64,000 bases of DNA from Prochlorococcus sp. AG-363-M21 (lineage in GTDB: Bacteria; Cyanobacteriota; Cyanobacteriia; PCC-6307; Cyanobiaceae). Made by a program: the position numbers and the translations under genes. A model generated the notes under the pieces. It did not search any database. It saw only the letters and a program-made list of their open reading frames with translations, and was not told the DNA's origin. This document shows, in pieces, positions 1 through 64,000 of this stretch (positions are counted from its first letter, which is position 1; each line of letters starts with the position of its first letter). Where the stretch lies: assembly GCA_003278305.1 (NCBI GenBank), contig QCFU01000001.1, positions 1 through 64,000 on the forward strand, in the 5' to 3' direction.

Positions 1-1
1 A

Positions 2-979
2 GAAAATAATTGGGATAATATAACAGGCTTTCGCAAAGACCCTGACTCTAAGTACATTAGATTTATTCCAATAAAAGACAACGAACCTTCTAAATCTAAA
101 TCGACAATAAAAAATACTAGACCAGATAGATCTGCTCCTACACTTCGTTCTAACTTTATTAATGAAGAATCATCAGTTATACCACCTTTTATAGGTTCAA
201 GGATTCTTCTAAACGATCAGATAGATTTCAAAGAGCTCATATTTTATTTAGACAAAAATGCTCTTTTTGCTGGTCAATGGCAATTTAAGAAGAAAAAAGA
301 TCAATCTAGATCAGATTACGAAGACTACTTGGAATCTACCGCTATGCCAATATTGAACCATTGGCTTCATAGAATAGAAGATGAATCATTAATCAACCCA
401 TCAGTAGTTTACGGTTATTATCCCTGTGGCCGGATTGGTAATAAATTACAAATATATTCTACAGAAGACACTAATTTATGCCTTGGAGAATTTCAATTCC
501 CAAGGCAGAAGTCCGGTAATAATTTATGTATAGCAGACTATTTTAGAGATTTAAGAGATAACTTGCCTTCTGACTTCTTGCCTATGCAGGCTGTTACAAT
601 GGGAGACGTGTCAAGTAAATTTGCTCAAGAGTTATTTAATTCTGATAAATATTCAGATTATTTATTTTTTCATGGAATAACTGTACAATTAGCAGAGGCA
701 CTTGCTGAATATAATCATTCAAAAATAAGAAAGGAATGTGGTTTTGTAGAAGATGAACCTAATGTTTTGAATGAAATCTTAGCTCAAAAATATAGAGGGT
801 GTAGATATTCTTTTGGTTATCCAGCTTGTCCGAATGTTAAAGATTCACGATTACAACTTAAATGGCTTGAAGCAAGCAGAATAGGAATAACAATAGATGA
901 GAGCGATCAATTGTTGCCCGAACAAAGTACAACTGCATTGATTGCTTTACATAGCAAGGCTAAATATTTCAGCGCATAA
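2..979 (+). CDS. metH: B12-dependent methionine synthase, C-terminal part (gene cut by window start)
   Basis: The reading frame is open from the first bases of the window, so this is the 3' end of a longer gene, about 325 codons of it. The visible part is the MetH activation domain, which binds S-adenosylmethionine and reductively re-methylates the cobalamin cofactor. Seen: IPPFIGSRIL and LFAGQWQF near the start of the domain, LPMQAVTMG in the middle, and the AdoMet-binding RYSFGYPACPN stretch, followed by ESDQLLPEQSTTALIALHS at the C terminus. The upstream homocysteine, folate and B12 domains must lie to the left. Presence implies cobalamin-dependent methionine synthesis. Identification is firm; the true start is not visible. 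Confidence 0.96.
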   Translation, partial: ENNWDNITGFRKDPDSKYIRFIPIKDNEPSKSKSTIKNTRPDRSAPTLRSNFINEESSVIPPFIGSRILLNDQIDFKELIFYLDKNALFAGQWQFKKKKDQSRSDYEDYLESTAMPILNHWLHRIEDESLINPSVVYGYYPCGRIGNKLQIYSTEDTNLCLGEFQFPRQKSGNNLCIADYFRDLRDNLPSDFLPMQAVTMGDVSSKFAQELFNSDKYSDYLFFHGITVQLAEALAEYNHSKIRKECGFVEDEPNVLNEILAQKYRGCRYSFGYPACPNVKDSRLQLKWLEASRIGITIDESDQLLPEQSTTALIALHSKAKYFSA

Positions 980-993
980 ATATAACTTTATGA

Positions 994-1224
994 TTATTTA
1001 TTGCAAAGATCTTCTATAGATTCAATAATTTCTTGTTGAAAATCTTCCATTGCGTCTGAATCACTAAGGTCAACACCTTCGCCAGCTGCATTTTGGGTCA
1101 ACTCAAGAAAATGGTACGCACCTTCACCGCTTGCCAGGAATTCAATTGCAGATGTTTCTCCACTTTCACGAAATGCATCGCATAAAGCAAGAAAAGCAAG
1201 ATCCTCTGTGTATTCCCAATCCAT
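994..1224 (-). CDS. small acidic conserved protein
   Basis: A 76-residue acidic protein starting MDWEYTEDLAF, with many Glu and Asp and no membrane segment or signal peptide. It converges with metH, ending 14 bases after the metH stop. No catalytic motif is visible. Small acidic proteins of this kind recur in marine picocyanobacteria, but I cannot name a family, and the function is unknown. Codon use looks like that of its neighbours and the ATG start is clear. It is probably real because the frame is clean and the composition is protein-like. Confidence 0.7.
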   Translation of the reverse strand: MDWEYTEDLAFLALCDAFRESGETSAIEFLASGEGAYHFLELTQNAAGEGVDLSDSDAMEDFQQEIIESIEDLCNK

Positions 1225-1780
1225 TTAGGAGATATTACTGATTGATCTTTAAACCTTTACCCCCCGCTCACGTCAAGCATCTTTCGACAGAATGTTCACT
1301 TTTGAAAAAAAAAGCCTTTGTCAATAAGAATTCTGTTTTATCCAGAAAGTCAATCCCAATAAGCGATTTAAAAGTTTTGTAGCTTGAAGCATGGCCAAAA
1401 ACAAGTCTAATAATTTTTTCTTGATTATTTCAAATGTGTTTTTAGCGATTCGTTATCAGTGAGACAAAAATCATATCTCGTCTGATGGTGCGTATTAATG
1501 TGGAGAGTTAGCCACAAAGGGTGTTTTATCGTTTTCTAGGGCCACCAAATCACTTATACAGGTCAAACCATTGCTAGATTGTTAAAGGCCTTTTAAGGAC
1601 CCTAATAGCTCTTGGTCAACAGAAATTGAAAATAATGATTTTATGAATTAATTTAAAAGAAAAATCCCAAAAAACGTTATTATCATTGTTGATGGAATTC
1701 TAATTAGAATGCTTATTAAGTAATTGATTGTATATTCTGCCAATTTCATTATAATAAATAGCGTATAGACTTATTTATCA
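1225..1780. other. 556-bp intergenic gap without a convincing gene
   Basis: This lies between the divergent starts of the small acidic gene (minus) and the Ap4A phosphorylase gene (plus). All ORFs I read here are shorter than about 25 codons. The part around 1490-1620 is less AT-rich than its flanks and holds short complementary runs such as TTAAAGGCC/TTTTAA around 1580-1596. A small RNA or a decayed gene is possible, but nothing is recognisable. Confidence 0.4.
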
Positions 1781-2629
1781 GTGAAAAGTAAGGCTTTTTG
1801 GAAAGAATCATTACTGTTGACAGAAAAGGCATTACAAATAAAATCTATTAACCCAATAAAGACACAATTAAAAATCTATAATAAAGAAAATGAATATCCT
1901 TATGAGTTAAGATTACTTATTAATGGTTCATTCAAAGAAAAAGCATTTATTGGCCCAAAAACTAATCCTTTTCTACCTTGGGAAAAAGAATTAGAAATTT
2001 CACAAGTACTTGATAGTCATATGTTAATTCTTAACAAATATCCAGTACAACTTGGGCATATGTTGCTAATAAGTAAAAATTGGAAGTCTCAATCATCCTG
2101 GTTAGACCAAAACGATTTTAAAGCGTTAATTAATGTAAATAAAGATACTACTGGTTTATGGTTCTTTAACAGTTCCCCAAAAGCGGGTGCTAGTCAACCA
2201 CATAGGCATTTACAGTTGCTTCCAAGAAATGACAAAGAGATTATATGCCCTAGTCAAGTATGGATAAAATCCCAAATTGAAAAAGTTAACCATAATAATT
2301 TGTTTTTTAATGGAAGCATGGCTTTATCGTCTATAAGTAATGAACTGTCAGATGATTCTGCCCTAAACCTATATAATTTATATGTTAATCTTTGCGATAG
2401 ATTGAATATAGGTGTACCAGATAAATCATCCAAACCATTAGTTCCATACAACATATTATTATCTGAAGATTGGTTAATTATAGTTAAAAGAAGTAGAGAA
2501 TCTGCTTTTGGCTTTGAAATTAATGCACTAGGTTTTGCTGGATATTTATTGGCAACCAACATATCAAATATTAACTGGCTGGAAAAAAACGGACTTTACT
2601 CACTTTTAAATCAAGTTATAGAAAGATAG
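1781..2629 (+). CDS. apa: ATP adenylyltransferase (Ap4A phosphorylase family)
   Basis: A 282-residue HIT-superfamily enzyme that phosphorolyses diadenosine tetraphosphate to ATP and ADP in the cytosol. Seen: a central WFFNSSPKAGASQPHRHLQ stretch near residues 128-145 carrying the HxHxQ active-site motif, preceded by HMLLISK-type strands. The length fits cyanobacterial family members. The start is GTG at 1781, directly after an AT-rich leader. The gene stands alone, with a hairpin over its stop codon and a small opposite-strand ORF converging on it. Family assignment is secure; the exact nucleotide substrate preference is inferred from the family. Confidence 0.9.
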   Translation: MKSKAFWKESLLLTEKALQIKSINPIKTQLKIYNKENEYPYELRLLINGSFKEKAFIGPKTNPFLPWEKELEISQVLDSHMLILNKYPVQLGHMLLISKNWKSQSSWLDQNDFKALINVNKDTTGLWFFNSSPKAGASQPHRHLQLLPRNDKEIICPSQVWIKSQIEKVNHNNLFFNGSMALSSISNELSDDSALNLYNLYVNLCDRLNIGVPDKSSKPLVPYNILLSEDWLIIVKRSRESAFGFEINALGFAGYLLATNISNINWLEKNGLYSLLNQVIER

Positions 2630-2651
2630 CAACTATATTTAGTTGCTATCT
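2624..2651. terminator. hairpin over the apa stop codon
   Basis: A perfect 12-bp stem (AGATAGCAACTA at 2624-2635 with TAGTTGCTATCT at 2640-2651) closes a 4-base TATT loop and contains the apa stop codon. The downstream strand is pyrimidine-rich (TCTATCTATTT) but has no long T-run. It could end transcripts from both converging genes (apa and the small minus-strand ORF). Confidence 0.6.
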
Positions 2652-2815
2652 CTATCTATTTGACTTTGCAATACATCGATTGACGCATTCATGGCAGCAA
2701 TTCTTCGCTCTAATGAATCCTTATATAGCTTGAGTAATTCGAGCTTGCGCTGTTTAAAGTTCAAGCGCCTTTTTGCCATCATATCTTGGTTAATGCAAAA
2801 GTCGTTAATTAACAT
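2639..2815 (-). CDS. small basic coiled-coil-like protein (58 aa)
   Basis: On the minus strand an ORF of 58 codons reads MLINDFCINQ and then a strongly amphipathic, Lys/Arg/Leu-rich helix with MAKRRLNFKQRKLELLKLY around residues 13-31, ending SQIDRDSN. An internal ATG pair at residues 12-13 (position 2782) gives a 47-aa version and may be the real start. No family is recognised. The heptad-like helix suggests a small helical protein. It converges with apa across a shared hairpin. It is short, so it could be fortuitous, but the composition is protein-like. Confidence 0.55.
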   Translation of the reverse strand: MLINDFCINQDMMAKRRLNFKQRKLELLKLYKDSLERRIAAMNASIDVLQSQIDRDSN

Positions 2816-2993
2816 AGTGTTCTCAAGTCTTAATGATGATACTAAGAATATTACCTAATCGTGACTCATGCCACTTTATTTTGAATATTTGAGATTGATT
2901 ACCAATGAAATGCTTTTCAGTATGTAAAAAGAAAATTTAGATTTTCATTAATTTGTCAATGCCAATTACTCTTTAAATAGTCGTAAATTCTTA

Positions 2994-4040
2994 GTGCCTA
3001 CCGTTGAAGGTGAAGGATCTCGAAGAATATCTGTAGATCTTCCCAACGAATTAATAGAACGCTTTGATGAACTCAAGCGTCAATGGGGATTAAGAAGGAG
3101 AGGTGCAGTTTTAGAAAGGCTTCTCGAAGTCGTTTTAGGAGATGAAAGTGAGTCAGACAATAATTCAGCGCAAATTCTTTCTGAACTATCGAATAAAAGC
3201 AATCAAATTCAATTAGATGGTATTGATGAATTAGATAATTCAACCGAATATAATGAAGATAGTGCGATAGTATTAATAGGTAATTCAGACATCGAGAAGT
3301 CTATAGGCCAGAGTAATGAATCCAGTAAGACATATAAAAAAGAGTGGAAAAGAGTTGTTAATAACAACGAAATAGATTTACCAGGCTTTGTAAGAAAAAA
3401 ATCAAGTTATTTAAGAGCTAGTTTACGGAAGAATCATAGTCAGGAAGCACATGATGAACCAATTGTATATCCAGTTAAAGAAGAAGATATAAATAAATGT
3501 ATCCAAGAAGCATTGAGCCACTGGGTTTCGCTATATGGAAGTACACCAAAAGATAATGTTATTGAAGCAGCAATGATATGGCTCGCCAGAGACATTTGGC
3601 CAAATCTAGAGGGAACAGAAAACCGCCCGTTTACATGGAGAGCAGCAATTAATTCAATGATCAAAATTTGTCCGTCATGGAAAAATGCTAAACCAAGCTT
3701 TAATCGAATTATTGTCTTAGCCGGAGTGCTTGAAGATCCATTTGCTACTTCATCATTACAAGGTAGGTTGCCAACCTTGATTAGAAGGTTTGTAAACAGC
3801 TTTAAAAGAAGTCAAAATGTTACCTCTTTTCAGACTTTAGAATCAACAATGACTGTACACGGCGCTTTAAAATTACTATCACTTCCAACAACAGCTGGAG
3901 CTTCCTTGTCCCTAATTTCTATCAGGGACGCTTATAAGTCCAAAGCGCTAGATAATCATCCTGATTCTGGTGGATCGACTGAAACCATGCGACGAATAAA
4001 TGAAGCGTATCAATTGCTGAAGGAGCTATACAGAAAATAA
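2994..4040 (+). CDS. ribbon-helix-helix plus C-terminal J-domain protein
   Basis: A 348-residue protein with GTG start. Residues about 10-47 (RRISVDLPNELIERFDELK, then a basic helix and RLLEVVL) look like a ribbon-helix-helix DNA-binding fold. Residues 50-120 are acidic and low in complexity. Residues about 160-270 form an unnamed helical region with WVSLYGSTPKDNV and RPFTWRAAINSMIKIC. Residues about 290-348 form a J domain with the Hsp70-activating HPD tripeptide at 322-324 and RRINEAYQLLKELY. It would pair a DNA-binding head with a DnaK-recruiting tail. Related J-domain proteins occur in marine picocyanobacteria; the job is unknown. It stands alone, upstream of a motif-dense 772-bp gap. Confidence 0.8.
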   Translation: MPTVEGEGSRRISVDLPNELIERFDELKRQWGLRRRGAVLERLLEVVLGDESESDNNSAQILSELSNKSNQIQLDGIDELDNSTEYNEDSAIVLIGNSDIEKSIGQSNESSKTYKKEWKRVVNNNEIDLPGFVRKKSSYLRASLRKNHSQEAHDEPIVYPVKEEDINKCIQEALSHWVSLYGSTPKDNVIEAAMIWLARDIWPNLEGTENRPFTWRAAINSMIKICPSWKNAKPSFNRIIVLAGVLEDPFATSSLQGRLPTLIRRFVNSFKRSQNVTSFQTLESTMTVHGALKLLSLPTTAGASLSLISIRDAYKSKALDNHPDSGGSTETMRRINEAYQLLKELYRK

Positions 4041-4812
4041 TCGCATTGGTCTCATATAGGACTACTCATGAGTCTATAAACTAGACTCATGGTCTACGGG
4101 TAAGAATGTTTTATCTTTTTTGATCTTGAACCATTATTTGTTAGAAGCAATTTCTCCGTCCAAGCAATTGCATATGAGACTCTTTATAAGTCTTACTATA
4201 AGTCTAGAATAATACTTTGTCGACAAATTATTTTTCAGCGTTCAAAAGAAGTTTTTACGATTTTCTAATTGAATAATATTAGTTTATAGAACTATCATCT
4301 GATTTATCCAGTTAGATTAAAATGTGAATCTATCAATAAAATGTTGGTTGAAGCTGTTTGCTTGTAATTTTAAAATGTGGAATGTATGCAATTCGTTGAT
4401 TAGAACAACTAAAATTAAATAGATTTAGAGCTTTTACTATGTCCATATTATGGCCAATATATAAAAGTCCATCTTAGAACCCTTGCAGCAAGCTTAAAAG
4501 AAACCTCGCGTAACTGTATTATAGACAGTTACGCGAGGTTTAACTACTTTCTATCCAATTGTTTAATGTCATTTATGAGAATTTTTTTAAGAGTAGAAAT
4601 CTGTCTATTAAGTCTTATATGAGACTATATAGTAGTCTCAGGTCTAGTCTTTTACAATGTTAACAAGACAGTCTCTATAGTAATTAATTGATTTTCCTAT
4701 AGATTCAGCATTCAAAGAATAACTCTTAATACGCGAATGCTCGTATCATGAATCTCGTATAAGAATAATAATTAGTCTATGTATGAGACACATATTATTT
4801 GCATGAGATAGA
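4041..4812. repeat. 772-bp gap rich in AGTCT/AGACT inverted motifs
   Basis: No ORF of note. By hand I count about 12 copies of AGTCT or its complement AGACT between 4030 and 4815, where about 1-2 are expected from base composition. Several are arranged as hairpins: a 10-bp stem at 4067-4076/4082-4091 (CATGAGTCTA), an 8-bp stem at 4620-4627/4633-4640 (TGAGACTA), and TAGTCTAT at 4773-4780 matched by ATAGACTA at 4808-4815, over the pheT stop. A separate 17-bp perfect hairpin lies at 4501-4541. The gap separates the convergent RHH-J gene and pheT. Confidence 0.7.
4501..4541. terminator. perfect 17-bp GC-rich hairpin
   Basis: AAACCTCGCGTAACTGT (4501-4517) is matched base for base by its complement at 4525-4541, around a 7-base ATTATAG loop. 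The CCTCGCG core is unusually GC-rich for this genome. No T-run follows on either strand, so it is not a textbook intrinsic terminator, though it lies between convergent genes and may stop or protect transcripts from both sides. Confidence 0.65.
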
Positions 4813-7314
4813 CTATTGTCTTAGCTCGGCTCCAAGTTCTTTAACCAGAGATTTTAGAATTTTCGAATGTATTGGGTTAATATCTTCGTCCGTTAATGTT
4901 CGATCTGCCTTTCTATAAATTAGTCTAAAAGTCATTGCTATTTTGTCTTGATCTATGTTCTTACCTTCATAACGATCGATAATTTCAACTTCTTCTAACA
5001 GTTTCCTTCCTATTTTCTTGATTAACTTAATACCTTCATTAGCCAAAGTGTTAGAAGGTAGTATTAATGAGATGTCTCTATCCATTGAAGGTACTGTTGG
5101 AAAGTCTTTTACTCTTACCACCCATTTATTTGTTCTAGTTGAAGACGCTAATAATTTCTCTAAATCAAGTTCAAAAATGTAGGTATTTAGATTCAAGTTC
5201 ATTTTGCTTATGATTCTTGGGTGAACTTGTCCAAAAAAACCTATAGCTTTTCCTTCTATAAATAATTCTGCTGATTTGCCTGGGTGCAGGTGATCTTTGT
5301 TATTAGTAATTTTATCCTCTGGATTTAATTTCATTGCCTGCAGCACTTGTTGTAGTTTCCCACGTGCTTCAAAGTATCCAATGTTGTTTGATGAAGTTGT
5401 ACGCGACCAGTTTTCTAATTGCTTAGGCCCAGTTATGGTCCCAGATAATATTTTAAATTCCTGCAAATTCTCTTTTTCCTTTTTATATACCTTACCAATT
5501 TCGAATAGCCAACATGCATTCTGCCCGGCATCAATATTTCTTTTACATATATTTAAATGTTCTCTCCATATATTAGTTCTCAAATGACTTGTTTCCTTTA
5601 AAAGTGGATTAGATATTGGTACTTGTTCCTTATTGTTCTTATCATCTGGTACAAGTGAAAATGTCGTGACTTCTTGCAATCCTGATGCTACAAAGTATTT
5701 CCGTAAATTTCTTTCTGCTATTTGATAAGGAGTTAAACCTCCTGGTTTAACAGGTTGAGGTAGGTTTGATTCAAATGAATCATATCCAATTAATCTTGCA
5801 ATTTCTTCTATAAGATCAATTTCTCTTGTTAGGTCGCTCGACCTATATGGTGGGACAATTACATCCCAGCCATCTTCCTTTTTCTGATAGGTGCATGCTA
5901 GCGCGTTCAATATTGATTCTATTTCCTTTTGAGAAACAAAGTTCAACTCTTCTTTTCTATTAGGATCGTTTTCACTTTGTATTTCTTTTAAAGTTTCTAT
6001 ATTACTCTTTATTCCCTTTTTACCTAGGATCTTATGTACTCTGCTCAACCTAAGATGAATAGGCAAAATTTCCTCCTTTTGATCTTTGTTTTTTAAGCAA
6101 TCTACTACTTTAGAACTGAATATCATCTCTAGTAATTCAATAGCCCTTGAAGCTGCTGGTAAAGTAAGATGTTCTGATATTCCTTTTTCATATCTACTAC
6201 TTGATTCTGTACGAAGGCCTACTTTTCTTGAATTTATTCTGACTGATGATGGTGAAAAAAGAGCAGCTTCTATAATTATCCTTTTAGTAGTTTTCTTGAC
6301 ACTAGAATTTTCAGAACCTATTACACCAGACAATGCAATTGGGATATCTTTACAGGTTATTATGTTACATTCTTTGTTTAAGCAATATTTCTTGCCATCT
6401 ATGCCTATGAAGGATTGTTCATCTTTTGAATTTTGAACCTGTATATCCTTAATATTGATATCATGTCCTAATAATTCATTTAACCTATCAACATCAAAAG
6501 CATGTAATGGTTGCCCTGTTTCTAACATAACATAATTTGTTATATCGACTATTGCATTAATGGAATTAATTCCAGCCTTTGATAATCTTTCTTTTATCCA
6601 TTGGGGAGAACTAACACTACCGTCTACACCTTCTATATAATGTAAGGAATATATACCATTCGCTTTTATCGCAGTTTGATTATTATTTAGAGAATTAAAA
6701 ATTTTGTATTCCTTATATTCTTCTGATTGTTTATAATTAAACTTAAGATTCCTAAGGGCAGCAATTTCTCGTGCAATTCCAACGATAGACATACCATCTG
6801 GTCGATTTGCAGTTATAGCTAATTCAATTACTGTGTCATTTAAATTAAGTATTTCCTTTGGAGACTTCCCAACTTTAGGTTCTCCATTATTAAGTTCTTC
6901 TAAAATAGCAATTCCTTGAGATCCATTGGCCAACCCAAGTTCGTCGTATGAACATATCATCCCATAACTGGTAACTCCCCGTATATCACTTTTTTTGATC
7001 TTTAAACCTATTGCCGGCAAATATGTTCCTACTTGAGCGACTAAAACATGTGTTTTGCTCTTTACGTTGGGAGCCCCGCAAACGATTTGAAGAGTTTTGC
7101 CATCTCCAATAGTAACCTGGCACACCTTTAATTTATCCGCATTGGGGTGTTTTTCTACCTTTTCGACAAAACCAATTATTATTTCTTCCACTGATTTCCC
7201 CATGTCTTCTATTGAATCAACTTCAAAACCAGCTATAGAAAGGGATTCACAAAGTTCTTCTATGTCTTCTTGCACCTCGACATATTCACGTAACCAGGAG
7301 ATGGGAGCCTTCAT
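4813..7314 (-). CDS. pheT: phenylalanyl-tRNA synthetase beta subunit
   Basis: At 833 residues this is the usual length for the beta chain of the tetrameric enzyme that charges tRNA-Phe. Domains in order: an N-terminal EMAP-type tRNA-binding fold (residues about 40-150, with GFVEKVEKHPNADKLKVCQV), the B3/B4 region with the NRPDGMSIVGIAREIA motif, the B5 domain, the inactive synthetase-like core, and the C-terminal ferredoxin-fold anticodon-binding domain (VKDFPTVPSMDRDISL). pheS must be elsewhere. The ATG at 7314 begins MKAPISWLREYV, the normal family start. It is divergent from rpsR. Confidence 0.97.
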   Translation of the reverse strand: MKAPISWLREYVEVQEDIEELCESLSIAGFEVDSIEDMGKSVEEIIIGFVEKVEKHPNADKLKVCQVTIGDGKTLQIVCGAPNVKSKTHVLVAQVGTYLPAIGLKIKKSDIRGVTSYGMICSYDELGLANGSQGIAILEELNNGEPKVGKSPKEILNLNDTVIELAITANRPDGMSIVGIAREIAALRNLKFNYKQSEEYKEYKIFNSLNNNQTAIKANGIYSLHYIEGVDGSVSSPQWIKERLSKAGINSINAIVDITNYVMLETGQPLHAFDVDRLNELLGHDINIKDIQVQNSKDEQSFIGIDGKKYCLNKECNIITCKDIPIALSGVIGSENSSVKKTTKRIIIEAALFSPSSVRINSRKVGLRTESSSRYEKGISEHLTLPAASRAIELLEMIFSSKVVDCLKNKDQKEEILPIHLRLSRVHKILGKKGIKSNIETLKEIQSENDPNRKEELNFVSQKEIESILNALACTYQKKEDGWDVIVPPYRSSDLTREIDLIEEIARLIGYDSFESNLPQPVKPGGLTPYQIAERNLRKYFVASGLQEVTTFSLVPDDKNNKEQVPISNPLLKETSHLRTNIWREHLNICKRNIDAGQNACWLFEIGKVYKKEKENLQEFKILSGTITGPKQLENWSRTTSSNNIGYFEARGKLQQVLQAMKLNPEDKITNNKDHLHPGKSAELFIEGKAIGFFGQVHPRIISKMNLNLNTYIFELDLEKLLASSTRTNKWVVRVKDFPTVPSMDRDISLILPSNTLANEGIKLIKKIGRKLLEEVEIIDRYEGKNIDQDKIAMTFRLIYRKADRTLTDEDINPIHSKILKSLVKELGAELRQ

Positions 7315-7391
7315 TTGTGGTGAATAGTTATGTTAATGATCCTACTTTCAAGAAGTATCTTTTAAAAATGACTCTTTAACTAGTAGTATAA

Positions 7392-7604
7392 ATGATTGTA
7401 CTTAAGTCTCGAGAGATCCTCGCCAATCCTTTATGGGTAATTCTGAAGAGAGCATTTCTTACTCTCTTTAATCAGGGCGAAAAATCTTTACACTCCAACC
7501 AAGCACTTGCCTGTTTTATCAAGGTTCAAGACACAATAGAACAGGTTGATATCCTATGTCAGGTTGGGGATAATGCAATTTTTGTCCTTACTGAATTAAA
7601 TTGA
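7392..7604 (+). CDS. hypothetical protein (70 aa) where rpmG would be expected
   Basis: A 70-codon ORF beginning MIVLKSREILANPLW with no recognised domain and two Cys. It is neither the ribosomal protein L33 sequence nor a relative of it. It occupies the space between pheT and rpsR, where many cyanobacteria carry rpmG just before rpsR. Codon use is unremarkable. It may be a genuine lineage-specific gene or a chance ORF; there is no second line of evidence. Confidence 0.4.
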   Translation: MIVLKSREILANPLWVILKRAFLTLFNQGEKSLHSNQALACFIKVQDTIEQVDILCQVGDNAIFVLTELN

Positions 7605-7657
7605 CTCAAAACATTTGAGGTCAAATAAGTCTGGAACTTTAAACTAACTCAATTCTT

Positions 7658-7879
7658 ATGCCAAACACTCCATTCAAAAAAAAGCTTTCTCCAATAAAAC
7701 CAGGAGAGCCAATAGATTATAAAGATGTTGAAACGTTGAAAAAATTTATTACAGAAAGAGGAAAAATATTACCTAGAAGATTAACTGGCCTTACTGCTAA
7801 GCAACAAAGAGATTTAACAGTTGCTGTTAAACGAGCTAGAGTTGTTGCTCTTCTCCCTTTTGTTAACCCTGAGGGCTAA
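7658..7879 (+). CDS. rpsR: 30S ribosomal protein S18
   Basis: A 73-residue small-subunit protein that sits on the platform and contacts S6 and 16S rRNA. Seen: the [22 protein letters not shown] core and the [19 protein letters not shown] signature, which are nearly invariant in bacterial S18. The start at ATG 7658 gives [13 protein letters not shown], typical of cyanobacterial S18. It is followed after about 30 bases by the RNase II-type gene on the same strand. Unusually, rpmG (L33) is not directly upstream. Confidence 0.97.
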
Positions 7880-7911
7880 GCTTCAATAAAATCTTAGATA
7901 TTTTAATATCT

Positions 7912-9207
7912 ATGAGATTTATGCAAAGTATTAATAATCTTAATAACAATATAGAACAATTTGAGGCGAATAAATTACCTGGACAATATAAAGTAATTGA
8001 TAGTGCTATACAAAATCATAAATGCTTAAAGACATATGTAATTGATGATTATGATACTTTAGAAAGAGATGATGCTATCTCCTTAGAAGAACTTAACGAT
8101 AAATATATCCTATGGATTCATATAACTAGTCCTAATGAACATATAGAACTTAGTTCATCTGTAGATAGAGAAGCTCGATTGAAAGCTTCAACTATTTATT
8201 ATGTTAATAAACCTGATTATATGTATCCAAAAGATATTATTAACCTTTTAAGTTTAGAACAGGGTCAGGATCGAATTACACTTAGCATAGGAGTCTCTTT
8301 TGATAGAAATTACAATATTATAGATTTTAGTGTGAAGCGATCTTTAATAAATCCAGACTTTATATTAAGTTACAGCGATGTAGATGACTTACTAGATTAT
8401 CGGCCAAAAGAAGAAGAAGAGCTATTCATTATTTATAATTTTCTCAACCATGTACGGAACAAACGTTTTAATAACGGGGCAATTCATATAGATGAACCAG
8501 AAGGAGTCTTTTATTATAGAGATAACATTCCCTACCATAAAATTAAATTTCCATCACCATCAAAAGCATTAGTCAGTGAAGCAATGATTTTATATGGCGG
8601 TATTATGGCGACTTATTGTAAAAATAATTCAGTAATCGTCCCTTATAGATGTCAACAAGTAGTAGATATAAAGCGCATAAATAGCAATACATCAAATACA
8701 AATTCTCATTATCAGAACCATTTACTTAAACAAAGTCTTAATAAGTCTTTCATTAGTGTTGAGGCCTTACCACATTTCTCGCTTGGTCTTGAATGCTATT
8801 TACAATGCACATCCCCATTGAGAAGGTATTTAGATGTGATTGCTCAATATCAAATTCTAAAGCATTTAGACGGACAAGCAAAACTTAATATAAATGATAT
8901 CAATCAACATATTAGCAATTTTAATATTAGGTTTAATGAGAATATACAAAAATATAGAGTTGATAAATTACTAGCGATTAACACTTGGTTTCAACAAAAT
9001 AATTCATGCAGTTGGAAATGTCGGTTTCTTCGCTTTTTGAATAAAAAAGAAAATATCTGTATATTATATTTTATCGACCTGGAGTTGGATATATTGTGTA
9101 AGTTAGTTGATTCAGAATTAATCTCTAATAATTACTTAGTGGAAGTAAGGTATATTTCTCAAGAACCAAAGTCTGGTCTTTTGGTTTTTGCTTGTTTGAA
9201 TAAATAA
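7912..9207 (+). CDS. rnb: RNase II/RNB-family exoribonuclease, short form
   Basis: A 431-residue 3'-5' exoribonuclease of the RNB family. The metal-binding block IDDYDTLERDDAISLEE lies near residues 43-58, and the catalytic Arg motif TSPLRRYLDVIAQ near residues 303-315. Enterobacterial RNase II has about 640 residues with N-terminal cold-shock domains; these are absent here, and the C-terminal S1 portion looks reduced. ATG codons at 7912 and 7921 are both possible starts, and the first lies inside an imperfect hairpin (about 7890-7920). It follows rpsR closely, which suggests co-transcription. The family is secure; the substrate range of the short form is not known to me. Confidence 0.88.
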   Translation: MRFMQSINNLNNNIEQFEANKLPGQYKVIDSAIQNHKCLKTYVIDDYDTLERDDAISLEELNDKYILWIHITSPNEHIELSSSVDREARLKASTIYYVNKPDYMYPKDIINLLSLEQGQDRITLSIGVSFDRNYNIIDFSVKRSLINPDFILSYSDVDDLLDYRPKEEEELFIIYNFLNHVRNKRFNNGAIHIDEPEGVFYYRDNIPYHKIKFPSPSKALVSEAMILYGGIMATYCKNNSVIVPYRCQQVVDIKRINSNTSNTNSHYQNHLLKQSLNKSFISVEALPHFSLGLECYLQCTSPLRRYLDVIAQYQILKHLDGQAKLNINDINQHISNFNIRFNENIQKYRVDKLLAINTWFQQNNSCSWKCRFLRFLNKKENICILYFIDLELDILCKLVDSELISNNYLVEVRYISQEPKSGLLVFACLNK

Positions 9208-9276
9208 ATTAACTGTTTGAATACTTGTTTTCACATTATTCTGTATTATAATTAGATAAAACTAATTATAACTATA

Positions 9277-10812
9277 ATGACTCTAACTATATCTACACCT
9301 CTGTACTATGTGAATGACAAACCTCATCTAGGGAGCACCTATACAACAATAGCATGTGATGCTATAGCGAGGTATTACAGACTTGAAGGTGAAAGAGTAT
9401 TGTTCATTACAGGTGTTGATGAGCATGGTCAAAAAATTCAGCAAACAGCTCAGCTTAAAAATATCAATCCTAAGGAGCACTGTGATTTAGTAGTAACGCA
9501 ATATTTAGAATTATGGAAGTTATTGGATATTAAATTCGACAGATTCATTCGTACAACTTCCTCCAAGCATAAGAAATTTGTTGAGACATTCTATAAAAAG
9601 GTAAAGGAATCAGGAGATATTAAACAAGGAAAGCAACAAGGATGGTATTGCGTAGGCTGTGAAGAATATAAAGATATTCCCAAGACATCAGAAGCACCAA
9701 TTTGCGCTATTCATCAAAAAAAGCTTGAATGGCGTGACGAAGACAATCTGTTTTTTTGTTTGTCTAATTATCAAGAGCAAATTATGGCTCTGGTACAAGA
9801 TAATAGTTTCATTCGACCATCAACTAGAAGAAATGAGATAATTAACTTTGTTTCTAGTGGCCTAAGAGATTTTTCTATTTCCAGGCAGAATGTTGATTGG
9901 GCAATCACTGTACCTGATGACAATAGTCAAACATTATATGTTTGGTTTGACGCTCTTCTAGGTTATTTGAGTGCTCTTTACCCCGATGAGAATAACATTG
10001 ACCTAGCTTCACTAGATAATCTAGGTTGGCCAGCACATCTCCATGTTATTGGCAAAGATATTCTACGTTTTCATGCAGTATATTGGCCTGCCATGTTGTT
10101 ATCAGCAGGACTTAAATTACCTAAACAAGTTTTTGGTCATGGCTTTCTCACAAGAGAAGGTCAAAAGATGGGTAAATCCCTAGGCAATGTTTTAGATCCT
10201 AAAGATCTTCTAATGAAATACGATAGAGACAGCATTCGCTGGTACTTACTTAGTGACATCAAGTTTGGATCCGACGGAGACTTTCAAGAATCTCGTTTCA
10301 TAGATCTAATTAATAATGACCTCGCTAATACAATAGGAAACTTACTTAATAGAACTTCAACAATGTCCAGAAAATGGTTTAATAATAAAATACCTTTGAT
10401 AGAAAAAGATAATCCTGATGAATCTATTATATCTGAATATACAAGTAATATAATTACGATAGTAAAACAAGCTTACCTAAATTACGACTTTAAGTTAGTT
10501 TGCGAATCTATAATAAAACTAGCATCACAAGCTAATACTTACTTAAATGATAACCAACCATGGACTAAGGTAAAACAATCGGACAATCTAAGTGATGTTT
10601 CATCTATTATCTATAATGTTCTAGAGACATCTAGAATAATAGGTTTCCTTTTATTACCAATTATACCTGACATAGGTTCTAAAATAATTTATCAATTAGG
10701 TTATAAAGAAATTCCTAATACCTGGAATGAGGAACTTTCATGGGGAGTTCTACAACCAGGTGCTAATTTGCCTAAACCATACCCAGTAATTAACAAACTT
10801 GAAAGGGAATGA
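9277..10812 (+). CDS. metG: methionyl-tRNA synthetase
   Basis: A 511-residue class I aminoacyl-tRNA synthetase that attaches Met to initiator and elongator tRNA-Met. Seen: the HIGH-type motif as HLGS at residues 17-20, a Cys-containing zinc knuckle region (GWYCVGCEEYK and later CAIH), the WFDALLGYLSALYP block, and the KMSKS-type loop KMGKS at about 297-301. The C-terminal anticodon helix bundle follows, without the dimerisation (EMAP) domain, as is normal for short forms. Its stop overlaps the start of the next gene by the four bases ATGA, which indicates translational coupling. Confidence 0.97.
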   Translation: MTLTISTPLYYVNDKPHLGSTYTTIACDAIARYYRLEGERVLFITGVDEHGQKIQQTAQLKNINPKEHCDLVVTQYLELWKLLDIKFDRFIRTTSSKHKKFVETFYKKVKESGDIKQGKQQGWYCVGCEEYKDIPKTSEAPICAIHQKKLEWRDEDNLFFCLSNYQEQIMALVQDNSFIRPSTRRNEIINFVSSGLRDFSISRQNVDWAITVPDDNSQTLYVWFDALLGYLSALYPDENNIDLASLDNLGWPAHLHVIGKDILRFHAVYWPAMLLSAGLKLPKQVFGHGFLTREGQKMGKSLGNVLDPKDLLMKYDRDSIRWYLLSDIKFGSDGDFQESRFIDLINNDLANTIGNLLNRTSTMSRKWFNNKIPLIEKDNPDESIISEYTSNIITIVKQAYLNYDFKLVCESIIKLASQANTYLNDNQPWTKVKQSDNLSDVSSIIYNVLETSRIIGFLLLPIIPDIGSKIIYQLGYKEIPNTWNEELSWGVLQPGANLPKPYPVINKLERE

Positions 10813-11468
10813 CTAATATACAATTTTCACTATCAAAAATATTTTTAATTCTCTCTTTATCTAATTTGATTATTGGTTGTAGTGTAAATATTCCTGATAA
10901 AACATTAGAATTAAATACTTTCTTTAAAGATTTTACATTAAACCAATCTAATTCAGAAGGAAATATTGTCTTTAAGATGAATAGCCCACAGGCAGTTATA
11001 ACAAAGGATACTAGAGCTGTGAATGCCAAGTCTACCGAAATTACATTTTATGAGAATGAGAACCCTATTTATAATGTTATTTCAGATAGATCTACAATTA
11101 GTAGTGATGGTAAATTGATTGTTTTGTATGGCAATGTTTTCCTTACAAGAATCAATGAGAATAAAATTACTATGACCGCCGACAAGGTCGAATGGAGTTC
11201 CATCAAAGATACTATCAGTTTTGAAGGTAATGTCCTTGGCAATATGGAAACATCTAAGATAAGTTCATCACAAGCAATTTACTATTTAAAAGATGATATA
11301 ATGATTTTTTCTGATTTAAAAGAGTACATAGTTAAGAATGATAATAATGAAGACAATATTTTTGAACTTAAAGCTAAAACCGCTACTTGGAATGGCAGTA
11401 CAGGTAAATTAATATTTGATTCATCTGGTAATGAGGTTAACAGTAAATTTTATATACCTCTTAAATAA
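10809..11468 (+). CDS. lptC: LptC-like lipoprotein, lipopolysaccharide export
   Basis: A 219-residue protein with an N-terminal hydrophobic segment and lipobox LIIGC (Cys at residue 24), so probably a lipoprotein. The body has the repetitive beta-strand pattern of the LptC/OstA jellyroll (VNAKSTEITFYEN, GNVFLTRINENKITMTADKVEW). In other bacteria LptC bridges the LptBFG transporter to the periplasmic LPS path. lptB and an LptF/G-type permease are at 47-49 kb in this window, which supports the reading. It overlaps metG by ATGA. The family call is good; the lipid anchor is a prediction. Confidence 0.78.
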   Translation: MTNIQFSLSKIFLILSLSNLIIGCSVNIPDKTLELNTFFKDFTLNQSNSEGNIVFKMNSPQAVITKDTRAVNAKSTEITFYENENPIYNVISDRSTISSDGKLIVLYGNVFLTRINENKITMTADKVEWSSIKDTISFEGNVLGNMETSKISSSQAIYYLKDDIMIFSDLKEYIVKNDNNEDNIFELKAKTATWNGSTGKLIFDSSGNEVNSKFYIPLK

Positions 11469-11476
11469 GTCTTATC

Positions 11477-12130
11477 ATGAGATTATCTCATAGAGCTATA
11501 ATTATTCAGCAGGTCCTCAACGAACTATATCCAACACCTAAAATACCCCTGAACCATATTAATGAATTTACGTTTCTTATAGCCGTTGTATTAAGTGCTC
11601 AATCTACAGACAAAAAGGTTAATGAGCTTACTCAATCCTTATTTTTGTTGGCCAAAGAACCACAAGAAATTATCGACCTTGGCTACGATAAAGTTTATGA
11701 TTCGATTAAATATTTAGGTTTAGCAAAAACAAAGGCTAAGAATATCATTTCTCTTTCTAAGCAACTTTTAGAAAGGCATAAAGGTTATGTCCCAAATACT
11801 TTTGAAGAATTAGAGTCGTTATCTGGAGTTGGTCATAAAACAGCTAGTGTTGTTATGTCACAGGTTTTTAATTATCCGGCGTTTCCTGTTGATACTCATA
11901 TTCATCGTTTAGCACAGAGGTGGGGCCTAACAAATGGTAAGAGTGTAAGAACTACAGAGCAAGATTTAAAAAGAATATTTCCAAAAGATTCTTGGAACAA
12001 ACTTCACCTTCAAATTATCTTCTATGGACGAGAATTCTGTACTGCAAGAAAATGTGATGGCAGAGTATGTCAGCTATGTACAACATTGTTTCCCAAAAGA
12101 ACTAAACCATTTATTCATATCAAGCCATAA
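11477..12130 (+). CDS. nth: endonuclease III (DNA glycosylase/AP lyase)
   Basis: A 217-residue base-excision repair enzyme that removes oxidised pyrimidines. Seen: a helix-hairpin-helix LESLSGVGHKTASVV with the catalytic Lys (GHKTA), and the catalytic Asp in FPVDTHIHRLAQRWGL. At the C terminus the Cys residues 188, 193, 198 and 201 are spaced C-x4-C-x4-C-x2-C rather than the Escherichia coli C-x6-C-x2-C-x5-C, so the iron-sulfur cluster may be altered. It lies 8 bases after the LptC-like gene on the same strand. Confidence 0.93.
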   Translation: MRLSHRAIIIQQVLNELYPTPKIPLNHINEFTFLIAVVLSAQSTDKKVNELTQSLFLLAKEPQEIIDLGYDKVYDSIKYLGLAKTKAKNIISLSKQLLERHKGYVPNTFEELESLSGVGHKTASVVMSQVFNYPAFPVDTHIHRLAQRWGLTNGKSVRTTEQDLKRIFPKDSWNKLHLQIIFYGREFCTARKCDGRVCQLCTTLFPKRTKPFIHIKP

Positions 12131-12204
12131 TAATAAAGTAATTATAAAAAAAACAACAAATAGAATATTCATCTTTAATAATAAACCAAATTAAATTTTT
12201 GATT

Positions 12205-12873
12205 ATGAAGTTAGCTATTAGCGGTGCTTCGGGGAAAACAGGTTATAGAGTATGTGAAGAAGCTAAGGCAAACGGTATTAATATAAGACTTTTATTACGA
12301 AAGTCTTCTGAAGTACCAGATAGTTTACAAAGTTCAGAACAATACATAATTGATTTAAATAATCAACAGTCATTAGATGCTGGACTTAAGGATTGTGATT
12401 CACTAATAATCGCGACAGGAGCAAGGCCAAATATTGATCTAACAGGTCCAGCAAGAATAGATGCATGTGGTGTAAGAAATCAAGTTAAAGCCTGTATGAG
12501 AAATGATGTTAAAAGGATAATTTTAGTCAGTTCTTTATGTACCGGTAAACTTTTTCACCCATTAAACCTATTTGGATTAATTCTGATATGGAAACGTTTG
12601 GGTGAACTAGAATTAGAAAATAGCAAACTAGATTGGACTATAATAAGACCAGGGGGCTTAAATGAAGAAGAAGATCAATTAAATAGACAGTCAATTTTAT
12701 ATACTTCCAGGAATACTCAGCATGAAGGAAGTATACCAAGAAGACTAGTGGCCAAAACATGTGTTGAAGCTCTCAATACAAAATCTTCAATCAGACAAAT
12801 TATAGAAATAACAAGTAATGAAACTACTAAACAGATTTCAATGGAAAAAGCATTAAAAACCTTTAAAGTATAA
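12205..12873 (+). CDS. NAD(P)-binding SDR-type (atypical epimerase) protein
   Basis: A protein of about 222 residues starting MKLAISGASGKTGYRV, with the glycine-rich dinucleotide motif GASGKTG at the N terminus. A DSLIIATGARP strand and a VKRIILVSS strand follow, then WTIIRPGGL, a pattern seen in atypical short-chain dehydrogenases (NAD(P)H-binding, NmrA/Tic62-like). The catalytic Tyr-x3-Lys is not obvious, so the role may be regulatory or redox sensing. I prefer the ATG at 12205 to the TTG at 12199 because it starts right at the Rossmann strand. The substrate is unknown. Confidence 0.83.
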   Translation: MKLAISGASGKTGYRVCEEAKANGINIRLLLRKSSEVPDSLQSSEQYIIDLNNQQSLDAGLKDCDSLIIATGARPNIDLTGPARIDACGVRNQVKACMRNDVKRIILVSSLCTGKLFHPLNLFGLILIWKRLGELELENSKLDWTIIRPGGLNEEEDQLNRQSILYTSRNTQHEGSIPRRLVAKTCVEALNTKSSIRQIIEITSNETTKQISMEKALKTFKV

Positions 12874-12892
12874 TTCTAGTAGTTAAGTACAC

Positions 12893-13081
12893 ATGCAAAC
12901 TAATCCTAAGATTGATGCCCTGCAACTTATGTTGACTGATTTACGTACTAGAAATGAACCCATTAGGCATAAAGCAGCCTTCAAAGGATGCCAGCCTGAA
13001 TTTCAATCCTTAGTAACCAAACTCATAAACCAGTTAGAAGAAGAACTATTCCTTGAAAAACAAAACTTACGTTCTGCCTAG
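12893..13081 (+). CDS. small conserved hypothetical protein (62 aa)
   Basis: A 62-codon ORF, MQTNPKIDALQLMLTDLRTR at its start, with an amphipathic helix near each end and a KGCQPEFQSL centre. There is no membrane segment or catalytic motif. It follows the SDR gene by 19 bases on the same strand and stops 7 bases before the convergent GNAT gene ends. It is protein-like and probably real; the function is unknown. Confidence 0.65.
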   Translation: MQTNPKIDALQLMLTDLRTRNEPIRHKAAFKGCQPEFQSLVTKLINQLEEELFLEKQNLRSA

Positions 13082-13088
13082 TAATTAT

Positions 13089-13967
13089 TTAACCAAGTTC
13101 CAAACAAGCAAGGCCATATATGTCACTTAAAGAAGCACTTGGCATTTCACCCTTATACATTCTGACTGTGTAGGTGTCATGAACAAATCCAATATCTTTT
13201 AAAACATTTTTACATAAAGGATTTAGGCCTGGAGAATCTATATATACAGTCCCTTTATTTGAGATCAATAGACTTTTTAGCAATAACTTTGCATATTCGG
13301 GTTTATCTGCTATCAAAGGACCAACACGCCATCCACTTCCTTCTTTAAGTAAACAAGGTCTTATACGCCCAAATCCTAAACATTTCTGATTAGAATCAAC
13401 TAGAGCGGTTACATTCCCCGACCTATGAAACATCCAATCAGATAGGAAATGTGGTCTAGAAGTTTCTTCTTTCATATCATCGTAATTCTGAATTAATTCA
13501 TGAGAGATTTCAGTTTCATCAAGAAGCGATAAACCCATCATATTGTTTTTATCAAAGGTATCTATACCTTTACTTATATATTTCCATCTGGTAGTGACTG
13601 ATGAAGTTCGAAAACCCCATTTAGAATAATCATTGATCCGGTTTGGGGCTGCTTCTAAACCAATACATTTAAGATCATCCATATAATTCAACACATATTT
13701 CCATAGTGGTAAACCATATCCCTTGCCTCTATATTGCTCATCTACAATATATAAACCAACAAATCCATAGAAGGCATTATATCTAATGCCAACAATACAG
13801 CCTATTGGTTTATTGTTTAAACTCCCTATCCATAAAGCTTGACTATCCGTATTTCTATAGATATTGATATCTTCAAAACCAGGAGCAAAACCTTCTTTTC
13901 TTGACCAATCCGTGACTATATGTATATCACTATTTTGTAATTCTCGAATTTGATAATTGATTCTCAT
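13089..13967 (-). CDS. GNAT-family N-acetyltransferase, two-domain
   Basis: A 292-residue protein with an N-terminal GNAT fold. FVGLYIVDEQYRGKGYGLPLW near residues 70-90 carries the R/Q-x-x-G-x-G acetyl-CoA loop (RGKGYG), followed by GLEAAPNRINDYSKWGF. A second, weaker acetyltransferase-like half covers residues about 150-290 (FGRIRPCLLKEGSGWRVGPL). The architecture resembles YitH/HolE-type double GNATs; the substrate is unknown. Its start overlaps the stop of the membrane-protein gene (ATGA at 13964-13967), so it is the last gene of a three-gene operon running 14825 to 13089. Confidence 0.85.
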   Translation of the reverse strand: MRINYQIRELQNSDIHIVTDWSRKEGFAPGFEDINIYRNTDSQALWIGSLNNKPIGCIVGIRYNAFYGFVGLYIVDEQYRGKGYGLPLWKYVLNYMDDLKCIGLEAAPNRINDYSKWGFRTSSVTTRWKYISKGIDTFDKNNMMGLSLLDETEISHELIQNYDDMKEETSRPHFLSDWMFHRSGNVTALVDSNQKCLGFGRIRPCLLKEGSGWRVGPLIADKPEYAKLLLKSLLISNKGTVYIDSPGLNPLCKNVLKDIGFVHDTYTVRMYKGEMPSASLSDIYGLACLELG

Positions 13968-14206
13968 ATTAATCGATTATCTTCGACTTGTGTTTCTAAT
14001 GTAAGTTTTGGTACTAAGTAAAGAAATAAGTACCACCATATTAAGGTTAGTGATATAACTAACAGGTCAAGCCAGATCAAACTAAATAGATAAATAATTG
14101 ATAGATTTGATAAAACACCAAAACTTATAATGCTCCAAGGCTGACACCATATTGGTTTTTTATTCCAGAAGTTAGAGTATGGATTAATGGAAAATTTAAA
14201 TGTCAT
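13964..14206 (-). CDS. small cyanobacterial membrane protein with WCQPWS motif
   Basis: An 80-residue protein with KPIWCQPWSIISFG near residues 17-30, then two hydrophobic stretches (about residues 28-45 and 48-65), and a charged tail. The W-C-Q-P-W-S element resembles small conserved cyanobacterial membrane proteins (DUF6737-like, from memory). It overlaps the PPC-glutaredoxin gene upstream by 11 bases and the GNAT gene downstream by 4, so the three are probably translated as a unit. The function is unknown. Confidence 0.75.
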   Translation of the reverse strand: MTFKFSINPYSNFWNKKPIWCQPWSIISFGVLSNLSIIYLFSLIWLDLLVISLTLIWWYLFLYLVPKLTLETQVEDNRLI

Positions 14207-14825
14207 TTTTAAGAAAGTCTAAGCCACCAGAAATTAACATTTTAGAAAATTCTTCATAACCGCCTATAAATTTGTTATCTATATAGATTTGTGGAAATAG
14301 TGTTGATCCACTTTGAGACTTTGCTTGTTGAAAAAGATTATCATCAGTAATTTCTATAACATTGTAAGGTATTTCTCTTGAGGCTAATGTTCTGATTGTT
14401 CTTGTACTCCAAGGACAATTAGGTAAAATCATTACAGAACACCTGATCTTTTGATTTTGAATAGCCATTTCCTTGGTTTTGTTTGTATTAATTGATAAAT
14501 CAGTTAAATCTCCTAATAAAATGTCGACTTGCTTTAATACTTTGCTACCTATTTCTAGGTGTCCTCCAAAAACCTGACAACTATTATTCGAAACGCTTAA
14601 ATGTAGATGTAACTTTTCAGGGGAAAATGTTCCGGTTAAGCTTATTAGTTCTAAATGATCACTAACAGTAATTGGTTCTTCATTCCCAGGACATTTAAAT
14701 CTAGCAACGCTAAGGTCCCCAATTGAACCTAGAATAAAACCCTTAATACCATTATCAGATGCAAACTTGTGAATTGATGTTAGTAGATCTTCTCCAGCAT
14801 TTAATGATATTTGTCTGTGATTCAT
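14196..14825 (-). CDS. PPC/DUF296 domain fused to a glutaredoxin-like domain
   Basis: A 209-residue fusion. Residues 1 to about 115 form a PPC/DUF296 domain (DLLTSIHKFASDNGIKGFIL at the start, then the LHLHLSVSN and GGHLEIGS metal or oligomer motifs). Residues about 125-209 form a glutaredoxin fold with active site CPWS (Cys137), cis-Pro region TLFPQIYID and IGGYEEF. PPC domains occur in plant AT-hook proteins and stand-alone bacterial proteins; the glutaredoxin half would handle glutathione or iron-sulfur chemistry. It heads an operon with a membrane protein and a GNAT protein. Domain calls are good; the joint function is unknown. Confidence 0.85.
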   Translation of the reverse strand: MNHRQISLNAGEDLLTSIHKFASDNGIKGFILGSIGDLSVARFKCPGNEEPITVSDHLELISLTGTFSPEKLHLHLSVSNNSCQVFGGHLEIGSKVLKQVDILLGDLTDLSINTNKTKEMAIQNQKIRCSVMILPNCPWSTRTIRTLASREIPYNVIEITDDNLFQQAKSQSGSTLFPQIYIDNKFIGGYEEFSKMLISGGLDFLKNDI

Positions 14826-14886
14826 AAAAGAGCAAACGAATTAATATATTTTACAGCATATTAAGGATATATAGTGAGAATTAATT

Positions 14887-14967
14887 TTAATCCTGATCTA
14901 GTTTCTTAACTATAAATACCATTGATATAAGAGACCCAACAAGGGCTAATAGAAGAATAGTAGTCAT
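14887..14967 (-). CDS. putative 26-aa single-pass membrane micropeptide
   Basis: On the minus strand, ATG at 14967 opens a 26-codon frame: MTTILLLALVG, then SLISMVFIV, then a charged KKLDQD tail and TAA. The shape (short lumenal or periplasmic N terminus, one hydrophobic helix, positive and acidic end) matches the tiny single-helix subunits of cyanobacterial photosynthetic complexes, but I cannot match it to PsbM, PsbT, PsaM, PetL, PetN or Ycf12 by sequence. It lies 61 bases upstream of the PPC-glutaredoxin operon on the same strand. It could be a chance frame. Confidence 0.45.
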   Translation of the reverse strand: MTTILLLALVGSLISMVFIVKKLDQD

Positions 14968-15103
14968 GTGGGATATTTAATGCTAAGACCTTTATCATAG
15001 TTTATAGATTAAATGCCCAATAGTTTTTGTAGTACTTTTTCATCTATAATTTTTCTTTATCTAATAAATGTTATATAATATTTATAATCTGACTTAAATA
15101 TTT

Positions 15104-15634
15104 ATGAATATTCTACGATTAACATCAAATTTAGTAACCATATTTCGAATTTTTCTATTTTTTCCCTTATTAATTGTCTTATCTAATAAATTATATTCTG
15201 CATCATTTATCATAATAGCTTTAGCTGGCGTAAGTGATGTTCTGGATGGCCATTTAGCCAGAAGAAGTAGAACAATTTCAACTTGGGGAGCTATATATGA
15301 TCCATTGGCAGATAAGATTTTCGTAACAAGTATACTGATTTGGTTATCTAGCAATGGAACTATACCTTTTTGGTCTGTCTCTTTAATTTTGTGTAGAGAC
15401 CTTTTAGTAACAACTCTAAGGTCAAATAATATCTGTGGAAAGCCAGCCAATAAACTTGCCAAGATAAAGACTTGTCTGCAGTTTATAAGTATCTTATTTC
15501 TAATGTATCCAATTACATGGTCATCACAAGATTTTATTTCAATTATTAGAAATATTGGTCTATATACATATTGGATATCTTTCTCTATTAGTTTATTAAC
15601 AGGTGGTTCATATTTATCATTCAAACAAGAGTGA
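15104..15634 (+). CDS. pgsA: CDP-diacylglycerol-glycerol-3-phosphate phosphatidyltransferase
   Basis: A 176-residue integral membrane enzyme making phosphatidylglycerolphosphate, the precursor of phosphatidylglycerol, which cyanobacterial photosystems require. The full CDP-alcohol phosphotransferase signature is present: D45, D48-G49, A52-R53, G62, D66 and D70 (in SDVLDGHLARRS and WGAIYDPLADK). Several hydrophobic helices cover the rest. ATG at 15104. Its last 18 bases overlap the convergent epimerase gene. Family certain; the PgsA subtype is inferred from size and the usual presence in cyanobacteria. Confidence 0.92.
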   Translation: MNILRLTSNLVTIFRIFLFFPLLIVLSNKLYSASFIIIALAGVSDVLDGHLARRSRTISTWGAIYDPLADKIFVTSILIWLSSNGTIPFWSVSLILCRDLLVTTLRSNNICGKPANKLAKIKTCLQFISILFLMYPITWSSQDFISIIRNIGLYTYWISFSISLLTGGSYLSFKQE

Positions 15635-16531
15635 ATCATTGTCATTGTTAAATGTAAAATCATTAACCTTATAATCTTTTTCGAAACTATCCCTTAACCC
15701 ATCTATTAGATTAAAGTGAGGCTCCCAATTTAAATCTGATTTTATCAAGGATATATCAGTCATAAAATGATTTAATCTAATAGGAAATAATTTTCGCGCT
15801 TTTGAATCAATTCTTGAGATATCGAATGATTTTACATCTATTGAATTGAATGGTACTTTGCAGACACTGCATACTGTCTTAATTAATCCTATAATACTAA
15901 TAGATTTATTTCCTGAACAATTGTATATTTTGTTTTTTGCTATGTCATTGTCTTTAGAAATATTTATCGCTATAGCTAAATCCTTTACATGGCCTAATTG
16001 TGTAATAATTTGACCATCATTAGGTATAGGCATTATTGTTTTTTTACAAACCCTATCAAAGAACCATCTTTCTATAGGGTTATAATTTCCTGGACCATAT
16101 ATATATGTTGGCCTAAAGCTTGTAAAAGGTATTCCTTCCTCAATAAGCCAGTTTTCAGTTTCAACTTTTCCATAATGTCTTGAATATTCATCTACCTCAC
16201 TTTCCTCAGAATAAGGGTAATTTTCATTATTCTTATATACACCAGCAGAACTTATATATATAAGCCTATGCAAAGGAGCTCCTATCACATCAATTAAATG
16301 TTTAGTTTGATCTTTGTTTCTACCAGATGTATCTACTACTAAATCAAACTTTTTATTCTTTAATTGAAGTAAGTCCTCATAGTTGTTTCTATCTCCTTTT
16401 ATATGTAATACGTTTTCAGGTAAACTATTTTTACCTCTTGTAAATAGAGTGATTTCATTTTGGGATTTCTGGAATTCCTCTACTATTGCTTTTCCTACAA
16501 ATCTAGTTCCGCCCATTACCAGGATTTTCAT
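15617..16531 (-). CDS. NAD-dependent epimerase/dehydratase, CSP41-like
   Basis: A 304-residue extended SDR protein starting MKILVMGGTRFVGKAIVEE, with dinucleotide motif GGTRFVG at residues 7-13, LIYISSAGVY, and a YxxxK catalytic pair in HYGKVETE. The overall pattern resembles the chloroplast stem-loop RNA-binding protein CSP41 and its cyanobacterial relatives. The frame is open further upstream to 16645, but the Rossmann start and divergent hisA favour ATG at 16531. It overlaps the convergent pgsA 3' end by 18 bases. RNA binding versus sugar chemistry cannot be decided from sequence. Confidence 0.86.
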   Translation of the reverse strand: MKILVMGGTRFVGKAIVEEFQKSQNEITLFTRGKNSLPENVLHIKGDRNNYEDLLQLKNKKFDLVVDTSGRNKDQTKHLIDVIGAPLHRLIYISSAGVYKNNENYPYSEESEVDEYSRHYGKVETENWLIEEGIPFTSFRPTYIYGPGNYNPIERWFFDRVCKKTIMPIPNDGQIITQLGHVKDLAIAINISKDNDIAKNKIYNCSGNKSISIIGLIKTVCSVCKVPFNSIDVKSFDISRIDSKARKLFPIRLNHFMTDISLIKSDLNWEPHFNLIDGLRDSFEKDYKVNDFTFNNDNDSLLFE

Positions 16532-16625
16532 TCTTATAAAGCTAACCATCTTATATTCAAGCGCGTTAAGGTAATAGCCAAATGAATCAAAGGCATGCAG
16601 TATATATAAAGTGATAAAAAGACAT

Positions 16626-17396
16626 ATGGATATCATTCCCGCCATTGACTTGCTAAATGGAGACTGTGTAAGACTTTATCAAGGAAATTATGATGAAGTT
16701 ACAAAATTCAATGCTGATCCAATAGATCAAGCTTTAATTTGGGAGTCTATGGGAGCTGCCCGAATACATCTCGTGGACTTGGATGGAGCTAAATCAGGTC
16801 AAGGTGCAAATTATGAGTTGATAAGCTCTATAGCAAATCAAATCAACATTCCAATTCAACTAGGTGGGGGTATTAGAAGCTTTGATTACGCTAAAAAGCT
16901 TATTGATAATGGTATTGACAGATTAATTCTTGGAACTATTGCATTAGAAAATCCAACTTTACTGAAAAAACTTACAAAGGAATTTCCCAATAGAATAATT
17001 GTTGGTATAGACGCAAAAAATGGTTATGTAGCAACTAGAGGGTGGCTGGAAGAAAGTAAAATTCTAGCAACAGATTTATGTCAGGAATTATCAGAACTAG
17101 AACTTGCTTCGATTATTTATACAGATATCTCAAAGGATGGAACACTGAAAGGACCAAATATTGCTGAATTAAAACTAATTGCACTTTCATCTAAAATTCC
17201 AATAATAGCTTCTGGTGGCATAGGTTCATTAGACGACTTAATAGCACTAACACCCCTTGAAAACATTGGAATAGAAGCAGTTATTGTAGGACGAGCTTTG
17301 TACGATGGATCAATAGATTTAAAGGAAGCAATCAAAACCATCAAGAATTTGGATATAACTGACTATGACCAGTACAAAACAGAAAAGTTCTGTTAG
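16626..17396 (+). CDS. hisA: phosphoribosylformimino-5-aminoimidazole carboxamide ribotide isomerase
   Basis: A 256-residue TIM-barrel enzyme of histidine synthesis (the ProFAR isomerase step). Seen: MDIIPAIDLLNGDCVRLYQG with the N-terminal catalytic Asp, QLGGGIRSF, GTIALENP, the second catalytic Asp in IYTDISKDGTLKGPN, and the phosphate-binding IIASGGIGSLDDL and AVIVGRALY. The in-frame codons before 16626 are unlikely to be used because the family starts at MDIIPAID. Its leader is shared with the divergent CSP41-like gene. Confidence 0.97.
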   Translation: MDIIPAIDLLNGDCVRLYQGNYDEVTKFNADPIDQALIWESMGAARIHLVDLDGAKSGQGANYELISSIANQINIPIQLGGGIRSFDYAKKLIDNGIDRLILGTIALENPTLLKKLTKEFPNRIIVGIDAKNGYVATRGWLEESKILATDLCQELSELELASIIYTDISKDGTLKGPNIAELKLIALSSKIPIIASGGIGSLDDLIALTPLENIGIEAVIVGRALYDGSIDLKEAIKTIKNLDITDYDQYKTEKFC

Positions 17397-17505
17397 GTGT
17401 TCATAGAAAGACTTAATAATTATTCTTCTCAAAAAAAATCTCTGTAAGACTGGTTTTCTTGAGGATTCATAGTTAAATTTTATTTGTCTCCAAATTTTAT
17501 CCATT

Positions 17506-19140
17506 TTGGAAGAAGGTACTCAAAAACAAATTTTGTTATTAGCACCGGATCTTTTGGGTCAGTCGCTTTCACTTCAACTAACATCAGAAAATACAGATAT
17601 TAATGTATGTTTACAAGAGCAGCAATTACCTAGGCATCCATCACTTGTTATATGGGCTATAGAATCCATTGAGAGTTATAATTTAACAATAAATGAATTA
17701 AAAGTATTACGTTTAAAATGGCAACCCTGTCCAGTCTTATTAATTCTTCCGTCCAAATTAAAACTGACTCCTATAGAAGTTTTAGAATTTGAGTGTGAGG
17801 GGATTCTTCAGGATCCAGAATACAATACTCTTCAAGACACAATAGCAACTATATTAAAAGGAGGTAAGGTTGTAAAACTAAGAGATGAGATATCAAGTAC
17901 TAGTAATTTATTCAAACCACTTAATCCAATAGCTGAAAGTGTATTGACAACTTGTTTTAATGAAATAAATATTGAACATCAAAGGTTAAATCTTTCATAC
18001 CCATACATATCTAAAAACTTCTTGTTGAAGATTGTATTAGATGGAAGGAGAAGAGAGTTAAAGGCAGCAAAAGCTTTTCTTATATGGTTTTGGGGTCCAT
18101 TAAATGAAACACAGCAAAGAAAGTTATATTTCAATGATTTTCAGACAAAAAAGTCTGATGTTGAGTATGCTACAAATATAATTATTAGTAATGATACTTT
18201 AACATCCTTGCTTGATTCAGTATTTTCAAGTATTGAAGATACATTTAACGATAGACCTGTTAATGATACTGGCACTATATTTGCTTTTGAAGCTATTAAG
18301 GAATCAAAGAAAATTGAATTATTTAAAGATCAATTGTTTCAGTTAAAAAGTGTTTTAAAAAAACTTCAAAAGAATATTGTTACCAATAATAATTCCCTTA
18401 TCCAACAATGGCATGGATGTCAGTTGCAGATGAAACAAGAATCAATTAGAAGTATAATTGGTAGCTATACTCGTTTTCTATTTAATGGAGAGTCAACACC
18501 AGTAGCTGAAACAGTGCTTTCAATTGTTAATCTTGAAGATATAGATGAAGAATTGCCTAGTCCTAAATTAATACTAGACGCATTAGTATTAAATAAGCCC
18601 ATACAAGTAGAAGGCCGTCTGTTATCTAACTCTGACCCTAGAACGCTCCTTTATCTAAAACTTCTGATTATTAATTTTTTAATTCGCAATAGTGAATTGA
18701 TATCCTCAGAACTTTTAAATCTATGTTCTAATTGGCCAGAACTGAGGCATCATTTATTAGATGATCGTTTAATTTCTACTAGAGAACTAGAAAGACTGAG
18801 AAATCGTTTAAATAGTCAGAATCGTTATATATCTTTGATAAAACGACCAATTCAACTTTATGAAAGCAAACGTACGTTATTCAATATAAAAGAAGGTAGT
18901 CTCAAAACTGTCATACTAACGGAATTAAGAGATGATGAACTTAGAAATCTAGATTGGATTCAGCGTCAAGTAACCCTTTTAGTAGAGGCTAGAGATGCTT
19001 TGGCGCCTCAAATCCAATCACTAATTCGTTATATAGGAGATTTTATGGTTATTCTGCTCACAAATATACTTGGAAGAGCTTTAGGCCTTATAGGCAAAGG
19101 AATTGCTCAGGGCATGGGTAGGTCATTTTCTAGAAAATGA
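17506..19140 (+). CDS. DUF3685 (Ycf55-like) protein with receiver-like N terminus
   Basis: A 544-residue protein with TTG start at 17506. Residues 1 to about 125 look like a response-regulator receiver fold (ILLLAPDLLGQSLSLQLTS, then VLLILPSKL and GILQDPEY), but the phosphoacceptor Asp is not obvious, since the expected strand ends in IWAIESIES. The rest matches my memory of the cyanobacterial and red-plastid Ycf55/DUF3685 family, ending with a short hydrophobic stretch (MVILLTNILGRALGLIGKG). Function unknown. It is followed by a lumenal protein gene after 46 bases. Confidence 0.8.
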   Translation: MEEGTQKQILLLAPDLLGQSLSLQLTSENTDINVCLQEQQLPRHPSLVIWAIESIESYNLTINELKVLRLKWQPCPVLLILPSKLKLTPIEVLEFECEGILQDPEYNTLQDTIATILKGGKVVKLRDEISSTSNLFKPLNPIAESVLTTCFNEINIEHQRLNLSYPYISKNFLLKIVLDGRRRELKAAKAFLIWFWGPLNETQQRKLYFNDFQTKKSDVEYATNIIISNDTLTSLLDSVFSSIEDTFNDRPVNDTGTIFAFEAIKESKKIELFKDQLFQLKSVLKKLQKNIVTNNNSLIQQWHGCQLQMKQESIRSIIGSYTRFLFNGESTPVAETVLSIVNLEDIDEELPSPKLILDALVLNKPIQVEGRLLSNSDPRTLLYLKLLIINFLIRNSELISSELLNLCSNWPELRHHLLDDRLISTRELERLRNRLNSQNRYISLIKRPIQLYESKRTLFNIKEGSLKTVILTELRDDELRNLDWIQRQVTLLVEARDALAPQIQSLIRYIGDFMVILLTNILGRALGLIGKGIAQGMGRSFSRK

Positions 19141-19186
19141 TCTAGTATCTTTAGAGCAGACAGGCTATTGAATTTGAGAAATTACT

Positions 19187-19741
19187 ATGAATAAAATACT
19201 TATTAAACTCATATTTGCTTTTATTCTTGTTTTGTTATTCATATCTCCAGTTCAGGCAGCAAGGGATACAGATAGTTTTGATGGAAATATATACCCTATT
19301 TATGCTGGTAATGGTTCGTTGGTTCCTCCGGCATCTACATTAGAGCAATCATTAAAAAATAAACGGACAAGTGTTCTTGTTTTTTACCTAGATGACAGTA
19401 CAACATCTAAAGTTTTTGCTCCTGTTGTATCCGGTATTAAATTACTTTGGTCTAGTTCAATAGATATTATTCCCCTGACAATCGATGATATACAGGATAG
19501 GCAATCTTTAGATCCTAATAACGCATCATACTATTGGCGTGGGAAAATACCACAGACTGTAGTAATTAATCCATTAGGTGAAGTCCTATTTGATAAAGAA
19601 GGGCAAGTTCCAATTGAAGATATAAATCAAGCAATAAGCAAAGCAACTGGTAAGAAGCCACCAGATTTTAAGGTAAATATTAAAAGTTACAATGAATATA
19701 ATAGTGAAGCTTCAAAACAAGGTTATACCGATCCAAGGTGA
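19187..19741 (+). CDS. exported thioredoxin-fold thylakoid/periplasm protein without CxxC
   Basis: A 184-residue protein with a clear Sec signal peptide (residues 1-24: hydrophobic core IFAFILVLLFIS, cleavage after VQA). The mature part reads like a thioredoxin fold (VLVFYLDDSTTSKVFAPV, then GKIPQTVVINPLGEVLFDKEG) with the cis-Pro region kept, but the redox CxxC is replaced by DSTTSK. It is known among cyanobacteria as a conserved thylakoid membrane/lumen protein; the biochemical role is unclear. It lies 23 bases before the CofE-like gene. Confidence 0.82.
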   Translation: MNKILIKLIFAFILVLLFISPVQAARDTDSFDGNIYPIYAGNGSLVPPASTLEQSLKNKRTSVLVFYLDDSTTSKVFAPVVSGIKLLWSSSIDIIPLTIDDIQDRQSLDPNNASYYWRGKIPQTVVINPLGEVLFDKEGQVPIEDINQAISKATGKKPPDFKVNIKSYNEYNSEASKQGYTDPR

Positions 19742-19764
19742 ACTAGAAATCCTATTTAATTATT

Positions 19765-20925
19765 ATGATTTTATTATCAGTAAATCTATTTCTTCTGTTA
19801 TTAGTATTAATACTAATAGTACAAGTTCAACATACAATAAATCCTCGTCCGAAATTAATTTTTAAACCAAAATTGATTGATCGAAAAGATTTAGATAACC
19901 AATCAAAATTATCTTTAGAACTTAATATATCGAACCCTTTAGAAAACAAAGAAATCATGATTCCATCATTTACATTACAACATAAAATTCTATCAAATGT
20001 AGATATGAAAAAAATTAGTGTAAATATAGATTTAAAAACAAACTACCCTGATCAGACCAATAGATTAGATAATTATTGGCAATCATACATCTTAAAAAGT
20101 AAATCTACTGTTACCTTATTATTATCTATCGATATAACAGACACTTCATATCAACGTTCATTATCAAAGATAGATGCCTTATGGATAGATGCTATATGGT
20201 CAAATTATGATTCATCAGGACTATTAAATCGAAAAGATGGATTTGTCATACCTTTTGATATTCAAACAGAAAAAAATACACAACAAATTCAATCCAATAA
20301 TAATTTGCAATTGATTCCAGTTAAAACTCATTTACTCGGAGTTCTTGATGACCCAATTACTACTATCGTCGATTACATAAAACCTCAACTAAGAAAAGGT
20401 GACATTATTACTATAGGAGAAACACCTTTGGCAATAATGCAAGGAAGGTATATTCATCCATCTTCTATTGTTTGTTCAAATTTATCACAGTTGCTTTCTA
20501 AATTTTTTCATCCAACAAGTAGTCTTGCCACAGCATGTGGAATGCAGGTTTTGATAAATGAAATTGGACCCTTGAGGTCATTATTTGCATTTATCTTGGG
20601 AGCATTTATGAAAACAATTAAAATTAAGGGCTTCTTTTACCGTATTGCAGGTACACAAGCAAGATTAATAGATGATATAACAGGAACAACTCCTCCGTAT
20701 GACCAAACTATAGTTCTAGGACCAACAAACACTAAATCCTTTTGTGACGAAGTTTCTAATATCATTGGTTCTCCTGTAGCGATAGTTGACGTAAATGATT
20801 TGGGAAGAGTTAAGATTTTAGAGTCCTCAGATGTCACTCTTAATAAGATTATTAGCAAATCACTTGTCACTAATCCAGCTGGCAATGCAGATCAAAGAAC
20901 ACCAATTGTCATTATAAGGCCATAA
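19765..20925 (+). CDS. membrane-anchored F420-0:gamma-glutamyl ligase-like protein
   Basis: A 386-residue protein. Residues 1-22 form an N-terminal membrane helix (ILLSVNLFLLLLVLILIV), followed by a variable beta-rich segment. Residues about 185-386 resemble the CofE family: TIVDYIKPQLRKGDIITIGE, RYIHPSSIV, LIDDITGTTPPYDQ, and SPVAIVDVNDLGRVKIL near the end. Cyanobacteria are not known to make coenzyme F420, so the substrate is probably different. It sits in a plus-strand run with the lumenal thioredoxin-like gene and a GNAT-like gene. Confidence 0.82.
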   Translation: MILLSVNLFLLLLVLILIVQVQHTINPRPKLIFKPKLIDRKDLDNQSKLSLELNISNPLENKEIMIPSFTLQHKILSNVDMKKISVNIDLKTNYPDQTNRLDNYWQSYILKSKSTVTLLLSIDITDTSYQRSLSKIDALWIDAIWSNYDSSGLLNRKDGFVIPFDIQTEKNTQQIQSNNNLQLIPVKTHLLGVLDDPITTIVDYIKPQLRKGDIITIGETPLAIMQGRYIHPSSIVCSNLSQLLSKFFHPTSSLATACGMQVLINEIGPLRSLFAFILGAFMKTIKIKGFFYRIAGTQARLIDDITGTTPPYDQTIVLGPTNTKSFCDEVSNIIGSPVAIVDVNDLGRVKILESSDVTLNKIISKSLVTNPAGNADQRTPIVIIRP

Positions 20926-20967
20926 GAATTTATAACATGTATTTCTACTAAAAATTATTAATTTATA

Positions 20968-21993
20968 ATGATGGTTAATCGAAATATTATTGTTGAACGT
21001 CTTAATTTTACTAACTTTTTAAAGTACTTAGATTTTACTAATATTGAATCATTATCTACTATACAAACTCAGCTACGAAAATCAACATTATATCAACTTC
21101 AAACAATTATCCCAATCTTATCTAGGAACAAAGTCTCTATAACATATCTAGCAAGTTATAAACATAAAATACTTAGCACTATAGAGATAAAAGCTTATCT
21201 TAATAACAGAATGTGTATGTATATACATAAACCGCTAATACTAAACTCTGATGATCTAATTTCCAATCAATCTATTAACTATAATTTAATTAACCATATT
21301 ATAAATGATAAATACCTAGATCCACTAACTTGGCTTATTGAATTTAAACCTACAAATCAGGATATTTTGATACCGGTAGCAGAACTTGGTTTTAGTCAAA
21401 TTTCTAGCTCTTCGACCTGGACAGTGTCTACTCAATCCATAAGTGATGATTTCGATTATAGTAGCATTTCTTGGAAATATATCACTAATTTCGATATCGA
21501 CGAACTTAATAGTTTTATCGCACGCTCATTACCATCAAATATTCGACCTTTTGTTAATATTACTAAAGAAAATATTTATACTAACTTGCTGGATAAGAGT
21601 ATTATATTATGTTCTGAAAATGGAAATAAACATAATATAATATCAGTATTATTGTATGAGTTAGATGAGATTGGAGGTTATTACTATAAGATTTATACAG
21701 ATGTGGCTTTTGACGAACGTTTAAAAACTTCTCTACCCTGTATGCTGAATTATCTTGCCCGAAATAATAATTCTGTAAAATTTCAGGTCATGTTTAATAA
21801 AATAACAGAACAGATATTATTCGAAGCGGGCTTTATTCAAAGCACTCAATCAGTTTTATTCGCTAGATCTAAGTCAATCAGATTGAAAAATACTAAGGCA
21901 CAATATTCTCCTAAATTACTTGATTCACTCGTTGACACTTTATTTCCTAAAGAATCACCATTACCTTCTCCAGTAAAACAATTTCAACTATAA
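20968..21993 (+). CDS. GNAT-like hypothetical protein
   Basis: A 341-residue protein whose C-terminal half has the rhythm of an acetyltransferase fold (ISVLLYELDEIGGYYYKIYTDVAF, then a helix and FEAGFIQSTQSVLFARSK), while the N-terminal half also has alternating strands and helices (TYLASYKHKILSTIEIKAYL). The acetyl-CoA R/Q-x-x-G-x-G loop is not clear, so activity is uncertain. Two ATG codons sit at the start. It ends 2 bases before ruvX. Probably a conserved picocyanobacterial protein. Confidence 0.7.
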   Translation: MMVNRNIIVERLNFTNFLKYLDFTNIESLSTIQTQLRKSTLYQLQTIIPILSRNKVSITYLASYKHKILSTIEIKAYLNNRMCMYIHKPLILNSDDLISNQSINYNLINHIINDKYLDPLTWLIEFKPTNQDILIPVAELGFSQISSSSTWTVSTQSISDDFDYSSISWKYITNFDIDELNSFIARSLPSNIRPFVNITKENIYTNLLDKSIILCSENGNKHNIISVLLYELDEIGGYYYKIYTDVAFDERLKTSLPCMLNYLARNNNSVKFQVMFNKITEQILFEAGFIQSTQSVLFARSKSIRLKNTKAQYSPKLLDSLVDTLFPKESPLPSPVKQFQL

Positions 21994-21995
21994 TT

Positions 21996-22466
21996 ATGAT
22001 TCCCCCATTTCCTAAGTCTGTTCTTAGTATAGATTTTGGTTCTAAAAGAATTGGATTAGCTGGTTGTGATCCTTTGGGAATAACTGTAACGCCTTTGAAA
22101 CCTCTATATAGGAGTAAATTTCGCTCAGATCTTAAATATTTAAGGCAACTCTGTAATGAAAGATCTGTAGAAGGACTAGTTATCGGGTTACCTTTAGATG
22201 ACAAAGGTAATCCAACTCTACAATCTCACATTTGCATGAAATATGGTACGAGGATAGCCATCGAACTAGATTTGCCTGTAGCGTGGGTTAATGAAAACAG
22301 TAGCACTTGGGAGGCAGGCAAAAAGTTTAATATTCAAAATGATCGTACAGGAATGCTAGACAGCCAAACTGCACGTATACTTCTTGAACAATGGCTGAAA
22401 GAGGGACCTAACCTTCAATCATTATCTACTCAGTCCAAAATTAATTCAATGAATAAGAACCCTTAA
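21996..22466 (+). CDS. ruvX: putative pre-16S rRNA nuclease / Holliday junction resolvase-like (YqgF)
   Basis: A 156-residue RNase H-fold protein. Seen: SIDFGSKRIGLAGCDPLG with the first catalytic Asp, VEGLVIGLPLDDKGNPT with the strand typical of the family, and a C-terminal DSQTARILLEQWL with the last catalytic Asp. In Escherichia coli the homologue processes the 5' end of 16S rRNA. The start is 2 bases after the preceding stop, suggesting translational coupling. DUF3727 follows 24 bases later. Confidence 0.92.
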   Translation: MIPPFPKSVLSIDFGSKRIGLAGCDPLGITVTPLKPLYRSKFRSDLKYLRQLCNERSVEGLVIGLPLDDKGNPTLQSHICMKYGTRIAIELDLPVAWVNENSSTWEAGKKFNIQNDRTGMLDSQTARILLEQWLKEGPNLQSLSTQSKINSMNKNP

Positions 22467-22490
22467 TCCTTAATTAAAACAGCAATTAAC

Positions 22491-23027
22491 ATGTCAAATT
22501 CTAATCAAGGTAAAACAAATGAAGTTCCAACTTTACTCGTTCAAGATAGTAAGGGATCAGAGCTTCTTTGCTATCTAGAGCAAATAGTTCCTATAAAAGG
22601 TATTGATTATGTTTTATTGACACCAGTAGATACTCCTGTTTGCTTATTTCAATTGCAAGATAATCAAGACCCACGGTTAATAAAAACGATTGATTCTAGT
22701 GAACCAATCTTAGATGTAGCAGATGTAGTTCTTCAGGAACATGAGTTAACACTTATACGGTCAGCCGTCACATTAACTGTTGCTGGTGAGTTAGAAGAGC
22801 CTGATTCAGATGAGTTAGAAGAAGATGACTACGATGATGATATAGAAACATACGAACTACTTGTAAGCTTCAAGGTTGAAAACCTCGAATATGGTTTATA
22901 TATACCATTAGATCCATTTTTTATAGTAGGTAAACTTAAGGAAGGCCAAGCAACAGTAGTTGAGGGTGATGAATTTGATAAGATACAGCCAATTATAGAA
23001 TCTGAACTTGAAGATAGAGATTTATAA
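22491..23027 (+). CDS. DUF3727 protein
   Basis: A 178-residue acidic protein. The N-terminal part (VPTLLVQDSKGSELLCYLEQ) resembles DUF1292-type modules, and the C-terminal part has LPLDPFF-like signatures (YGLYIPLDPFFIVGKL) that I associate with the cyanobacterial and plastid DUF3727 family. A Glu/Asp-rich linker (SDELEEDDYDDDIE) lies between. No catalytic residues are apparent. It sits between ruvX and yqeG, three bases before the next gene, within a tight plus-strand cluster. Confidence 0.85.
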   Translation: MSNSNQGKTNEVPTLLVQDSKGSELLCYLEQIVPIKGIDYVLLTPVDTPVCLFQLQDNQDPRLIKTIDSSEPILDVADVVLQEHELTLIRSAVTLTVAGELEEPDSDELEEDDYDDDIETYELLVSFKVENLEYGLYIPLDPFFIVGKLKEGQATVVEGDEFDKIQPIIESELEDRDL

Positions 23028-23030
23028 TTT

Positions 23031-23531
23031 ATGCAAAATAATCTTTTTAGGCCCGATTGGCAAACAGAATCAATTATTTCCAAGCTTTCATTAAATGATA
23101 TTTGTAATAGAGATTTAAAAGGTTTGTTAATTGATGTAGATCATACTTTGTTGACTAGAGATGAATCTATTGTTCATGAATCTGTAAGAGAATGGATTGA
23201 ATCTGCTAAATCTTATTTTAAGTTACATCTTATAAGTAACAATCCTTCCTACAAACGTGTTAACTCAGTAGCTAAACAATTGAATGTTGGTTTCTCATAC
23301 AAAGCCTTGAAGCCTCGAAAAAGTTCTTTATTGGAAATAGTAAAGTTATTCAAATTAAAAAATCATGAAGTTGCAATGATTGGTGACAGAATATTCACAG
23401 ACATACTAGCTGGTAATCGAGCAGGAATGTATACAATATTGGTTAAAGGAATTGGAATAAATGGTTCATTACATCGTAATAACTTTAATCAACATATTGA
23501 ATCAATGATAGCAAAATCATTAGGAGCATAG
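23031..23531 (+). CDS. yqeG: YqeG-family HAD phosphatase
   Basis: A 166-residue haloacid dehalogenase-type phosphatase. Seen: motif I DVDHTLLTRDES with the DxDxT nucleophile, motif II LISNNPS, a motif III Lys (ALKPRKSS), and motif IV MIGDRIFTDILAGNRAGM. In other bacteria YqeG acts on lipid-linked phosphates (phosphatidylglycerophosphate has been proposed); pgsA, making that substrate, is at 15.1 kb. Starts 3 bases after DUF3727 stops. Confidence 0.9.
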   Translation: MQNNLFRPDWQTESIISKLSLNDICNRDLKGLLIDVDHTLLTRDESIVHESVREWIESAKSYFKLHLISNNPSYKRVNSVAKQLNVGFSYKALKPRKSSLLEIVKLFKLKNHEVAMIGDRIFTDILAGNRAGMYTILVKGIGINGSLHRNNFNQHIESMIAKSLGA

Positions 23532-23534
23532 TTT

Positions 23535-24617
23535 ATGTCAAAATGGGTAATTAAAATAGGAACAAGTGTATTGAGAGGTGATAAAAGTAGACCAACAAAA
23601 AGTATAATCGAGAATTATTGTAGGATAATTAGCGACTTTAAAAAAAAAGGTGAGCAAGTTGTTCTTGTTTCTAGTGGAGCAGTTGGCCTTGGATGTCATC
23701 GCATAGGGATAAATAAACGTCCAGTAGATGTAACTTCATTACAAGCAACTGCCGCTATAGGCCAAGGCTACTTAATGTCCTTATATGAGGAATATATGAG
23801 CACATATGGATATAATGTAGCTCAAGTACTTCTTACACGTGCCGATTTTAGTTCAAGAAAATCTTATAGAAATGCTTCGAATACACTAAACAGACTTCTT
23901 GAGTGGAACATACTTCCAATAGTTAATGAAAACGATACGATTTCGGATGAAGAATTACTTTATGGAGATAATGATACTCTTTCAGCATTATTATCAATAG
24001 CTATAAAAGCTGATAAACTAGTATTACTTACTGATATCGACAAACTCTATTCAAGTGATCCTAAGACTGATAGACAAGCCACACCTATATTAGAAGTACA
24101 TAATACTCAAGAGTTGTTAAACCTAAAGGAAATCTCAAATCCAAATACACCTTGGGGTACAGGAGGAATTAGCACTAAACTAACTGCCGCAAAGATAGCT
24201 ACAGAAGCCGGTATTAAGGTTCACTTGGCTGATGGGAGGAAATCGACATCTTTGGACGATATCTTTTGTAATTCAAGAGTAGGAACTGTTTTTTATCCCC
24301 AGCCCAACCCTGTTCCTAGCAAAAAAAGTTGGTTGGCGCATGCCTTACATCCATTAGGCACTATTTATATCGATGAAGGAGCATCTAATGCCTTAAAACA
24401 TAAAGGAGCGTCATTACTTCTTGTAGGTATCAAAAATATAAAAGGTAATTTTAATGCTAATCAACCAATCAGAATAATTGATACCAATGGCAATGAGATA
24501 GGTAGAGGCATATCCTCCTTAAGTAGTACATTTATTCAAAATACTTTGCACGGCTTACAATCAATCGAGAAATCACCTATTGTTGTTCATAGAGATGTAT
24601 TGGTTCTAATTAATTGA
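23535..24617 (+). CDS. proB: glutamate 5-kinase with PUA domain
   Basis: A 360-residue first enzyme of proline synthesis, phosphorylating glutamate. Seen: the amino acid kinase domain (KWVIKIGTSVLRG, VVLVSSGAVGLG, NENDTISDEE with YGDNDTLSA, WGTGGISTKLTAAKIA) and a C-terminal PUA domain from about residue 270 (ASNALKHKGASLL). The length is normal for the PUA form, which is often proline-inhibited. It starts 3 bases after yqeG stops. Confidence 0.97.
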   Translation: MSKWVIKIGTSVLRGDKSRPTKSIIENYCRIISDFKKKGEQVVLVSSGAVGLGCHRIGINKRPVDVTSLQATAAIGQGYLMSLYEEYMSTYGYNVAQVLLTRADFSSRKSYRNASNTLNRLLEWNILPIVNENDTISDEELLYGDNDTLSALLSIAIKADKLVLLTDIDKLYSSDPKTDRQATPILEVHNTQELLNLKEISNPNTPWGTGGISTKLTAAKIATEAGIKVHLADGRKSTSLDDIFCNSRVGTVFYPQPNPVPSKKSWLAHALHPLGTIYIDEGASNALKHKGASLLLVGIKNIKGNFNANQPIRIIDTNGNEIGRGISSLSSTFIQNTLHGLQSIEKSPIVVHRDVLVLIN

Positions 24618-24640
24618 ACCTTTAGCATTCATTTATTTTA

Positions 24641-25684
24641 ATGCTCATGCTATTTAGCGAATTGTTAGAAACTCTCAAATCCGGTGAGACTACAATAATA
24701 GATTTTAATATAGGAAATGATCCACATTTATATAGTGCTGATTCACTAGAAGTTGCCCAACAGAATCAACTTTCTTATGTAGAACATGACAGCTATCTGA
24801 TAAAAGCAATATCAATAACGCAAGCTTCTGTTGTATTGATACCAAATGAACAAGCCTTTAAGAATGAATTGAACAGTAGATCGATAGCTTGGGCTGTTTC
24901 CTCAAATCCAAAGCTCGCTTTTGCAGAATCTTTAGATATCTTATACCCTTCTAATATTTATAAAGCTTCAATTCATAAAACAGCTTGCCTTGAACAAGGT
25001 GTAAAACTGGGGGATAATGTTTATATTGGAGCAAATGTATTTGTAGGAAAAAATACGACTATTGGATCAAATTGTATAATTCACCCTGGAGTTGTTATTT
25101 ATAATAATGTTCAAATCTCTGATAATTGTGTAATAGATTCAAATTGCGTTATTCATCAAAATTCAGAAATTGGAGCTAATTGTATATTTCAATCTAATTC
25201 AGTTATAGGTTCTGAAGGATTTGGTTTTGTTCCAACCAGCAAAGGATGGAGAAAAATGCCTCAAATAGGGAAGGTTATTATAGAGGATAATGTAGAGATA
25301 GGAGCCTGCTCAACTATTGATCGGCCAGCTTTAGGAAAAACGATTGTTGGTAAAGGCACTAAATTAGATAATCTTGTTCAAATTGGACATGGCGTAAAAA
25401 TAGGTAAGAATTGTGCCATGGCTTCCCAAGTAGGGATAGCAGGAGGAGCAATTATTGAAGATGGAGTAATTTTGGCAGGACAAGTTGGAGTGGGTAATCG
25501 AGTTAGAATTGGAAGGGGAGTTATAGCAAGCTCTAAATGTGGAGTTCATACAAATGTAGAGCCTGGTCAGGTTGTTAGCGGATTTCCTGCTATGCCTAAT
25601 AAGCTTTGGTTAAGATGCTCGGCTAATTTTAAGAAATTACCAGAACTTGCTAAAGCTATTCGTAACTTAACAAACACAATCTAA
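24641..25684 (+). CDS. lpxD: UDP-3-O-acyl-glucosamine N-acyltransferase
   Basis: A 347-residue left-handed beta-helix enzyme adding the second acyl chain in lipid A synthesis. Seen: an N-terminal uridine-binding domain, then many hexapeptide repeats ([18 protein letters not shown]), the [14 protein letters not shown] block, the catalytic His in [11 protein letters not shown], and [14 protein letters not shown]. It follows proB by 23 bases on the same strand. The LPS assembly link matches the Lpt genes elsewhere in the window. Confidence 0.96.
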
Positions 25685-25718
25685 TTTAGCATTACTCAAT
25701 CAAATTTAATCTTTTCAA

Positions 25719-26801
25719 ATGACTAATTATCGAATAGTAGTTCTTCCTGGAGATGGCATAGGTGATGAAATTACTCATGTTACTGTAGATTTATTAAGAG
25801 CAATTAGTAGTAAACATAAGTTTAAGTTAGATATATCTTATGAAGATTTTGGTGGCTCTGCAATAGATAAATATAATGATCCATTACCAATTAAAACATT
25901 AAACTCATGCAAGGCAAGTGATGCTGTTCTATTAGCCGCTATAGGTAGTCCCAAATATGATAATAATCCAAGAGATCAACGTCCTGAGTCAGGATTATTA
26001 AGGCTTCGTTCAGAAATGGAACTATTTGCAAACTTAAGGCCTGTCAAGACAAGGCATGCTCTACTAGAAGCAAGTTCATTAAAGCCTGAATATATAAAGG
26101 ATGTTGATTTATTAGTAGTCAGAGAACTGACTGGAGGAATTTATTTTGGCAAGCCAAAAGCAAAGGTCAATACTGATAACATCAGTAGAGCCTTTAATAC
26201 AATGGTTTATAGTGATTATGAAATTAACCGTATTGCTCAGATAGCTTTTGAATTGTGCAAAAACAGAAGAAAACTTCTATGTTCTGTAGATAAGGCTAAT
26301 GTTTTAGAAGTAAGCCAATTGTGGAGGGAATGTGTGAATTCTGTTTCGAAAGAATATCCAGACATAACACTAAGCCATCAATATGTAGATAATGCAGCCA
26401 TGCAATTGATTAGAAAACCTGACCAGTTTGATGTAATTTTAACATCTAATTTGTTTGGAGATATTTTAAGTGATGAAGCAGCGATGCTTACAGGATCTAT
26501 TGGAATGCTACCTTCTGCATCAATTAATTTAGATGGTCCTGGCTTATTTGAACCAGTACATGGTTCTGCTCCAGATATAGCAGGTCAAGATATTGCTAAT
26601 CCTATAGCAATGATTCTTTCAGCCTCAATGCTTCTACGAATTGGATTGCAAGAAATTAAGGCTGCGGATGATCTAGAAAAAGCCGTAGATATGGTACTTA
26701 CTGATGGTTATAGAACTCCAGATCTCCTTAGCATCAACACCAAAAAGGTTGGTTGCAAGGAAATGGGGAACAAAATTCTTCAATCATTAAATGAGATTTA
26801 A
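25719..26801 (+). CDS. leuB: 3-isopropylmalate dehydrogenase
   Basis: A 360-residue NAD-dependent oxidative decarboxylase of leucine synthesis. Seen: IVVLPGDGIGDEI at the N terminus, RSEMELFANLRPVKT, DLLVVRELTGGIYFGKP, the catalytic Asp region NLFGDILSDEAAMLTGSIGMLPSAS, and LFEPVHGSAPDIAGQDIANP. Normal family length. It sits between lpxD and prk; the 79-base gap before prk may hold the prk promoter. Confidence 0.97.
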   Translation: MTNYRIVVLPGDGIGDEITHVTVDLLRAISSKHKFKLDISYEDFGGSAIDKYNDPLPIKTLNSCKASDAVLLAAIGSPKYDNNPRDQRPESGLLRLRSEMELFANLRPVKTRHALLEASSLKPEYIKDVDLLVVRELTGGIYFGKPKAKVNTDNISRAFNTMVYSDYEINRIAQIAFELCKNRRKLLCSVDKANVLEVSQLWRECVNSVSKEYPDITLSHQYVDNAAMQLIRKPDQFDVILTSNLFGDILSDEAAMLTGSIGMLPSASINLDGPGLFEPVHGSAPDIAGQDIANPIAMILSASMLLRIGLQEIKAADDLEKAVDMVLTDGYRTPDLLSINTKKVGCKEMGNKILQSLNEI

Positions 26802-26886
26802 ATAACAAGATTACAAAAGTGTCTTTAATAAGCAATAACTTTTACAGATAACCTGCGAAAATCTATAAGTAATTAATCAAGTGTCG

Positions 26887-27789
26887 ATGTCAAAGCGTCA
26901 TCCAGTAGTAGCAGTAACAGGGTCATCTGGAGCTGGTACCAGTACCGTTAAGAGAGCATTTGAGCATATTTTTGCTCGAGAAGATATTGTCCCCGCGGTA
27001 GTCGAAGGAGATAGTTATCACCGTTTCGAAAGAGTCCCAATGAAACAGGCTATGTCTGACGCTCTATCCAAAGGAGAAAATTTTTCACACTTTGGTCCAG
27101 AGGCGAATTTGTTTGACAAACTTGAAGAACTTTTTGCAGAATACGGGAAAAATGGTGGTGGAAAGAAAAGATATTATCTTCACAGTCAGGAAGAAGCTGA
27201 AGAGCATAACGCAAGACTTGGTACGGATTTAGAACCAGGTCAATTCACTCCATGGGAAGATATCCCCGAAGGCACAGATGTTCTTTTCTATGAAGGTTTG
27301 CATGGAGGTGTCGTTGGAGATACCTATGACGTCGCATCTAAAGCAGATCTTTTAGTTGGCGTTGTACCTATAACGAACCTTGAATGGATTCAAAAAATTC
27401 ATAGAGACAATGCAGAGCGTGGTTATTCTGCAGAGACAATTGTGGATACAATTTTACGTAGGATGCCAGATTATATCAATCATATTTGCCCTCAATTTAG
27501 TAGGACAGATATTAATTTTCAAAGAGTGCCAACAATTGACACTTCAAATCCATTTATTTGCCGAAATATCCCTACCCCAGATGAAAGCTTTGTAATCATT
27601 CATTTTAGAAAAGGTGCTAGGGAAAAGTGGGGGATCGATTTCCAATATCTATTGGGAATGATTAATGATTCATTTATGTCAAGTCCAACAAGTATTGTTG
27701 TAAATGGCGGCAAAATGGGTTTTGCAATGGAACTTATACTCACACCTATTATTCATAAAATGATTGAAGAGAAAACCAACTTAAAATAG
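26887..27789 (+). CDS. prk: phosphoribulokinase, proteobacterial (PrkB-like) type
   Basis: A 300-residue Calvin-cycle kinase producing ribulose 1,5-bisphosphate. The P-loop reads GSSGAGTS and is followed by EGDSYHRFERVPM. This is the short form typical of proteobacteria, not the plant and beta-cyanobacterial form with GCGKST and two N-terminal regulatory cysteines. I see no Cys in the first 190 residues, and two later (HICPQF and FICRNIP). Thioredoxin/CP12 control through the usual Cys pair is therefore not possible. An upstream GTG at 26881 is an alternative start. A hairpin spans the stop codon. Confidence 0.95.
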   Translation: MSKRHPVVAVTGSSGAGTSTVKRAFEHIFAREDIVPAVVEGDSYHRFERVPMKQAMSDALSKGENFSHFGPEANLFDKLEELFAEYGKNGGGKKRYYLHSQEEAEEHNARLGTDLEPGQFTPWEDIPEGTDVLFYEGLHGGVVGDTYDVASKADLLVGVVPITNLEWIQKIHRDNAERGYSAETIVDTILRRMPDYINHICPQFSRTDINFQRVPTIDTSNPFICRNIPTPDESFVIIHFRKGAREKWGIDFQYLLGMINDSFMSSPTSIVVNGGKMGFAMELILTPIIHKMIEEKTNLK

Positions 27790-27799
27790 AGTTGGTTTT
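27772..27799 (+). terminator. intrinsic terminator of prk
   Basis: A 10-bp perfect stem, AAAACCAACT (27772-27781) with AGTTGGTTTT (27790-27799), around an 8-base loop that holds the prk stop codon. The 3' arm runs into TTTTATAT. This is a good candidate to end prk transcripts, and it overlaps the proposed TTG start of the next ORF. Confidence 0.7.
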
Positions 27800-28094
27800 A
27801 TATAGAATTACATCTATAATTAATTTGATTCTAGGGTTTTCTATCTCGCCTTCTTTCCTAATAGATAATTCCATTAATTCTGTCTCAACAGGAATCTGTT
27901 GGGACAGAATTAATAGTCAAAAGATCATTGCTCAAGCCAGAAAAATATATTTTAATTATTTAGCCCACAGAATATCAAAAACAAAACCTATTGGCGTAAT
28001 ACTAAGTAAAGCAGGTGGAAAAGTAGTATTTAGTAGAAAATTATTACTACCAAACGATATTTTTATCCCATTAGATGTCTTTATAAAAAAATAA
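27792..28094 (+). CDS. hypothetical protein, possibly exported (100 aa)
   Basis: A 100-codon frame opened by TTG at 27792 (inside the prk terminator hairpin); another TTG at 27825 is a possible start, and no internal ATG exists. The N-terminal third is hydrophobic (IINLILGFSISPSF), like a signal peptide, and the end reads KPIGVILSKAGGKVVFSRKL. No family recognised. The region also contains a 19-bp inverted repeat (27873-27914), so this may be a non-coding or structured RNA segment rather than a gene. Low confidence. Confidence 0.4.
   Translation: MVLYRITSIINLILGFSISPSFLIDNSINSVSTGICWDRINSQKIIAQARKIYFNYLAHRISKTKPIGVILSKAGGKVVFSRKLLLPNDIFIPLDVFIKK
27873..27914. repeat. 19-bp near-perfect inverted repeat with 4-base loop
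   Basis: ATTAATTCTGTCTCAACAG (27873-27891) pairs with 27896-27914, with 18 of 19 positions Watson-Crick and one G-T wobble, around the loop GAAT. It lies 84 bases after the prk stop within the questionable 100-codon ORF. No T-run follows. It would form a very stable RNA hairpin on the plus strand. See findings. Confidence 0.8.
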
Positions 28095-28137
28095 TACTAA
28101 TATTATAGTTATAATAAAACATTATTAACTATCATCT

Positions 28138-28659
28138 ATGGATAGCATATTGAATATTATATTGACACTGGCTATTTCACTATTGTTATTAGTTATTAGT
28201 ATTGAAGATAATAATTCGATGAATATCAAAGATAAATATTTAATTATCGGATTTTCAATATCTCTGGTTGTGATGCCAATACTTAGAAGCTTAAATTTGT
28301 TAGGCGATAACTACCCTAATTCAAAGTCTCAATTCCTTGGTTCTATAACTGGATTTACATTAATGCTTTTGATTGCTTTGATCGGGCAACTTTTATTAGG
28401 TATTCCAGCATTAGGCCACGGAGATTTAAAGTTAACATTTCTTGGCGGCTCATGGTTAGGAGTTAGAGGTGTTCTTTTGGCGATTTCAATAGCATTTATA
28501 TCATCTGGGTTAATTCAAACTATGAATCTGATTCTTGGTCGCTTTAGGCCAAAACAAGCTATACCTTTTGCTCAATATCTATCCCTAGGTATCTTATCTG
28601 TATGGATTCTTGGTACAGATTTCATAATTAATACCTGGTTTGCGCTTTGGCAGGTTTAA
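28138..28659 (+). CDS. type IV prepilin peptidase-like protein (A24, catalytic domain only)
   Basis: A 173-residue polytopic membrane protein with the A24 aspartic peptidase signature GHGDLKLTFLGG near residues 97-108 and a first candidate Asp in IEDNNSMNIKDKYL near residues 22-35. Full-length PilD also has an N-terminal zinc and methylase domain; that is absent here. Such short forms process prepilin or pseudopilin signal peptides. Its natural substrates are not visible in this window. It lies 25 bases before accD on the same strand. Confidence 0.83.
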   Translation: MDSILNIILTLAISLLLLVISIEDNNSMNIKDKYLIIGFSISLVVMPILRSLNLLGDNYPNSKSQFLGSITGFTLMLLIALIGQLLLGIPALGHGDLKLTFLGGSWLGVRGVLLAISIAFISSGLIQTMNLILGRFRPKQAIPFAQYLSLGILSVWILGTDFIINTWFALWQV

Positions 28660-28684
28660 ATAGATAAATATATCGTTTTTAATT

Positions 28685-29548
28685 GTGTCCTTATTTGACT
28701 GGTTTGCTGCAAGAAGAAAGGATCAGTTCGTAGGCAAAGTGATCCAAGAAGCAGAGGAAGGTGATGGATTATGGGGCAAGTGCCCTGAATGTGGACAGGT
28801 TGTTTATAGAAAAGACTTAATAGGAAATGCGAATGTCTGTAGCAACTGTGGACATCACAACCGAATTAATAGTGCTGAGCGTATTGAGCTAATCGCAGAC
28901 GCAAATACATTTAAGATACTAGACAAAAATTTAAGTCCTACTGATCCTCTTGGATTTAAAGACAGAAGAGCTTATGCAGACAGATTAGTAGAAAGCCAAT
29001 CATCAACTGGAATGAAGGATGGAGTGATAACGGGAATATGCAAGGTTGAAGAAATGCCTTTAGCCCTGGCCGTTATGGATTTTAGGTTTATGGGCGGATC
29101 AATGGGCTCTGTTGTAGGAGAGAAAATAACAAGGCTTATAGAAAAAGCTACGAATGAAAAGATTCCCATACTTATAGTTTGCGCTTCGGGAGGAGCAAGA
29201 ATGCAAGAAGGAATGCTTAGTTTGATGCAAATGGCAAAGATTTCAGGAGCCTTAGAAAAACATAAGCAAGAAGATTTGCTTTACATGCCTTTATTGACTC
29301 ACCCCACGACAGGAGGTGTTACTGCAAGTTTTGCAATGCTGGGTGATCTAATTCTTGCTGAGCCTAAGGCCCTCATAGGGTTTGCAGGTAGAAGAGTAAT
29401 TGAGCAAACACTTAGAGAAAAATTACCTGATAATTTTCAAACAGCCGAATACTTATTAGATCATGGATTTGTAGATAAGATAATACCTAGGACTCAACTA
29501 AAGAAGACATTATCAGTAATATTAAGACTTCATAGTAAAAGAAAGTAG
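28685..29548 (+). CDS. accD: acetyl-CoA carboxylase carboxyltransferase beta subunit
   Basis: A 287-residue subunit of the fatty acid synthesis entry enzyme. Seen: the N-terminal four-Cys zinc ribbon (CPECG, 16 residues later CSNCG), the crotonase-like core with [38 protein letters not shown], and [16 protein letters not shown]. The start is GTG at 28685. accA must be elsewhere. Located between the prepilin peptidase and a Gfo/Idh-type oxidoreductase. Confidence 0.97.
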
Positions 29549-29674
29549 TAACTACAAATATTCTCTTAGATATAACAATAATGAAAAAGTTTAGATTTTA
29601 CTATCGCTATAGATTAATTTCTTAATTTTAGTCTATACATTAGATGAATTATAATAAATAAAACATTATTAGTT

Positions 29675-30754
29675 ATGAATTCATCTAAAAAGATAGGAGT
29701 TGCTATAGCAGGATTAGGCTTTGGAAATAAAGTTCACCTGCCTGCTATAAAGGCAAGTAAGGATTTCATTTTAAAGGCTGCATGGCACCCAGATAAAGAT
29801 AAAGCTGATTCATTTGCGCAACTAAATAATGTGAAAAGTTATACACATTGGGAAAGGGTGCTCTCAGACGATGAAATAGATGCATTAGTCATAGCAACTC
29901 CTCCAGCTCCAAGATTTCAGCTTGCATTGGAAGCAATAAATAAAGGTAAGCATCTTCTATTAGAAAAGCCAGTTGCCTTAAATTCTATCGAGATCAGTAA
30001 ATTACAAAAAGCAGCTATTAAAAATAAAGTCATTGTCGGCGTAGACTTTGAATATAGGGCTGTTCCTCATTTTATGCAAGCAAAAAGGCTTTTAGAAAAA
30101 AATGATATTGGAGAAATTTGGTTTATAAAGTTTGACTGGTTAATGAGTAGTAGATCTAATAAATCAAGAGAGTGGAATTGGTACTCAGATGACAACCAGG
30201 GGGGCGGTGTAATTGGGGCGCTAGGTACACATGCAATTGATATTTTACACTGGCTTTGTGGACCAACAAAAACAGTCTCATCATTAACAAGTACCTCCAT
30301 AAAGGATAGACCTTATCTGCCAAATGGTAATTATAAGAGTGTTACAAGTGAAGATGTATGTATAGCAAACCTAGAGGTCAATTTGAATGATACTAATATT
30401 CCGGCTCAAATCGCTTTATCAGCTGTTTCTATAAATGGAAGAGGTTGCTGGATAGAGATTTATGGCAGCAAAGGTAAATTATTACTTGGCAGTGATAATC
30501 AAAAAGATTATGTACATGGATTTGGACTTTGGATTTCTAAAGAAAACTCTAAACCTATATCTATCAATCCAGATCAAGATTTGATATTCAACAAAACATG
30601 GGAAGACGGAAGAATAGCTCCTGTTCTTAGAATCTATAATTATTGGTCAGAAAGTATAAGTTTAAATTCACCAATGATACCAGGCTTATATGAAGCTTAT
30701 AATAGTCAACTTGTATGCGACAAATTAAAAAAGAAACAATTTAGTATTAAATAG
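29675..30754 (+). CDS. Gfo/Idh/MocA-family oxidoreductase
   Basis: A 359-residue NAD(P)-dependent dehydrogenase. The Rossmann motif GVAIAGLGFGNKVHLPAI opens the protein, followed by IDALVIATPP, HLLLEKPVAL (the family's conserved EKP) and a C-terminal domain with GGGVIGALGTHAIDILHWL (the catalytic His region). The substrate is probably a sugar or cyclitol derivative, but cannot be told from sequence. It has its own 126-base leader and is followed by the 736-bp gap before fba. Confidence 0.9.
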   Translation: MNSSKKIGVAIAGLGFGNKVHLPAIKASKDFILKAAWHPDKDKADSFAQLNNVKSYTHWERVLSDDEIDALVIATPPAPRFQLALEAINKGKHLLLEKPVALNSIEISKLQKAAIKNKVIVGVDFEYRAVPHFMQAKRLLEKNDIGEIWFIKFDWLMSSRSNKSREWNWYSDDNQGGGVIGALGTHAIDILHWLCGPTKTVSSLTSTSIKDRPYLPNGNYKSVTSEDVCIANLEVNLNDTNIPAQIALSAVSINGRGCWIEIYGSKGKLLLGSDNQKDYVHGFGLWISKENSKPISINPDQDLIFNKTWEDGRIAPVLRIYNYWSESISLNSPMIPGLYEAYNSQLVCDKLKKKQFSIK

Positions 30755-31490
30755 CATGTAATATAAACGTGAATTTCTGCACTGGTTGGATAGATTTGAA
30801 TTATTTAACAAGAAATAGTAATTAATAGAGCTCACGATATAAATGAGTGAGCAGAAATACTGAAACAGACTATATATGATGTTTATGTAGCATCTGAATA
30901 AAATGGTTGTTTCCTAGAGCGTTTGTTATGACAGCCGTCAATTAATAAAGCAACTTTCATTTCCGCTATAAAAAATGAACCACAGTAGAATTGATTAATT
31001 AACCAAAAAATAACGGAACGATCTGTTCAACAATCAACCATCCACGATGAAGAGTAATTATATGTCTGGAGGGTTAAGCGACGAATAAGCCTACATATCT
31101 AAATTAATTCAATGAAAAACAACTCAATTAGGCTGAAGAAACTATGGAATCTTTGTTTGTCCTAAACAAGAGCACTTCAGCTCTATTGTTCGAAAGCACT
31201 TCAAGGTAGGAATTTTCAAGAGGTCAAAAGCCCTACTTGCTAAAGCAAGATCTAATTCTGAAGCTGTTAATGGGTTACTCTTTTTCTTTAATCTCAACTT
31301 GCGTTAGACGAACCTTTCTCTGTAGAAGGTTAGAGATATTGGTAATTAAGGCTAAAGCATTTCAATTTGCGTTCAGATGAGCTTTTTACATGTGGATTGC
31401 GTGACATTTCATACCTTTATCTTATAGAGTCCTTTTCCTCTGCCCAGCTCTTTATAGAACTGGGTCCTACTGAACTCACATAGACAAAAA
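30755..31490. other. 736-bp gap upstream of fba with several hairpins
   Basis: No ORF above about 20 codons was read on the plus strand. Toward the right, several short inverted repeats occur: CTTGCTAAAGCAAG near 31236-31250, AACCTT-AAGGTT near 31310-31331, and an 8-of-9-bp stem CCCAGCTCT/AGAACTGGG at 31443-31464, 26 bases before the fba ATG. The interval 31140-31340 is less AT-rich than the rest. It could contain a long fba leader or a small RNA gene; no known RNA family was recognised. Confidence 0.5.
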
Positions 31491-32564
31491 ATGGCCCTTG
31501 TTCCTTTAAGGCTCTTACTCGACCACGCAGCCGAAAATGGTTATGGAATTCCAGCTTTCAATGTTAATAACCTTGAGCAAGTTCAAGCAATTATGGAAGC
31601 TGCCTCAGAAACAGACAGCCCTGTAATACTTCAAGCTTCAAGGGGAGCAAGAAGTTATGCAGGTGAAATATTCCTGCGTCACTTAATAATTGCCGCTACA
31701 GAAACATATCCAAACATTCCTGTAGTAATGCATCAGGATCATGGAAATGAACCTTCCACTTGTTATTCAGCAGCTATTAACGGTTTTACATCAGTAATGA
31801 TGGATGGCTCATTAGAAGCTGATGCAAAAACTCCTGCAAGTTACGATTACAACGTTCAAGTAACTAAAACAGTTGTTGATTTTGCACATTCAGTTGGAGT
31901 AAGTGTTGAGGGAGAACTCGGATGCTTAGGTTCTTTAGAAACAGGAAAAGGCGAAGCTGAAGATGGTCATGGTTTTGAAGGTGAACTTTCAAAGGACATG
32001 CTTTTAACTGATCCAGCTGAAGCAGCAGATTTTGTTGCAAAGACAAAGGTTGACGCTCTAGCTATTGCAATTGGAACTAGTCATGGAGCTTATAAGTTCA
32101 CAAGAAAACCTACAGGTGAAGTTCTAGCAATTAGTAGAATTGCAGAAATACACAAAGCCCTTCCTAACACCCATTTAGTAATGCATGGTTCAAGTTCTGT
32201 TCCTCAAGAATGGCTTGACATGATTAATAAGTTTGGTGGAGCCATTCCAGAGACTTATGGTGTACCAGTGGAAGAGATACAGGAGGGAATTAGAAATGGT
32301 GTGAGAAAGGTAAATATAGACACGGATAATAGGCTTGCTTTTACCGCTGCCGTAAGGGAAGCAGCAGCTGCAGATCCTACTAACTTTGACCCAAGACACT
32401 TTAATAAACCAGCAAGAAAATATATGAAACAGGTTTGTCTTGATAGATATCAGCAATTCTGGTGTGCGGGACAGGCGAGTAAAATCAAACAACAAAGTAC
32501 TAATTATTATGCGGACCTTTACGCTAAAGGTAAATTAGATCCCAAGAAAGCAGTAGCAGCTTGA
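31491..32564 (+). CDS. fba: class II fructose-bisphosphate aldolase
   Basis: A 357-residue zinc aldolase acting on fructose 1,6-bisphosphate and sedoheptulose 1,7-bisphosphate in the Calvin cycle and glycolysis. Seen: [18 protein letters not shown], the zinc and catalytic block [19 protein letters not shown], the phosphate loop [10 protein letters not shown], and [18 protein letters not shown]. Normal length for the Calvin-type class II enzyme. It is preceded by a long structured gap and followed by a strong terminator. Confidence 0.97.
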
Positions 32565-32572
32565 CAATAGAT

Positions 32573-32600
32573 AAAAGGGGACTAAAACTAGTCCCCTTTT
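32573..32600. terminator. bidirectional intrinsic terminator between fba and purQ
   Basis: AAAAGGGGACTA (32573-32584) and TAGTCCCCTTTT (32589-32600) form a perfect 12-bp stem with AAAC loop. On the plus strand it is followed by T, and the A-run/T-run flanks make it work on both strands. It ends fba and the convergent purQ, and is the clearest terminator in the window. Confidence 0.92.
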
Positions 32601-33254
32601 TCAATTAAACAAAGAATTAAGTATTTTTTGACCATCAATTGAACCTAATTGTGGGTCACATGCCCTTTCTGGATGTGGCATTAATCCAAGTACATTTCCT
32701 TTTTTATTTGTAATTCCTGCAATATCATAAATCGATCCATTAGGATTTTCTATATATCTAAGGGCAATGCAGTCTTCATCTTGAAGCTTTTTAAGTGTGT
32801 CATTATGGCAAAAAAAGGAACCTTCCCCATGTGCAATAGGAAGATAAATATTTTCATTTGATTCATAGTCTTTTAACCAATTTGTTCGTCGACTATTAAC
32901 TTCTAATTGAACAGTCTTACATATAAAATTTAGACAATGATTTCTCACTAATGAACCAGGCAGAAGACCTAATTCAGTAAGAATTTGAAATCCATTACAA
33001 ATACCCAGAACTTTACCTCCTTTGTCAACAAAATCTTTTAGCGAAGATAAAACTGGAGAAAAGCTTGCTATTGCACCACATCTTAAATAATCACCATAAC
33101 TAAATCCACCAGGGAGAATAACTGCATCAAGACCAGTGAGATCATTAGTCTCATGCCAAATAAATTTAGTCTCAATACCTAAACATCCTTGCGTAGCCCA
33201 TTTAACGTCGCGATCACAATTGGAACCAGGAAAAATTACAACACCAATAGTCAT
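32601..33254 (-). CDS. purQ: phosphoribosylformylglycinamidine synthase, glutaminase subunit
   Basis: A 217-residue class I glutamine amidotransferase supplying ammonia to FGAM synthase in purine synthesis. Seen: [32 protein letters not shown], the nucleophile elbow [11 protein letters not shown] (Cys in GICNG), IAHGEGSFF and a C-terminal GLMPHPERA with the catalytic His. It follows purS by 22 bases on the same strand; purL is elsewhere. Confidence 0.96.
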
Positions 33255-33276
33255 AGATTTAATGCAATTTAATCGT

Positions 33277-33531
33277 CTAAATTTCTTCTATTTGAAGATT
33301 CCAATCCTCTATAACTGGATTAGATAATAGTCTATCGGTTAATAATTCAAGTTTACTTCGTGCTTCTTCTTCTTTAGTAGCTTGAATCTCGATTGAAATA
33401 GCTTTGCCGATTCTTAATTTGTTTATACCTTTTATACCTAGTCGCAAAGCTGCTGATTTTGTTGCCTCTCCTGCTGGATCTAATACTGATGGACGAAGTG
33501 CAACATTGACAGTTGCTATATACAAAGGCAT
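33277..33531 (-). CDS. purS: phosphoribosylformylglycinamidine synthase subunit PurS
   Basis: An 84-residue small subunit that bridges PurQ and PurL in the FGAM synthase complex. Seen: the [21 protein letters not shown] opening, the [15 protein letters not shown] strand and the final SNPVIEDW motif, all typical of PurS. It is the promoter-proximal gene of purS-purQ. Confidence 0.95.
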
Positions 33532-33616
33532 GACTGTGACAAGAGAGAGTAGAAGTAGAAAATTACCCGAGTAAATTCATGAAGAATAAATGATTCAATG
33601 AATTTAGTTAGTAAGT

Positions 33617-33799
33617 TTAACCTGAACATTTAGCTGGTACACAACCACGCCCTAAACATTCCAAGCAAGTGTGATAGCAATTTGGAGTGCTTTTCATATA
33701 ACCATTGCCACCACAATGAGAACATACATAGAGCTCCAAGTCTCTATTATCATTTTTCGAACTAATGTTTGTATGCGCTCTAGGGAGTGGGTATGTCAC
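33617..33799 (-). CDS. small DnaJ-type zinc-finger protein (60 aa)
   Basis: A 60-residue protein with six Cys arranged as CSHCGGNGYM...CYHTCLECLGRGC, plus a CSG end, which resembles the CxxCxGxG repeats of the DnaJ zinc-binding domain. The start is GTG at 33799. It has no J domain or catalytic motif. Proteins of this sort are found alongside picocyanobacterial core genes. It lies between the COG0523 gene and purS. Its function is unknown; zinc binding is inferred from the Cys pattern. Confidence 0.72.
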   Translation of the reverse strand: MTYPLPRAHTNISSKNDNRDLELYVCSHCGGNGYMKSTPNCYHTCLECLGRGCVPAKCSG

Positions 33800-33897
33800 C
33801 GAAGTAACCTTGCAATTAATTTATTGAACATATATACATTGACTGATTTTTATTAAACACACAAGGGTTAATCAAATAAATACCAAATCATTTAACG

Positions 33898-34974
33898 TTA
33901 ATTTGATTCGAGATGAGTCAATTCTTCTAGCAATTCATTTTTAACACCATCTCTAAGACTTAGAATTACTAATTCCAGGCCCTCTGTCTCAGGTCGCCAT
34001 GAATCTTCAGGTGCTGCTTCATACCAAGTACTTAATCTTGATCCAACCATTTGAATCTGGAGAGGTAAGGCTTTGTCCTTTTGCCAAAGTCTTCCTTTTA
34101 ATCTAAGTATTTGGTATTTGTTAGACAAGCTTTTAAATAACTTTTCTAATCCAGTTTGCTCTGCATTTAATTCAATTCTTATTGCAGAGCTAATAACATT
34201 GATATGCTCATGCTCATGCTCATGCTCATGCTCATTGGATGTTAGTTCGAATTTGTATTGAGATTCTGATTCTTTATTCAGTTCTACGGTTTTATAACTA
34301 TCAAGTATAATTCTTGCGTCGAAATTACCATTAGATATTGGTATAACTTTTGTATTTAAAGAAGCTCTTGATAATATATCTTGTTGAATTGTGACTGACT
34401 GTTTCTTAGTGACTAAGTCTGATCTACTTAGAAGAATAATATCTGCTGCCAATAATTGATCATTGAATAAATCATTAATAGGTGTCATATGATCTAAACT
34501 TTGATCTGCCAATTGCTGCTTTTTCAGAGCTAATAAATCTCCTACAGGGCTTCCTAAAGAAAGGGCCTCAGAATCTACAAGAGTAATTACGCAATTTAGG
34601 AATATTTTACTTTTTATTTCTGGCCACTCAAGAGCTTGCAAAAGTGGTTGGGGGAGAGCCAATCCACTTGTTTCTATAAGAATTCCATCAAGCTGAAGAG
34701 AATTATTTAATAGTCTCTGAATTGATGGGAGAAAATCATCTTGAACTGTACAGCATAAACATCCATTATTTAATTCAACAATCCTTCCATCAAGTTCATC
34801 CTCACTACAAAAACCACATGTTTTTATTAAATCTCCATCTAATCCAACATCTCCAAACTCATTCATCATAATAGCAAGTTTTAGGTTGCTATTTTGTAAG
34901 ATATTTCGGATAAGTGTTGTTTTACCAGAACCTAAAAAACCTGTTATTATTGTTACTGGTATTCTTTTATTCAT
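33898..34974 (-). CDS. COG0523 (CobW/ZNG-type) metal-handling GTPase
   Basis: A 358-residue G3E GTPase. Walker A is GFLGSGKT at residues 12-19, the metal-binding CxCC motif GCLCCT at residues 71-76, and ETSGLALPQPLL the switch region. A His/Glu repeat (HEHEHEHEHE, about residues 247-257) sits in the linker before the C-terminal CobW domain, encoded by a hexanucleotide tandem repeat. Such proteins deliver or store zinc or cobalt. In a B12-using organism (metH at the left end), cobalt is possible too. It lies 20 bases after the pentapeptide gene. Confidence 0.93.
   Translation of the reverse strand: MNKRIPVTIITGFLGSGKTTLIRNILQNSNLKLAIMMNEFGDVGLDGDLIKTCGFCSEDELDGRIVELNNGCLCCTVQDDFLPSIQRLLNNSLQLDGILIETSGLALPQPLLQALEWPEIKSKIFLNCVITLVDSEALSLGSPVGDLLALKKQQLADQSLDHMTPINDLFNDQLLAADIILLSRSDLVTKKQSVTIQQDILSRASLNTKVIPISNGNFDARIILDSYKTVELNKESESQYKFELTSNEHEHEHEHEHINVISSAIRIELNAEQTGLEKLFKSLSNKYQILRLKGRLWQKDKALPLQIQMVGSRLSTWYEAAPEDSWRPETEGLELVILSLRDGVKNELLEELTHLESN
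34204..34235. repeat. ATGCTC hexanucleotide tandem repeat (5 copies plus AT)
   Basis: Five tandem ATGCTC units followed by AT occupy 34204-34235, inside the COG0523 GTPase gene, encoding the alternating His-Glu stretch on the minus strand. The unit is a multiple of three, so copy-number changes would lengthen or shorten the metal-binding loop without a frameshift. Confidence 0.9.
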
Positions 34975-34994
34975 GTATTTATATGATTATTTAT

Positions 34995-35504
34995 TTAACA
35001 ACCTAAGCTATAGGAAGTACTAATACCAGTATTTGAATTAGTTCCTTTAGCTATCTCGCATAACTGTTTTTGCTGAATCCTACTTAATACAGCATCTGTA
35101 AAATCAGCTCCCTCAATATTTGAATTTGTAAATGTGCTTTCCATTAACAAAGAATTTGTAAAATTCACATTGGATAAGTCAGTTCCTTCAAATTCACTGG
35201 CATAAGCCAGTGAATCTTGCAAATTAGCTCCATGCATATCTGCATTATTTAATTTGCTGTTATTAAAAACAGCACCATTTAAATTTGCTTCACTAAAGTC
35301 TATTCCCCTTAAATCGTATTTAATAAATTCCATTCCACTTAAATCTTGACCATGCATATCTTTACTAATATTTAAATCATCTTGATTTCTGATTTCAGGT
35401 GGTCTCTTCGCCCATGAAGGCTCAGGAGACAAAAATGTTGTTATCACAAGTGTCAGTACTAGAAATACTGAATAAATTGAATTAAGAAGAGTTTTTTTAG
35501 ACAT
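34995..35504 (-). CDS. exported pentapeptide-repeat protein
   Basis: A 169-residue protein with a signal peptide (hydrophobic VFLVLTLVITTFLS, cleavage region PSWA-KRPP about residue 32). Then follow pentapeptide-type repeats A(D/N)LXX: LSGMEFIKYDLRGIDFSEANLNGAVF, NNADMHGANLQDSL, and onward to about residue 145. It would fold as a right-handed beta helix in the thylakoid lumen or periplasm. Two Cys near the C terminus (KQLCEIA and SLGC) could form a disulphide. Function unknown. Confidence 0.88.
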   Translation of the reverse strand: MSKKTLLNSIYSVFLVLTLVITTFLSPEPSWAKRPPEIRNQDDLNISKDMHGQDLSGMEFIKYDLRGIDFSEANLNGAVFNNSKLNNADMHGANLQDSLAYASEFEGTDLSNVNFTNSLLMESTFTNSNIEGADFTDAVLSRIQQKQLCEIAKGTNSNTGISTSYSLGC

Positions 35505-35570
35505 AGGAGCTAATTTGAGCCATGAGGAGTTAGTTTATTTCTTAATTATTGCAAGTTTGAGTAAAAAATT

Positions 35571-36188
35571 ATGGCAATGGCACTTCGTATTGTAATTCCT
35601 CCTCACCCATTAATAAGACATTGGTTGTCAATACTAAGAATGGACACCACCCCTCCTGCTATTTATGCCACAGCTCTCTCACAGCTAGGCAGGTGGCTGT
35701 CATATGAGGCTATAAGAGATTGGTTGCCAAATAAAACAGCTGAAATTACTACTAAATTTGGTACTACTGAAGGGAAATTAATAGACCCAACTATTCCCAT
35801 ATATGTGAAGCCAAATCTGCCTGGGGGTTTGGAGCTATGGCAAGGGGGCAGGGATCTTCTTCCAAACGCAATCTTATGCTTGGGAGAAACACCAGGCAAA
35901 ATTAAGGAAAACTCTGGAGTAATAATCTATTATGACCAAATTACAAATGGTGCGAGTCTTATAAAAATACTTAATCAATTAAGAGATCAAAATATCTCTT
36001 CATCAAGAATTAGAGTCATAACAGCATTAGCAGCATCTCCAGGTTTAACAGAAATAGGAGAAATCTTTCCTGAATTAACTATTTATGCTGGCTGTATTGA
36101 TCAAGAATTGAACAATAAGAATGAACTGATACCTGGAATAGGAAATCCAGAAGTAAGACTTAATACTATTATCACTGAACAGGACTAG
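35571..36188 (+). CDS. upp: uracil phosphoribosyltransferase homologue with altered PRPP loop
   Basis: A 205-residue protein whose N-terminal part follows UPRT (RIVIPPHPLIRHWLSILR, TTPPAIYATALSQLGRWL, IPIYVKPNLPGGLELWQGGRD). The PRPP-binding loop, DPMLATGGS in functional enzymes, reads DQITNGAS near residues 122-129, and the C-terminal uracil-site motif, usually GLGDAGDRLFGT, reads GIGNPEVRLNT near 189-199. The fold is kept but catalysis is doubtful. A new role (regulatory or structural) is possible. It is divergent from the pentapeptide gene. Confidence 0.8.
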   Translation: MAMALRIVIPPHPLIRHWLSILRMDTTPPAIYATALSQLGRWLSYEAIRDWLPNKTAEITTKFGTTEGKLIDPTIPIYVKPNLPGGLELWQGGRDLLPNAILCLGETPGKIKENSGVIIYYDQITNGASLIKILNQLRDQNISSSRIRVITALAASPGLTEIGEIFPELTIYAGCIDQELNNKNELIPGIGNPEVRLNTIITEQD

Positions 36189-36213
36189 TATTAGATGAGG
36201 ATATAAAATTACT

Positions 36214-36513
36214 ATGGATCAATATCGAGACTCACAAACAAATACATTGGGATCTTTAATAAGTGGAGCTGTGATTGGAGCAGCTGGCTTAGCATGGTGG
36301 CTTTTTTCGGAAGCGGAAAAAAGACAACAAACAAGAAAGCAAAGAGCTATGTTATATGCTCCGAGAATTCAAGATGGGTCAGAAGCTCTTGAATCATCAT
36401 CAGCAAATTTAGGATCAATAAAAAGTGACAACCTTGAAGAACGAGTAGAGCAACTTAATAATGCAATAGCAGATGTAAGAAGACAGTTAGAAGAGTTAGG
36501 TGAAACAAAATAG
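36214..36513 (+). CDS. small membrane-anchored coiled-coil protein
   Basis: A 99-residue protein with one predicted membrane helix (residues about 13-31: LGSLISGAVIGAAGLAWWLF), a basic stretch (KRQQTRKQR) and a C-terminal amphipathic helix (NLEERVEQLNNAIADVRRQL) that looks like a short coiled coil. No catalytic motif. It is conserved-looking but unnamed; it lies 26 bases after the UPRT-like gene and 33 before ilvD, all on the plus strand. Confidence 0.75.
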   Translation: MDQYRDSQTNTLGSLISGAVIGAAGLAWWLFSEAEKRQQTRKQRAMLYAPRIQDGSEALESSSANLGSIKSDNLEERVEQLNNAIADVRRQLEELGETK

Positions 36514-36545
36514 TTACCAGCTAATCCAGATTTACCATTTCAATC

Positions 36546-38219
36546 ATGCTTAGATCTAGTGCCATAACACAAGGTATACAACGCTCTCCTAATAGAGCAA
36601 TGTTACGAGCTGTGGGCTTTAACGATGATGATTTTACTAAGCCTATCGTTGGAATTGCCAATGGTTATAGCACCATTACTCCGTGCAATATGGGCTTGAA
36701 TGACCTCGCATTAGAAGCAGAAGAGTCAATTAGAAAATCTGGTGCCATGCCCCAATTATTTGGGACCATTACTGTAAGTGACGGTATTTCTATGGGGACT
36801 GAAGGTATGAAGTATTCACTAGTCTCCAGGGAAGTAATTGCTGATTCCATTGAAACAGCCTGCAATGCACAAAGTATGGATGGAATACTTGCAATAGGAG
36901 GTTGCGATAAAAATATGCCAGGCGCAATGATCTCAATGGCGCGGATGAATATCCCAAGCATTTTTGTTTATGGAGGAACAATTAAACCTGGGAAGCTTAA
37001 TGGTAATGACCTTACAGTTGTAAGTGCATTTGAAGCCGTAGGGCAATTAACTAGTGGAAAGATAACAGAAAGTCAACTTACGGCCGTCGAGAAGAATTGT
37101 ATACCTGGCGCAGGTAGTTGTGGAGGAATGTTTACAGCTAACACCATGTCAGCTGCTATAGAAACTATGGGTTTAAGTCTTCCATTCAGTTCAACTATGT
37201 CAGCTGAAGATCATGAAAAAGTACTTAACGCTAGAAAAAGTGCTGAAGTTCTTGTTAAAGCAATACACAATGACATAAGGCCTCATGACATTCTCACGAA
37301 AGAAGCATTTGAAAACGCCATATCCGTTGTAATGGCTATTGGTGGATCAACAAATGCAGTATTACATCTGCTGGCAATATCCCGCTCTGCAGGTGTTCAA
37401 TTATCAATTGATGATTTCGAAAGAATCAGACAGAAGGTACCTGTTATATGCAATCTTAAACCAAGTGGTAGATATGTAACCGTCGATCTGCATGCTGCTG
37501 GAGGCATACCACAAGTGATGAAACTTTTATTAGATGCTGGGTTGCTAAATGGACAATGTCGAACTATTGAAAACAAAACAATAAATGAGGTTCTTAAGGA
37601 TATTCCTTCTAAACCCCCAGATAATCAAGATATTATAGTCCCGCTTAACAAACCAATTTATTCAACAGGTCACTTGGCAATTTTAAAAGGTAACCTTGCC
37701 ATAGAAGGATCAGTTGCAAAGATAAGTGGAGTTAAAAATCCTTGTTTAACAGGACCTGCCGTAGTTTTTGAATGCGAAGAAGACTGTTTAAAGGCTATTC
37801 TTGATAAACAAATTAATCCCGGAGATGTTGTTGTAATAAGAAACGAAGGTCCTGTAGGGGGTCCAGGAATGCGAGAAATGCTAGCCCCTACATCTGCGAT
37901 TGTTGGCCAAGGATTAGGTGAGAAAGTTGCTCTAATTACTGATGGAAGGTTTAGCGGAGGGACCTATGGTTTAGTTATAGGTCACGTGGCCCCAGAAGCC
38001 GCAATTGGTGGCTCTATAGCTTTAGTCAAGAATGGAGATAGCATTACAGTTGATGCAAACAAAAAACTTATACAATTAAATGTAGATGATAAGGAACTCG
38101 AATTGAGACGTTTAAACTGGACAAAACCTAGACCTAAATATCAAAGCGGAGTTCTTGGCAAATATGCTCGGCTAGTAAGCAGTTCAAGTAAAGGAGCAGT
38201 AACAGATCAACCGATCTGA
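36546..38219 (+). CDS. ilvD: dihydroxy-acid dehydratase
   Basis: A 557-residue iron-sulfur dehydratase in isoleucine and valine synthesis. Seen: the cluster cysteines in [18 protein letters not shown] and [40 protein letters not shown], the [15 protein letters not shown] block, and [21 protein letters not shown] at the C terminus. It converges with the 134-aa minus-strand gene with a 4-base gap. Normal length. Confidence 0.97.
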
Positions 38220-38223
38220 GTAG

Positions 38224-38628
38224 TTAATCTCCTATAACAATAAGGGTACGAAGCCGTCTAGCTAAAGCTTCAAGATTCAAGCCCTCTTCAGGTTGATTAC
38301 ATTTTTTACCACTTACTGAATCCATCCATAATGAATGTTTTCCATGCCAAAGAATGGGCCTATCTGGAAAATTATGCCACGACAGTGTAATACTTATATC
38401 TACCCCACTTTTATATAGTTCGACTTCAAGATCTCTTTCTGGATACCTTTTCCCCTCCCTATCCCTACATTGGATAAGTAATGTTAGATCTATTAGTTGA
38501 TCTTGTTGAGAGTCAATATCTGAAGGCTCAGAGTTATTTATAACAGAGTGAATCCATGGTTTATCACTCTGGTCTGCAGCCAGGGCTACAACAGATAACA
38601 AGTCATCAATAGGATTATGTGTATGCAA
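38224..38628 (-). CDS. conserved hypothetical protein (134 aa)
   Basis: A 134-residue soluble protein, TTG start at 38628 (HTHNPIDDLLSVVALAADQ), with an acidic N-terminal half and a C-terminal region carrying WHNFPDRPILWHGKHSLWMD and LEALARRLRTLIV. I recognise no named family; it looks like a picocyanobacterial core hypothetical. It overlaps the CIA30 gene by 14 bases, so it is probably translated from the same mRNA. Confidence 0.7.
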   Translation of the reverse strand: MHTHNPIDDLLSVVALAADQSDKPWIHSVINNSEPSDIDSQQDQLIDLTLLIQCRDREGKRYPERDLEVELYKSGVDISITLSWHNFPDRPILWHGKHSLWMDSVSGKKCNQPEEGLNLEALARRLRTLIVIGD

Positions 38629-39169
38629 CTATAGAGGTTAATGAAATTTTTATAGGTCCAGGAATAAATTTGGTATTTAATTTACCAGAAATTCCAAATT
38701 TAGAATAAAGCAATTGAAACTGATTAATACTTGCCTTATTAAAAGACAAAGGCAAAGGAACACGTTTTGCTCGAATATTAGGTTCAAGAGTTGTAAATGG
38801 AATCTTGATATGAGTACTTCCAGTTTCGTTTGTTTGAAATTCAACAATCCATCGTAAACCTCTTGAAAAAAAATCTGCAATACCACCACGATTACCTAAG
38901 CAAGAAATAGCAAGTTTTAAATTTTTACCTTGACCATAAACAATAATTTCTATGCCTTTAAAAGATGATAGGTCTAACGGAGGCGTAATCAAAGGTGACT
39001 TACAACTTATAAATCCACCGTTTTTCTCTACAACTAATCCTTCTAGAGATAAACCGTCAGTTGTTGTATTGGTATTAGCTGTACTGTTCCCACCCATAAT
39101 TGTGTCATTGACGCAAACCCACTGACACTTCAGTAGAGTGGATGTTAGGTCAAGTTTACTTGATTCCAC
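38615..39169 (-). CDS. CIA30-domain protein (complex I intermediate-associated type)
   Basis: A 184-residue beta-sandwich protein (GTG start at 39169) with CQWVCVNDTIMGGNSTANT near residue 14, then GGFISCKSPL and a C-terminal FTTLEPNIRAKRVPLPLSF. The VNDTIMGG element is characteristic of the CIA30 family, which in cyanobacteria occurs both alone and fused to epimerases. A role in complex assembly (NDH-1 or photosystems) is possible but unproven. It is followed by an overlapping hypothetical gene. Confidence 0.88.
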   Translation of the reverse strand: MESSKLDLTSTLLKCQWVCVNDTIMGGNSTANTNTTTDGLSLEGLVVEKNGGFISCKSPLITPPLDLSSFKGIEIIVYGQGKNLKLAISCLGNRGGIADFFSRGLRWIVEFQTNETGSTHIKIPFTTLEPNIRAKRVPLPLSFNKASINQFQLLYSKFGISGKLNTKFIPGPIKISLTSIVAYT

Positions 39170-39232
39170 ATGACTAACGAGTAGTTAAAAAAATAGCAGA
39201 TTAATAGCTTTATTTGTTCTAAATCAAAACTA

Positions 39233-39940
39233 TTATTCAACACTATCTTTATCTGCAAGTATTAATATATTAGAGGCAGGGTCAATTAATTTAGCCGGTG
39301 TACGAGAAGATTTTTCGTTTGGATCTAAAAGCCTTTGTAAGGCTATTTTTTTCCCTTTTCCGCTAACTAAAAAAATAATTTTAGAAGACGCATTAATACA
39401 AGGTGCTGTAAGGGTTATTCGATCAGTACCTTTGCCTGCTGAAACAGTAGTTATACTCTCTTTTACATTCAATGAATCAGACTGAGGAAAAAGAGAAGCT
39501 GTGTGACCATCATCTCCTAAACCAAGTAGCGTCAGATCGAATAGTGGGAAAGAATCACCACATACCGTTTCTATCAAAAGTGAAAATTCAACAGCGCATT
39601 CTGCTGGCGTTAGACATTTGTCTACAGGTACTTCATAAAACCTAGCTTTCGTAGCCAATCCAGATGATAGCAATGAGTTTTTCAACATTAAAGCATTACT
39701 ATCCTTATGGTTTGAGGGGACCCATCTTTCGTCTCCTAAAAAAATGTCAACCTTTTCCCAAGGCAATATCTGATCTTTGAGTATATGATAGGTTTTGCAG
39801 GGAGTGGATCCTCCTGAAAGAGCTATGTGGCATCTTTCTTTCTTTTGAAGAACTGACTTAATTAGATTTGAAATAATCAAGGCAGCTTCGCGAGCCAAAT
39901 CATCTGAATTATTTAGAACTTTTAATTCATAGGTACTCAT
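39233..39940 (-). CDS. pgl: 6-phosphogluconolactonase
   Basis: A 235-residue enzyme (DevB type) hydrolysing 6-phosphogluconolactone in the oxidative pentose phosphate pathway. Seen: CHIALSGGSTPCKTYHIL, VDIFLGDERWVPSNHKDSNALM, and DLTLLGLGDDGHTASLFPQS with the catalytic motif. It follows gnd by 9 bases on the same strand, so the second and third pathway enzymes are co-transcribed. Confidence 0.96.
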   Translation of the reverse strand: MSTYELKVLNNSDDLAREAALIISNLIKSVLQKKERCHIALSGGSTPCKTYHILKDQILPWEKVDIFLGDERWVPSNHKDSNALMLKNSLLSSGLATKARFYEVPVDKCLTPAECAVEFSLLIETVCGDSFPLFDLTLLGLGDDGHTASLFPQSDSLNVKESITTVSAGKGTDRITLTAPCINASSKIIFLVSGKGKKIALQRLLDPNEKSSRTPAKLIDPASNILILADKDSVE

Positions 39941-39949
39941 AAACTTAAT

Positions 39950-41368
39950 CTAATCAATCCAGTCAGTATGAAATGATCCTTCTTTATCGAGACGTTCATA
40001 CCCGTGGGAGCCAAAGCAATCTCTCATTGCTTGAACAAGGTTCTGTGGCAATCTGGAAGTCCTATAACTATTTAAATAATCCAGAGTGCTACTTAAACAA
40101 GGCACAGGTATTCCAGCAAGAGCAGCATTTGAGACTATTAGCGAAAGTCCTTTTAAACGCCTATTTATTTGAGCACTAAACCATGGATCAAGAAGTAAAC
40201 TTATTAAAGATCCATTGTTGTTGTATGCCTCTTGAATTCTTTTTAAAAGAGTTGACCTAATAATGCAACCTCCCTTCCATATTTGAGCTATAGACTGCAT
40301 ATTTAAATCATAATTATGCTCTTTAGATGCTAGTTGTAGTATGTCTATCCCTTGGGCATAGCTAGAAATAGTTGATAATACAACAGCATCAGTTAAGTAT
40401 TCCCGAAATTGACTATCTTTGAAGAATTCTAGATTACCGTCTTTTGGGTTTGAAAGGATTTTTTCCGCTCTAATTCTGTTAGATTTCATAGAGCTAAGAA
40501 CACGTGCATTTAAAGAAGCGTAAATTGTTGGAACAGCAGCACCAAGCTTTAATGCACTAACTACCGTCCACAAACCTGTTCCTTTCTGACCGGCTTTATC
40601 CATAATATTTTCTACCAGATCTGTATTGTCTAGTGGATCTTTAGTAAGTAGACATTGTTGAGTAATTTCAACTAAATAGGAAGATAATTCCTCTGTAGAA
40701 TTCCAATAGGCGAATAATTCAGCTATTTCTTTACAGCTATCACCCGAACCACGCTTCATTAAATCATAAGCCTCAGAAAGTATCTGCTCTATTCCATATT
40801 CAATTCCATTATGTACTGTTTTAACAAAGTGTCCTGAACCTCCCGGACCTATGTATGTCACACAAGGGCCATCGTCAACTTGTGCTGCCATCTTTTGTAA
40901 AAGGCTTTCAATTTGATCGTATGAAGATCTTGTTCCACCAGGCATCATACTAGGACCTTCATATGCACCCTTAGCTCCTCCTGAAACACCCATTCCTATA
41001 TAGCCAAAACTTTGTTTTTCTAATTCAGAGACTCTTCTTTCAGTATCTGAATAAAGGGAGTTTCCACCATCTATCAATAAATCACCTTGTTCAAGATAAG
41101 GTGAAATTTGCTTTATAACAGCATCAATAGGATTGCCTGCTTTTACCATCATTAAAATTCGTCTAGGTCTATCTAATTTTTCGACAAATTCCTTAAGATC
41201 TATCGCCCCTTCTATATTCTTTCCTTTTGCTCTACCATTTAGAAATTCCTCTGTCTTAGCAAAAGTCCTGTTATAAACAACACTCGAAAAGCCATTTCTT
41301 TCTGCATTGAGAACGAGGTTCTCACCCATAACACCAAGACCTATTAAGCCAAAATGAGCCTTGGACAT
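39950..41368 (-). CDS. gnd: 6-phosphogluconate dehydrogenase
   Basis: A 472-residue decarboxylating NADP enzyme producing ribulose 5-phosphate. Seen: FGLIGLGVMGENLVLNAERNGF (dinucleotide motif), DGGNSLYSDT, GMGVSGGAKGAYEGPSMMPGG, the catalytic HNGIEYGIEQ region, MDKAGQKGTGLWT, and the C-terminal DCFGSHGYERLDKEGSFHTDW. The ATG at 41368 follows a 108-base gap from glgC. It precedes pgl by 9 bases. Confidence 0.98.
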   Translation of the reverse strand: MSKAHFGLIGLGVMGENLVLNAERNGFSSVVYNRTFAKTEEFLNGRAKGKNIEGAIDLKEFVEKLDRPRRILMMVKAGNPIDAVIKQISPYLEQGDLLIDGGNSLYSDTERRVSELEKQSFGYIGMGVSGGAKGAYEGPSMMPGGTRSSYDQIESLLQKMAAQVDDGPCVTYIGPGGSGHFVKTVHNGIEYGIEQILSEAYDLMKRGSGDSCKEIAELFAYWNSTEELSSYLVEITQQCLLTKDPLDNTDLVENIMDKAGQKGTGLWTVVSALKLGAAVPTIYASLNARVLSSMKSNRIRAEKILSNPKDGNLEFFKDSQFREYLTDAVVLSTISSYAQGIDILQLASKEHNYDLNMQSIAQIWKGGCIIRSTLLKRIQEAYNNNGSLISLLLDPWFSAQINRRLKGLSLIVSNAALAGIPVPCLSSTLDYLNSYRTSRLPQNLVQAMRDCFGSHGYERLDKEGSFHTDWID

Positions 41369-41468
41369 CGATAAAATAGTAATAACTTGTGTAAGTGTGA
41401 CTAAGACTTAGAAAATTTGCTGGGAAATAGAGATAAATGTCAGGAATAAAAAATGCTAATAAACCAAA

Positions 41469-41489
41469 AACAATAATTAAATTATTGTT
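41469..41489 (-). terminator. terminator of glgC
   Basis: AACAATAAT and ATTATTGTT (41469-41477 and 41481-41489) form a 9-bp stem with a 3-base loop that covers the glgC stop codon. Read on the minus strand it is followed by a T-rich run (TTTGGTTT). It has an AT-rich stem, so it is weaker than the fba one. Confidence 0.6.
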
Positions 41490-42772
41490 CCATCTGAAAT
41501 TGTGGCGTTTTTTACAACTACGACAATGCCATTTCGAATATAAAAACCTTCATCAGGTCTATCTGCTTCTTCAACTCGATCCTTATTTATTATTGTGACC
41601 TTATTACCAATTCTGGTGTTCTTATCAAGTATTGCTCTTTTTACGGTAGTACCCTGACCAACACCCAAAGGGATTCCTCCTCCTGATCTCAAGGCTGTTC
41701 TTTCCTCAGCAGATTCAAAAAAGTCGGAACCCATAACGAGTGTATCTTTGAGCACCACATCACCTTCAATGCGACTCCTTACACCCAGAACACAGTGATT
41801 AATACTGCAAGCCTTAAGAATAGAACCTTCACCTACAATTGAATTTATAATTTGCGCATCAACAAGTTTAGAAGGGGGCAAATACCTAGGCCTTGTGTAA
41901 ATAGGAAATTTCTCATCATAAAAGCTAAAAGGAGGAGTAGGTTGTTGAGTTAATGCAAGATTAGATTCAAAAAAAGCTCCTATGGTGCCAATATCTTCCC
42001 AATAATCATCGAAAACATAGCTTTGCAGTGAATCTCCTTGCCTAAGGGCTTCTGGAATGACTTCTTTCCCAAAATCTGTATGTTCAGGATTTTTATTCAA
42101 TAAATCAAAAAGTGTAGACCTACTAAAAACGTAAATACCCATAGAGGCTAGGTATGGTCGCTCTCTAGCAGAATCTGCACTTAGTCCAAAACGAGAGGTA
42201 TCGACAGCCATAGCTTTCAGTGCATCACCTGTAGGCTTTTCACTAAATTCTTTAATAACGCCCTTTGAATCCGTACGCATCAAACCAAAACCTTCTGCTT
42301 GTGCTTGATCAACAGGAAGAGCAGCTACAGTAAGATCTGCTCCAGTAGACCTGTGATGATCAACAAATAAGCTGTAATCCATTCGATAAAGTTGGTCACC
42401 AGAAAGTATTAAGTATTCATCTACATCCCATTCCTGAAAAATCCACTGGTATTTTCTTACTGCATCTGCCGTACCCTCAAACCAGGATGGACTGTCTGGA
42501 GTCTGTTGAGCTGCTAAGACCTCTACAAAACCTTGAGCGAAGGGGGCACTGAGATTATAGGTCTGTGAAATATGTCTATTTAAGGATGCACTATTGAATT
42601 GGGTCAAAACGTACATTTTATTAATGCCCGAATTAATGCAATTACTGATAGGTATATCAATAAGTCTATATTTTCCTGCTAATGGAACTGCAGGCTTGGC
42701 CCTCATTTTTGTCAAAGGATAAAGCCTAGATCCTTTCCCACCGCCTAAGATGATGGCCAACACACGCTTCAT
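41477..42772 (-). CDS. glgC: glucose-1-phosphate adenylyltransferase
   Basis: A 431-residue ADP-glucose pyrophosphorylase, the committed step of glycogen synthesis. Seen: [26 protein letters not shown] (nucleotide and Lys sites), the [19 protein letters not shown] block, [23 protein letters not shown], and a C-terminal left-handed helix with [18 protein letters not shown]. Cyanobacterial forms are activated by 3-phosphoglycerate. It stands upstream of gnd. Confidence 0.97.
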
Positions 42773-42884
42773 TAAGACTCTTTAATCCTATTAAATTAAA
42801 ACTTACTAGATTATGGGATTTAAATTTGAATGAATAGACACTTACAAGACATTAATAAGTAAAATTTAACTTAATTGAAATGAG

Positions 42885-44192
42885 TTATTCATCTTTTGGC
42901 TTAGTCAAGTTAAAAATCTTTTCTACAACGTTTAAAGACTCTTTACGTTCTGAACTTGTTTGTGGTGAACGTAAGGAAGTTACAGGAGCATGAAGAATTT
43001 TATTAATAATCCCCTTGGATAAGGCTTCAACAACTTTTCTTTCTCTTGCTGAGAAATCAGGTCCCATTCTACTTAAAGCCTTTTGAAGTTCTTCTTTTCT
43101 AATGCTCTCTAAACTTGACCTTAAAAGGTTAATTATTGGCACTGCCTCAAGGCTATCCCACCATTCAAGAAAAATTTGTCCTTCTTCAATTACTAGTTTT
43201 TCTGCTTCTATCGCAAGTTTTTGCCTGGCTTCTTGATTTCTTGAAACGACTTCCTGTAAATCATCTACATCATGAGATTCAATTCCTGTTAAACCATCAA
43301 CATCTGATGAAATATTTCTAGGAACTCCAATATCTATTAAGCGTAATAACGATTGTCGATTTAGTTTATTTAATCTGCAGGAATCAATTATGGGCTTATC
43401 TGTTGATGTGCTCGTAAAAACTAATGATGAGTTAGATAGACAATTGTCAAGTTCATCTAGCAAACAACATTTAATACTTAAATCAGGAAATTCGTTAGCA
43501 AGTTTTTGTGCTCTGGTTAATGTTCTATTCAACAAAACCAATTCCGAACAACCCTTGGATTGCAAATGTTGAAGTAGTAAGCGACTCATTTTGCCTGCAC
43601 CTACTACAGAAACTTTTTCTGGTTCTAGAGATACAAGTTGATCTCTACCTTGTGATTGACCTAATTTTAATTGAGCTAACTCCACTGCTGCAGAACTTAT
43701 AGAAACTGCTCCTGTGCCTAGATTTGTCTCGCTTCTAACTCTTTTACCTGTACTTACAGCTTGTGTTAATAAACGATTTAAAATAGGTCCCATAGATTGA
43801 TTCTCTTGACCTAACCGAATCATTTTTTTAACTTGTGAAAGTATTTGCCCTTCACCTATAACAAGACTATCTAGACCTGCTGAAACTTTCATAAGATGAT
43901 TCACAGCTTCGGAATGCTGATAAGCAAACAAATGTGGAATCAACTCGTTTTCTTCTAAGCCAGAATAAGATTGCAAAAACTGATTAATTGTATTTACTCC
44001 TTCATCAGAATCTTTAACTAAAGAATAAATCTCTAAACGATTGCATGTACTTAAGATAGAAACTTCTAATATTACATCTTTAGATTTTAAATTCTCAAAA
44101 GTTAGATTAATGTTTTCTTCTGAGATACTTAGTTTTTCTCGGACTTCTACAGGTGCCGTCCGATGACTAAGTCCGACGACAACAATGTTCAT
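42885..44192 (-). CDS. hemA: glutamyl-tRNA reductase
   Basis: A 435-residue enzyme reducing glutamyl-tRNA to glutamate semialdehyde, first committed step to haem and chlorophyll. Seen: MNIVVVGLSHRTAPVEVREKLS, the catalytic Cys in LSTCNRLEIYSLV, GEGQILSQVKK, KVSVVGAGKMSRLLLQHL (NADPH motif), and a C-terminal dimerisation helix. It follows glpX by 32 bases, so the two may share a transcript. Confidence 0.97.
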   Translation of the reverse strand: MNIVVVGLSHRTAPVEVREKLSISEENINLTFENLKSKDVILEVSILSTCNRLEIYSLVKDSDEGVNTINQFLQSYSGLEENELIPHLFAYQHSEAVNHLMKVSAGLDSLVIGEGQILSQVKKMIRLGQENQSMGPILNRLLTQAVSTGKRVRSETNLGTGAVSISSAAVELAQLKLGQSQGRDQLVSLEPEKVSVVGAGKMSRLLLQHLQSKGCSELVLLNRTLTRAQKLANEFPDLSIKCCLLDELDNCLSNSSLVFTSTSTDKPIIDSCRLNKLNRQSLLRLIDIGVPRNISSDVDGLTGIESHDVDDLQEVVSRNQEARQKLAIEAEKLVIEEGQIFLEWWDSLEAVPIINLLRSSLESIRKEELQKALSRMGPDFSARERKVVEALSKGIINKILHAPVTSLRSPQTSSERKESLNVVEKIFNLTKPKDE

Positions 44193-44224
44193 AAAGCAGT
44201 CACCAAATAATTAACTAGGTATTA

Positions 44225-45229
44225 TCAATTCAATGAAATGCTTTTTGCATCATCATTGATATGGATTGTATTTGTAAACCTAGCTGTATTATCCAAGGTG
44301 CTAATTACAAGACTACTTGTACGGGTACAATCATTTTCAAATTTAACTCCATTAAAAAGAAGACCATCGGTTATTCCACTTCCTGCAAAAACTACATTTT
44401 CTCCTGAGGCCAACTCATTAGCTTCATATATTTTGTCTATATCTGTTATTCCCATTTCATTAAGACGAGTAATATTTCCTTCTTTAGTGTAATCAGCCCA
44501 TTCGGAAGTCATTGCAATAGCTGGATCATAAACCAATTGTCCTTGGAAATGACCTCCTAATGCCCTCATTGCGGCCGCCGAAATAACTCCTTCAGGAGCA
44601 GCTCCAATACCCATTAAACAATGAGTTCCTGTACCAGCAAAACCACAAGCGATAGCTGCTTGAACATCGCCATCAGATATAGGCTGTACTCTTGCTCCAG
44701 TAGAACGAATCTCTGATATTAAATCTTTATGCCTAGCTCTATCCATTACCACAATTGTTAATTCATCTACTGCTAGACCGAGACAATCGGACAGAATTTT
44801 TATATTTTTTGTAGCAGTATTTGAAATATCAACTTTACCTTTAGCAGCCGGCGGAGCAGCTAATTTTTTCATATAAAAATCTGGCGCGTTAAAAAGACCA
44901 CCACGGTCTGAGGCTGCTAACACAGCCATAGATCCTCTTTGGCTGTTTGCACAAAGATTTGTGCCTTCACAGGGATCAACGGCGAAATCTACCCCAGGTC
45001 CAGAGCCACTACCAACTTCTTCACCGATGAAAAGCATTGGAGCTTCATCCCTTTCACCTTCTCCAATAACAATGCGACCTTGCATTTCAATTAATCCCAT
45101 GCGTGTACGCATAGCTTCAACTGCTGCTGCGTCAGCTTCATCTTTTTTACCTAAGCCTGTTAAGCGAGCAGAAGCGATTGCTGCTTGTTCAACAACCTCT
45201 AGAATTTCTTGAATTAAGGTGCGATCCAC
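44225..45229 (-). CDS. glpX: class II fructose-1,6-/sedoheptulose-1,7-bisphosphatase
   Basis: A 334-residue bifunctional phosphatase of the Calvin cycle and gluconeogenesis. Seen: [55 protein letters not shown], and [20 protein letters not shown]. This GlpX-type enzyme replaces plant-type SBPase in cyanobacteria. Two Cys lie near the active site (DPCEGTNLC). It is divergent from rpe, another Calvin gene, over 201 bases. Confidence 0.97.
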
Positions 45230-45430
45230 TTGTTAGCCGTTATAAGGGAAGGATTATGCCAAAAGAACTACTTAAAAGTACTGGCATTAATGTACAAAAA
45301 TACACCATTGCAAGAACAAAAAGCTTTTGCTTTTTATGTCCTAGGCGCTGTTAACTGTATCAGTGGAAGGATATTAAGTTTAAATGTATGCATAGATTAA
45401 TAGAATCTCTAACATCCAAAACACATTCAG
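45230..45430. promoter_or_regulatory. shared divergent leader of glpX and rpe
   Basis: 201 bases between two divergent Calvin-cycle genes. It holds a small hairpin AAAAAGC-TTTT-GCTTTTT around 45318-45336. Promoters for both genes must lie here, but no specific box is strong enough to place. Confidence 0.45.
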
Positions 45431-46171
45431 ATGAGCTCTACAAATTCAAAACAACATCGAGATGTTCAGATAATTCCCTCTGTCTTGCCTGCTGACTGGG
45501 CAAACATGGGTCAATGCGTTAAGGAACTAGAAGATGCTGGTGTAGATAGAATCCAGTTTGACGTTATGGACGGGAATTTTGTACCAAACCTGACCTTTGG
45601 ACCAGAAATGATTGCCGCCTGCAGAAAATATTGCAATGTCCCTTTTGAAACTCAATTAATGGTCAGTCAATATAATTGTGAAACAATGCTTGAGGACTAT
45701 GTAAATGCAAGCAAAGGACCCAACGGAGAACCTGGAGTAGTAATTGCTCATGTTGAATCAAATGTTCATCTTCATAGAGTTCTTGGGAAAATAAGACAAC
45801 TGGGAGGCTCTCCTTCAGTTGCCCTTAACCCTCATACGCCAGTCGAAATGGTAGAAAATGTTTTAGATATGGTTGATCATGTCTTGGTAATGACAGTTAA
45901 TCCTGGATTTGGAGGGCAAGCTTATATTCCAACAATGCTGGAAAAAATCACTCGGCTTAGAAATATAATTATTGATAAAAGATATGAAATTGACATTGAA
46001 GTTGACGGCGGGATAAAGGCAGATTGGACTTTGTCTCAATGCTGCAATGCGGGAGCAAATTGTTTTATAGCTGGAAGTGGAATGTTCGCGTATCCTTCTT
46101 TAAGAGAAGGTTGTGATGCATTAAGGAAAATTGCTAACGATGCGCAAAGAGGAAATGTTTTAAGTAAATAA
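45431..46171 (+). CDS. rpe: ribulose-phosphate 3-epimerase
   Basis: A 246-residue TIM-barrel enzyme interconverting ribulose and xylulose 5-phosphate. Seen: QIIPSVLPADWANMGQCV, RIQFDVMDGNFVPNLTFGP (metal and catalytic Asp), HVLVMTVNPGFGGQAYIP, the IEVDGGIKADWTLSQC block with the second Asp, and AGANCFIAGSGMF. It is divergent from glpX and convergent with ccsA, two bases apart. Confidence 0.98.
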   Translation: MSSTNSKQHRDVQIIPSVLPADWANMGQCVKELEDAGVDRIQFDVMDGNFVPNLTFGPEMIAACRKYCNVPFETQLMVSQYNCETMLEDYVNASKGPNGEPGVVIAHVESNVHLHRVLGKIRQLGGSPSVALNPHTPVEMVENVLDMVDHVLVMTVNPGFGGQAYIPTMLEKITRLRNIIIDKRYEIDIEVDGGIKADWTLSQCCNAGANCFIAGSGMFAYPSLREGCDALRKIANDAQRGNVLSK

Positions 46172-46173
46172 TC

Positions 46174-47109
46174 TCAAAGGAACCATCCATAGCTGTGTAA
46201 ACCAATACCAAGAAAATTTACACCTAAATAGCAAACTAATATTACGAATAAACCAATAAGAGCAATTATTGCTGGTTTCTTACCTTGCCATCCTTTAGTA
46301 ATTCTTGAATGCAAGTAACCTGCATATACTAACCATGTTATAAAAGCCCAGGTCTCCTTGGGATCCCAACTCCACCAAGTTCCCCAAGCTTCATTTGCCC
46401 AAACAGCACCACTAATTAATCCAAATGTTAGCAATAAAAAGCCTAGTGTAATTATTCTATAACTCAAGGTATCAAATTGTTCAGAATCACTAAATTCGAT
46501 AGGGTCAAGATTATCTTCTATTATCAGATCGCTCTTATTAAATATCTTTTTGTCTCGAACAAAACCAACATCAAAAGAACTAGAACGTAATTTAAATGAT
46601 TCTGAATTAGATAGAAACAAAATATATATAGACAAAAGTGAACCCAATATTAGAGCGGCATAACTACACATTATTACTGTGACATGCATAACCAACCAAC
46701 TAGATCTTAAAGCTGGAACAAGAGGTGCTGAAGCTTGTAATTGTTCAGGTAAAATAAAACTCGCAAATGCGATTGTTAGCAGGGAAAATGGGGTTAATAT
46801 TGCATCAATTACGGCTGATTTAGATAATCTTGCTAGGAATAACTGGAAAAAAGTGAAGGCCCATGCAAGAAAATATAGGGATTCATATAGATTACTTACT
46901 GGAAAATGTCCGGATTGAATCCATCTTATAGTTAACTGACTCGCTATTAGTAAATTGGATATTAGAGTAACATTAATGACAAAACTTGACTTTTTATTTA
47001 CAGCAGCGAACCAGAAAGAAAACGGTAAAGCTAATAATAGAAAACAAAACGCTAATAATCCTAATGATATTACCGGATCTTTAAAGTATTCGAGTAGAAG
47101 TGAGATCAT
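46174..47109 (-). CDS. ccsA: cytochrome c biogenesis protein CcsA
   Basis: A 311-residue polytopic membrane protein (about eight helices) of system II cytochrome c maturation, delivering haem to apocytochromes on the thylakoid lumen side. Seen: the tryptophan-rich [18 protein letters not shown] motif and conserved His in the helices ([14 protein letters not shown] and [10 protein letters not shown]). It is the last gene of lptB-lptF/G-ccsA, 7 bases from the permease gene. Its partner ccs1 is not in the window. Confidence 0.95.
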
Positions 47110-47116
47110 ATAGTTC

Positions 47117-48274
47117 TTATTTCATTGCACGTTTTAGTATATAAACACCACCCAATAAAGAAATAAAAACAGGGGACCATGCTGATATAAAAGGGTTCAA
47201 TGCACCACTAACACCTAATGAACTGAATGTAAAACTTAAAACATAATAAATAAGTATCAATATTATACTTAATCCAAAACCTTGGCTTTGACTTGTTCTG
47301 ATATTAGGTTTAATACCAAGTGTACTGCCAATCAAACTAAAGACCAAACAAGCCATTGGCAGAGTAAATTTTTCTTGTATTCTGACTTTCATTCTCCTGG
47401 CTTCCTTTACATTTCCAGATAGTTCATATAATCTTTGTGCCTTTAAAGCATCTGATAAGGTCATGTTATTTGAATCTTGAGGCAACTCTGCAATATTCTT
47501 TGGACCTGAATCAAGAGGATAATTATATGTCTTAAAATCTACTGAAGTTGAAGCACCATTTGGAGAAATAGTATGTATATTACCGTCGACAAATTTCCAT
47601 GATCCTTTAGTATTATTCCATAATGCTTTTTTTGCTCTAAGTATCTGGGTATATTTAATCTTAGTAAAATCTAATAGTGTTACTCCGTTCATTTCTCCAT
47701 CTGTAAAATCTTTAGCATAGAACAAATGAGAAAGCCCTTGATCCCCTTTTCTAGAATAAACAATATCCTCAGAATGATTTGAATGCATTGAAATACCTAA
47801 TCCCCTTCTAAGAGTTATATCTGCCATTTGATTAGAGTTTGGTACAACTATATTGTTGAACATAAAAGTTGCTCCAGTCATAAATATTCCTAAAAATATT
47901 GCTGGTAAGATTATTCGTGGCAAGGATATTCCAATACTTAATAATGCTTTTATCTCACTATTTGCTGAAAGTCGACTATATGAAAGCAATGTAGCCATTA
48001 AAACTGCCATAGGAAATGACAATACAAGAAAGCCAGGTAACTTAAGAAGAAGAACCTGAAGTGCTATAGATATTGACAAACCAGATTCAACTATTTGACG
48101 AATAAGCTCAAACATTGCACCTAATGATAAAGATATTATTGTGAAAGCAGATACCGCAAAAAGGAAAGGAGGAAGTAATTCTATAGTCAACCACCTATCT
48201 AAAAGGGGTATTCTTCTCCACTTAGAATGTAAGAGACGGTAATAAGATTTAAATACTAGTATTAGTTGATTCAT
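47117..48274 (-). CDS. LptF/LptG-type permease, lipopolysaccharide export
   Basis: A 385-residue YjgP/YjgQ-family membrane protein. Three N-terminal helices ([21 protein letters not shown], then [21 protein letters not shown] and [20 protein letters not shown]) are followed by a periplasmic domain of about 170 residues and C-terminal helices. It would form the channel with LptB and connect to LptC. Only one permease gene is present here, as in many cyanobacteria. It is 8 bases after lptB. Confidence 0.9.
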
Positions 48275-48282
48275 ATAAATAA

Positions 48283-49011
48283 TTACAGTTGAAATTTATC
48301 ACCTAGATAATAACGTTTAACAAGTTTATTGTTTGCAACTTCCTTAGAAGTACCAGAGGCTAAAATCTTACCATCGCTTAGAATATAGGATCTGTTGGTT
48401 ATTGCTAGTGTCTCTCTAACATTATGGTCAGTGATTAAAATACCCATTCCGAGATTTCTTAAGTTATCAATTAATCCTTGTAAATCATCAACCGCCAAAG
48501 GATCAACTCCCGCGAATGGTTCATCAAGTAGTAAGTATCTTGGACCAATTCTACCTGAAGCCAATGCTCTAGCTACTTCAAGCCTTCGCCTTTCTCCCCC
48601 TGAGAGCTGAAAGCCCTTTCTATCTAAAAAAGCACCTAACGAAAAATCTGCTATAAGTTGTTCGCGTCTGATTCTTCGATGAGAATTATTTGGAATACTT
48701 TGTGAAAGAGCAATCTCAAGATTCTCTATGACATTTAAATTTCTAAAGATACTTGGTTCCTGTGGCAAATAGCCAATACCCATACGTGACCTTTCTGGCA
48801 TAGGTAAGTTAGTAACAAATTTATCATCAAGAACAACATCTCCGTAGTCTGGTGTTAATTGTCCAATAAGAATATTGAATGTAGTTGTTTTACCGGCACC
48901 GTTAGGGCCTAGCAAACCAACTACTTCTCCTGAAAAAACTTCTATAGATACATCATCTACTAGTTTAGTACCAGATATAGATAAACTAATGTTATTTAAT
49001 AGAAGACTCAT
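48283..49011 (-). CDS. lptB: LptB, ABC transporter ATPase for lipopolysaccharide export
   Basis: A 242-residue ATP-binding cassette protein. Walker A GPNGAGKTT near residues 35-43, Q-loop YLPQEPSIFRNLNVIEN, signature LSGGERRRLEVARAL, Walker B RYLLLDEPFAGVDPLAV and switch DHNVRETL. Closest family is LptB. The permease immediately downstream supports this. Confidence 0.95.
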   Translation of the reverse strand: MSLLLNNISLSISGTKLVDDVSIEVFSGEVVGLLGPNGAGKTTTFNILIGQLTPDYGDVVLDDKFVTNLPMPERSRMGIGYLPQEPSIFRNLNVIENLEIALSQSIPNNSHRRIRREQLIADFSLGAFLDRKGFQLSGGERRRLEVARALASGRIGPRYLLLDEPFAGVDPLAVDDLQGLIDNLRNLGMGILITDHNVRETLAITNRSYILSDGKILASGTSKEVANNKLVKRYYLGDKFQL

Positions 49012-49077
49012 TTGCTTATAAATTTAATATATAGATTCACAATAAATACAAGGATGATATTCATTATTAATATAGCT

Positions 49078-49461
49078 CTAATTCTTATCGACAATCTTAG
49101 GATAATCGATATCTAAAGGAAATTGGTTATTTTGTAGAGATTGGAGTCTTAATTTTAAAACAGAGCAGAGTGAATCCAAATCCTTACCTAAATCTGCAAT
49201 ATTATCTCCCTGAATTCTACCTACAGCTTCTCCATATAGGATGGTAGCTCCCTTTAAATTGCCTCTCTCTAAATGCAATTCTGCAACTGCTATTTGTAAC
49301 ATTGCTTGTATAGTTGTTCGTTCATTTCCTATGAGTTCATGCCATAAATCTTCTAAGTAGTCATGTGCCTCGTACCATTGCTTAGAATTAAAATAATGAA
49401 TACCCTTATTAAAACGCGAATCATTTCTTATATATACATTAATTGTTGATGAAATACTCAT
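49078..49461 (-). CDS. DUF309 protein
   Basis: A 127-residue helical protein with the DUF309 motif FNSKQWYEAHDYLEDLWHELIG and QAMLQIAVAELHLERGN, a hairpin of helices around conserved His/Glu. Function not established. Its ATG overlaps the typA stop by 4 bases, so it is probably translated by coupling, and it lies 66 bases before lptB. Confidence 0.9.
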   Translation of the reverse strand: MSISSTINVYIRNDSRFNKGIHYFNSKQWYEAHDYLEDLWHELIGNERTTIQAMLQIAVAELHLERGNLKGATILYGEAVGRIQGDNIADLGKDLDSLCSVLKLRLQSLQNNQFPLDIDYPKIVDKN

Positions 49462-51263
49462 TTCTTCTTTGTAGTTCTTTTAGCAGAGAGTTTTCTTAGT
49501 CTAATAGATTCGGGTGTAACTTCCAACATTTCATCTGGTCCAATATATTCCAAAGCACGCTCTAGAGTAATCTCAATAGGTGACTGTAATGTATCGAGTT
49601 CTTCTGCTCCCGAAGACCTCATATTTGTTAGTTGTTTAGTCTTACATATATTTATTTCAAGATCCTGCTGTCTATTATTTTCTCCTATAATCATACCTTT
49701 ATATACTTTTGTTCCTGGCTTAATAAAGTATTGGCCTCTATCCTCTGCATTTTTTAATGCATAGAATGTTGCAACGCCTTCTTCAAATGAAATTAAAACA
49801 CCATTTCTCTTTGAATTATATTCACCCAATGTCTTTCTATACTCGTAAAAAGAATGACTCATTATACCCTCTCCTTTTGTTGCTCTTATAAATTCTCCTC
49901 TAAAACCAATTAATCCTCTAGATGGCACTAAGAACTCAAGTTGAGTTCTTCCATCATTACTATTAAACATATTTTGCATCTCAGCCTTTCTATTGCCAAG
50001 ATTTTCAATACATATGCCGACACTTTCTTCTGGTATATCTAATACAAGGGTTTCGACTGGCTCACAATCATTTCCATCTATAGTCCTAAATATAACTTCA
50101 GGTTGAGAAACTTGAAACTCATAACCTTCTCTCCTCATTGTCTCTATAAGTATACCTAAATGCAATTCACCGCGACCACAAACAGAAAATCTATCTGGTG
50201 AATCTGTTTCATCTACTCTTAAAGCAACATTTGTAAGTAGTTCCTTATATAATCTGTCTCTTAATTGTCTACTAGTTACAAACTTTCCTTCAAGGCCTGC
50301 GAAAGGTGAATCATTAACAACAAATGTCATACTTAAGGTAGGTTCATCAACCTTAATTAGAGGTAATGCTTCAGGTTCATTTGGGCACGCAATTGTTTCA
50401 CCTATATTGACGTCATCAAATCCGGCTATTGCTACAATATTTCCAGCAAAAGCCTCCTTGATCTCTTTACGCTGTAAGCCCTCAAAGCCTAATAACTTCG
50501 AAATTTTTCCTACCTTTGTAGTTCCATTTTCCTTAATTAATGCCGCCTTTTGATTCTGATATATTGAACCATTATGGACCCTACCAATAATAATTCTTCC
50601 AAGGAAATCTGAATAATCTAAAGTGGTTATTTGTAGTTGTAATGGTTTATTCGGATCTCCTACAGGCGGAGGAACATTTCTAAGTATTGATTCAAATAAA
50701 GGTTTCATATCTTCGCTATCAGTTTTCATATCAGGCTTAGCAAAACCTCCTAAACCACTACCAAACAAATAAGTAAAATCACATTGATCATCATCTGCTC
50801 CTAATTCAATAAAAAGATCTAGGACTTTGTCTACTGCCAATTCTGGATCTACTCTTGCCCTATCAATTTTATTAACAAATACAATTGGCCTTAAACCCTT
50901 TTCCAGAGCTTTTTTTAGAACAAACCTTGTTTGGGGCATAGGTCCTTCATTTGCATCAACTATCAGCAAACATCCATCAACCATTCCTAATACTCTTTCC
51001 ACCTCTCCCCCAAAATCAGCATGACCTGGAGTATCAACAATATTAATCCGAGTATTCTTATAAACTACTGAGGTATTTTTTGACAAAATAGTAATTCCTC
51101 TTTCTCTCTCTAAATCATTTGAATCCATTACACAGGTAGGTATTGCTTCATTATCACGAAAGATTCCAGATTGAGATAACAAGGCATCGACTAATGTCGT
51201 CTTTCCATGGTCAACATGAGCAATTATTGCGATATTTCGAATAGCTTCAGCCTTGGCAATCAT
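49458..51263 (-). CDS. typA: GTP-binding protein TypA/BipA
   Basis: A 601-residue ribosome-associated GTPase used in ribosome assembly and stress. Seen: G1 IIAHVDHGKTTLVDAL, the switch ERERGITILSKNTS, DTPGHADFGGEVERVLG, VNKIDRARVDP, then EF-G-like domains and a C-terminal BipA domain. Typical length. It has an 82-base gap to the VanY-type gene and overlaps DUF309. Confidence 0.97.
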   Translation of the reverse strand: MIAKAEAIRNIAIIAHVDHGKTTLVDALLSQSGIFRDNEAIPTCVMDSNDLERERGITILSKNTSVVYKNTRINIVDTPGHADFGGEVERVLGMVDGCLLIVDANEGPMPQTRFVLKKALEKGLRPIVFVNKIDRARVDPELAVDKVLDLFIELGADDDQCDFTYLFGSGLGGFAKPDMKTDSEDMKPLFESILRNVPPPVGDPNKPLQLQITTLDYSDFLGRIIIGRVHNGSIYQNQKAALIKENGTTKVGKISKLLGFEGLQRKEIKEAFAGNIVAIAGFDDVNIGETIACPNEPEALPLIKVDEPTLSMTFVVNDSPFAGLEGKFVTSRQLRDRLYKELLTNVALRVDETDSPDRFSVCGRGELHLGILIETMRREGYEFQVSQPEVIFRTIDGNDCEPVETLVLDIPEESVGICIENLGNRKAEMQNMFNSNDGRTQLEFLVPSRGLIGFRGEFIRATKGEGIMSHSFYEYRKTLGEYNSKRNGVLISFEEGVATFYALKNAEDRGQYFIKPGTKVYKGMIIGENNRQQDLEINICKTKQLTNMRSSGAEELDTLQSPIEITLERALEYIGPDEMLEVTPESIRLRKLSAKRTTKKK

Positions 51264-51345
51264 AAGAAGAAAAAAATTAATTAAAAAAACATTAAAGCTT
51301 ATATCGAAACATTATCTCAAATTCAGTAGTTTTAAGTAGGAAGGC

Positions 51346-52140
51346 TTAGTCATATTTGCTTTTTTTCATTAATAAGTTATTAGCTTTCTTAAATTTCTCA
51401 AGGGCTTCCACAGTACCTTCATATCTCCAATGCCAGGGTTCATAACTTACCCCTTGAGGATTGCCTTTAGGGAATGAAAGTATGAAATGATATCTGGCTG
51501 CATTTTTATTAAGCCAATTAAATGCCGGTGTGTTTTCAAAATCAACTTCAAAATCTGTTTGGCGCATGGTGCCATCTCCAAGATCTATTGCAAAACCAGT
51601 ACTATGTTCAGAATATCCTGGTGGGGCAGATACCTTAGCCCTTTCTATTGCTACTTGATTACGAGCTGACTTCCTTTCATAGAATATAGATCTTTGAAGT
51701 TCTATTGATCTAAATCCACTTAGGAGAACAAGTTTAATTCCATCTTTTAGCGCAGCTGAGCTCATCTCAGTTAAAGCTTTATAAGTATCCTTGTGGACCT
51801 CCAAACCTGGATAAACTGAAATAAGGTCTTCCTTTAAGGCCTCTTTATATGGGAAGTGGCCTAAAAGGGTTATATCAGATGTGTTTAATGCTTTTATGTC
51901 GTTATTTTGTGTTTTAAGAACTAATTGACCGCTATTAAAAAAAAATAGAAAATAAAAAGAAAATGAAATTAATGTAATAAAAAGTCCTCTTAAAAGAAAT
52001 CTTATTTTTTTTAACTGAGAAGAACGGACAGTAGAAGATCTTTGTGCGAGAGGAATCTCATCGCTATTAACTGACCTATTTTTTTCAGACCGACTCACAA
52101 AAGGGAATAATTCTTGTTTCGATCGTAACGGTCTGAGCAA
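51346..52140 (-). CDS. VanY-type D-alanyl-D-alanine carboxypeptidase
   Basis: A 264-residue M15B metallopeptidase trimming terminal D-Ala from peptidoglycan stems. A membrane anchor at about residues 46-68 (FLLRGLFITLISFSFYFLFF) puts the catalytic part in the periplasm. Seen: LLSGFRSIELQRSIFYER, the zinc motif PGYSEHSTGFAIDLGDG and EPWHWRYEGT with the last ligands. The start codon is TTG at 52140. It is divergent from chlP. Confidence 0.9.
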   Translation of the reverse strand: MLRPLRSKQELFPFVSRSEKNRSVNSDEIPLAQRSSTVRSSQLKKIRFLLRGLFITLISFSFYFLFFFNSGQLVLKTQNNDIKALNTSDITLLGHFPYKEALKEDLISVYPGLEVHKDTYKALTEMSSAALKDGIKLVLLSGFRSIELQRSIFYERKSARNQVAIERAKVSAPPGYSEHSTGFAIDLGDGTMRQTDFEVDFENTPAFNWLNKNAARYHFILSFPKGNPQGVSYEPWHWRYEGTVEALEKFKKANNLLMKKSKYD

Positions 52141-52207
52141 ATTGTTGGCGCATAAATTGCCGTAGAGATGTAAGTTTTAAAAAAGAATCTAAGCTTTTAT
52201 TTAAAAG

Positions 52208-53542
52208 ATGTTGCGCGTAGCAGTAATCGGAGGGGGACCAAGTGGTTCCTGTGCAGCAGAAGTTCTTGCAAAAGCAGGAATTAGTACATGGATTTTTGAA
52301 AGGAAACTTGATAATGCCAAGCCATGCGGAGGTGCGATACCCCTATGTATGGTTTCAGAATTCGATTTGCCAGACTCAATTATTGATAGGAAAGTACGAA
52401 ATATGCGTATGATCTCACCTTCTAATAGAGAAGTAGATATCAGTCTAGATAAGGTTTATGGCAAAACTGATAATGAATATATTGGTATGTGCAGACGGGA
52501 GGTCATGGATGCCTTCATGAGAAATAGAGCTGCGGAGCTTGGTGCAAATTTGGTAAATGGATTAGTTACTAAAATTGATACAGGTACTCAGAGACAAGGA
52601 CCCTATAAACTAACCTATTCAGATTTCTCAAGTGGAGAGTCTACTGGAGTAACAAAAACACTAGAAGTAGACGTAATCATAGGAGCAGATGGAGCTAATA
52701 GTCGTGTAGCTAAAGCCATGGATGCCGGAGACTATAACGTGGCAATTGCATTTCAAGAAAGAATTAAATTACCTGAAAAGGAAATGGGATATTACGAAGA
52801 TTTGGCAGAAATGTATGTAGGTACTGATGTTTCACCAGATTTCTACGGTTGGGTATTCCCTAAATATGATCATGTCGCAGTAGGAACTGGAACAATGCAG
52901 AAAAACCAGGCACTTATCAAAGGACTTCAAGAAGGTGTAAGAGAAAGAGCGAAAAAGAGATTAGTAAATGGCGAAGTCATAAAAGTAGAGGCTCATCCAA
53001 TACCAGAACACCCAAGACCTAGAAGAGTTGTTGGGAGAATGGCTCTAGTTGGAGACGCAGCTGGTTATGTAACCAAAAGCTCTGGAGAAGGTATATATTT
53101 TGCTGCAAAAAGCGGAAGGATGTGCGCTGAAGAAATTGTTTTAGTTAGTGACGGAGGCAAAAAGATTCCTTCTGAAAATGACCTTAAGAAATACATAACT
53201 AAATGGGATAAAAAATATGGCGCAACATACAAGGTATTAGAAATTCTTCAAAACATTTTCTATTCAAATGATGGAGCGAGAGAAGCTTTTGTAGAAATGT
53301 GTGATGACATGGATGTTCAAAGGCTTACTTTTGACAGTTATCTATATAAAACCGTTGTTGCCATGAAGCCTTTACAACAATTAAAACTGACATTTTTAAC
53401 GTTAGGGTCAGTTTTACGAGGTAGAGCATTAGCACCAAAAAAATATAAGCCTGTTCCTAGTGCAGTCAGAGAGGAATCTGAAGTCAACAAGATGCTGGAG
53501 GTCAGTACGATTAAGGGGGGCATAAAAGTTGGCAGGAAATAA
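52208..53542 (+). CDS. chlP: geranylgeranyl reductase
   Basis: A 444-residue flavoprotein reducing geranylgeranyl groups to phytyl for chlorophylls and tocopherols. Seen: VAVIGGGPSGSCAAEVLAKAG (FAD-binding), KPCGGAIPLCMV with the conserved GG, GMCRREVMDAFMRN, DVIIGADGANSRVAKAM, the GWVFPKYDHVAVGTG stretch and RMALVGDAAGYVTKSSGEG. It ends 14 bases before the convergent glyS end. Confidence 0.97.
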   Translation: MLRVAVIGGGPSGSCAAEVLAKAGISTWIFERKLDNAKPCGGAIPLCMVSEFDLPDSIIDRKVRNMRMISPSNREVDISLDKVYGKTDNEYIGMCRREVMDAFMRNRAAELGANLVNGLVTKIDTGTQRQGPYKLTYSDFSSGESTGVTKTLEVDVIIGADGANSRVAKAMDAGDYNVAIAFQERIKLPEKEMGYYEDLAEMYVGTDVSPDFYGWVFPKYDHVAVGTGTMQKNQALIKGLQEGVRERAKKRLVNGEVIKVEAHPIPEHPRPRRVVGRMALVGDAAGYVTKSSGEGIYFAAKSGRMCAEEIVLVSDGGKKIPSENDLKKYITKWDKKYGATYKVLEILQNIFYSNDGAREAFVEMCDDMDVQRLTFDSYLYKTVVAMKPLQQLKLTFLTLGSVLRGRALAPKKYKPVPSAVREESEVNKMLEVSTIKGGIKVGRK

Positions 53543-53556
53543 TCCATATTTATTAA

Positions 53557-55719
53557 TCAACTAATACGACTAAAGTCTGCAATTACAGAAGATTGGTTTC
53601 TTATTAATGCCAAGAGATTTAATCTATTATTTCTTACCAATTGATCTTCAGCCATTACCATTACACTAAATTCACCATCGAAAAAGTTTTTAAGAACGTC
53701 AAAACCTGACAAAAGCTTTTGAGCTAGTTTCTGATATCCAGACGATGAACTATCCTTTGTCATAGGTTCAATTTCATTGATAAATTCTAATAAATCAAAC
53801 TCACTCTGTTTTTCAAATAGATTCATATCAATAAGATTCTTAGAGCTAATAGTCTCAGAATCAAGAGTTGAGTTTTCAGCTAATCTAGTTGCTCTAGCTA
53901 CTACTTCCTGAAGTTCTTTTAAAGTACCTTTCTTCCTCAAATCTGAAAGAATATTTGCTCTATTAAAGATGTCAGTTAAGTCCGAAAGTATTCTATTTAT
54001 ATTTATAGTTTCTCCCGCGACTGCTGATCCCAAGTCAGGATCTATATCTAACTCTTCAAGAGTTGACAATAGTCTTGTTCTAAAGAAGTCATATAGGTCA
54101 GATAAAGTCTGTTGGTTATTTGACAAAACCTCTGGGAATTGATCAGACCAATAAGAAACAGACTCTTTAATCAAATTATATAGATCAATGTTTATTTGAT
54201 TTTTGATTATTATCCGAATAATGCCATTTGCAGCTCTTCTTAAAGCATATGGGTCTGAAGAACCACTTGGTCTCTGTCCCTTAGAAAATATACTTATAAT
54301 TAATTCCACTTTATCAGAAATCGAGAGTAGTGACCCAATAAACGAGCTTGGCAAATCTGCTCCAGAATAAGTAGGCATATATTGTTCTAGAACAGCTAAA
54401 GCAACTGTATTAGTCTGACCTTCAATTAATAAGTATTTTGCCCCCATAACACCTTGCAATTCTGGAAACTCTGAGACAATATTACTAACTAAATCATTTT
54501 TGCAAAAATAAGAAGATTTTTCTAAATCTAATCTTTGTTGCTCTTGTAAGTCTAAATAATCAGCAAGTTTATTGGAGATCCAAGAAATACGCATTACTCG
54601 ATCATATAAAGAACCAAGTCCTTCAGTAAATGTAACTTCTTTAAGTTCTAATATTCTTGTAGAAGTTGAAATAGATGTATCTAAATCAATAAAATATTTG
54701 GCGTCAGAAAAGCGTGCTTTGATAACTCTCTCGTTTCCTTCGCGGATAACATCTATTGCGTCTTTTAGCCCATTACTTATACATAAAAATTTAGAATTTA
54801 ACAATCCGATTGAATCTAGTGAAAGTTGATCATATGAATTGGTTGTCGATAGTAATGGAATATATCTCTGATGTACACGCATTACAGTAGTTAGCAACTC
54901 TAAAGGCAACGTAAGAAAAGATGGATCAAAAGAACATTCTATTAGCAAAGGTTTTTCTACCAGGTCTGTTAGTTCTTCTAATAGTGAATTTGGCATATCC
55001 GGCTGTGAATCAAGAGATTGAGCTGCTTGATTAACCTGTTTTTTTATTTCTAACTTTCTAGATTCACGATTAATAATAACGCCAGAATCTTTTAAAAGAG
55101 ATTCATAGTCACTAACAGAAGAAACTTTCAATAGATTCTGATTTAGTCGACTGCCTCTCGTGATATTCCCAGGTAATACATTATCGTCGAAACCAGTAAG
55201 GTTGAAACTTATGATATTTTCATCCAACAAACTAACTATCCACCTAATAGGTCTGGAAAAACGAAAGTCTCCTTGGCCCCATTTCATAAATCGTTTACCT
55301 TGAAGACCCTTAATCCAGAGAGGTATTGATAATTCAAGAATATCTCGCGCTGAATTTCCCTTCTTAACAACTCTCGCTATCGCGAATGGACCTTTGGGGG
55401 TATCGATTCTATCTAATTGATCAGCAGAGAGATTAAATCTTCTTGCAAATCCATTTGCTGCTTGAGTTGGGACTCCATCAATAAATGCCTTATCATAGGG
55501 AGGTCCTTTGATATCTTGAATATCATCCTCAGCCTTCGCTGATAACCCATGAATTATTAAGACAATTCTTCTTGGGGTCGAAGAGCAAAAAATCTCGTTA
55601 AAATTTAATCGATTATGATCAAGATCTAATTTCACAAGTTTTTCAAGTTGAGGAGCTGCTTCAATTGCAAAATGAGGAGGTAATTCCTCCGTTCCAATCT
55701 CTAATAAGAAATTGTGCAT
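53557..55719 (-). CDS. glyS: glycyl-tRNA synthetase beta subunit
   Basis: A 720-residue beta chain of the alpha2-beta2 glycyl-tRNA synthetase. Seen: FLLEIGTEELPPHFA at the N terminus, RFMKWGQGDFRFSRPIRWIVSLL, VEKPLLIECSFDPSFL, VMRVHQRYIPLL, SDPYALRRAANGIIRIII, and a C-terminal anticodon-binding helix bundle. glyQ is elsewhere. It faces sir (plus) across a 90-base promoter region. Confidence 0.97.
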   Translation of the reverse strand: MHNFLLEIGTEELPPHFAIEAAPQLEKLVKLDLDHNRLNFNEIFCSSTPRRIVLIIHGLSAKAEDDIQDIKGPPYDKAFIDGVPTQAANGFARRFNLSADQLDRIDTPKGPFAIARVVKKGNSARDILELSIPLWIKGLQGKRFMKWGQGDFRFSRPIRWIVSLLDENIISFNLTGFDDNVLPGNITRGSRLNQNLLKVSSVSDYESLLKDSGVIINRESRKLEIKKQVNQAAQSLDSQPDMPNSLLEELTDLVEKPLLIECSFDPSFLTLPLELLTTVMRVHQRYIPLLSTTNSYDQLSLDSIGLLNSKFLCISNGLKDAIDVIREGNERVIKARFSDAKYFIDLDTSISTSTRILELKEVTFTEGLGSLYDRVMRISWISNKLADYLDLQEQQRLDLEKSSYFCKNDLVSNIVSEFPELQGVMGAKYLLIEGQTNTVALAVLEQYMPTYSGADLPSSFIGSLLSISDKVELIISIFSKGQRPSGSSDPYALRRAANGIIRIIIKNQINIDLYNLIKESVSYWSDQFPEVLSNNQQTLSDLYDFFRTRLLSTLEELDIDPDLGSAVAGETININRILSDLTDIFNRANILSDLRKKGTLKELQEVVARATRLAENSTLDSETISSKNLIDMNLFEKQSEFDLLEFINEIEPMTKDSSSSGYQKLAQKLLSGFDVLKNFFDGEFSVMVMAEDQLVRNNRLNLLALIRNQSSVIADFSRIS

Positions 55720-55809
55720 AGAGAAAAGAAATTAATTGTTTCTCACTTTATTGAAAAATCAGTGAAAAAAGTATGATTCTTGTATGAAATGAATTTAAGA
55801 AAGTAAATC

Positions 55810-57606
55810 GTGACTAACGGAAATCAAGAAAAAAACAATAAAGGAGAAGAGAAGCTATACCCCTGCATAGCAAATGGAGAGGATCGTACTAAATTTGAGC
55901 AATTTAAATCTGACAGCAAATACCTACAACAGCCATTGCTAGATGAGTTAAATAACGAAAGTGACCATTTCACCAACGACTCCGTTCAGTTACTTAAATT
56001 TCATGGAAGTTATCAACAAGACGATCGAGAAAACAGAAAGAAAGGTGAAGGCAAAGATTGGCAAATGATGCTTAGGCTAAGGTCCCCAGGAGGTGTGGTT
56101 TCACCATCTTTATTTGTAGCTCTTAATAACCTTTCCAATAAATTAGGTAATAGCACACTCAGAGCAACAACTAGACAAGCATTTCAAATGCATGGAATCA
56201 GGAAAGAAAGTTTAAAAGAAGTCATAAGTACAATTATCAAATCGATGGGTTCGACACTAGCTGCTTGCGGTGATATCAACAGAAACGTAATGGCACCAGC
56301 AGCTCCATTTACTAAAGATGGTTATCCAGCCGCTAGAGAACTTGCAGAAAAAATAGCCTATATACTTAGCCCTAAAAAAGCAGAAGATACATATTTAGAT
56401 TTGTGGGTTAATGGGGATCTCTCATATAGGATCAAATCTTCCAAAACAGATGCAACAATAAAGTCCTTACAAAATAAAAAGGGTGTTTTCAGTGGCGATA
56501 AGAATGAACCTCTGTATGGATCAACTTATCTTCCTAGAAAATTTAAATGTGCCGTCACCGTCCCAGGAGATAATTCCGTTGATCTATTGACTCAAGATAT
56601 AGGCATAGTTGCTTTTACAAGTTCTAAAGGTAGGCTCCAGGGTTGCAATGTGTATGTTGGCGGAGGGATGGGAAGGACACATAATACTGAGCAAACTTTT
56701 GCTCGAACTGCAGATCCTCTTGGGTATATTGATGCAGAACATATTCTAGAATTAGTTCAAGGAATAGTTGCTCTGCAGAGAGATTTTGGTAATCGAAGGT
56801 CAAGAAAAAATGCTCGAATGAAATATTTAATTCACTACAAAGGTATTAAATGGTTCAAGCAAAAGCTTAAGGCTAAATATTTTAATCATGCCATTAATCC
56901 ATTAAGAGCAGAACCAAAAACAAAATTATTAGACTATTTAGGATGGCATAAACAATCTAATAATATTTATTTTGTAGGTATACCTATTTTGTCTGGAAGG
57001 CTAGAAAAGAAAGTTAAAGATAAATTAGCCGATATTGTGGATAAATATCAACTAGTGATAAACCTAACACCAAACCAAGATATATTATTATGTAATATTG
57101 GATCATACCAAAGGAATTCTATAGAAGTTGAGTTGAATAACATTGGACTAGGAAGACCTAGTGAAATAGAAGATATAAAAAGGCATGCATTAGCCTGTCC
57201 TGCATTGCCACTCTGTGGTCTTGCTATAACAGAAGCCGAGAGAGCATTACCTGATATTTTAGTTAGAATCAAGAGTCAGTTAAATAGACTAAAGATTAAT
57301 CAATCAATATTAGTTCGCATGACTGGTTGCCCTAATGGATGTGCAAGACCATATATGGCTGAACTTGCTCTTGTAGGTAGTGGTGTAGATCAATACCAAT
57401 TATGGCTTGGAGGAAGTAGTAACTTACAGCGATTAGCTAAGCCTTATTTGCAAAAGATGTCACTCAAAGATATGGAATTCTACTTAGAACCATTATTTAT
57501 AAATTGGCGAAGGAATGCTAAAAAGATTACCTTTGGTGATCATATTAATAATATCGGCGATGAAGTTATCTACGAATTACTAGGAACTGCAAAACATCTA
57601 CCATAA
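55810..57606 (+). CDS. sir: ferredoxin-dependent sulfite reductase
   Basis: A 598-residue sirohaem/4Fe-4S enzyme (GTG start) reducing sulfite to sulfide for cysteine synthesis. Seen: LRATTRQAFQMHGIRKESL, GDINRNVMAPAAP, YLPRKFKCAVTVPGDNSVD, and the cluster cysteines ACPALPLCGLAI and MTGCPNGCARPYMAEL. It overlaps the convergent VanX-like gene by 37 bases at its 3' end. Assimilatory sulfite use is indicated. Confidence 0.96.
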   Translation: MTNGNQEKNNKGEEKLYPCIANGEDRTKFEQFKSDSKYLQQPLLDELNNESDHFTNDSVQLLKFHGSYQQDDRENRKKGEGKDWQMMLRLRSPGGVVSPSLFVALNNLSNKLGNSTLRATTRQAFQMHGIRKESLKEVISTIIKSMGSTLAACGDINRNVMAPAAPFTKDGYPAARELAEKIAYILSPKKAEDTYLDLWVNGDLSYRIKSSKTDATIKSLQNKKGVFSGDKNEPLYGSTYLPRKFKCAVTVPGDNSVDLLTQDIGIVAFTSSKGRLQGCNVYVGGGMGRTHNTEQTFARTADPLGYIDAEHILELVQGIVALQRDFGNRRSRKNARMKYLIHYKGIKWFKQKLKAKYFNHAINPLRAEPKTKLLDYLGWHKQSNNIYFVGIPILSGRLEKKVKDKLADIVDKYQLVINLTPNQDILLCNIGSYQRNSIEVELNNIGLGRPSEIEDIKRHALACPALPLCGLAITEAERALPDILVRIKSQLNRLKINQSILVRMTGCPNGCARPYMAELALVGSGVDQYQLWLGGSSNLQRLAKPYLQKMSLKDMEFYLEPLFINWRRNAKKITFGDHINNIGDEVIYELLGTAKHLP

Positions 57607-58280
57607 ATTGCATAACTAGATTTTGTTAGCCATGCCCATAATTGATCTCCATAACTAAAGTGCCACCATTCATTCGGATGTTGTACAAATCCAGACCTAA
57701 GCATTACGTCTTTCAAAAGCATTCTTCGTAAATGGAATTCAGCTAATTTGTTTTTATATTTTTGAAAATAATGAGGACAAGCAACATCACCAATCTCATC
57801 GATATCACTTCCCATATCTATGGGGCCTAATTCATCAGCTATAGTCAAATCTATTGCAGCACCAGTACTATGAGGTGGTGGATTGGTTAAATCATAACTA
57901 GGTGCAGCCCAAAAGTTATTTACATTTTCTACTAATTGAATATATTCTGAATTAGTTGTATCTGCTGGATCTAATTTTTTTTCATTGCATTTTTGGTTAA
58001 TCACATGATTAACCATATATGCCTGAACTTCAACAGGACGAAACGCATCAAATATTGCAAGTTTGTAGTTTTTATTCAATTCTTTCAAATAAAACTGAGC
58101 TTGTCCTAATCGCAAAAGGACATTGGACCTTAAAAACCATGGACTAAGGTATTTGCCATAGGGAGCACCTAAGGCAAGATATGGATGCGGATCTAATTTC
58201 TTGAATTTTGCAGGAATCTCTTCGAGCGCCTCTCCAGAATCAATTATCTTGATTTCATTCCAGGGTCTTAGTGAAGGCAT
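57570..58280 (-). CDS. VanX-type D-alanyl-D-alanine dipeptidase
   Basis: A 236-residue M15D metallopeptidase hydrolysing D-Ala-D-Ala dipeptide, probably for wall turnover. Seen: KLAIFDAFRPVEVQAYMVNH, the zinc motif HSTGAAIDLTIAD with H-x6-D, DIDEIGDVACPHYF, and NEWWHFSYGDQLWAWL with the catalytic Glu and third ligand. No signal peptide, so cytosolic. It overlaps sir by 37 bases and precedes the gap with DnaA-box-like sites. Confidence 0.92.
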   Translation of the reverse strand: MPSLRPWNEIKIIDSGEALEEIPAKFKKLDPHPYLALGAPYGKYLSPWFLRSNVLLRLGQAQFYLKELNKNYKLAIFDAFRPVEVQAYMVNHVINQKCNEKKLDPADTTNSEYIQLVENVNNFWAAPSYDLTNPPPHSTGAAIDLTIADELGPIDMGSDIDEIGDVACPHYFQKYKNKLAEFHLRRMLLKDVMLRSGFVQHPNEWWHFSYGDQLWAWLTKSSYAIYGRCFAVPSNS

Positions 58281-58303
58281 TTGTTGATTAATTCATCAAG
58301 CAG

Positions 58304-58333
58304 GTTTCCACAGTTAATCATATCTTTTCCACA
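58304..58333 (+). promoter_or_regulatory. pair of DnaA-box-like sequences
   Basis: GTTTCCACA at 58304-58312 and TTTTCCACA at 58325-58333 point the same way, 12 bases apart. The second matches the consensus exactly, the first has one mismatch. They lie 24-53 bases upstream of the VanX-like gene start, so they might also serve as a promoter-proximal regulatory site. Confidence 0.5.
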
Positions 58334-58620
58334 GGAACGGTCTCGTTAGGCGTTTTTTAAACAGCTTTCAATTATTTTTCATTCAGTAATTTTTTTATAT
58401 TTTAACAATTTTGTAAAATTTTGAAATTCACAATTTCTTATATTATTTGACCGTCAAAACAATTGAAAATATTACTATTTTATGCATTTAATAAAATGGT
58501 AATATGTTTTTATAAAGCCACATAAACTGAAAGAAATAACTTAAAAATGTTCCTTACTATACAAAAGGATGGGTAAAATTCTCAGCTTGGTCTCAGGGCA
58601 GTCTCAGCTAAGACAGTTTA

Positions 58621-58629
58621 TGTGGAAAA
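58621..58629 (-). promoter_or_regulatory. inverted DnaA-box-like sequence
   Basis: TGTGGAAAA, the exact complement of TTTTCCACA, lies 6 bases beyond the recG stop codon. It faces the pair at 58304-58333 across the AT-rich tract. Confidence 0.45.
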
Positions 58630-58634
58630 TCCAT

Positions 58635-61025
58635 TTAATTTAATTGAGTCTCTTCTGTGAATCTAGTGTTATGGTTACTTACAATTTTCATGAGTGTTTG
58701 GTTGTTTCTTAAAGCAGGGTCTTCCTTGAGTGACTTAATAGCTTCTTCTCTGGCTAAATCTAAAATTGATATATCGTCTATCAAATTTGCCAGGGAAAAA
58801 TCTGGTAAACCTGATTGTCTTGTGCCAAGTACTTGACCAGGTCCACGTAATCGTAAATCAATTTCTGATATTTCAAAACCATCGTTCGATTTAACTAAAA
58901 CATCTAACCTCTTTCTAGCATCAGAATTATTACTGGAAGAAATAAGTATGCATTCTGAAGATTTGCCACCTCTGCCTACACGTCCTCGCAATTGATGCAA
59001 TTGTGACAATCCAAAACGATCAGCATTGTCTACAATCATTAAAGTTGCTTCTGGTACATCAAGCCCAACCTCAATTACTGTTGTTGAAACAAGTATTGAA
59101 ATTTGACCATTGCTGAATTTTTCTAATACAGATTCCTTTTCTCTAGTGTTTAGCTTGCCATGTAATAAACCAACATGTAAATCAGGAAATATCTCAGTGG
59201 ATAGTTCATTAAATACATCAATAGCAGATCGGAGATCTAATTTTTCTGATTCCTGTACTAAAGGTAAAACATAGTAAATTTGTTCACCATCTAAAACACG
59301 TTCCTTTATTAGATCATAAGCTTTATATCGTTCTTTACTTAAGATTAAACTAGTCCTTGTAGGTTTACGTCCAGGTGGCAATTCATCTAAATGACTAACA
59401 TCTAAATCACCATGAACAGACAAAGATAAAGTTCTAGGTATTGGCGTCGCTGTCATAGTTAGAAGGTGAGGTTGTAGTCCTTTATTTAAAAGTTTATTTC
59501 TTTGATTTACTCCAAATCTGTGTTGTTCATCGATAACTACAACACCTAATCTTTGAAATTTAACAACATCTTCTATCAAGGCATGTGTTCCTACAATGAT
59601 GTTTAGATTGCCAGTAGAAAGATCCTGTAATATTTGCTTTCTCTTTTTAATAGTTGTTGAACCTGTTAACAAATCAACTGTTACATGTAATTCTGGAAGC
59701 CATTTGCACAAATTCTTAAAATGTTGTTGAGCTAAAACTTCAGTAGGAGCCATTAAGGCTCCTTGCCATTTGGCTTGAACAGCTACCAATAGAGTAAGAA
59801 TTGCTATTACTGTCTTGCCACTACCAACATCTCCCTGAACAAGGCGTGACATTGGTGCACCAAGTTTCAGATCATTTTCAACCTCCCTGAAAACTCTTTT
59901 TTGAGCTTTTGTTAAAGTAAAAGGTAAAATATTAATTAGATTGCTTACAAGATTAGTTTCATTATTTTCAGTGAGTAATGACGGAGCTTTCTCTTGCTTT
60001 AGTTTATATTTCATCATTAGCAGGCGTAATTGTAAAAGATAAAATTCATCGAAGACAATCCTTTTTCTTGCTTGCGATAGTTCTTTAAGATTAGTAGGCC
60101 TATGAATAAGAGATAAAGCTTGATTAATTGGAATTAGTGAAAGATTAGTTTGCTGTAACTTAGATAAACAATCTGGCCAACTACTTACTAAATGTAATAT
60201 ATTAGTTATTAGTTGTGAAATCTTATCTGAAGTAATTCCAGAAGTTAAAGAATATAATGGTAATAATCTACCTATTTTCTCTGATTTAACAGTAGATGAA
60301 CTTGAGGGCAAGACTTCTATTATAGGTTCCTTGAATGTTTTCCCATATTGACTTTGCTTAACCAAGCCACTAACAGCAACAGTACTGCCAATGGGATATA
60401 ATAATTGTTGCTTCTTTAAGAAAGAAATGTTAGAAGAAATCCTACCAGTAAAGAATTTTGTAACTTTAATCCTTCCACTTAAATCAAACAAATGTATTTC
60501 TAATATAGAAATATTTTTCTTCTTTTGACTAATAAATGAAGAGCACCTTCTTACAGTAGCAACTATTGTAGCGGGTTCATCAGGTTTTAATTCTGAAATC
60601 CTTTTGAGAAGACTGTAGTCAATATAATCCCTTGGAAAATAGAGAATTAAATCTTGTACAGTAAATATATTAAGTCTGGAGAAAGCTTCAGAGGTTTTGA
60701 TTCCTACACCATGAATATTCTCTATCCTTGAAAGAAGTGTCAGCGATTTCTGAATCTTTGTTTGAGAATAGTTTTCACGGTTCAAGTTTAATTTTGGATA
60801 AGTTGACTTTTCTTTCCTTATAAATGAGTGTTCTAAAGAATGTAAAAGTTTGCGTGTGTCAACAACTAACCTCCTCCTTGAGCTTACTGACAAGGATCCA
60901 TAGTCTCCAAATTGATCTTTCGAATAAGATAGTTTATCTACACTTGTATACTTATTAAGAAGAGGTATTAGGGTATTTAATTCTTGAAATATAAACTCAT
61001 TAAATAGAAGCTTTCTTCCTTGCAT
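58635..61025 (-). CDS. recG: ATP-dependent DNA helicase RecG
   Basis: A 796-residue superfamily 2 helicase that rescues stalled replication forks and branched DNA. Seen: an N-terminal wedge/OB domain (IHGVGIKTSEAFSRLNI), helicase motif I VQGDVGSGKTVIAIL, Ia MAPTEVLAQQHF, II VVIDEQHRFG, III TMTATPIPRTL, then VLVSTTVIEVGLDVPEA and LHQLRGRVGRGG. Longer at the N terminus than Escherichia coli RecG, as in other cyanobacteria. ATG at 61025. Confidence 0.97.
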   Translation of the reverse strand: MQGRKLLFNEFIFQELNTLIPLLNKYTSVDKLSYSKDQFGDYGSLSVSSRRRLVVDTRKLLHSLEHSFIRKEKSTYPKLNLNRENYSQTKIQKSLTLLSRIENIHGVGIKTSEAFSRLNIFTVQDLILYFPRDYIDYSLLKRISELKPDEPATIVATVRRCSSFISQKKKNISILEIHLFDLSGRIKVTKFFTGRISSNISFLKKQQLLYPIGSTVAVSGLVKQSQYGKTFKEPIIEVLPSSSSTVKSEKIGRLLPLYSLTSGITSDKISQLITNILHLVSSWPDCLSKLQQTNLSLIPINQALSLIHRPTNLKELSQARKRIVFDEFYLLQLRLLMMKYKLKQEKAPSLLTENNETNLVSNLINILPFTLTKAQKRVFREVENDLKLGAPMSRLVQGDVGSGKTVIAILTLLVAVQAKWQGALMAPTEVLAQQHFKNLCKWLPELHVTVDLLTGSTTIKKRKQILQDLSTGNLNIIVGTHALIEDVVKFQRLGVVVIDEQHRFGVNQRNKLLNKGLQPHLLTMTATPIPRTLSLSVHGDLDVSHLDELPPGRKPTRTSLILSKERYKAYDLIKERVLDGEQIYYVLPLVQESEKLDLRSAIDVFNELSTEIFPDLHVGLLHGKLNTREKESVLEKFSNGQISILVSTTVIEVGLDVPEATLMIVDNADRFGLSQLHQLRGRVGRGGKSSECILISSSNNSDARKRLDVLVKSNDGFEISEIDLRLRGPGQVLGTRQSGLPDFSLANLIDDISILDLAREEAIKSLKEDPALRNNQTLMKIVSNHNTRFTEETQLN

Positions 61026-61122
61026 ATTAATAAAATTATTTTCAGCCTCAAATGTTAATGCTTTTTGAATTAACCTAATTAGAGATATTATGTTATTGAT
61101 AATATTACCTATCCAGAATATC

Positions 61123-62373
61123 TTAAGCAGAGTTAGAAGATTTATTCTTCCACCAATTATTTCTAAGTGAAGTTTCTAAATGACGATTTTTCCAATAAAC
61201 TTCTTTTTTTACTAGTCCATTCAACACATTCCTATGAAGTAGGACATTGGAACGACATTGTCTCAACTTAAAATCTTCAAATTCTAATTCCGAAGGACTA
61301 ATAAAAATACCATAAATTTCAATAATATTAGTCTGAGAATGATCCTGAAAAGGTATTTTTAATCTCATTAGATTAGGAGGGCTATCTACAGTTTGAATTT
61401 GTCCAGAAATAATTGCATCTAATAAGCTAGTAGGTATAAAATTATTTATAAAACCTGCTCTCAATAATTCAATATTGATTACATGGGACAAATTCCTTAG
61501 TCTTCTTTGAAGTGCTAAATCTATAGAGTCCAACCAATATAATAACTCTTGTGGATATTCAGGATGATTAGAGTCAATACTTAACTTGTCTTGAAGTGTA
61601 TTATCTATTTGCTTTGGAATGTTTTCCTCTTCAGAAATTGTAGACTTATCGAGTTTTCCATCATTGGGTGTGAAATTGTGTCTGAAAGATCTTCCTGCAA
61701 ATGAGAATATAGAATTGATAAATCGGTTCTTTTTAGGCTTAGGTTCATCCAAAGGTTGATTAGATGTAACTTGCTCATACTGTTGAACATCAATATCTTT
61801 ATATTTGGAGTTCAATGAATCTAGATCATCATTCAAATATTCATCAATGTTTAATTTAAGGAAGTTTGAATTTTGTTTATGATTAGATTCAAGGTTTACA
61901 TGTTGATTTTTATGTTCATCTAGATCATTACTCCATGATTCTTGATTGATTTTGGAATATATAGGTAAGTCTAGAGAAATATCAACAGACTTTTCTAAAC
62001 CATCTTGTTGATCTAGGTTTTCTTCTTTCTTATTAATAGCTTGCGTCATTGCTTCCTTTGCCTTTTCTAGTAATTCATGCTGCTCATTTTCTATACTTTT
62101 CGCCACTTCTAAGAGATTTTCGATAGTCAAAAGTGATATGTTATTAGAAATAATATTTGAAATATTTACTTGAAATGAATTTTGATGTTCTAAATCAGGC
62201 AAGTCTGATAAATCTGTGGAAGTTATACTTATAAGTTTTAAAATTGAGTTTTGAACAGATGAAGCAAGAATTTCTCGCAAATTTTTTAAATATAATTCAT
62301 AAGATGAATAGATTTTAGGTCGAAATGATTTGCCCTGTTCTCTTAAAAGTTCTAGCTGAGATTGAGAATCCAA
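61123..62373 (-). CDS. unknown protein, low-complexity middle and conserved-looking C terminus (416 aa)
   Basis: A 416-residue protein. Residues 1-110 are helical and hydrophobic-patterned (YLKNLREILASSVQNSILKL). Residues about 110-260 are rich in Asn, Asp, Glu and Lys, and look disordered (SINQE-type and VTSNQPLDEPKPKK). Residues about 275-400 look folded (WLDSIDLALQRRLRNLSHVI, then IYGIFISPSELEFEDFKL and VYWKNRHLETSLRNNWWK). No family recognised. It lies 27 bases after tsf, so it is probably co-transcribed with the rpsB-tsf operon. The function is unknown. Confidence 0.8.
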   Translation of the reverse strand: MDSQSQLELLREQGKSFRPKIYSSYELYLKNLREILASSVQNSILKLISITSTDLSDLPDLEHQNSFQVNISNIISNNISLLTIENLLEVAKSIENEQHELLEKAKEAMTQAINKKEENLDQQDGLEKSVDISLDLPIYSKINQESWSNDLDEHKNQHVNLESNHKQNSNFLKLNIDEYLNDDLDSLNSKYKDIDVQQYEQVTSNQPLDEPKPKKNRFINSIFSFAGRSFRHNFTPNDGKLDKSTISEEENIPKQIDNTLQDKLSIDSNHPEYPQELLYWLDSIDLALQRRLRNLSHVINIELLRAGFINNFIPTSLLDAIISGQIQTVDSPPNLMRLKIPFQDHSQTNIIEIYGIFISPSELEFEDFKLRQCRSNVLLHRNVLNGLVKKEVYWKNRHLETSLRNNWWKNKSSNSA

Positions 62374-62400
62374 CTGCCTGTCACTAATAATAATATGATA

Positions 62401-63057
62401 TTAATTTTTTGAAATAGAGGCAACTTCTTCAGCGAAATCAACCTGATCTAATTCAATTCCCTCACCTAGGGTATATCTTGTAAATCTTCTTAGTCGTATA
62501 TTCTCCCCAATTTGCCCTGCAACCTGCTTAACCAATTGTTCAACAGTTAACGCACTATCCTTTATAAATGGTTGCTCTAACAATGTAATCTCTTTGAGCC
62601 TTTTACCTATTCTACCTTCTACAATCTTTTCTTTGATCTGATCTGGCTTACCTTCTAAATCGTCTCGTCCCATCTCAATCTTCTTTTCTCTCTCAACTAT
62701 ATGTTCTGGTATTTCATCAATATTCACATATTCAACATTTGGGCAAGCTGCAATTTGCATCGCTAAATCTCTTAGAAGACCTTTAAATAAATCCCCTCTA
62801 GCAACAAAATCCGTCTCACAGTTTAATTCTAATAAAACACCTACTCGTGCTCCAGTATGTATATACGTACCAATAGCTCCTTCTGCAGCTACCCTGCCAG
62901 ATTTCTTTTCTGCGCTTGCTATACCTTTTTGCCTTAACCATTCGATTGCTCTAGTTAAGTCACCTGAACTTTCAGCAAGTGCTTTCTTACAGTCCATCAT
63001 TCCAGCCCCAGACTTATCTCTGAGGTCCTTAACGAGTTTTGCTGTTATTTCAGGCAT
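62401..63057 (-). CDS. tsf: translation elongation factor Ts
   Basis: A 218-residue nucleotide-exchange factor for EF-Tu. Seen: the N-terminal UBA-like [40 protein letters not shown], and the core with [18 protein letters not shown]. The short form without a long coiled coil is normal in cyanobacteria. It follows rpsB by 77 bases. Confidence 0.98.
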
Positions 63058-63134
63058 TTTGATAATGAAATAAATTAATTAGAGTGGGTTAAATTAAGAT
63101 GAGAATTTAATCTAGAGAAAAAGAAAATTAATAT

Positions 63135-63851
63135 TTATCTATTCCTATTTCCTTGTCTTTGATCATTACCTCCATGCCTGCCTTCATTAATTGCATCTGC
63201 CAATCTACCTAATATCAACTGTACAGAACGTACAGCATCATCATTACAAGGAATTGGAACTTCGCACAAATCTGGGTCACAATTAGTATCAAGCATTGAA
63301 ATTAAAGGTATATCTAATTTTCTTGCTTCTAAAACAGCATTAGATTCTCTTCTTTGATCTACTAAAACAACAACATCAGGAAGTCTTTTCATTCCTTTTA
63401 AACCACCAAGATATTTCTGAAGTCTTTCTAATTCATGGCGCAATACTGATGCTTCCTTTTTAGGACGCATAGCTATGGCTCCACTTGATTCCATCCTTTC
63501 AAGATCCTTTAATCTGTCTATACGAGCCTTCATTGTTGTCCAGTTTGTCAACATGCCACCTAACCATCTTTGATTGACATAGGATGCTCCGCACCTTAAA
63601 GCTTCCTGAGCAACAACTTCTGAAGCTTGTTTTTTTGTACCTACAAATAAAAAACGTTTTCCACTTTTTGCAGCACTTCTAGTCCATTTATATGCATTAT
63701 TCATGCATACAGCAGTTTTTACAAGATCAATAATATGTACACCATTTCTCGCACAGTAAATGTAGCGAGACATTTTTGGGTTCCATCTACGAGTCTGGTG
63801 ACCAAAATGTGCACCAGCCTCCATCATCTCTGAAAGAGTTACTACAGCCAT
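63135..63851 (-). CDS. rpsB: 30S ribosomal protein S2
   Basis: A 238-residue small-subunit protein. Seen: [22 protein letters not shown] at the N terminus, [34 protein letters not shown], and [19 protein letters not shown]. It ends with a Gln/Arg/Asn-rich tail ([11 protein letters not shown]). Its leader contains a strong stem-loop (63861-63939). It heads the rpsB-tsf unit on the minus strand. Confidence 0.98.
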
Positions 63852-63860
63852 GTTTAAGAG

Positions 63861-63939
63861 GTTTCGGGTTAGCCTCCACCTGACAGGGAAGCAAGATAAA
63901 TTTCTTTAAAAAAAGTCCTTTTGCTTGCTCACCCGAAAC
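63861..63939 (-). promoter_or_regulatory. structured rpsB leader (possible S2 autoregulatory element)
   Basis: GTTTCGGGTTAGC (63861-63873) and GCTCACCCGAAAC (63927-63939) are complementary at 12 of 13 positions, forming an outer stem in the rpsB leader mRNA. An inner pair AGCAAG/CTTGCT nests inside it. The intervening 3' side contains GGTGGAGG, an SD-like element, about 25 bases upstream of the rpsB ATG. The stem begins 10 bases before the start codon. Confidence 0.6.
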
Positions 63940-64000
63940 AGTCAAGTGTGTGGTTTTTGTTTACTTGTGTAATCTAACAAAAAATGTACATCAACGTATT

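Follow-up and report, generated by a model that had tools for sequence, protein, structure and literature searches.

In Escherichia coli, recombination at the chromosome terminus is restricted to chromosome dimers by FtsK, while the surrounding region is organised by MatP. Plasmid dimers, on the other hand, are resolved at cer and psi independently of FtsK, through a core accompanied by ArgR/PepA accessory sequences. The chromosomal systems XerCD/dif with FtsK, XerH/difH, XerS/difSL and archaeal XerA have in common a single terminus site with a dyad-symmetric core of about 27-29 bp, and a tyrosine recombinase with a Xer-like catalytic fold; canonical dif measures 28 bp, with 11-bp arms and a 6-bp centre. 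For cyanobacteria, dif prediction gave a site in 0 of 5 cases in one study (PMC3025954) and none in another (PMC6416890), and no earlier report of such a site in cyanobacteria was found in the open-licence PMC literature.

Here we describe a gap between two convergent genes that is, on balance, probably the chromosome-terminus site-specific recombination locus, and thus the dif equivalent, of picocyanobacteria. At the level of sequence, the locus combines three conserved elements in fixed geometry (phased arrays, a palindromic core and a directional arm repeat) with a position at the terminus, a core and arm shared with phages, arrays confined to the hosts, and no detected FtsK. It is like the Xer systems in the features listed above, but it has a perfect palindrome with a 9-nt centre, a recombinase with a predicted lambda-Int-like N-terminal domain that Xer family models miss, accessory arm and array sites, and no FtsK. 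By the defining features tested it is therefore not XerCD/dif, although it would function as such a system should the proposed reading be right. Like cer and psi, it couples a core to accessory protein-binding DNA without FtsK; unlike them it is chromosomal, carries arrays on both sides, and its accessory protein would be an RHH-J fusion. The locus offers a concrete, conserved dif candidate for Prochlorococcus and Synechococcus, with a likely recombinase, a likely accessory protein and a possible route to control without FtsK.

The window analysed is a stretch of 64,000 nucleotides from Prochlorococcus sp. AG-363-M21, in which no tRNA was found. The gene for RHH-J and pheT (4813-7314, minus strand) converge, and their 3' ends enclose a gap of 772 nt at 4041-4812 (Table 1). 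An earlier note on this DNA had reported an excess of AGTCT and its complement AGACT in the gap, and the excess is borne out: eight and three copies, respectively, make 11, against a mean of 2.5 and a maximum of 9 in 5000 dinucleotide shuffles (11 was reached in 0/5000) and 1.6 expected from the window-wide rate. A twelfth copy at 4810-4814, the last site of array D, overlaps the 3' end of pheT. When the choice of the best 5-mer was allowed for, in this gap only, 2 of 500 shuffles were equally extreme; the count from the gap alone is thus moderately strong evidence, and the motif was therefore examined in relatives, where its conservation across 67 orthologous regions makes the observation decisive. 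In the window's own genome (1.16 Mb scanned), the paired form AGWCT-N7-AGWCT has 12 matches, five inside the gap and the others single and scattered; the array is not a genome-wide feature. The hairpin pairs proposed in the earlier note at 4067-4091 and 4620-4640 are real and consist of adjacent array sites 12 bp apart, while the pair proposed at 4773-4815 is a looser one (4774, AGACA at 4786, 4810). Mobile-element terminal inverted repeats, with arms at 4049-4063 and 4611-4625, were considered and are accounted for as array sites.

Table 1. RHH-J and the sequence elements of the gap downstream of it, in window positions
Feature	Position	Strand	Details
RHH-J gene	2994..4040	+	ribbon-helix-helix at the N terminus, a conserved helical region in the middle, J domain with HPD motif at the C terminus
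Array A, directly 3' of the RHH-J stop codon	4048..4095		RGWCY at 4048, 4059, 4071, 4083, 4091
Array B	4177..4205		AGACT 4177, AGTCT 4189, AGTCT 4201 (12, 12 bp)
Directional arm repeat	4440..4471	+	TGTCCA 4440, degenerate TGGCCA 4451 (11 bp), AGTCCA 4466
Perfect palindrome, 17-bp arms	4501..4541		AAACCTCGCGTAACTGT-ATTATAG-ACAGTTACGCGAGGTTT
Conserved core of the palindrome	4508-4534		GCGTAACTG-TATTATAGA-CAGTTACGC
Array C	4611..4674		AGTCT 4611, AGACT 4622, AGTCT 4634, GGTCT 4641, AGTCT 4646, AGTCT 4670
Array D	4774..4814		AGTCT 4774, AGACA 4786, AGACT 4810; 12-bp register

RHH-J orthologs were taken from whole genomes and named GTDB contigs, mostly of Prochlorococcus, with two Synechococcus and one freshwater-type MAG, and the 750 nt downstream of each gave a set of 67 Cyanobiaceae regions. 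The motif is conserved in relatives: these regions hold 448 copies of AGWCT, against 128 in shuffles, at a density of 8.9 per kb compared with 1.5 upstream of RHH-J and 2.1 further downstream. The sites are phased. Pairs exactly 12 bp apart number 88, against 0.25 in shuffles (maximum 2 over 40 shuffle sets), forming a sharp peak in the distribution of pair distances that is followed by 24 bp (31 pairs) and then by 35, 23, 32, 44, 11 and 55 bp. The control palindromic 5-mers AGSCT, TCWGA and GAWTC give no 12-bp pairs and ACWGT gives nine. The array motif, spaced 11-12 bp, can be relaxed to RGWCY, which raises the number of 12-bp pairs to 238; high-GC loci behave likewise, with 41 pairs at 12 bp against few at neighbouring distances. 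RGWCY reads identically on the two strands, which would suit a symmetric RHH dimer on each site, judging from the known binding mode of RHH proteins.

The layout of the arrays is conserved as well. In array A the spacings are 11, 12, 12 and 8 bp, and in relatives a comparable cluster lies no more than about 60 nt past the stop codon of RHH-J (for example +18/30/42 or +20/32/44). Array B lies about 330 nt to the left of the palindrome centre, and 39/66 loci have a pair spaced 11 or 12 bp between −400 and −290 (null about 1%); the counterparts of array C (+60 to +240) and array D (+260 to +390) are found in 56/66 and 37/66 loci, with nulls of 0.3% and 0.2%. Across loci, the arrays occupy about −400 to −175 and +50 to +390 from the palindrome centre, with few sites between; in the window the left arrays run from −473 to −316.

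The protein encoded beside these sites is a plausible ligand for them. In the window's RHH-J, the Pfam models RHH_1 and DnaJ both score below cut-off, while among homologs DnaJ is detected in 30/30 and RHH_1 in 16/30 (best E 9.6e-6), and the HPD motif is invariant. A fold search with the J domain alone returned a J-domain match at Z 9.7, and AlphaFold confidence is good in the J domain and helical middle and fair in the RHH part. The conserved helical middle domain (residues 128-277, window 3375-3825) has no Pfam match. Adjacency, co-conservation and the symmetric, phased motif make it plausible that RHH-J binds the AGWCT array. The earlier note, pointing to the operators that RHH proteins often bind near their own genes, had already suggested such binding. 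RHH repressors bind phased sites, and the array is close to the RHH-J gene, so that an autoregulatory operator comes to mind. Autoregulation of this kind is hardly credible here: the array lies downstream, where two genes converge, and in 66 loci no sites spaced 11 or 12 bp occur in the 350 nt ahead of RHH-J, for which reason the operator was rejected as the main reading.

The palindrome at 4501-4541, which is absent from the earlier note, is the best conserved element of the gap. Its core, with the consensus GCRTAHCTG-N9-CAGDTAYGC, is present exactly or nearly so in 65/67 regions, the centre between CTG and CAG always measuring nine bases and the conserved arms 9-10 bp. A change at arm position H on one side is mostly matched on the other, and the outer arms of the palindrome, though specific to lineages, often remain complementary. 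A search allowing up to two mismatches places the core at the RHH-J-linked locus and hardly elsewhere, in essentially one copy per genome; with one mismatch it is confined to Cyanobiaceae, save for scattered outgroup hits. In the genus of genome G018, a compensated variant, TGTACTG-N9-CAGTACTAC or similar, occurs once per genome in 28/41 genomes. The asymmetric 9-nt centre is reversed relative to RHH-J in five loci (L006, L044, L050, L052, L081), as if the core had flipped. In G010 (99% complete), where the recombinase described below is present and neither RHH-J nor the site is recognisable, a palindrome at two contig starts (L179:11-37 and L180:11-37; contigs C28 and C39) has no arms and was taken as unrelated.

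Ahead of the core, about 75 bp to its left, stands a directional repeat of the general form TGTCCA-N5-TGTCCA. The sequence GTCCA is nearly confined to −100 to −50 from the palindrome centre, nearly always in one orientation and on one side, and GTCC at −105 to −50 is found in 62/66 loci, with at least two copies in 56/66 (null 9% for one) and a usual spacing of 11 bp. In the search for the core outside Cyanobiaceae, a strict pattern of arm plus core had two matches in 194 genomes, one of which is the host site of G075.

In many genomes the palindrome arms reach 15-27 bp, a form that could equally belong to an RNA hairpin or a cruciform. Four gaps (L049, L080, L071, L064) carry perfect arms of 21-27 bp and lineage-specific sequence; this length exceeds the need of a protein site and suggests template-switch correction or a cruciform role. 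A structured RNA, or a bidirectional terminator between the convergent genes, would account for the strong hairpin and the complementary changes in its stem, but we consider it very improbable, as a terminator-like site was not seen and Rfam gave nothing at the gathering score, the stem is conserved in its sequence, the gene downstream differs among genomes, and phages have copies complete with arm repeats.

The locus lies at the replication terminus. In 13 single-contig genomes, which are related and so do not amount to 13 independent tests, the site falls at 0.445-0.519 of the chromosome from dnaN (G012.505, G005.489, G032.519, G035.465, G011.512, G024.445, G025.485, G075.477, G132.484, G162.466, G175.501, G203.476, G216.480). 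The terminus was located by AT skew, GC skew being too noisy, and in three genomes the site is within about 20 kb of the switch: the switch in sign falls at 865-878 kb in G012 (site at 885 kb), at 285-321 kb in G005 (301 kb) and at 296-302 kb, with a flat stretch beyond, in G032 (316 kb). The orientation of the site relative to dnaN and its neighbouring genes vary among genomes; pheT is directly downstream in some, and 2-3 kb away or not detected within the fetched stretch in others, so the site belongs to no single neighbour. A polar fork trap of the Tus/Ter type was disfavoured, since RHH-J points one way with respect to dnaN in four genomes and the other way in three. The alternative suggestion of the earlier note, a replication- or segregation-related site, has fared well, since in all the complete genomes tested the locus is terminal and encloses a site of the recombination type.

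Two readings without recombination bear on this position. In the first, RHH-J would act as ParR or ParB do, as the adaptor on a parC-like centromere made of iterons, driving active segregation, and the 11-12 bp iterons beside an RHH gene do recall ParR/parC. We think it improbable: no partner ATPase or other NTPase is found among the adjacent ORFs of the window (an Ap4A phosphorylase, a MetH-activation-domain protein and pheT), the position is that of the terminus rather than the origin, and the palindrome and TGTCCA arms are left unexplained. The strongest alternative is terminus organisation in the manner of MatP without control of recombination, where RHH-J and the array would tether or condense the terminus and coordinate it with division, the palindrome being incidental or separate. 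The terminus position in 13 genomes, the RHH protein and the phased arrays speak for it, as does the precedent of MatP, an RHH protein with dedicated, repeated matS sites in Ter (PMC12756933). MatP, however, has a coiled coil where RHH-J has a J domain, and matS comprises more than 20 sites over Ter, while here paired sites are packed at 11-12 bp spacing into one locus of about 750 bp. The core and arms are conserved at least as well as the arrays, and they travel without arrays in phages. On this evidence, organisation alone appears unlikely.

A recombination locus calls for a recombinase, and the candidate is a tyrosine recombinase of about 390 aa, represented by the orthologs of G012:C1:500111-501268 (L149). 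One strong ortholog is present in nearly every Cyanobiaceae genome, including every complete one tested, and most of the other sampled families have one too; none was detected in the window's own genome (G000), which is 70% complete. The catalytic domain matches PF00589 (34.9 bits, cut-off 27.1) and the conserved motifs are GLRNHE, KTGEH, YDLRH, GHS and TYHHW, YDLRH having Tyr for the His of HxxR. The NCBIfam models XerA, XerS and XerD score 18-26 bits against cut-offs of 220-330. At its N terminus the structural model shows a helix, then three strands and a second helix (pLDDT about 90), a domain with no Pfam match, followed by core-binding and catalytic domains. Its nearest solved folds are archaeal XerA (Z 12.7 and 11.4), XerH (10.7) and lambda Int (about 10.5), which aligns from residues 1-4 to about 380 with a large rmsd; the N-terminal domain is predicted to be lambda-Int-like. 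We regard this pan-cyanobacterial protein as a candidate for the core Xer of cyanobacteria. Its link to the site is indirect: outgroup cyanobacteria keep the recombinase while the Cyanobiaceae core is absent from them. Two genomes also count against the dif-equivalent reading, G010 with its recombinase but no recognisable RHH-J or site, and G075 with an additional core away from the terminus.

The heterocyst recombinases XisA and XisC, to judge from their published features, carry the same His-to-Tyr change, and XisC recombines the hupL repeat CACAGCAGTTATATGG, which contains CAGTTAT, a sequence common to this repeat and the Cyanobiaceae core arm (PMC3610870). They differ in serving the developmental excision of elements rather than a terminus site. 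FtsK (PF01580) exceeded its cut-off in 0/10 Cyanobiaceae genomes, nine of them near-complete, and control genomes were positive.

A mechanism can be proposed from these components, in which the pairing of proteins with motifs, the recombination, the resolution of dimers and the part played by Hsp70 are what we infer. The palindrome would be the crossover site, or core, and the TGTCCA pair the arm site. The conserved recombinase would most likely act at both, with its catalytic and core-binding domains on the palindrome and its N-terminal domain on TGTCCA. RHH-J dimers most likely coat the phased arrays, one for each 5-bp symmetric site every 11-12 bp, and the resulting nucleoprotein complex would be an accessory one that aligns sister sites and restricts recombination to chromosome dimers at the terminus in place of control by FtsK; the J domain may recruit Hsp70 to dismantle it. 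The scheme in full, namely terminus recombination without FtsK by a lambda-Int-type recombinase on a core-plus-arm dif, controlled by RHH-J arrays, switched by Hsp70 and exploited by widespread lytic cyanophages whose core and arms escape the control by arrays, is put forward tentatively, as less likely than not.

The core and arms are also found in viruses. At least 120 stretches, with more than 100 viral contigs among their sources, contain the exact core pattern, and TGTCCA lies 10-150 nt away, pointing at the core, in 77/108 usable viral sites, against 10% at random positions; it stands at the host distance (−60 to −100), and 11-bp pairs are visible. AGWCT arrays are absent around the viral cores, and relatives of the conserved recombinase were found neither in the fetched flanks of 80 viral sites nor in the phage collection. 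Across a third of its extent, one viral contig shows about 73% similarity to Prochlorococcus phage P-SCSP1l (OM416772). This phage itself has TGTCCA-N5-TGTCCA followed by a variant core, GCGGAACTG-N9-CAGTACTAC, without arrays. The site (L305:37279-37375) of this lytic MED4 phage, which has no annotated integrase, adjoins its terminase genes. Its right arm CAGTACTAC is identical to the variant arm of the G018 genus, of which we take MED4 to be a member. Phages of the P-SCSP1 type have been described as abundant and cosmopolitan (PMC9860041). The site was not found in the cultured phages P-SSP7, 9515-10a, P-SSP10, Syn5, S-H1 and P60, and several cyanopodoviruses use tRNA-Leu with an integrase of their own (PMC8776855).

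These copies could mean that the palindrome and TGTCCA form an attachment site of temperate phages or islands that happens to be kept at the terminus with no host function, since viral contigs carry the same module and G075 has another copy of it that probably belongs to a mobile element. That explanation seems decidedly unlikely, as the module is kept at the terminus throughout the complete genomes tested, which span a diverse family, its arm changes are compensatory, the arrays are confined to hosts, and the fetched viral flanks and the phage collection contain no relative of the recombinase. The phages are for that last reason more likely to borrow the host system, as the Xer-exploiting CTX phage and IMEX elements do, which likewise carry the host core without a relative of the recombinase; here the carriers are cyanophages, identified by their core and arm sites. 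The dif-equivalent reading predicts a new contact point between picocyanobacteria and their viruses.

The second core of G075 (L145:5808-5834, G075:C1:759808-759834) lies away from the terminus; its neighbours are glyQ and a gene for a T7-like RNA polymerase, and TGTCCA accompanies it along with three or more TGGACA repeats spaced 10-11 bp. Nearby, an ORF of 517 aa (G075:C1:766522-768073) is recombinase-like by eye, and this copy is probably part of an integrated mobile element.
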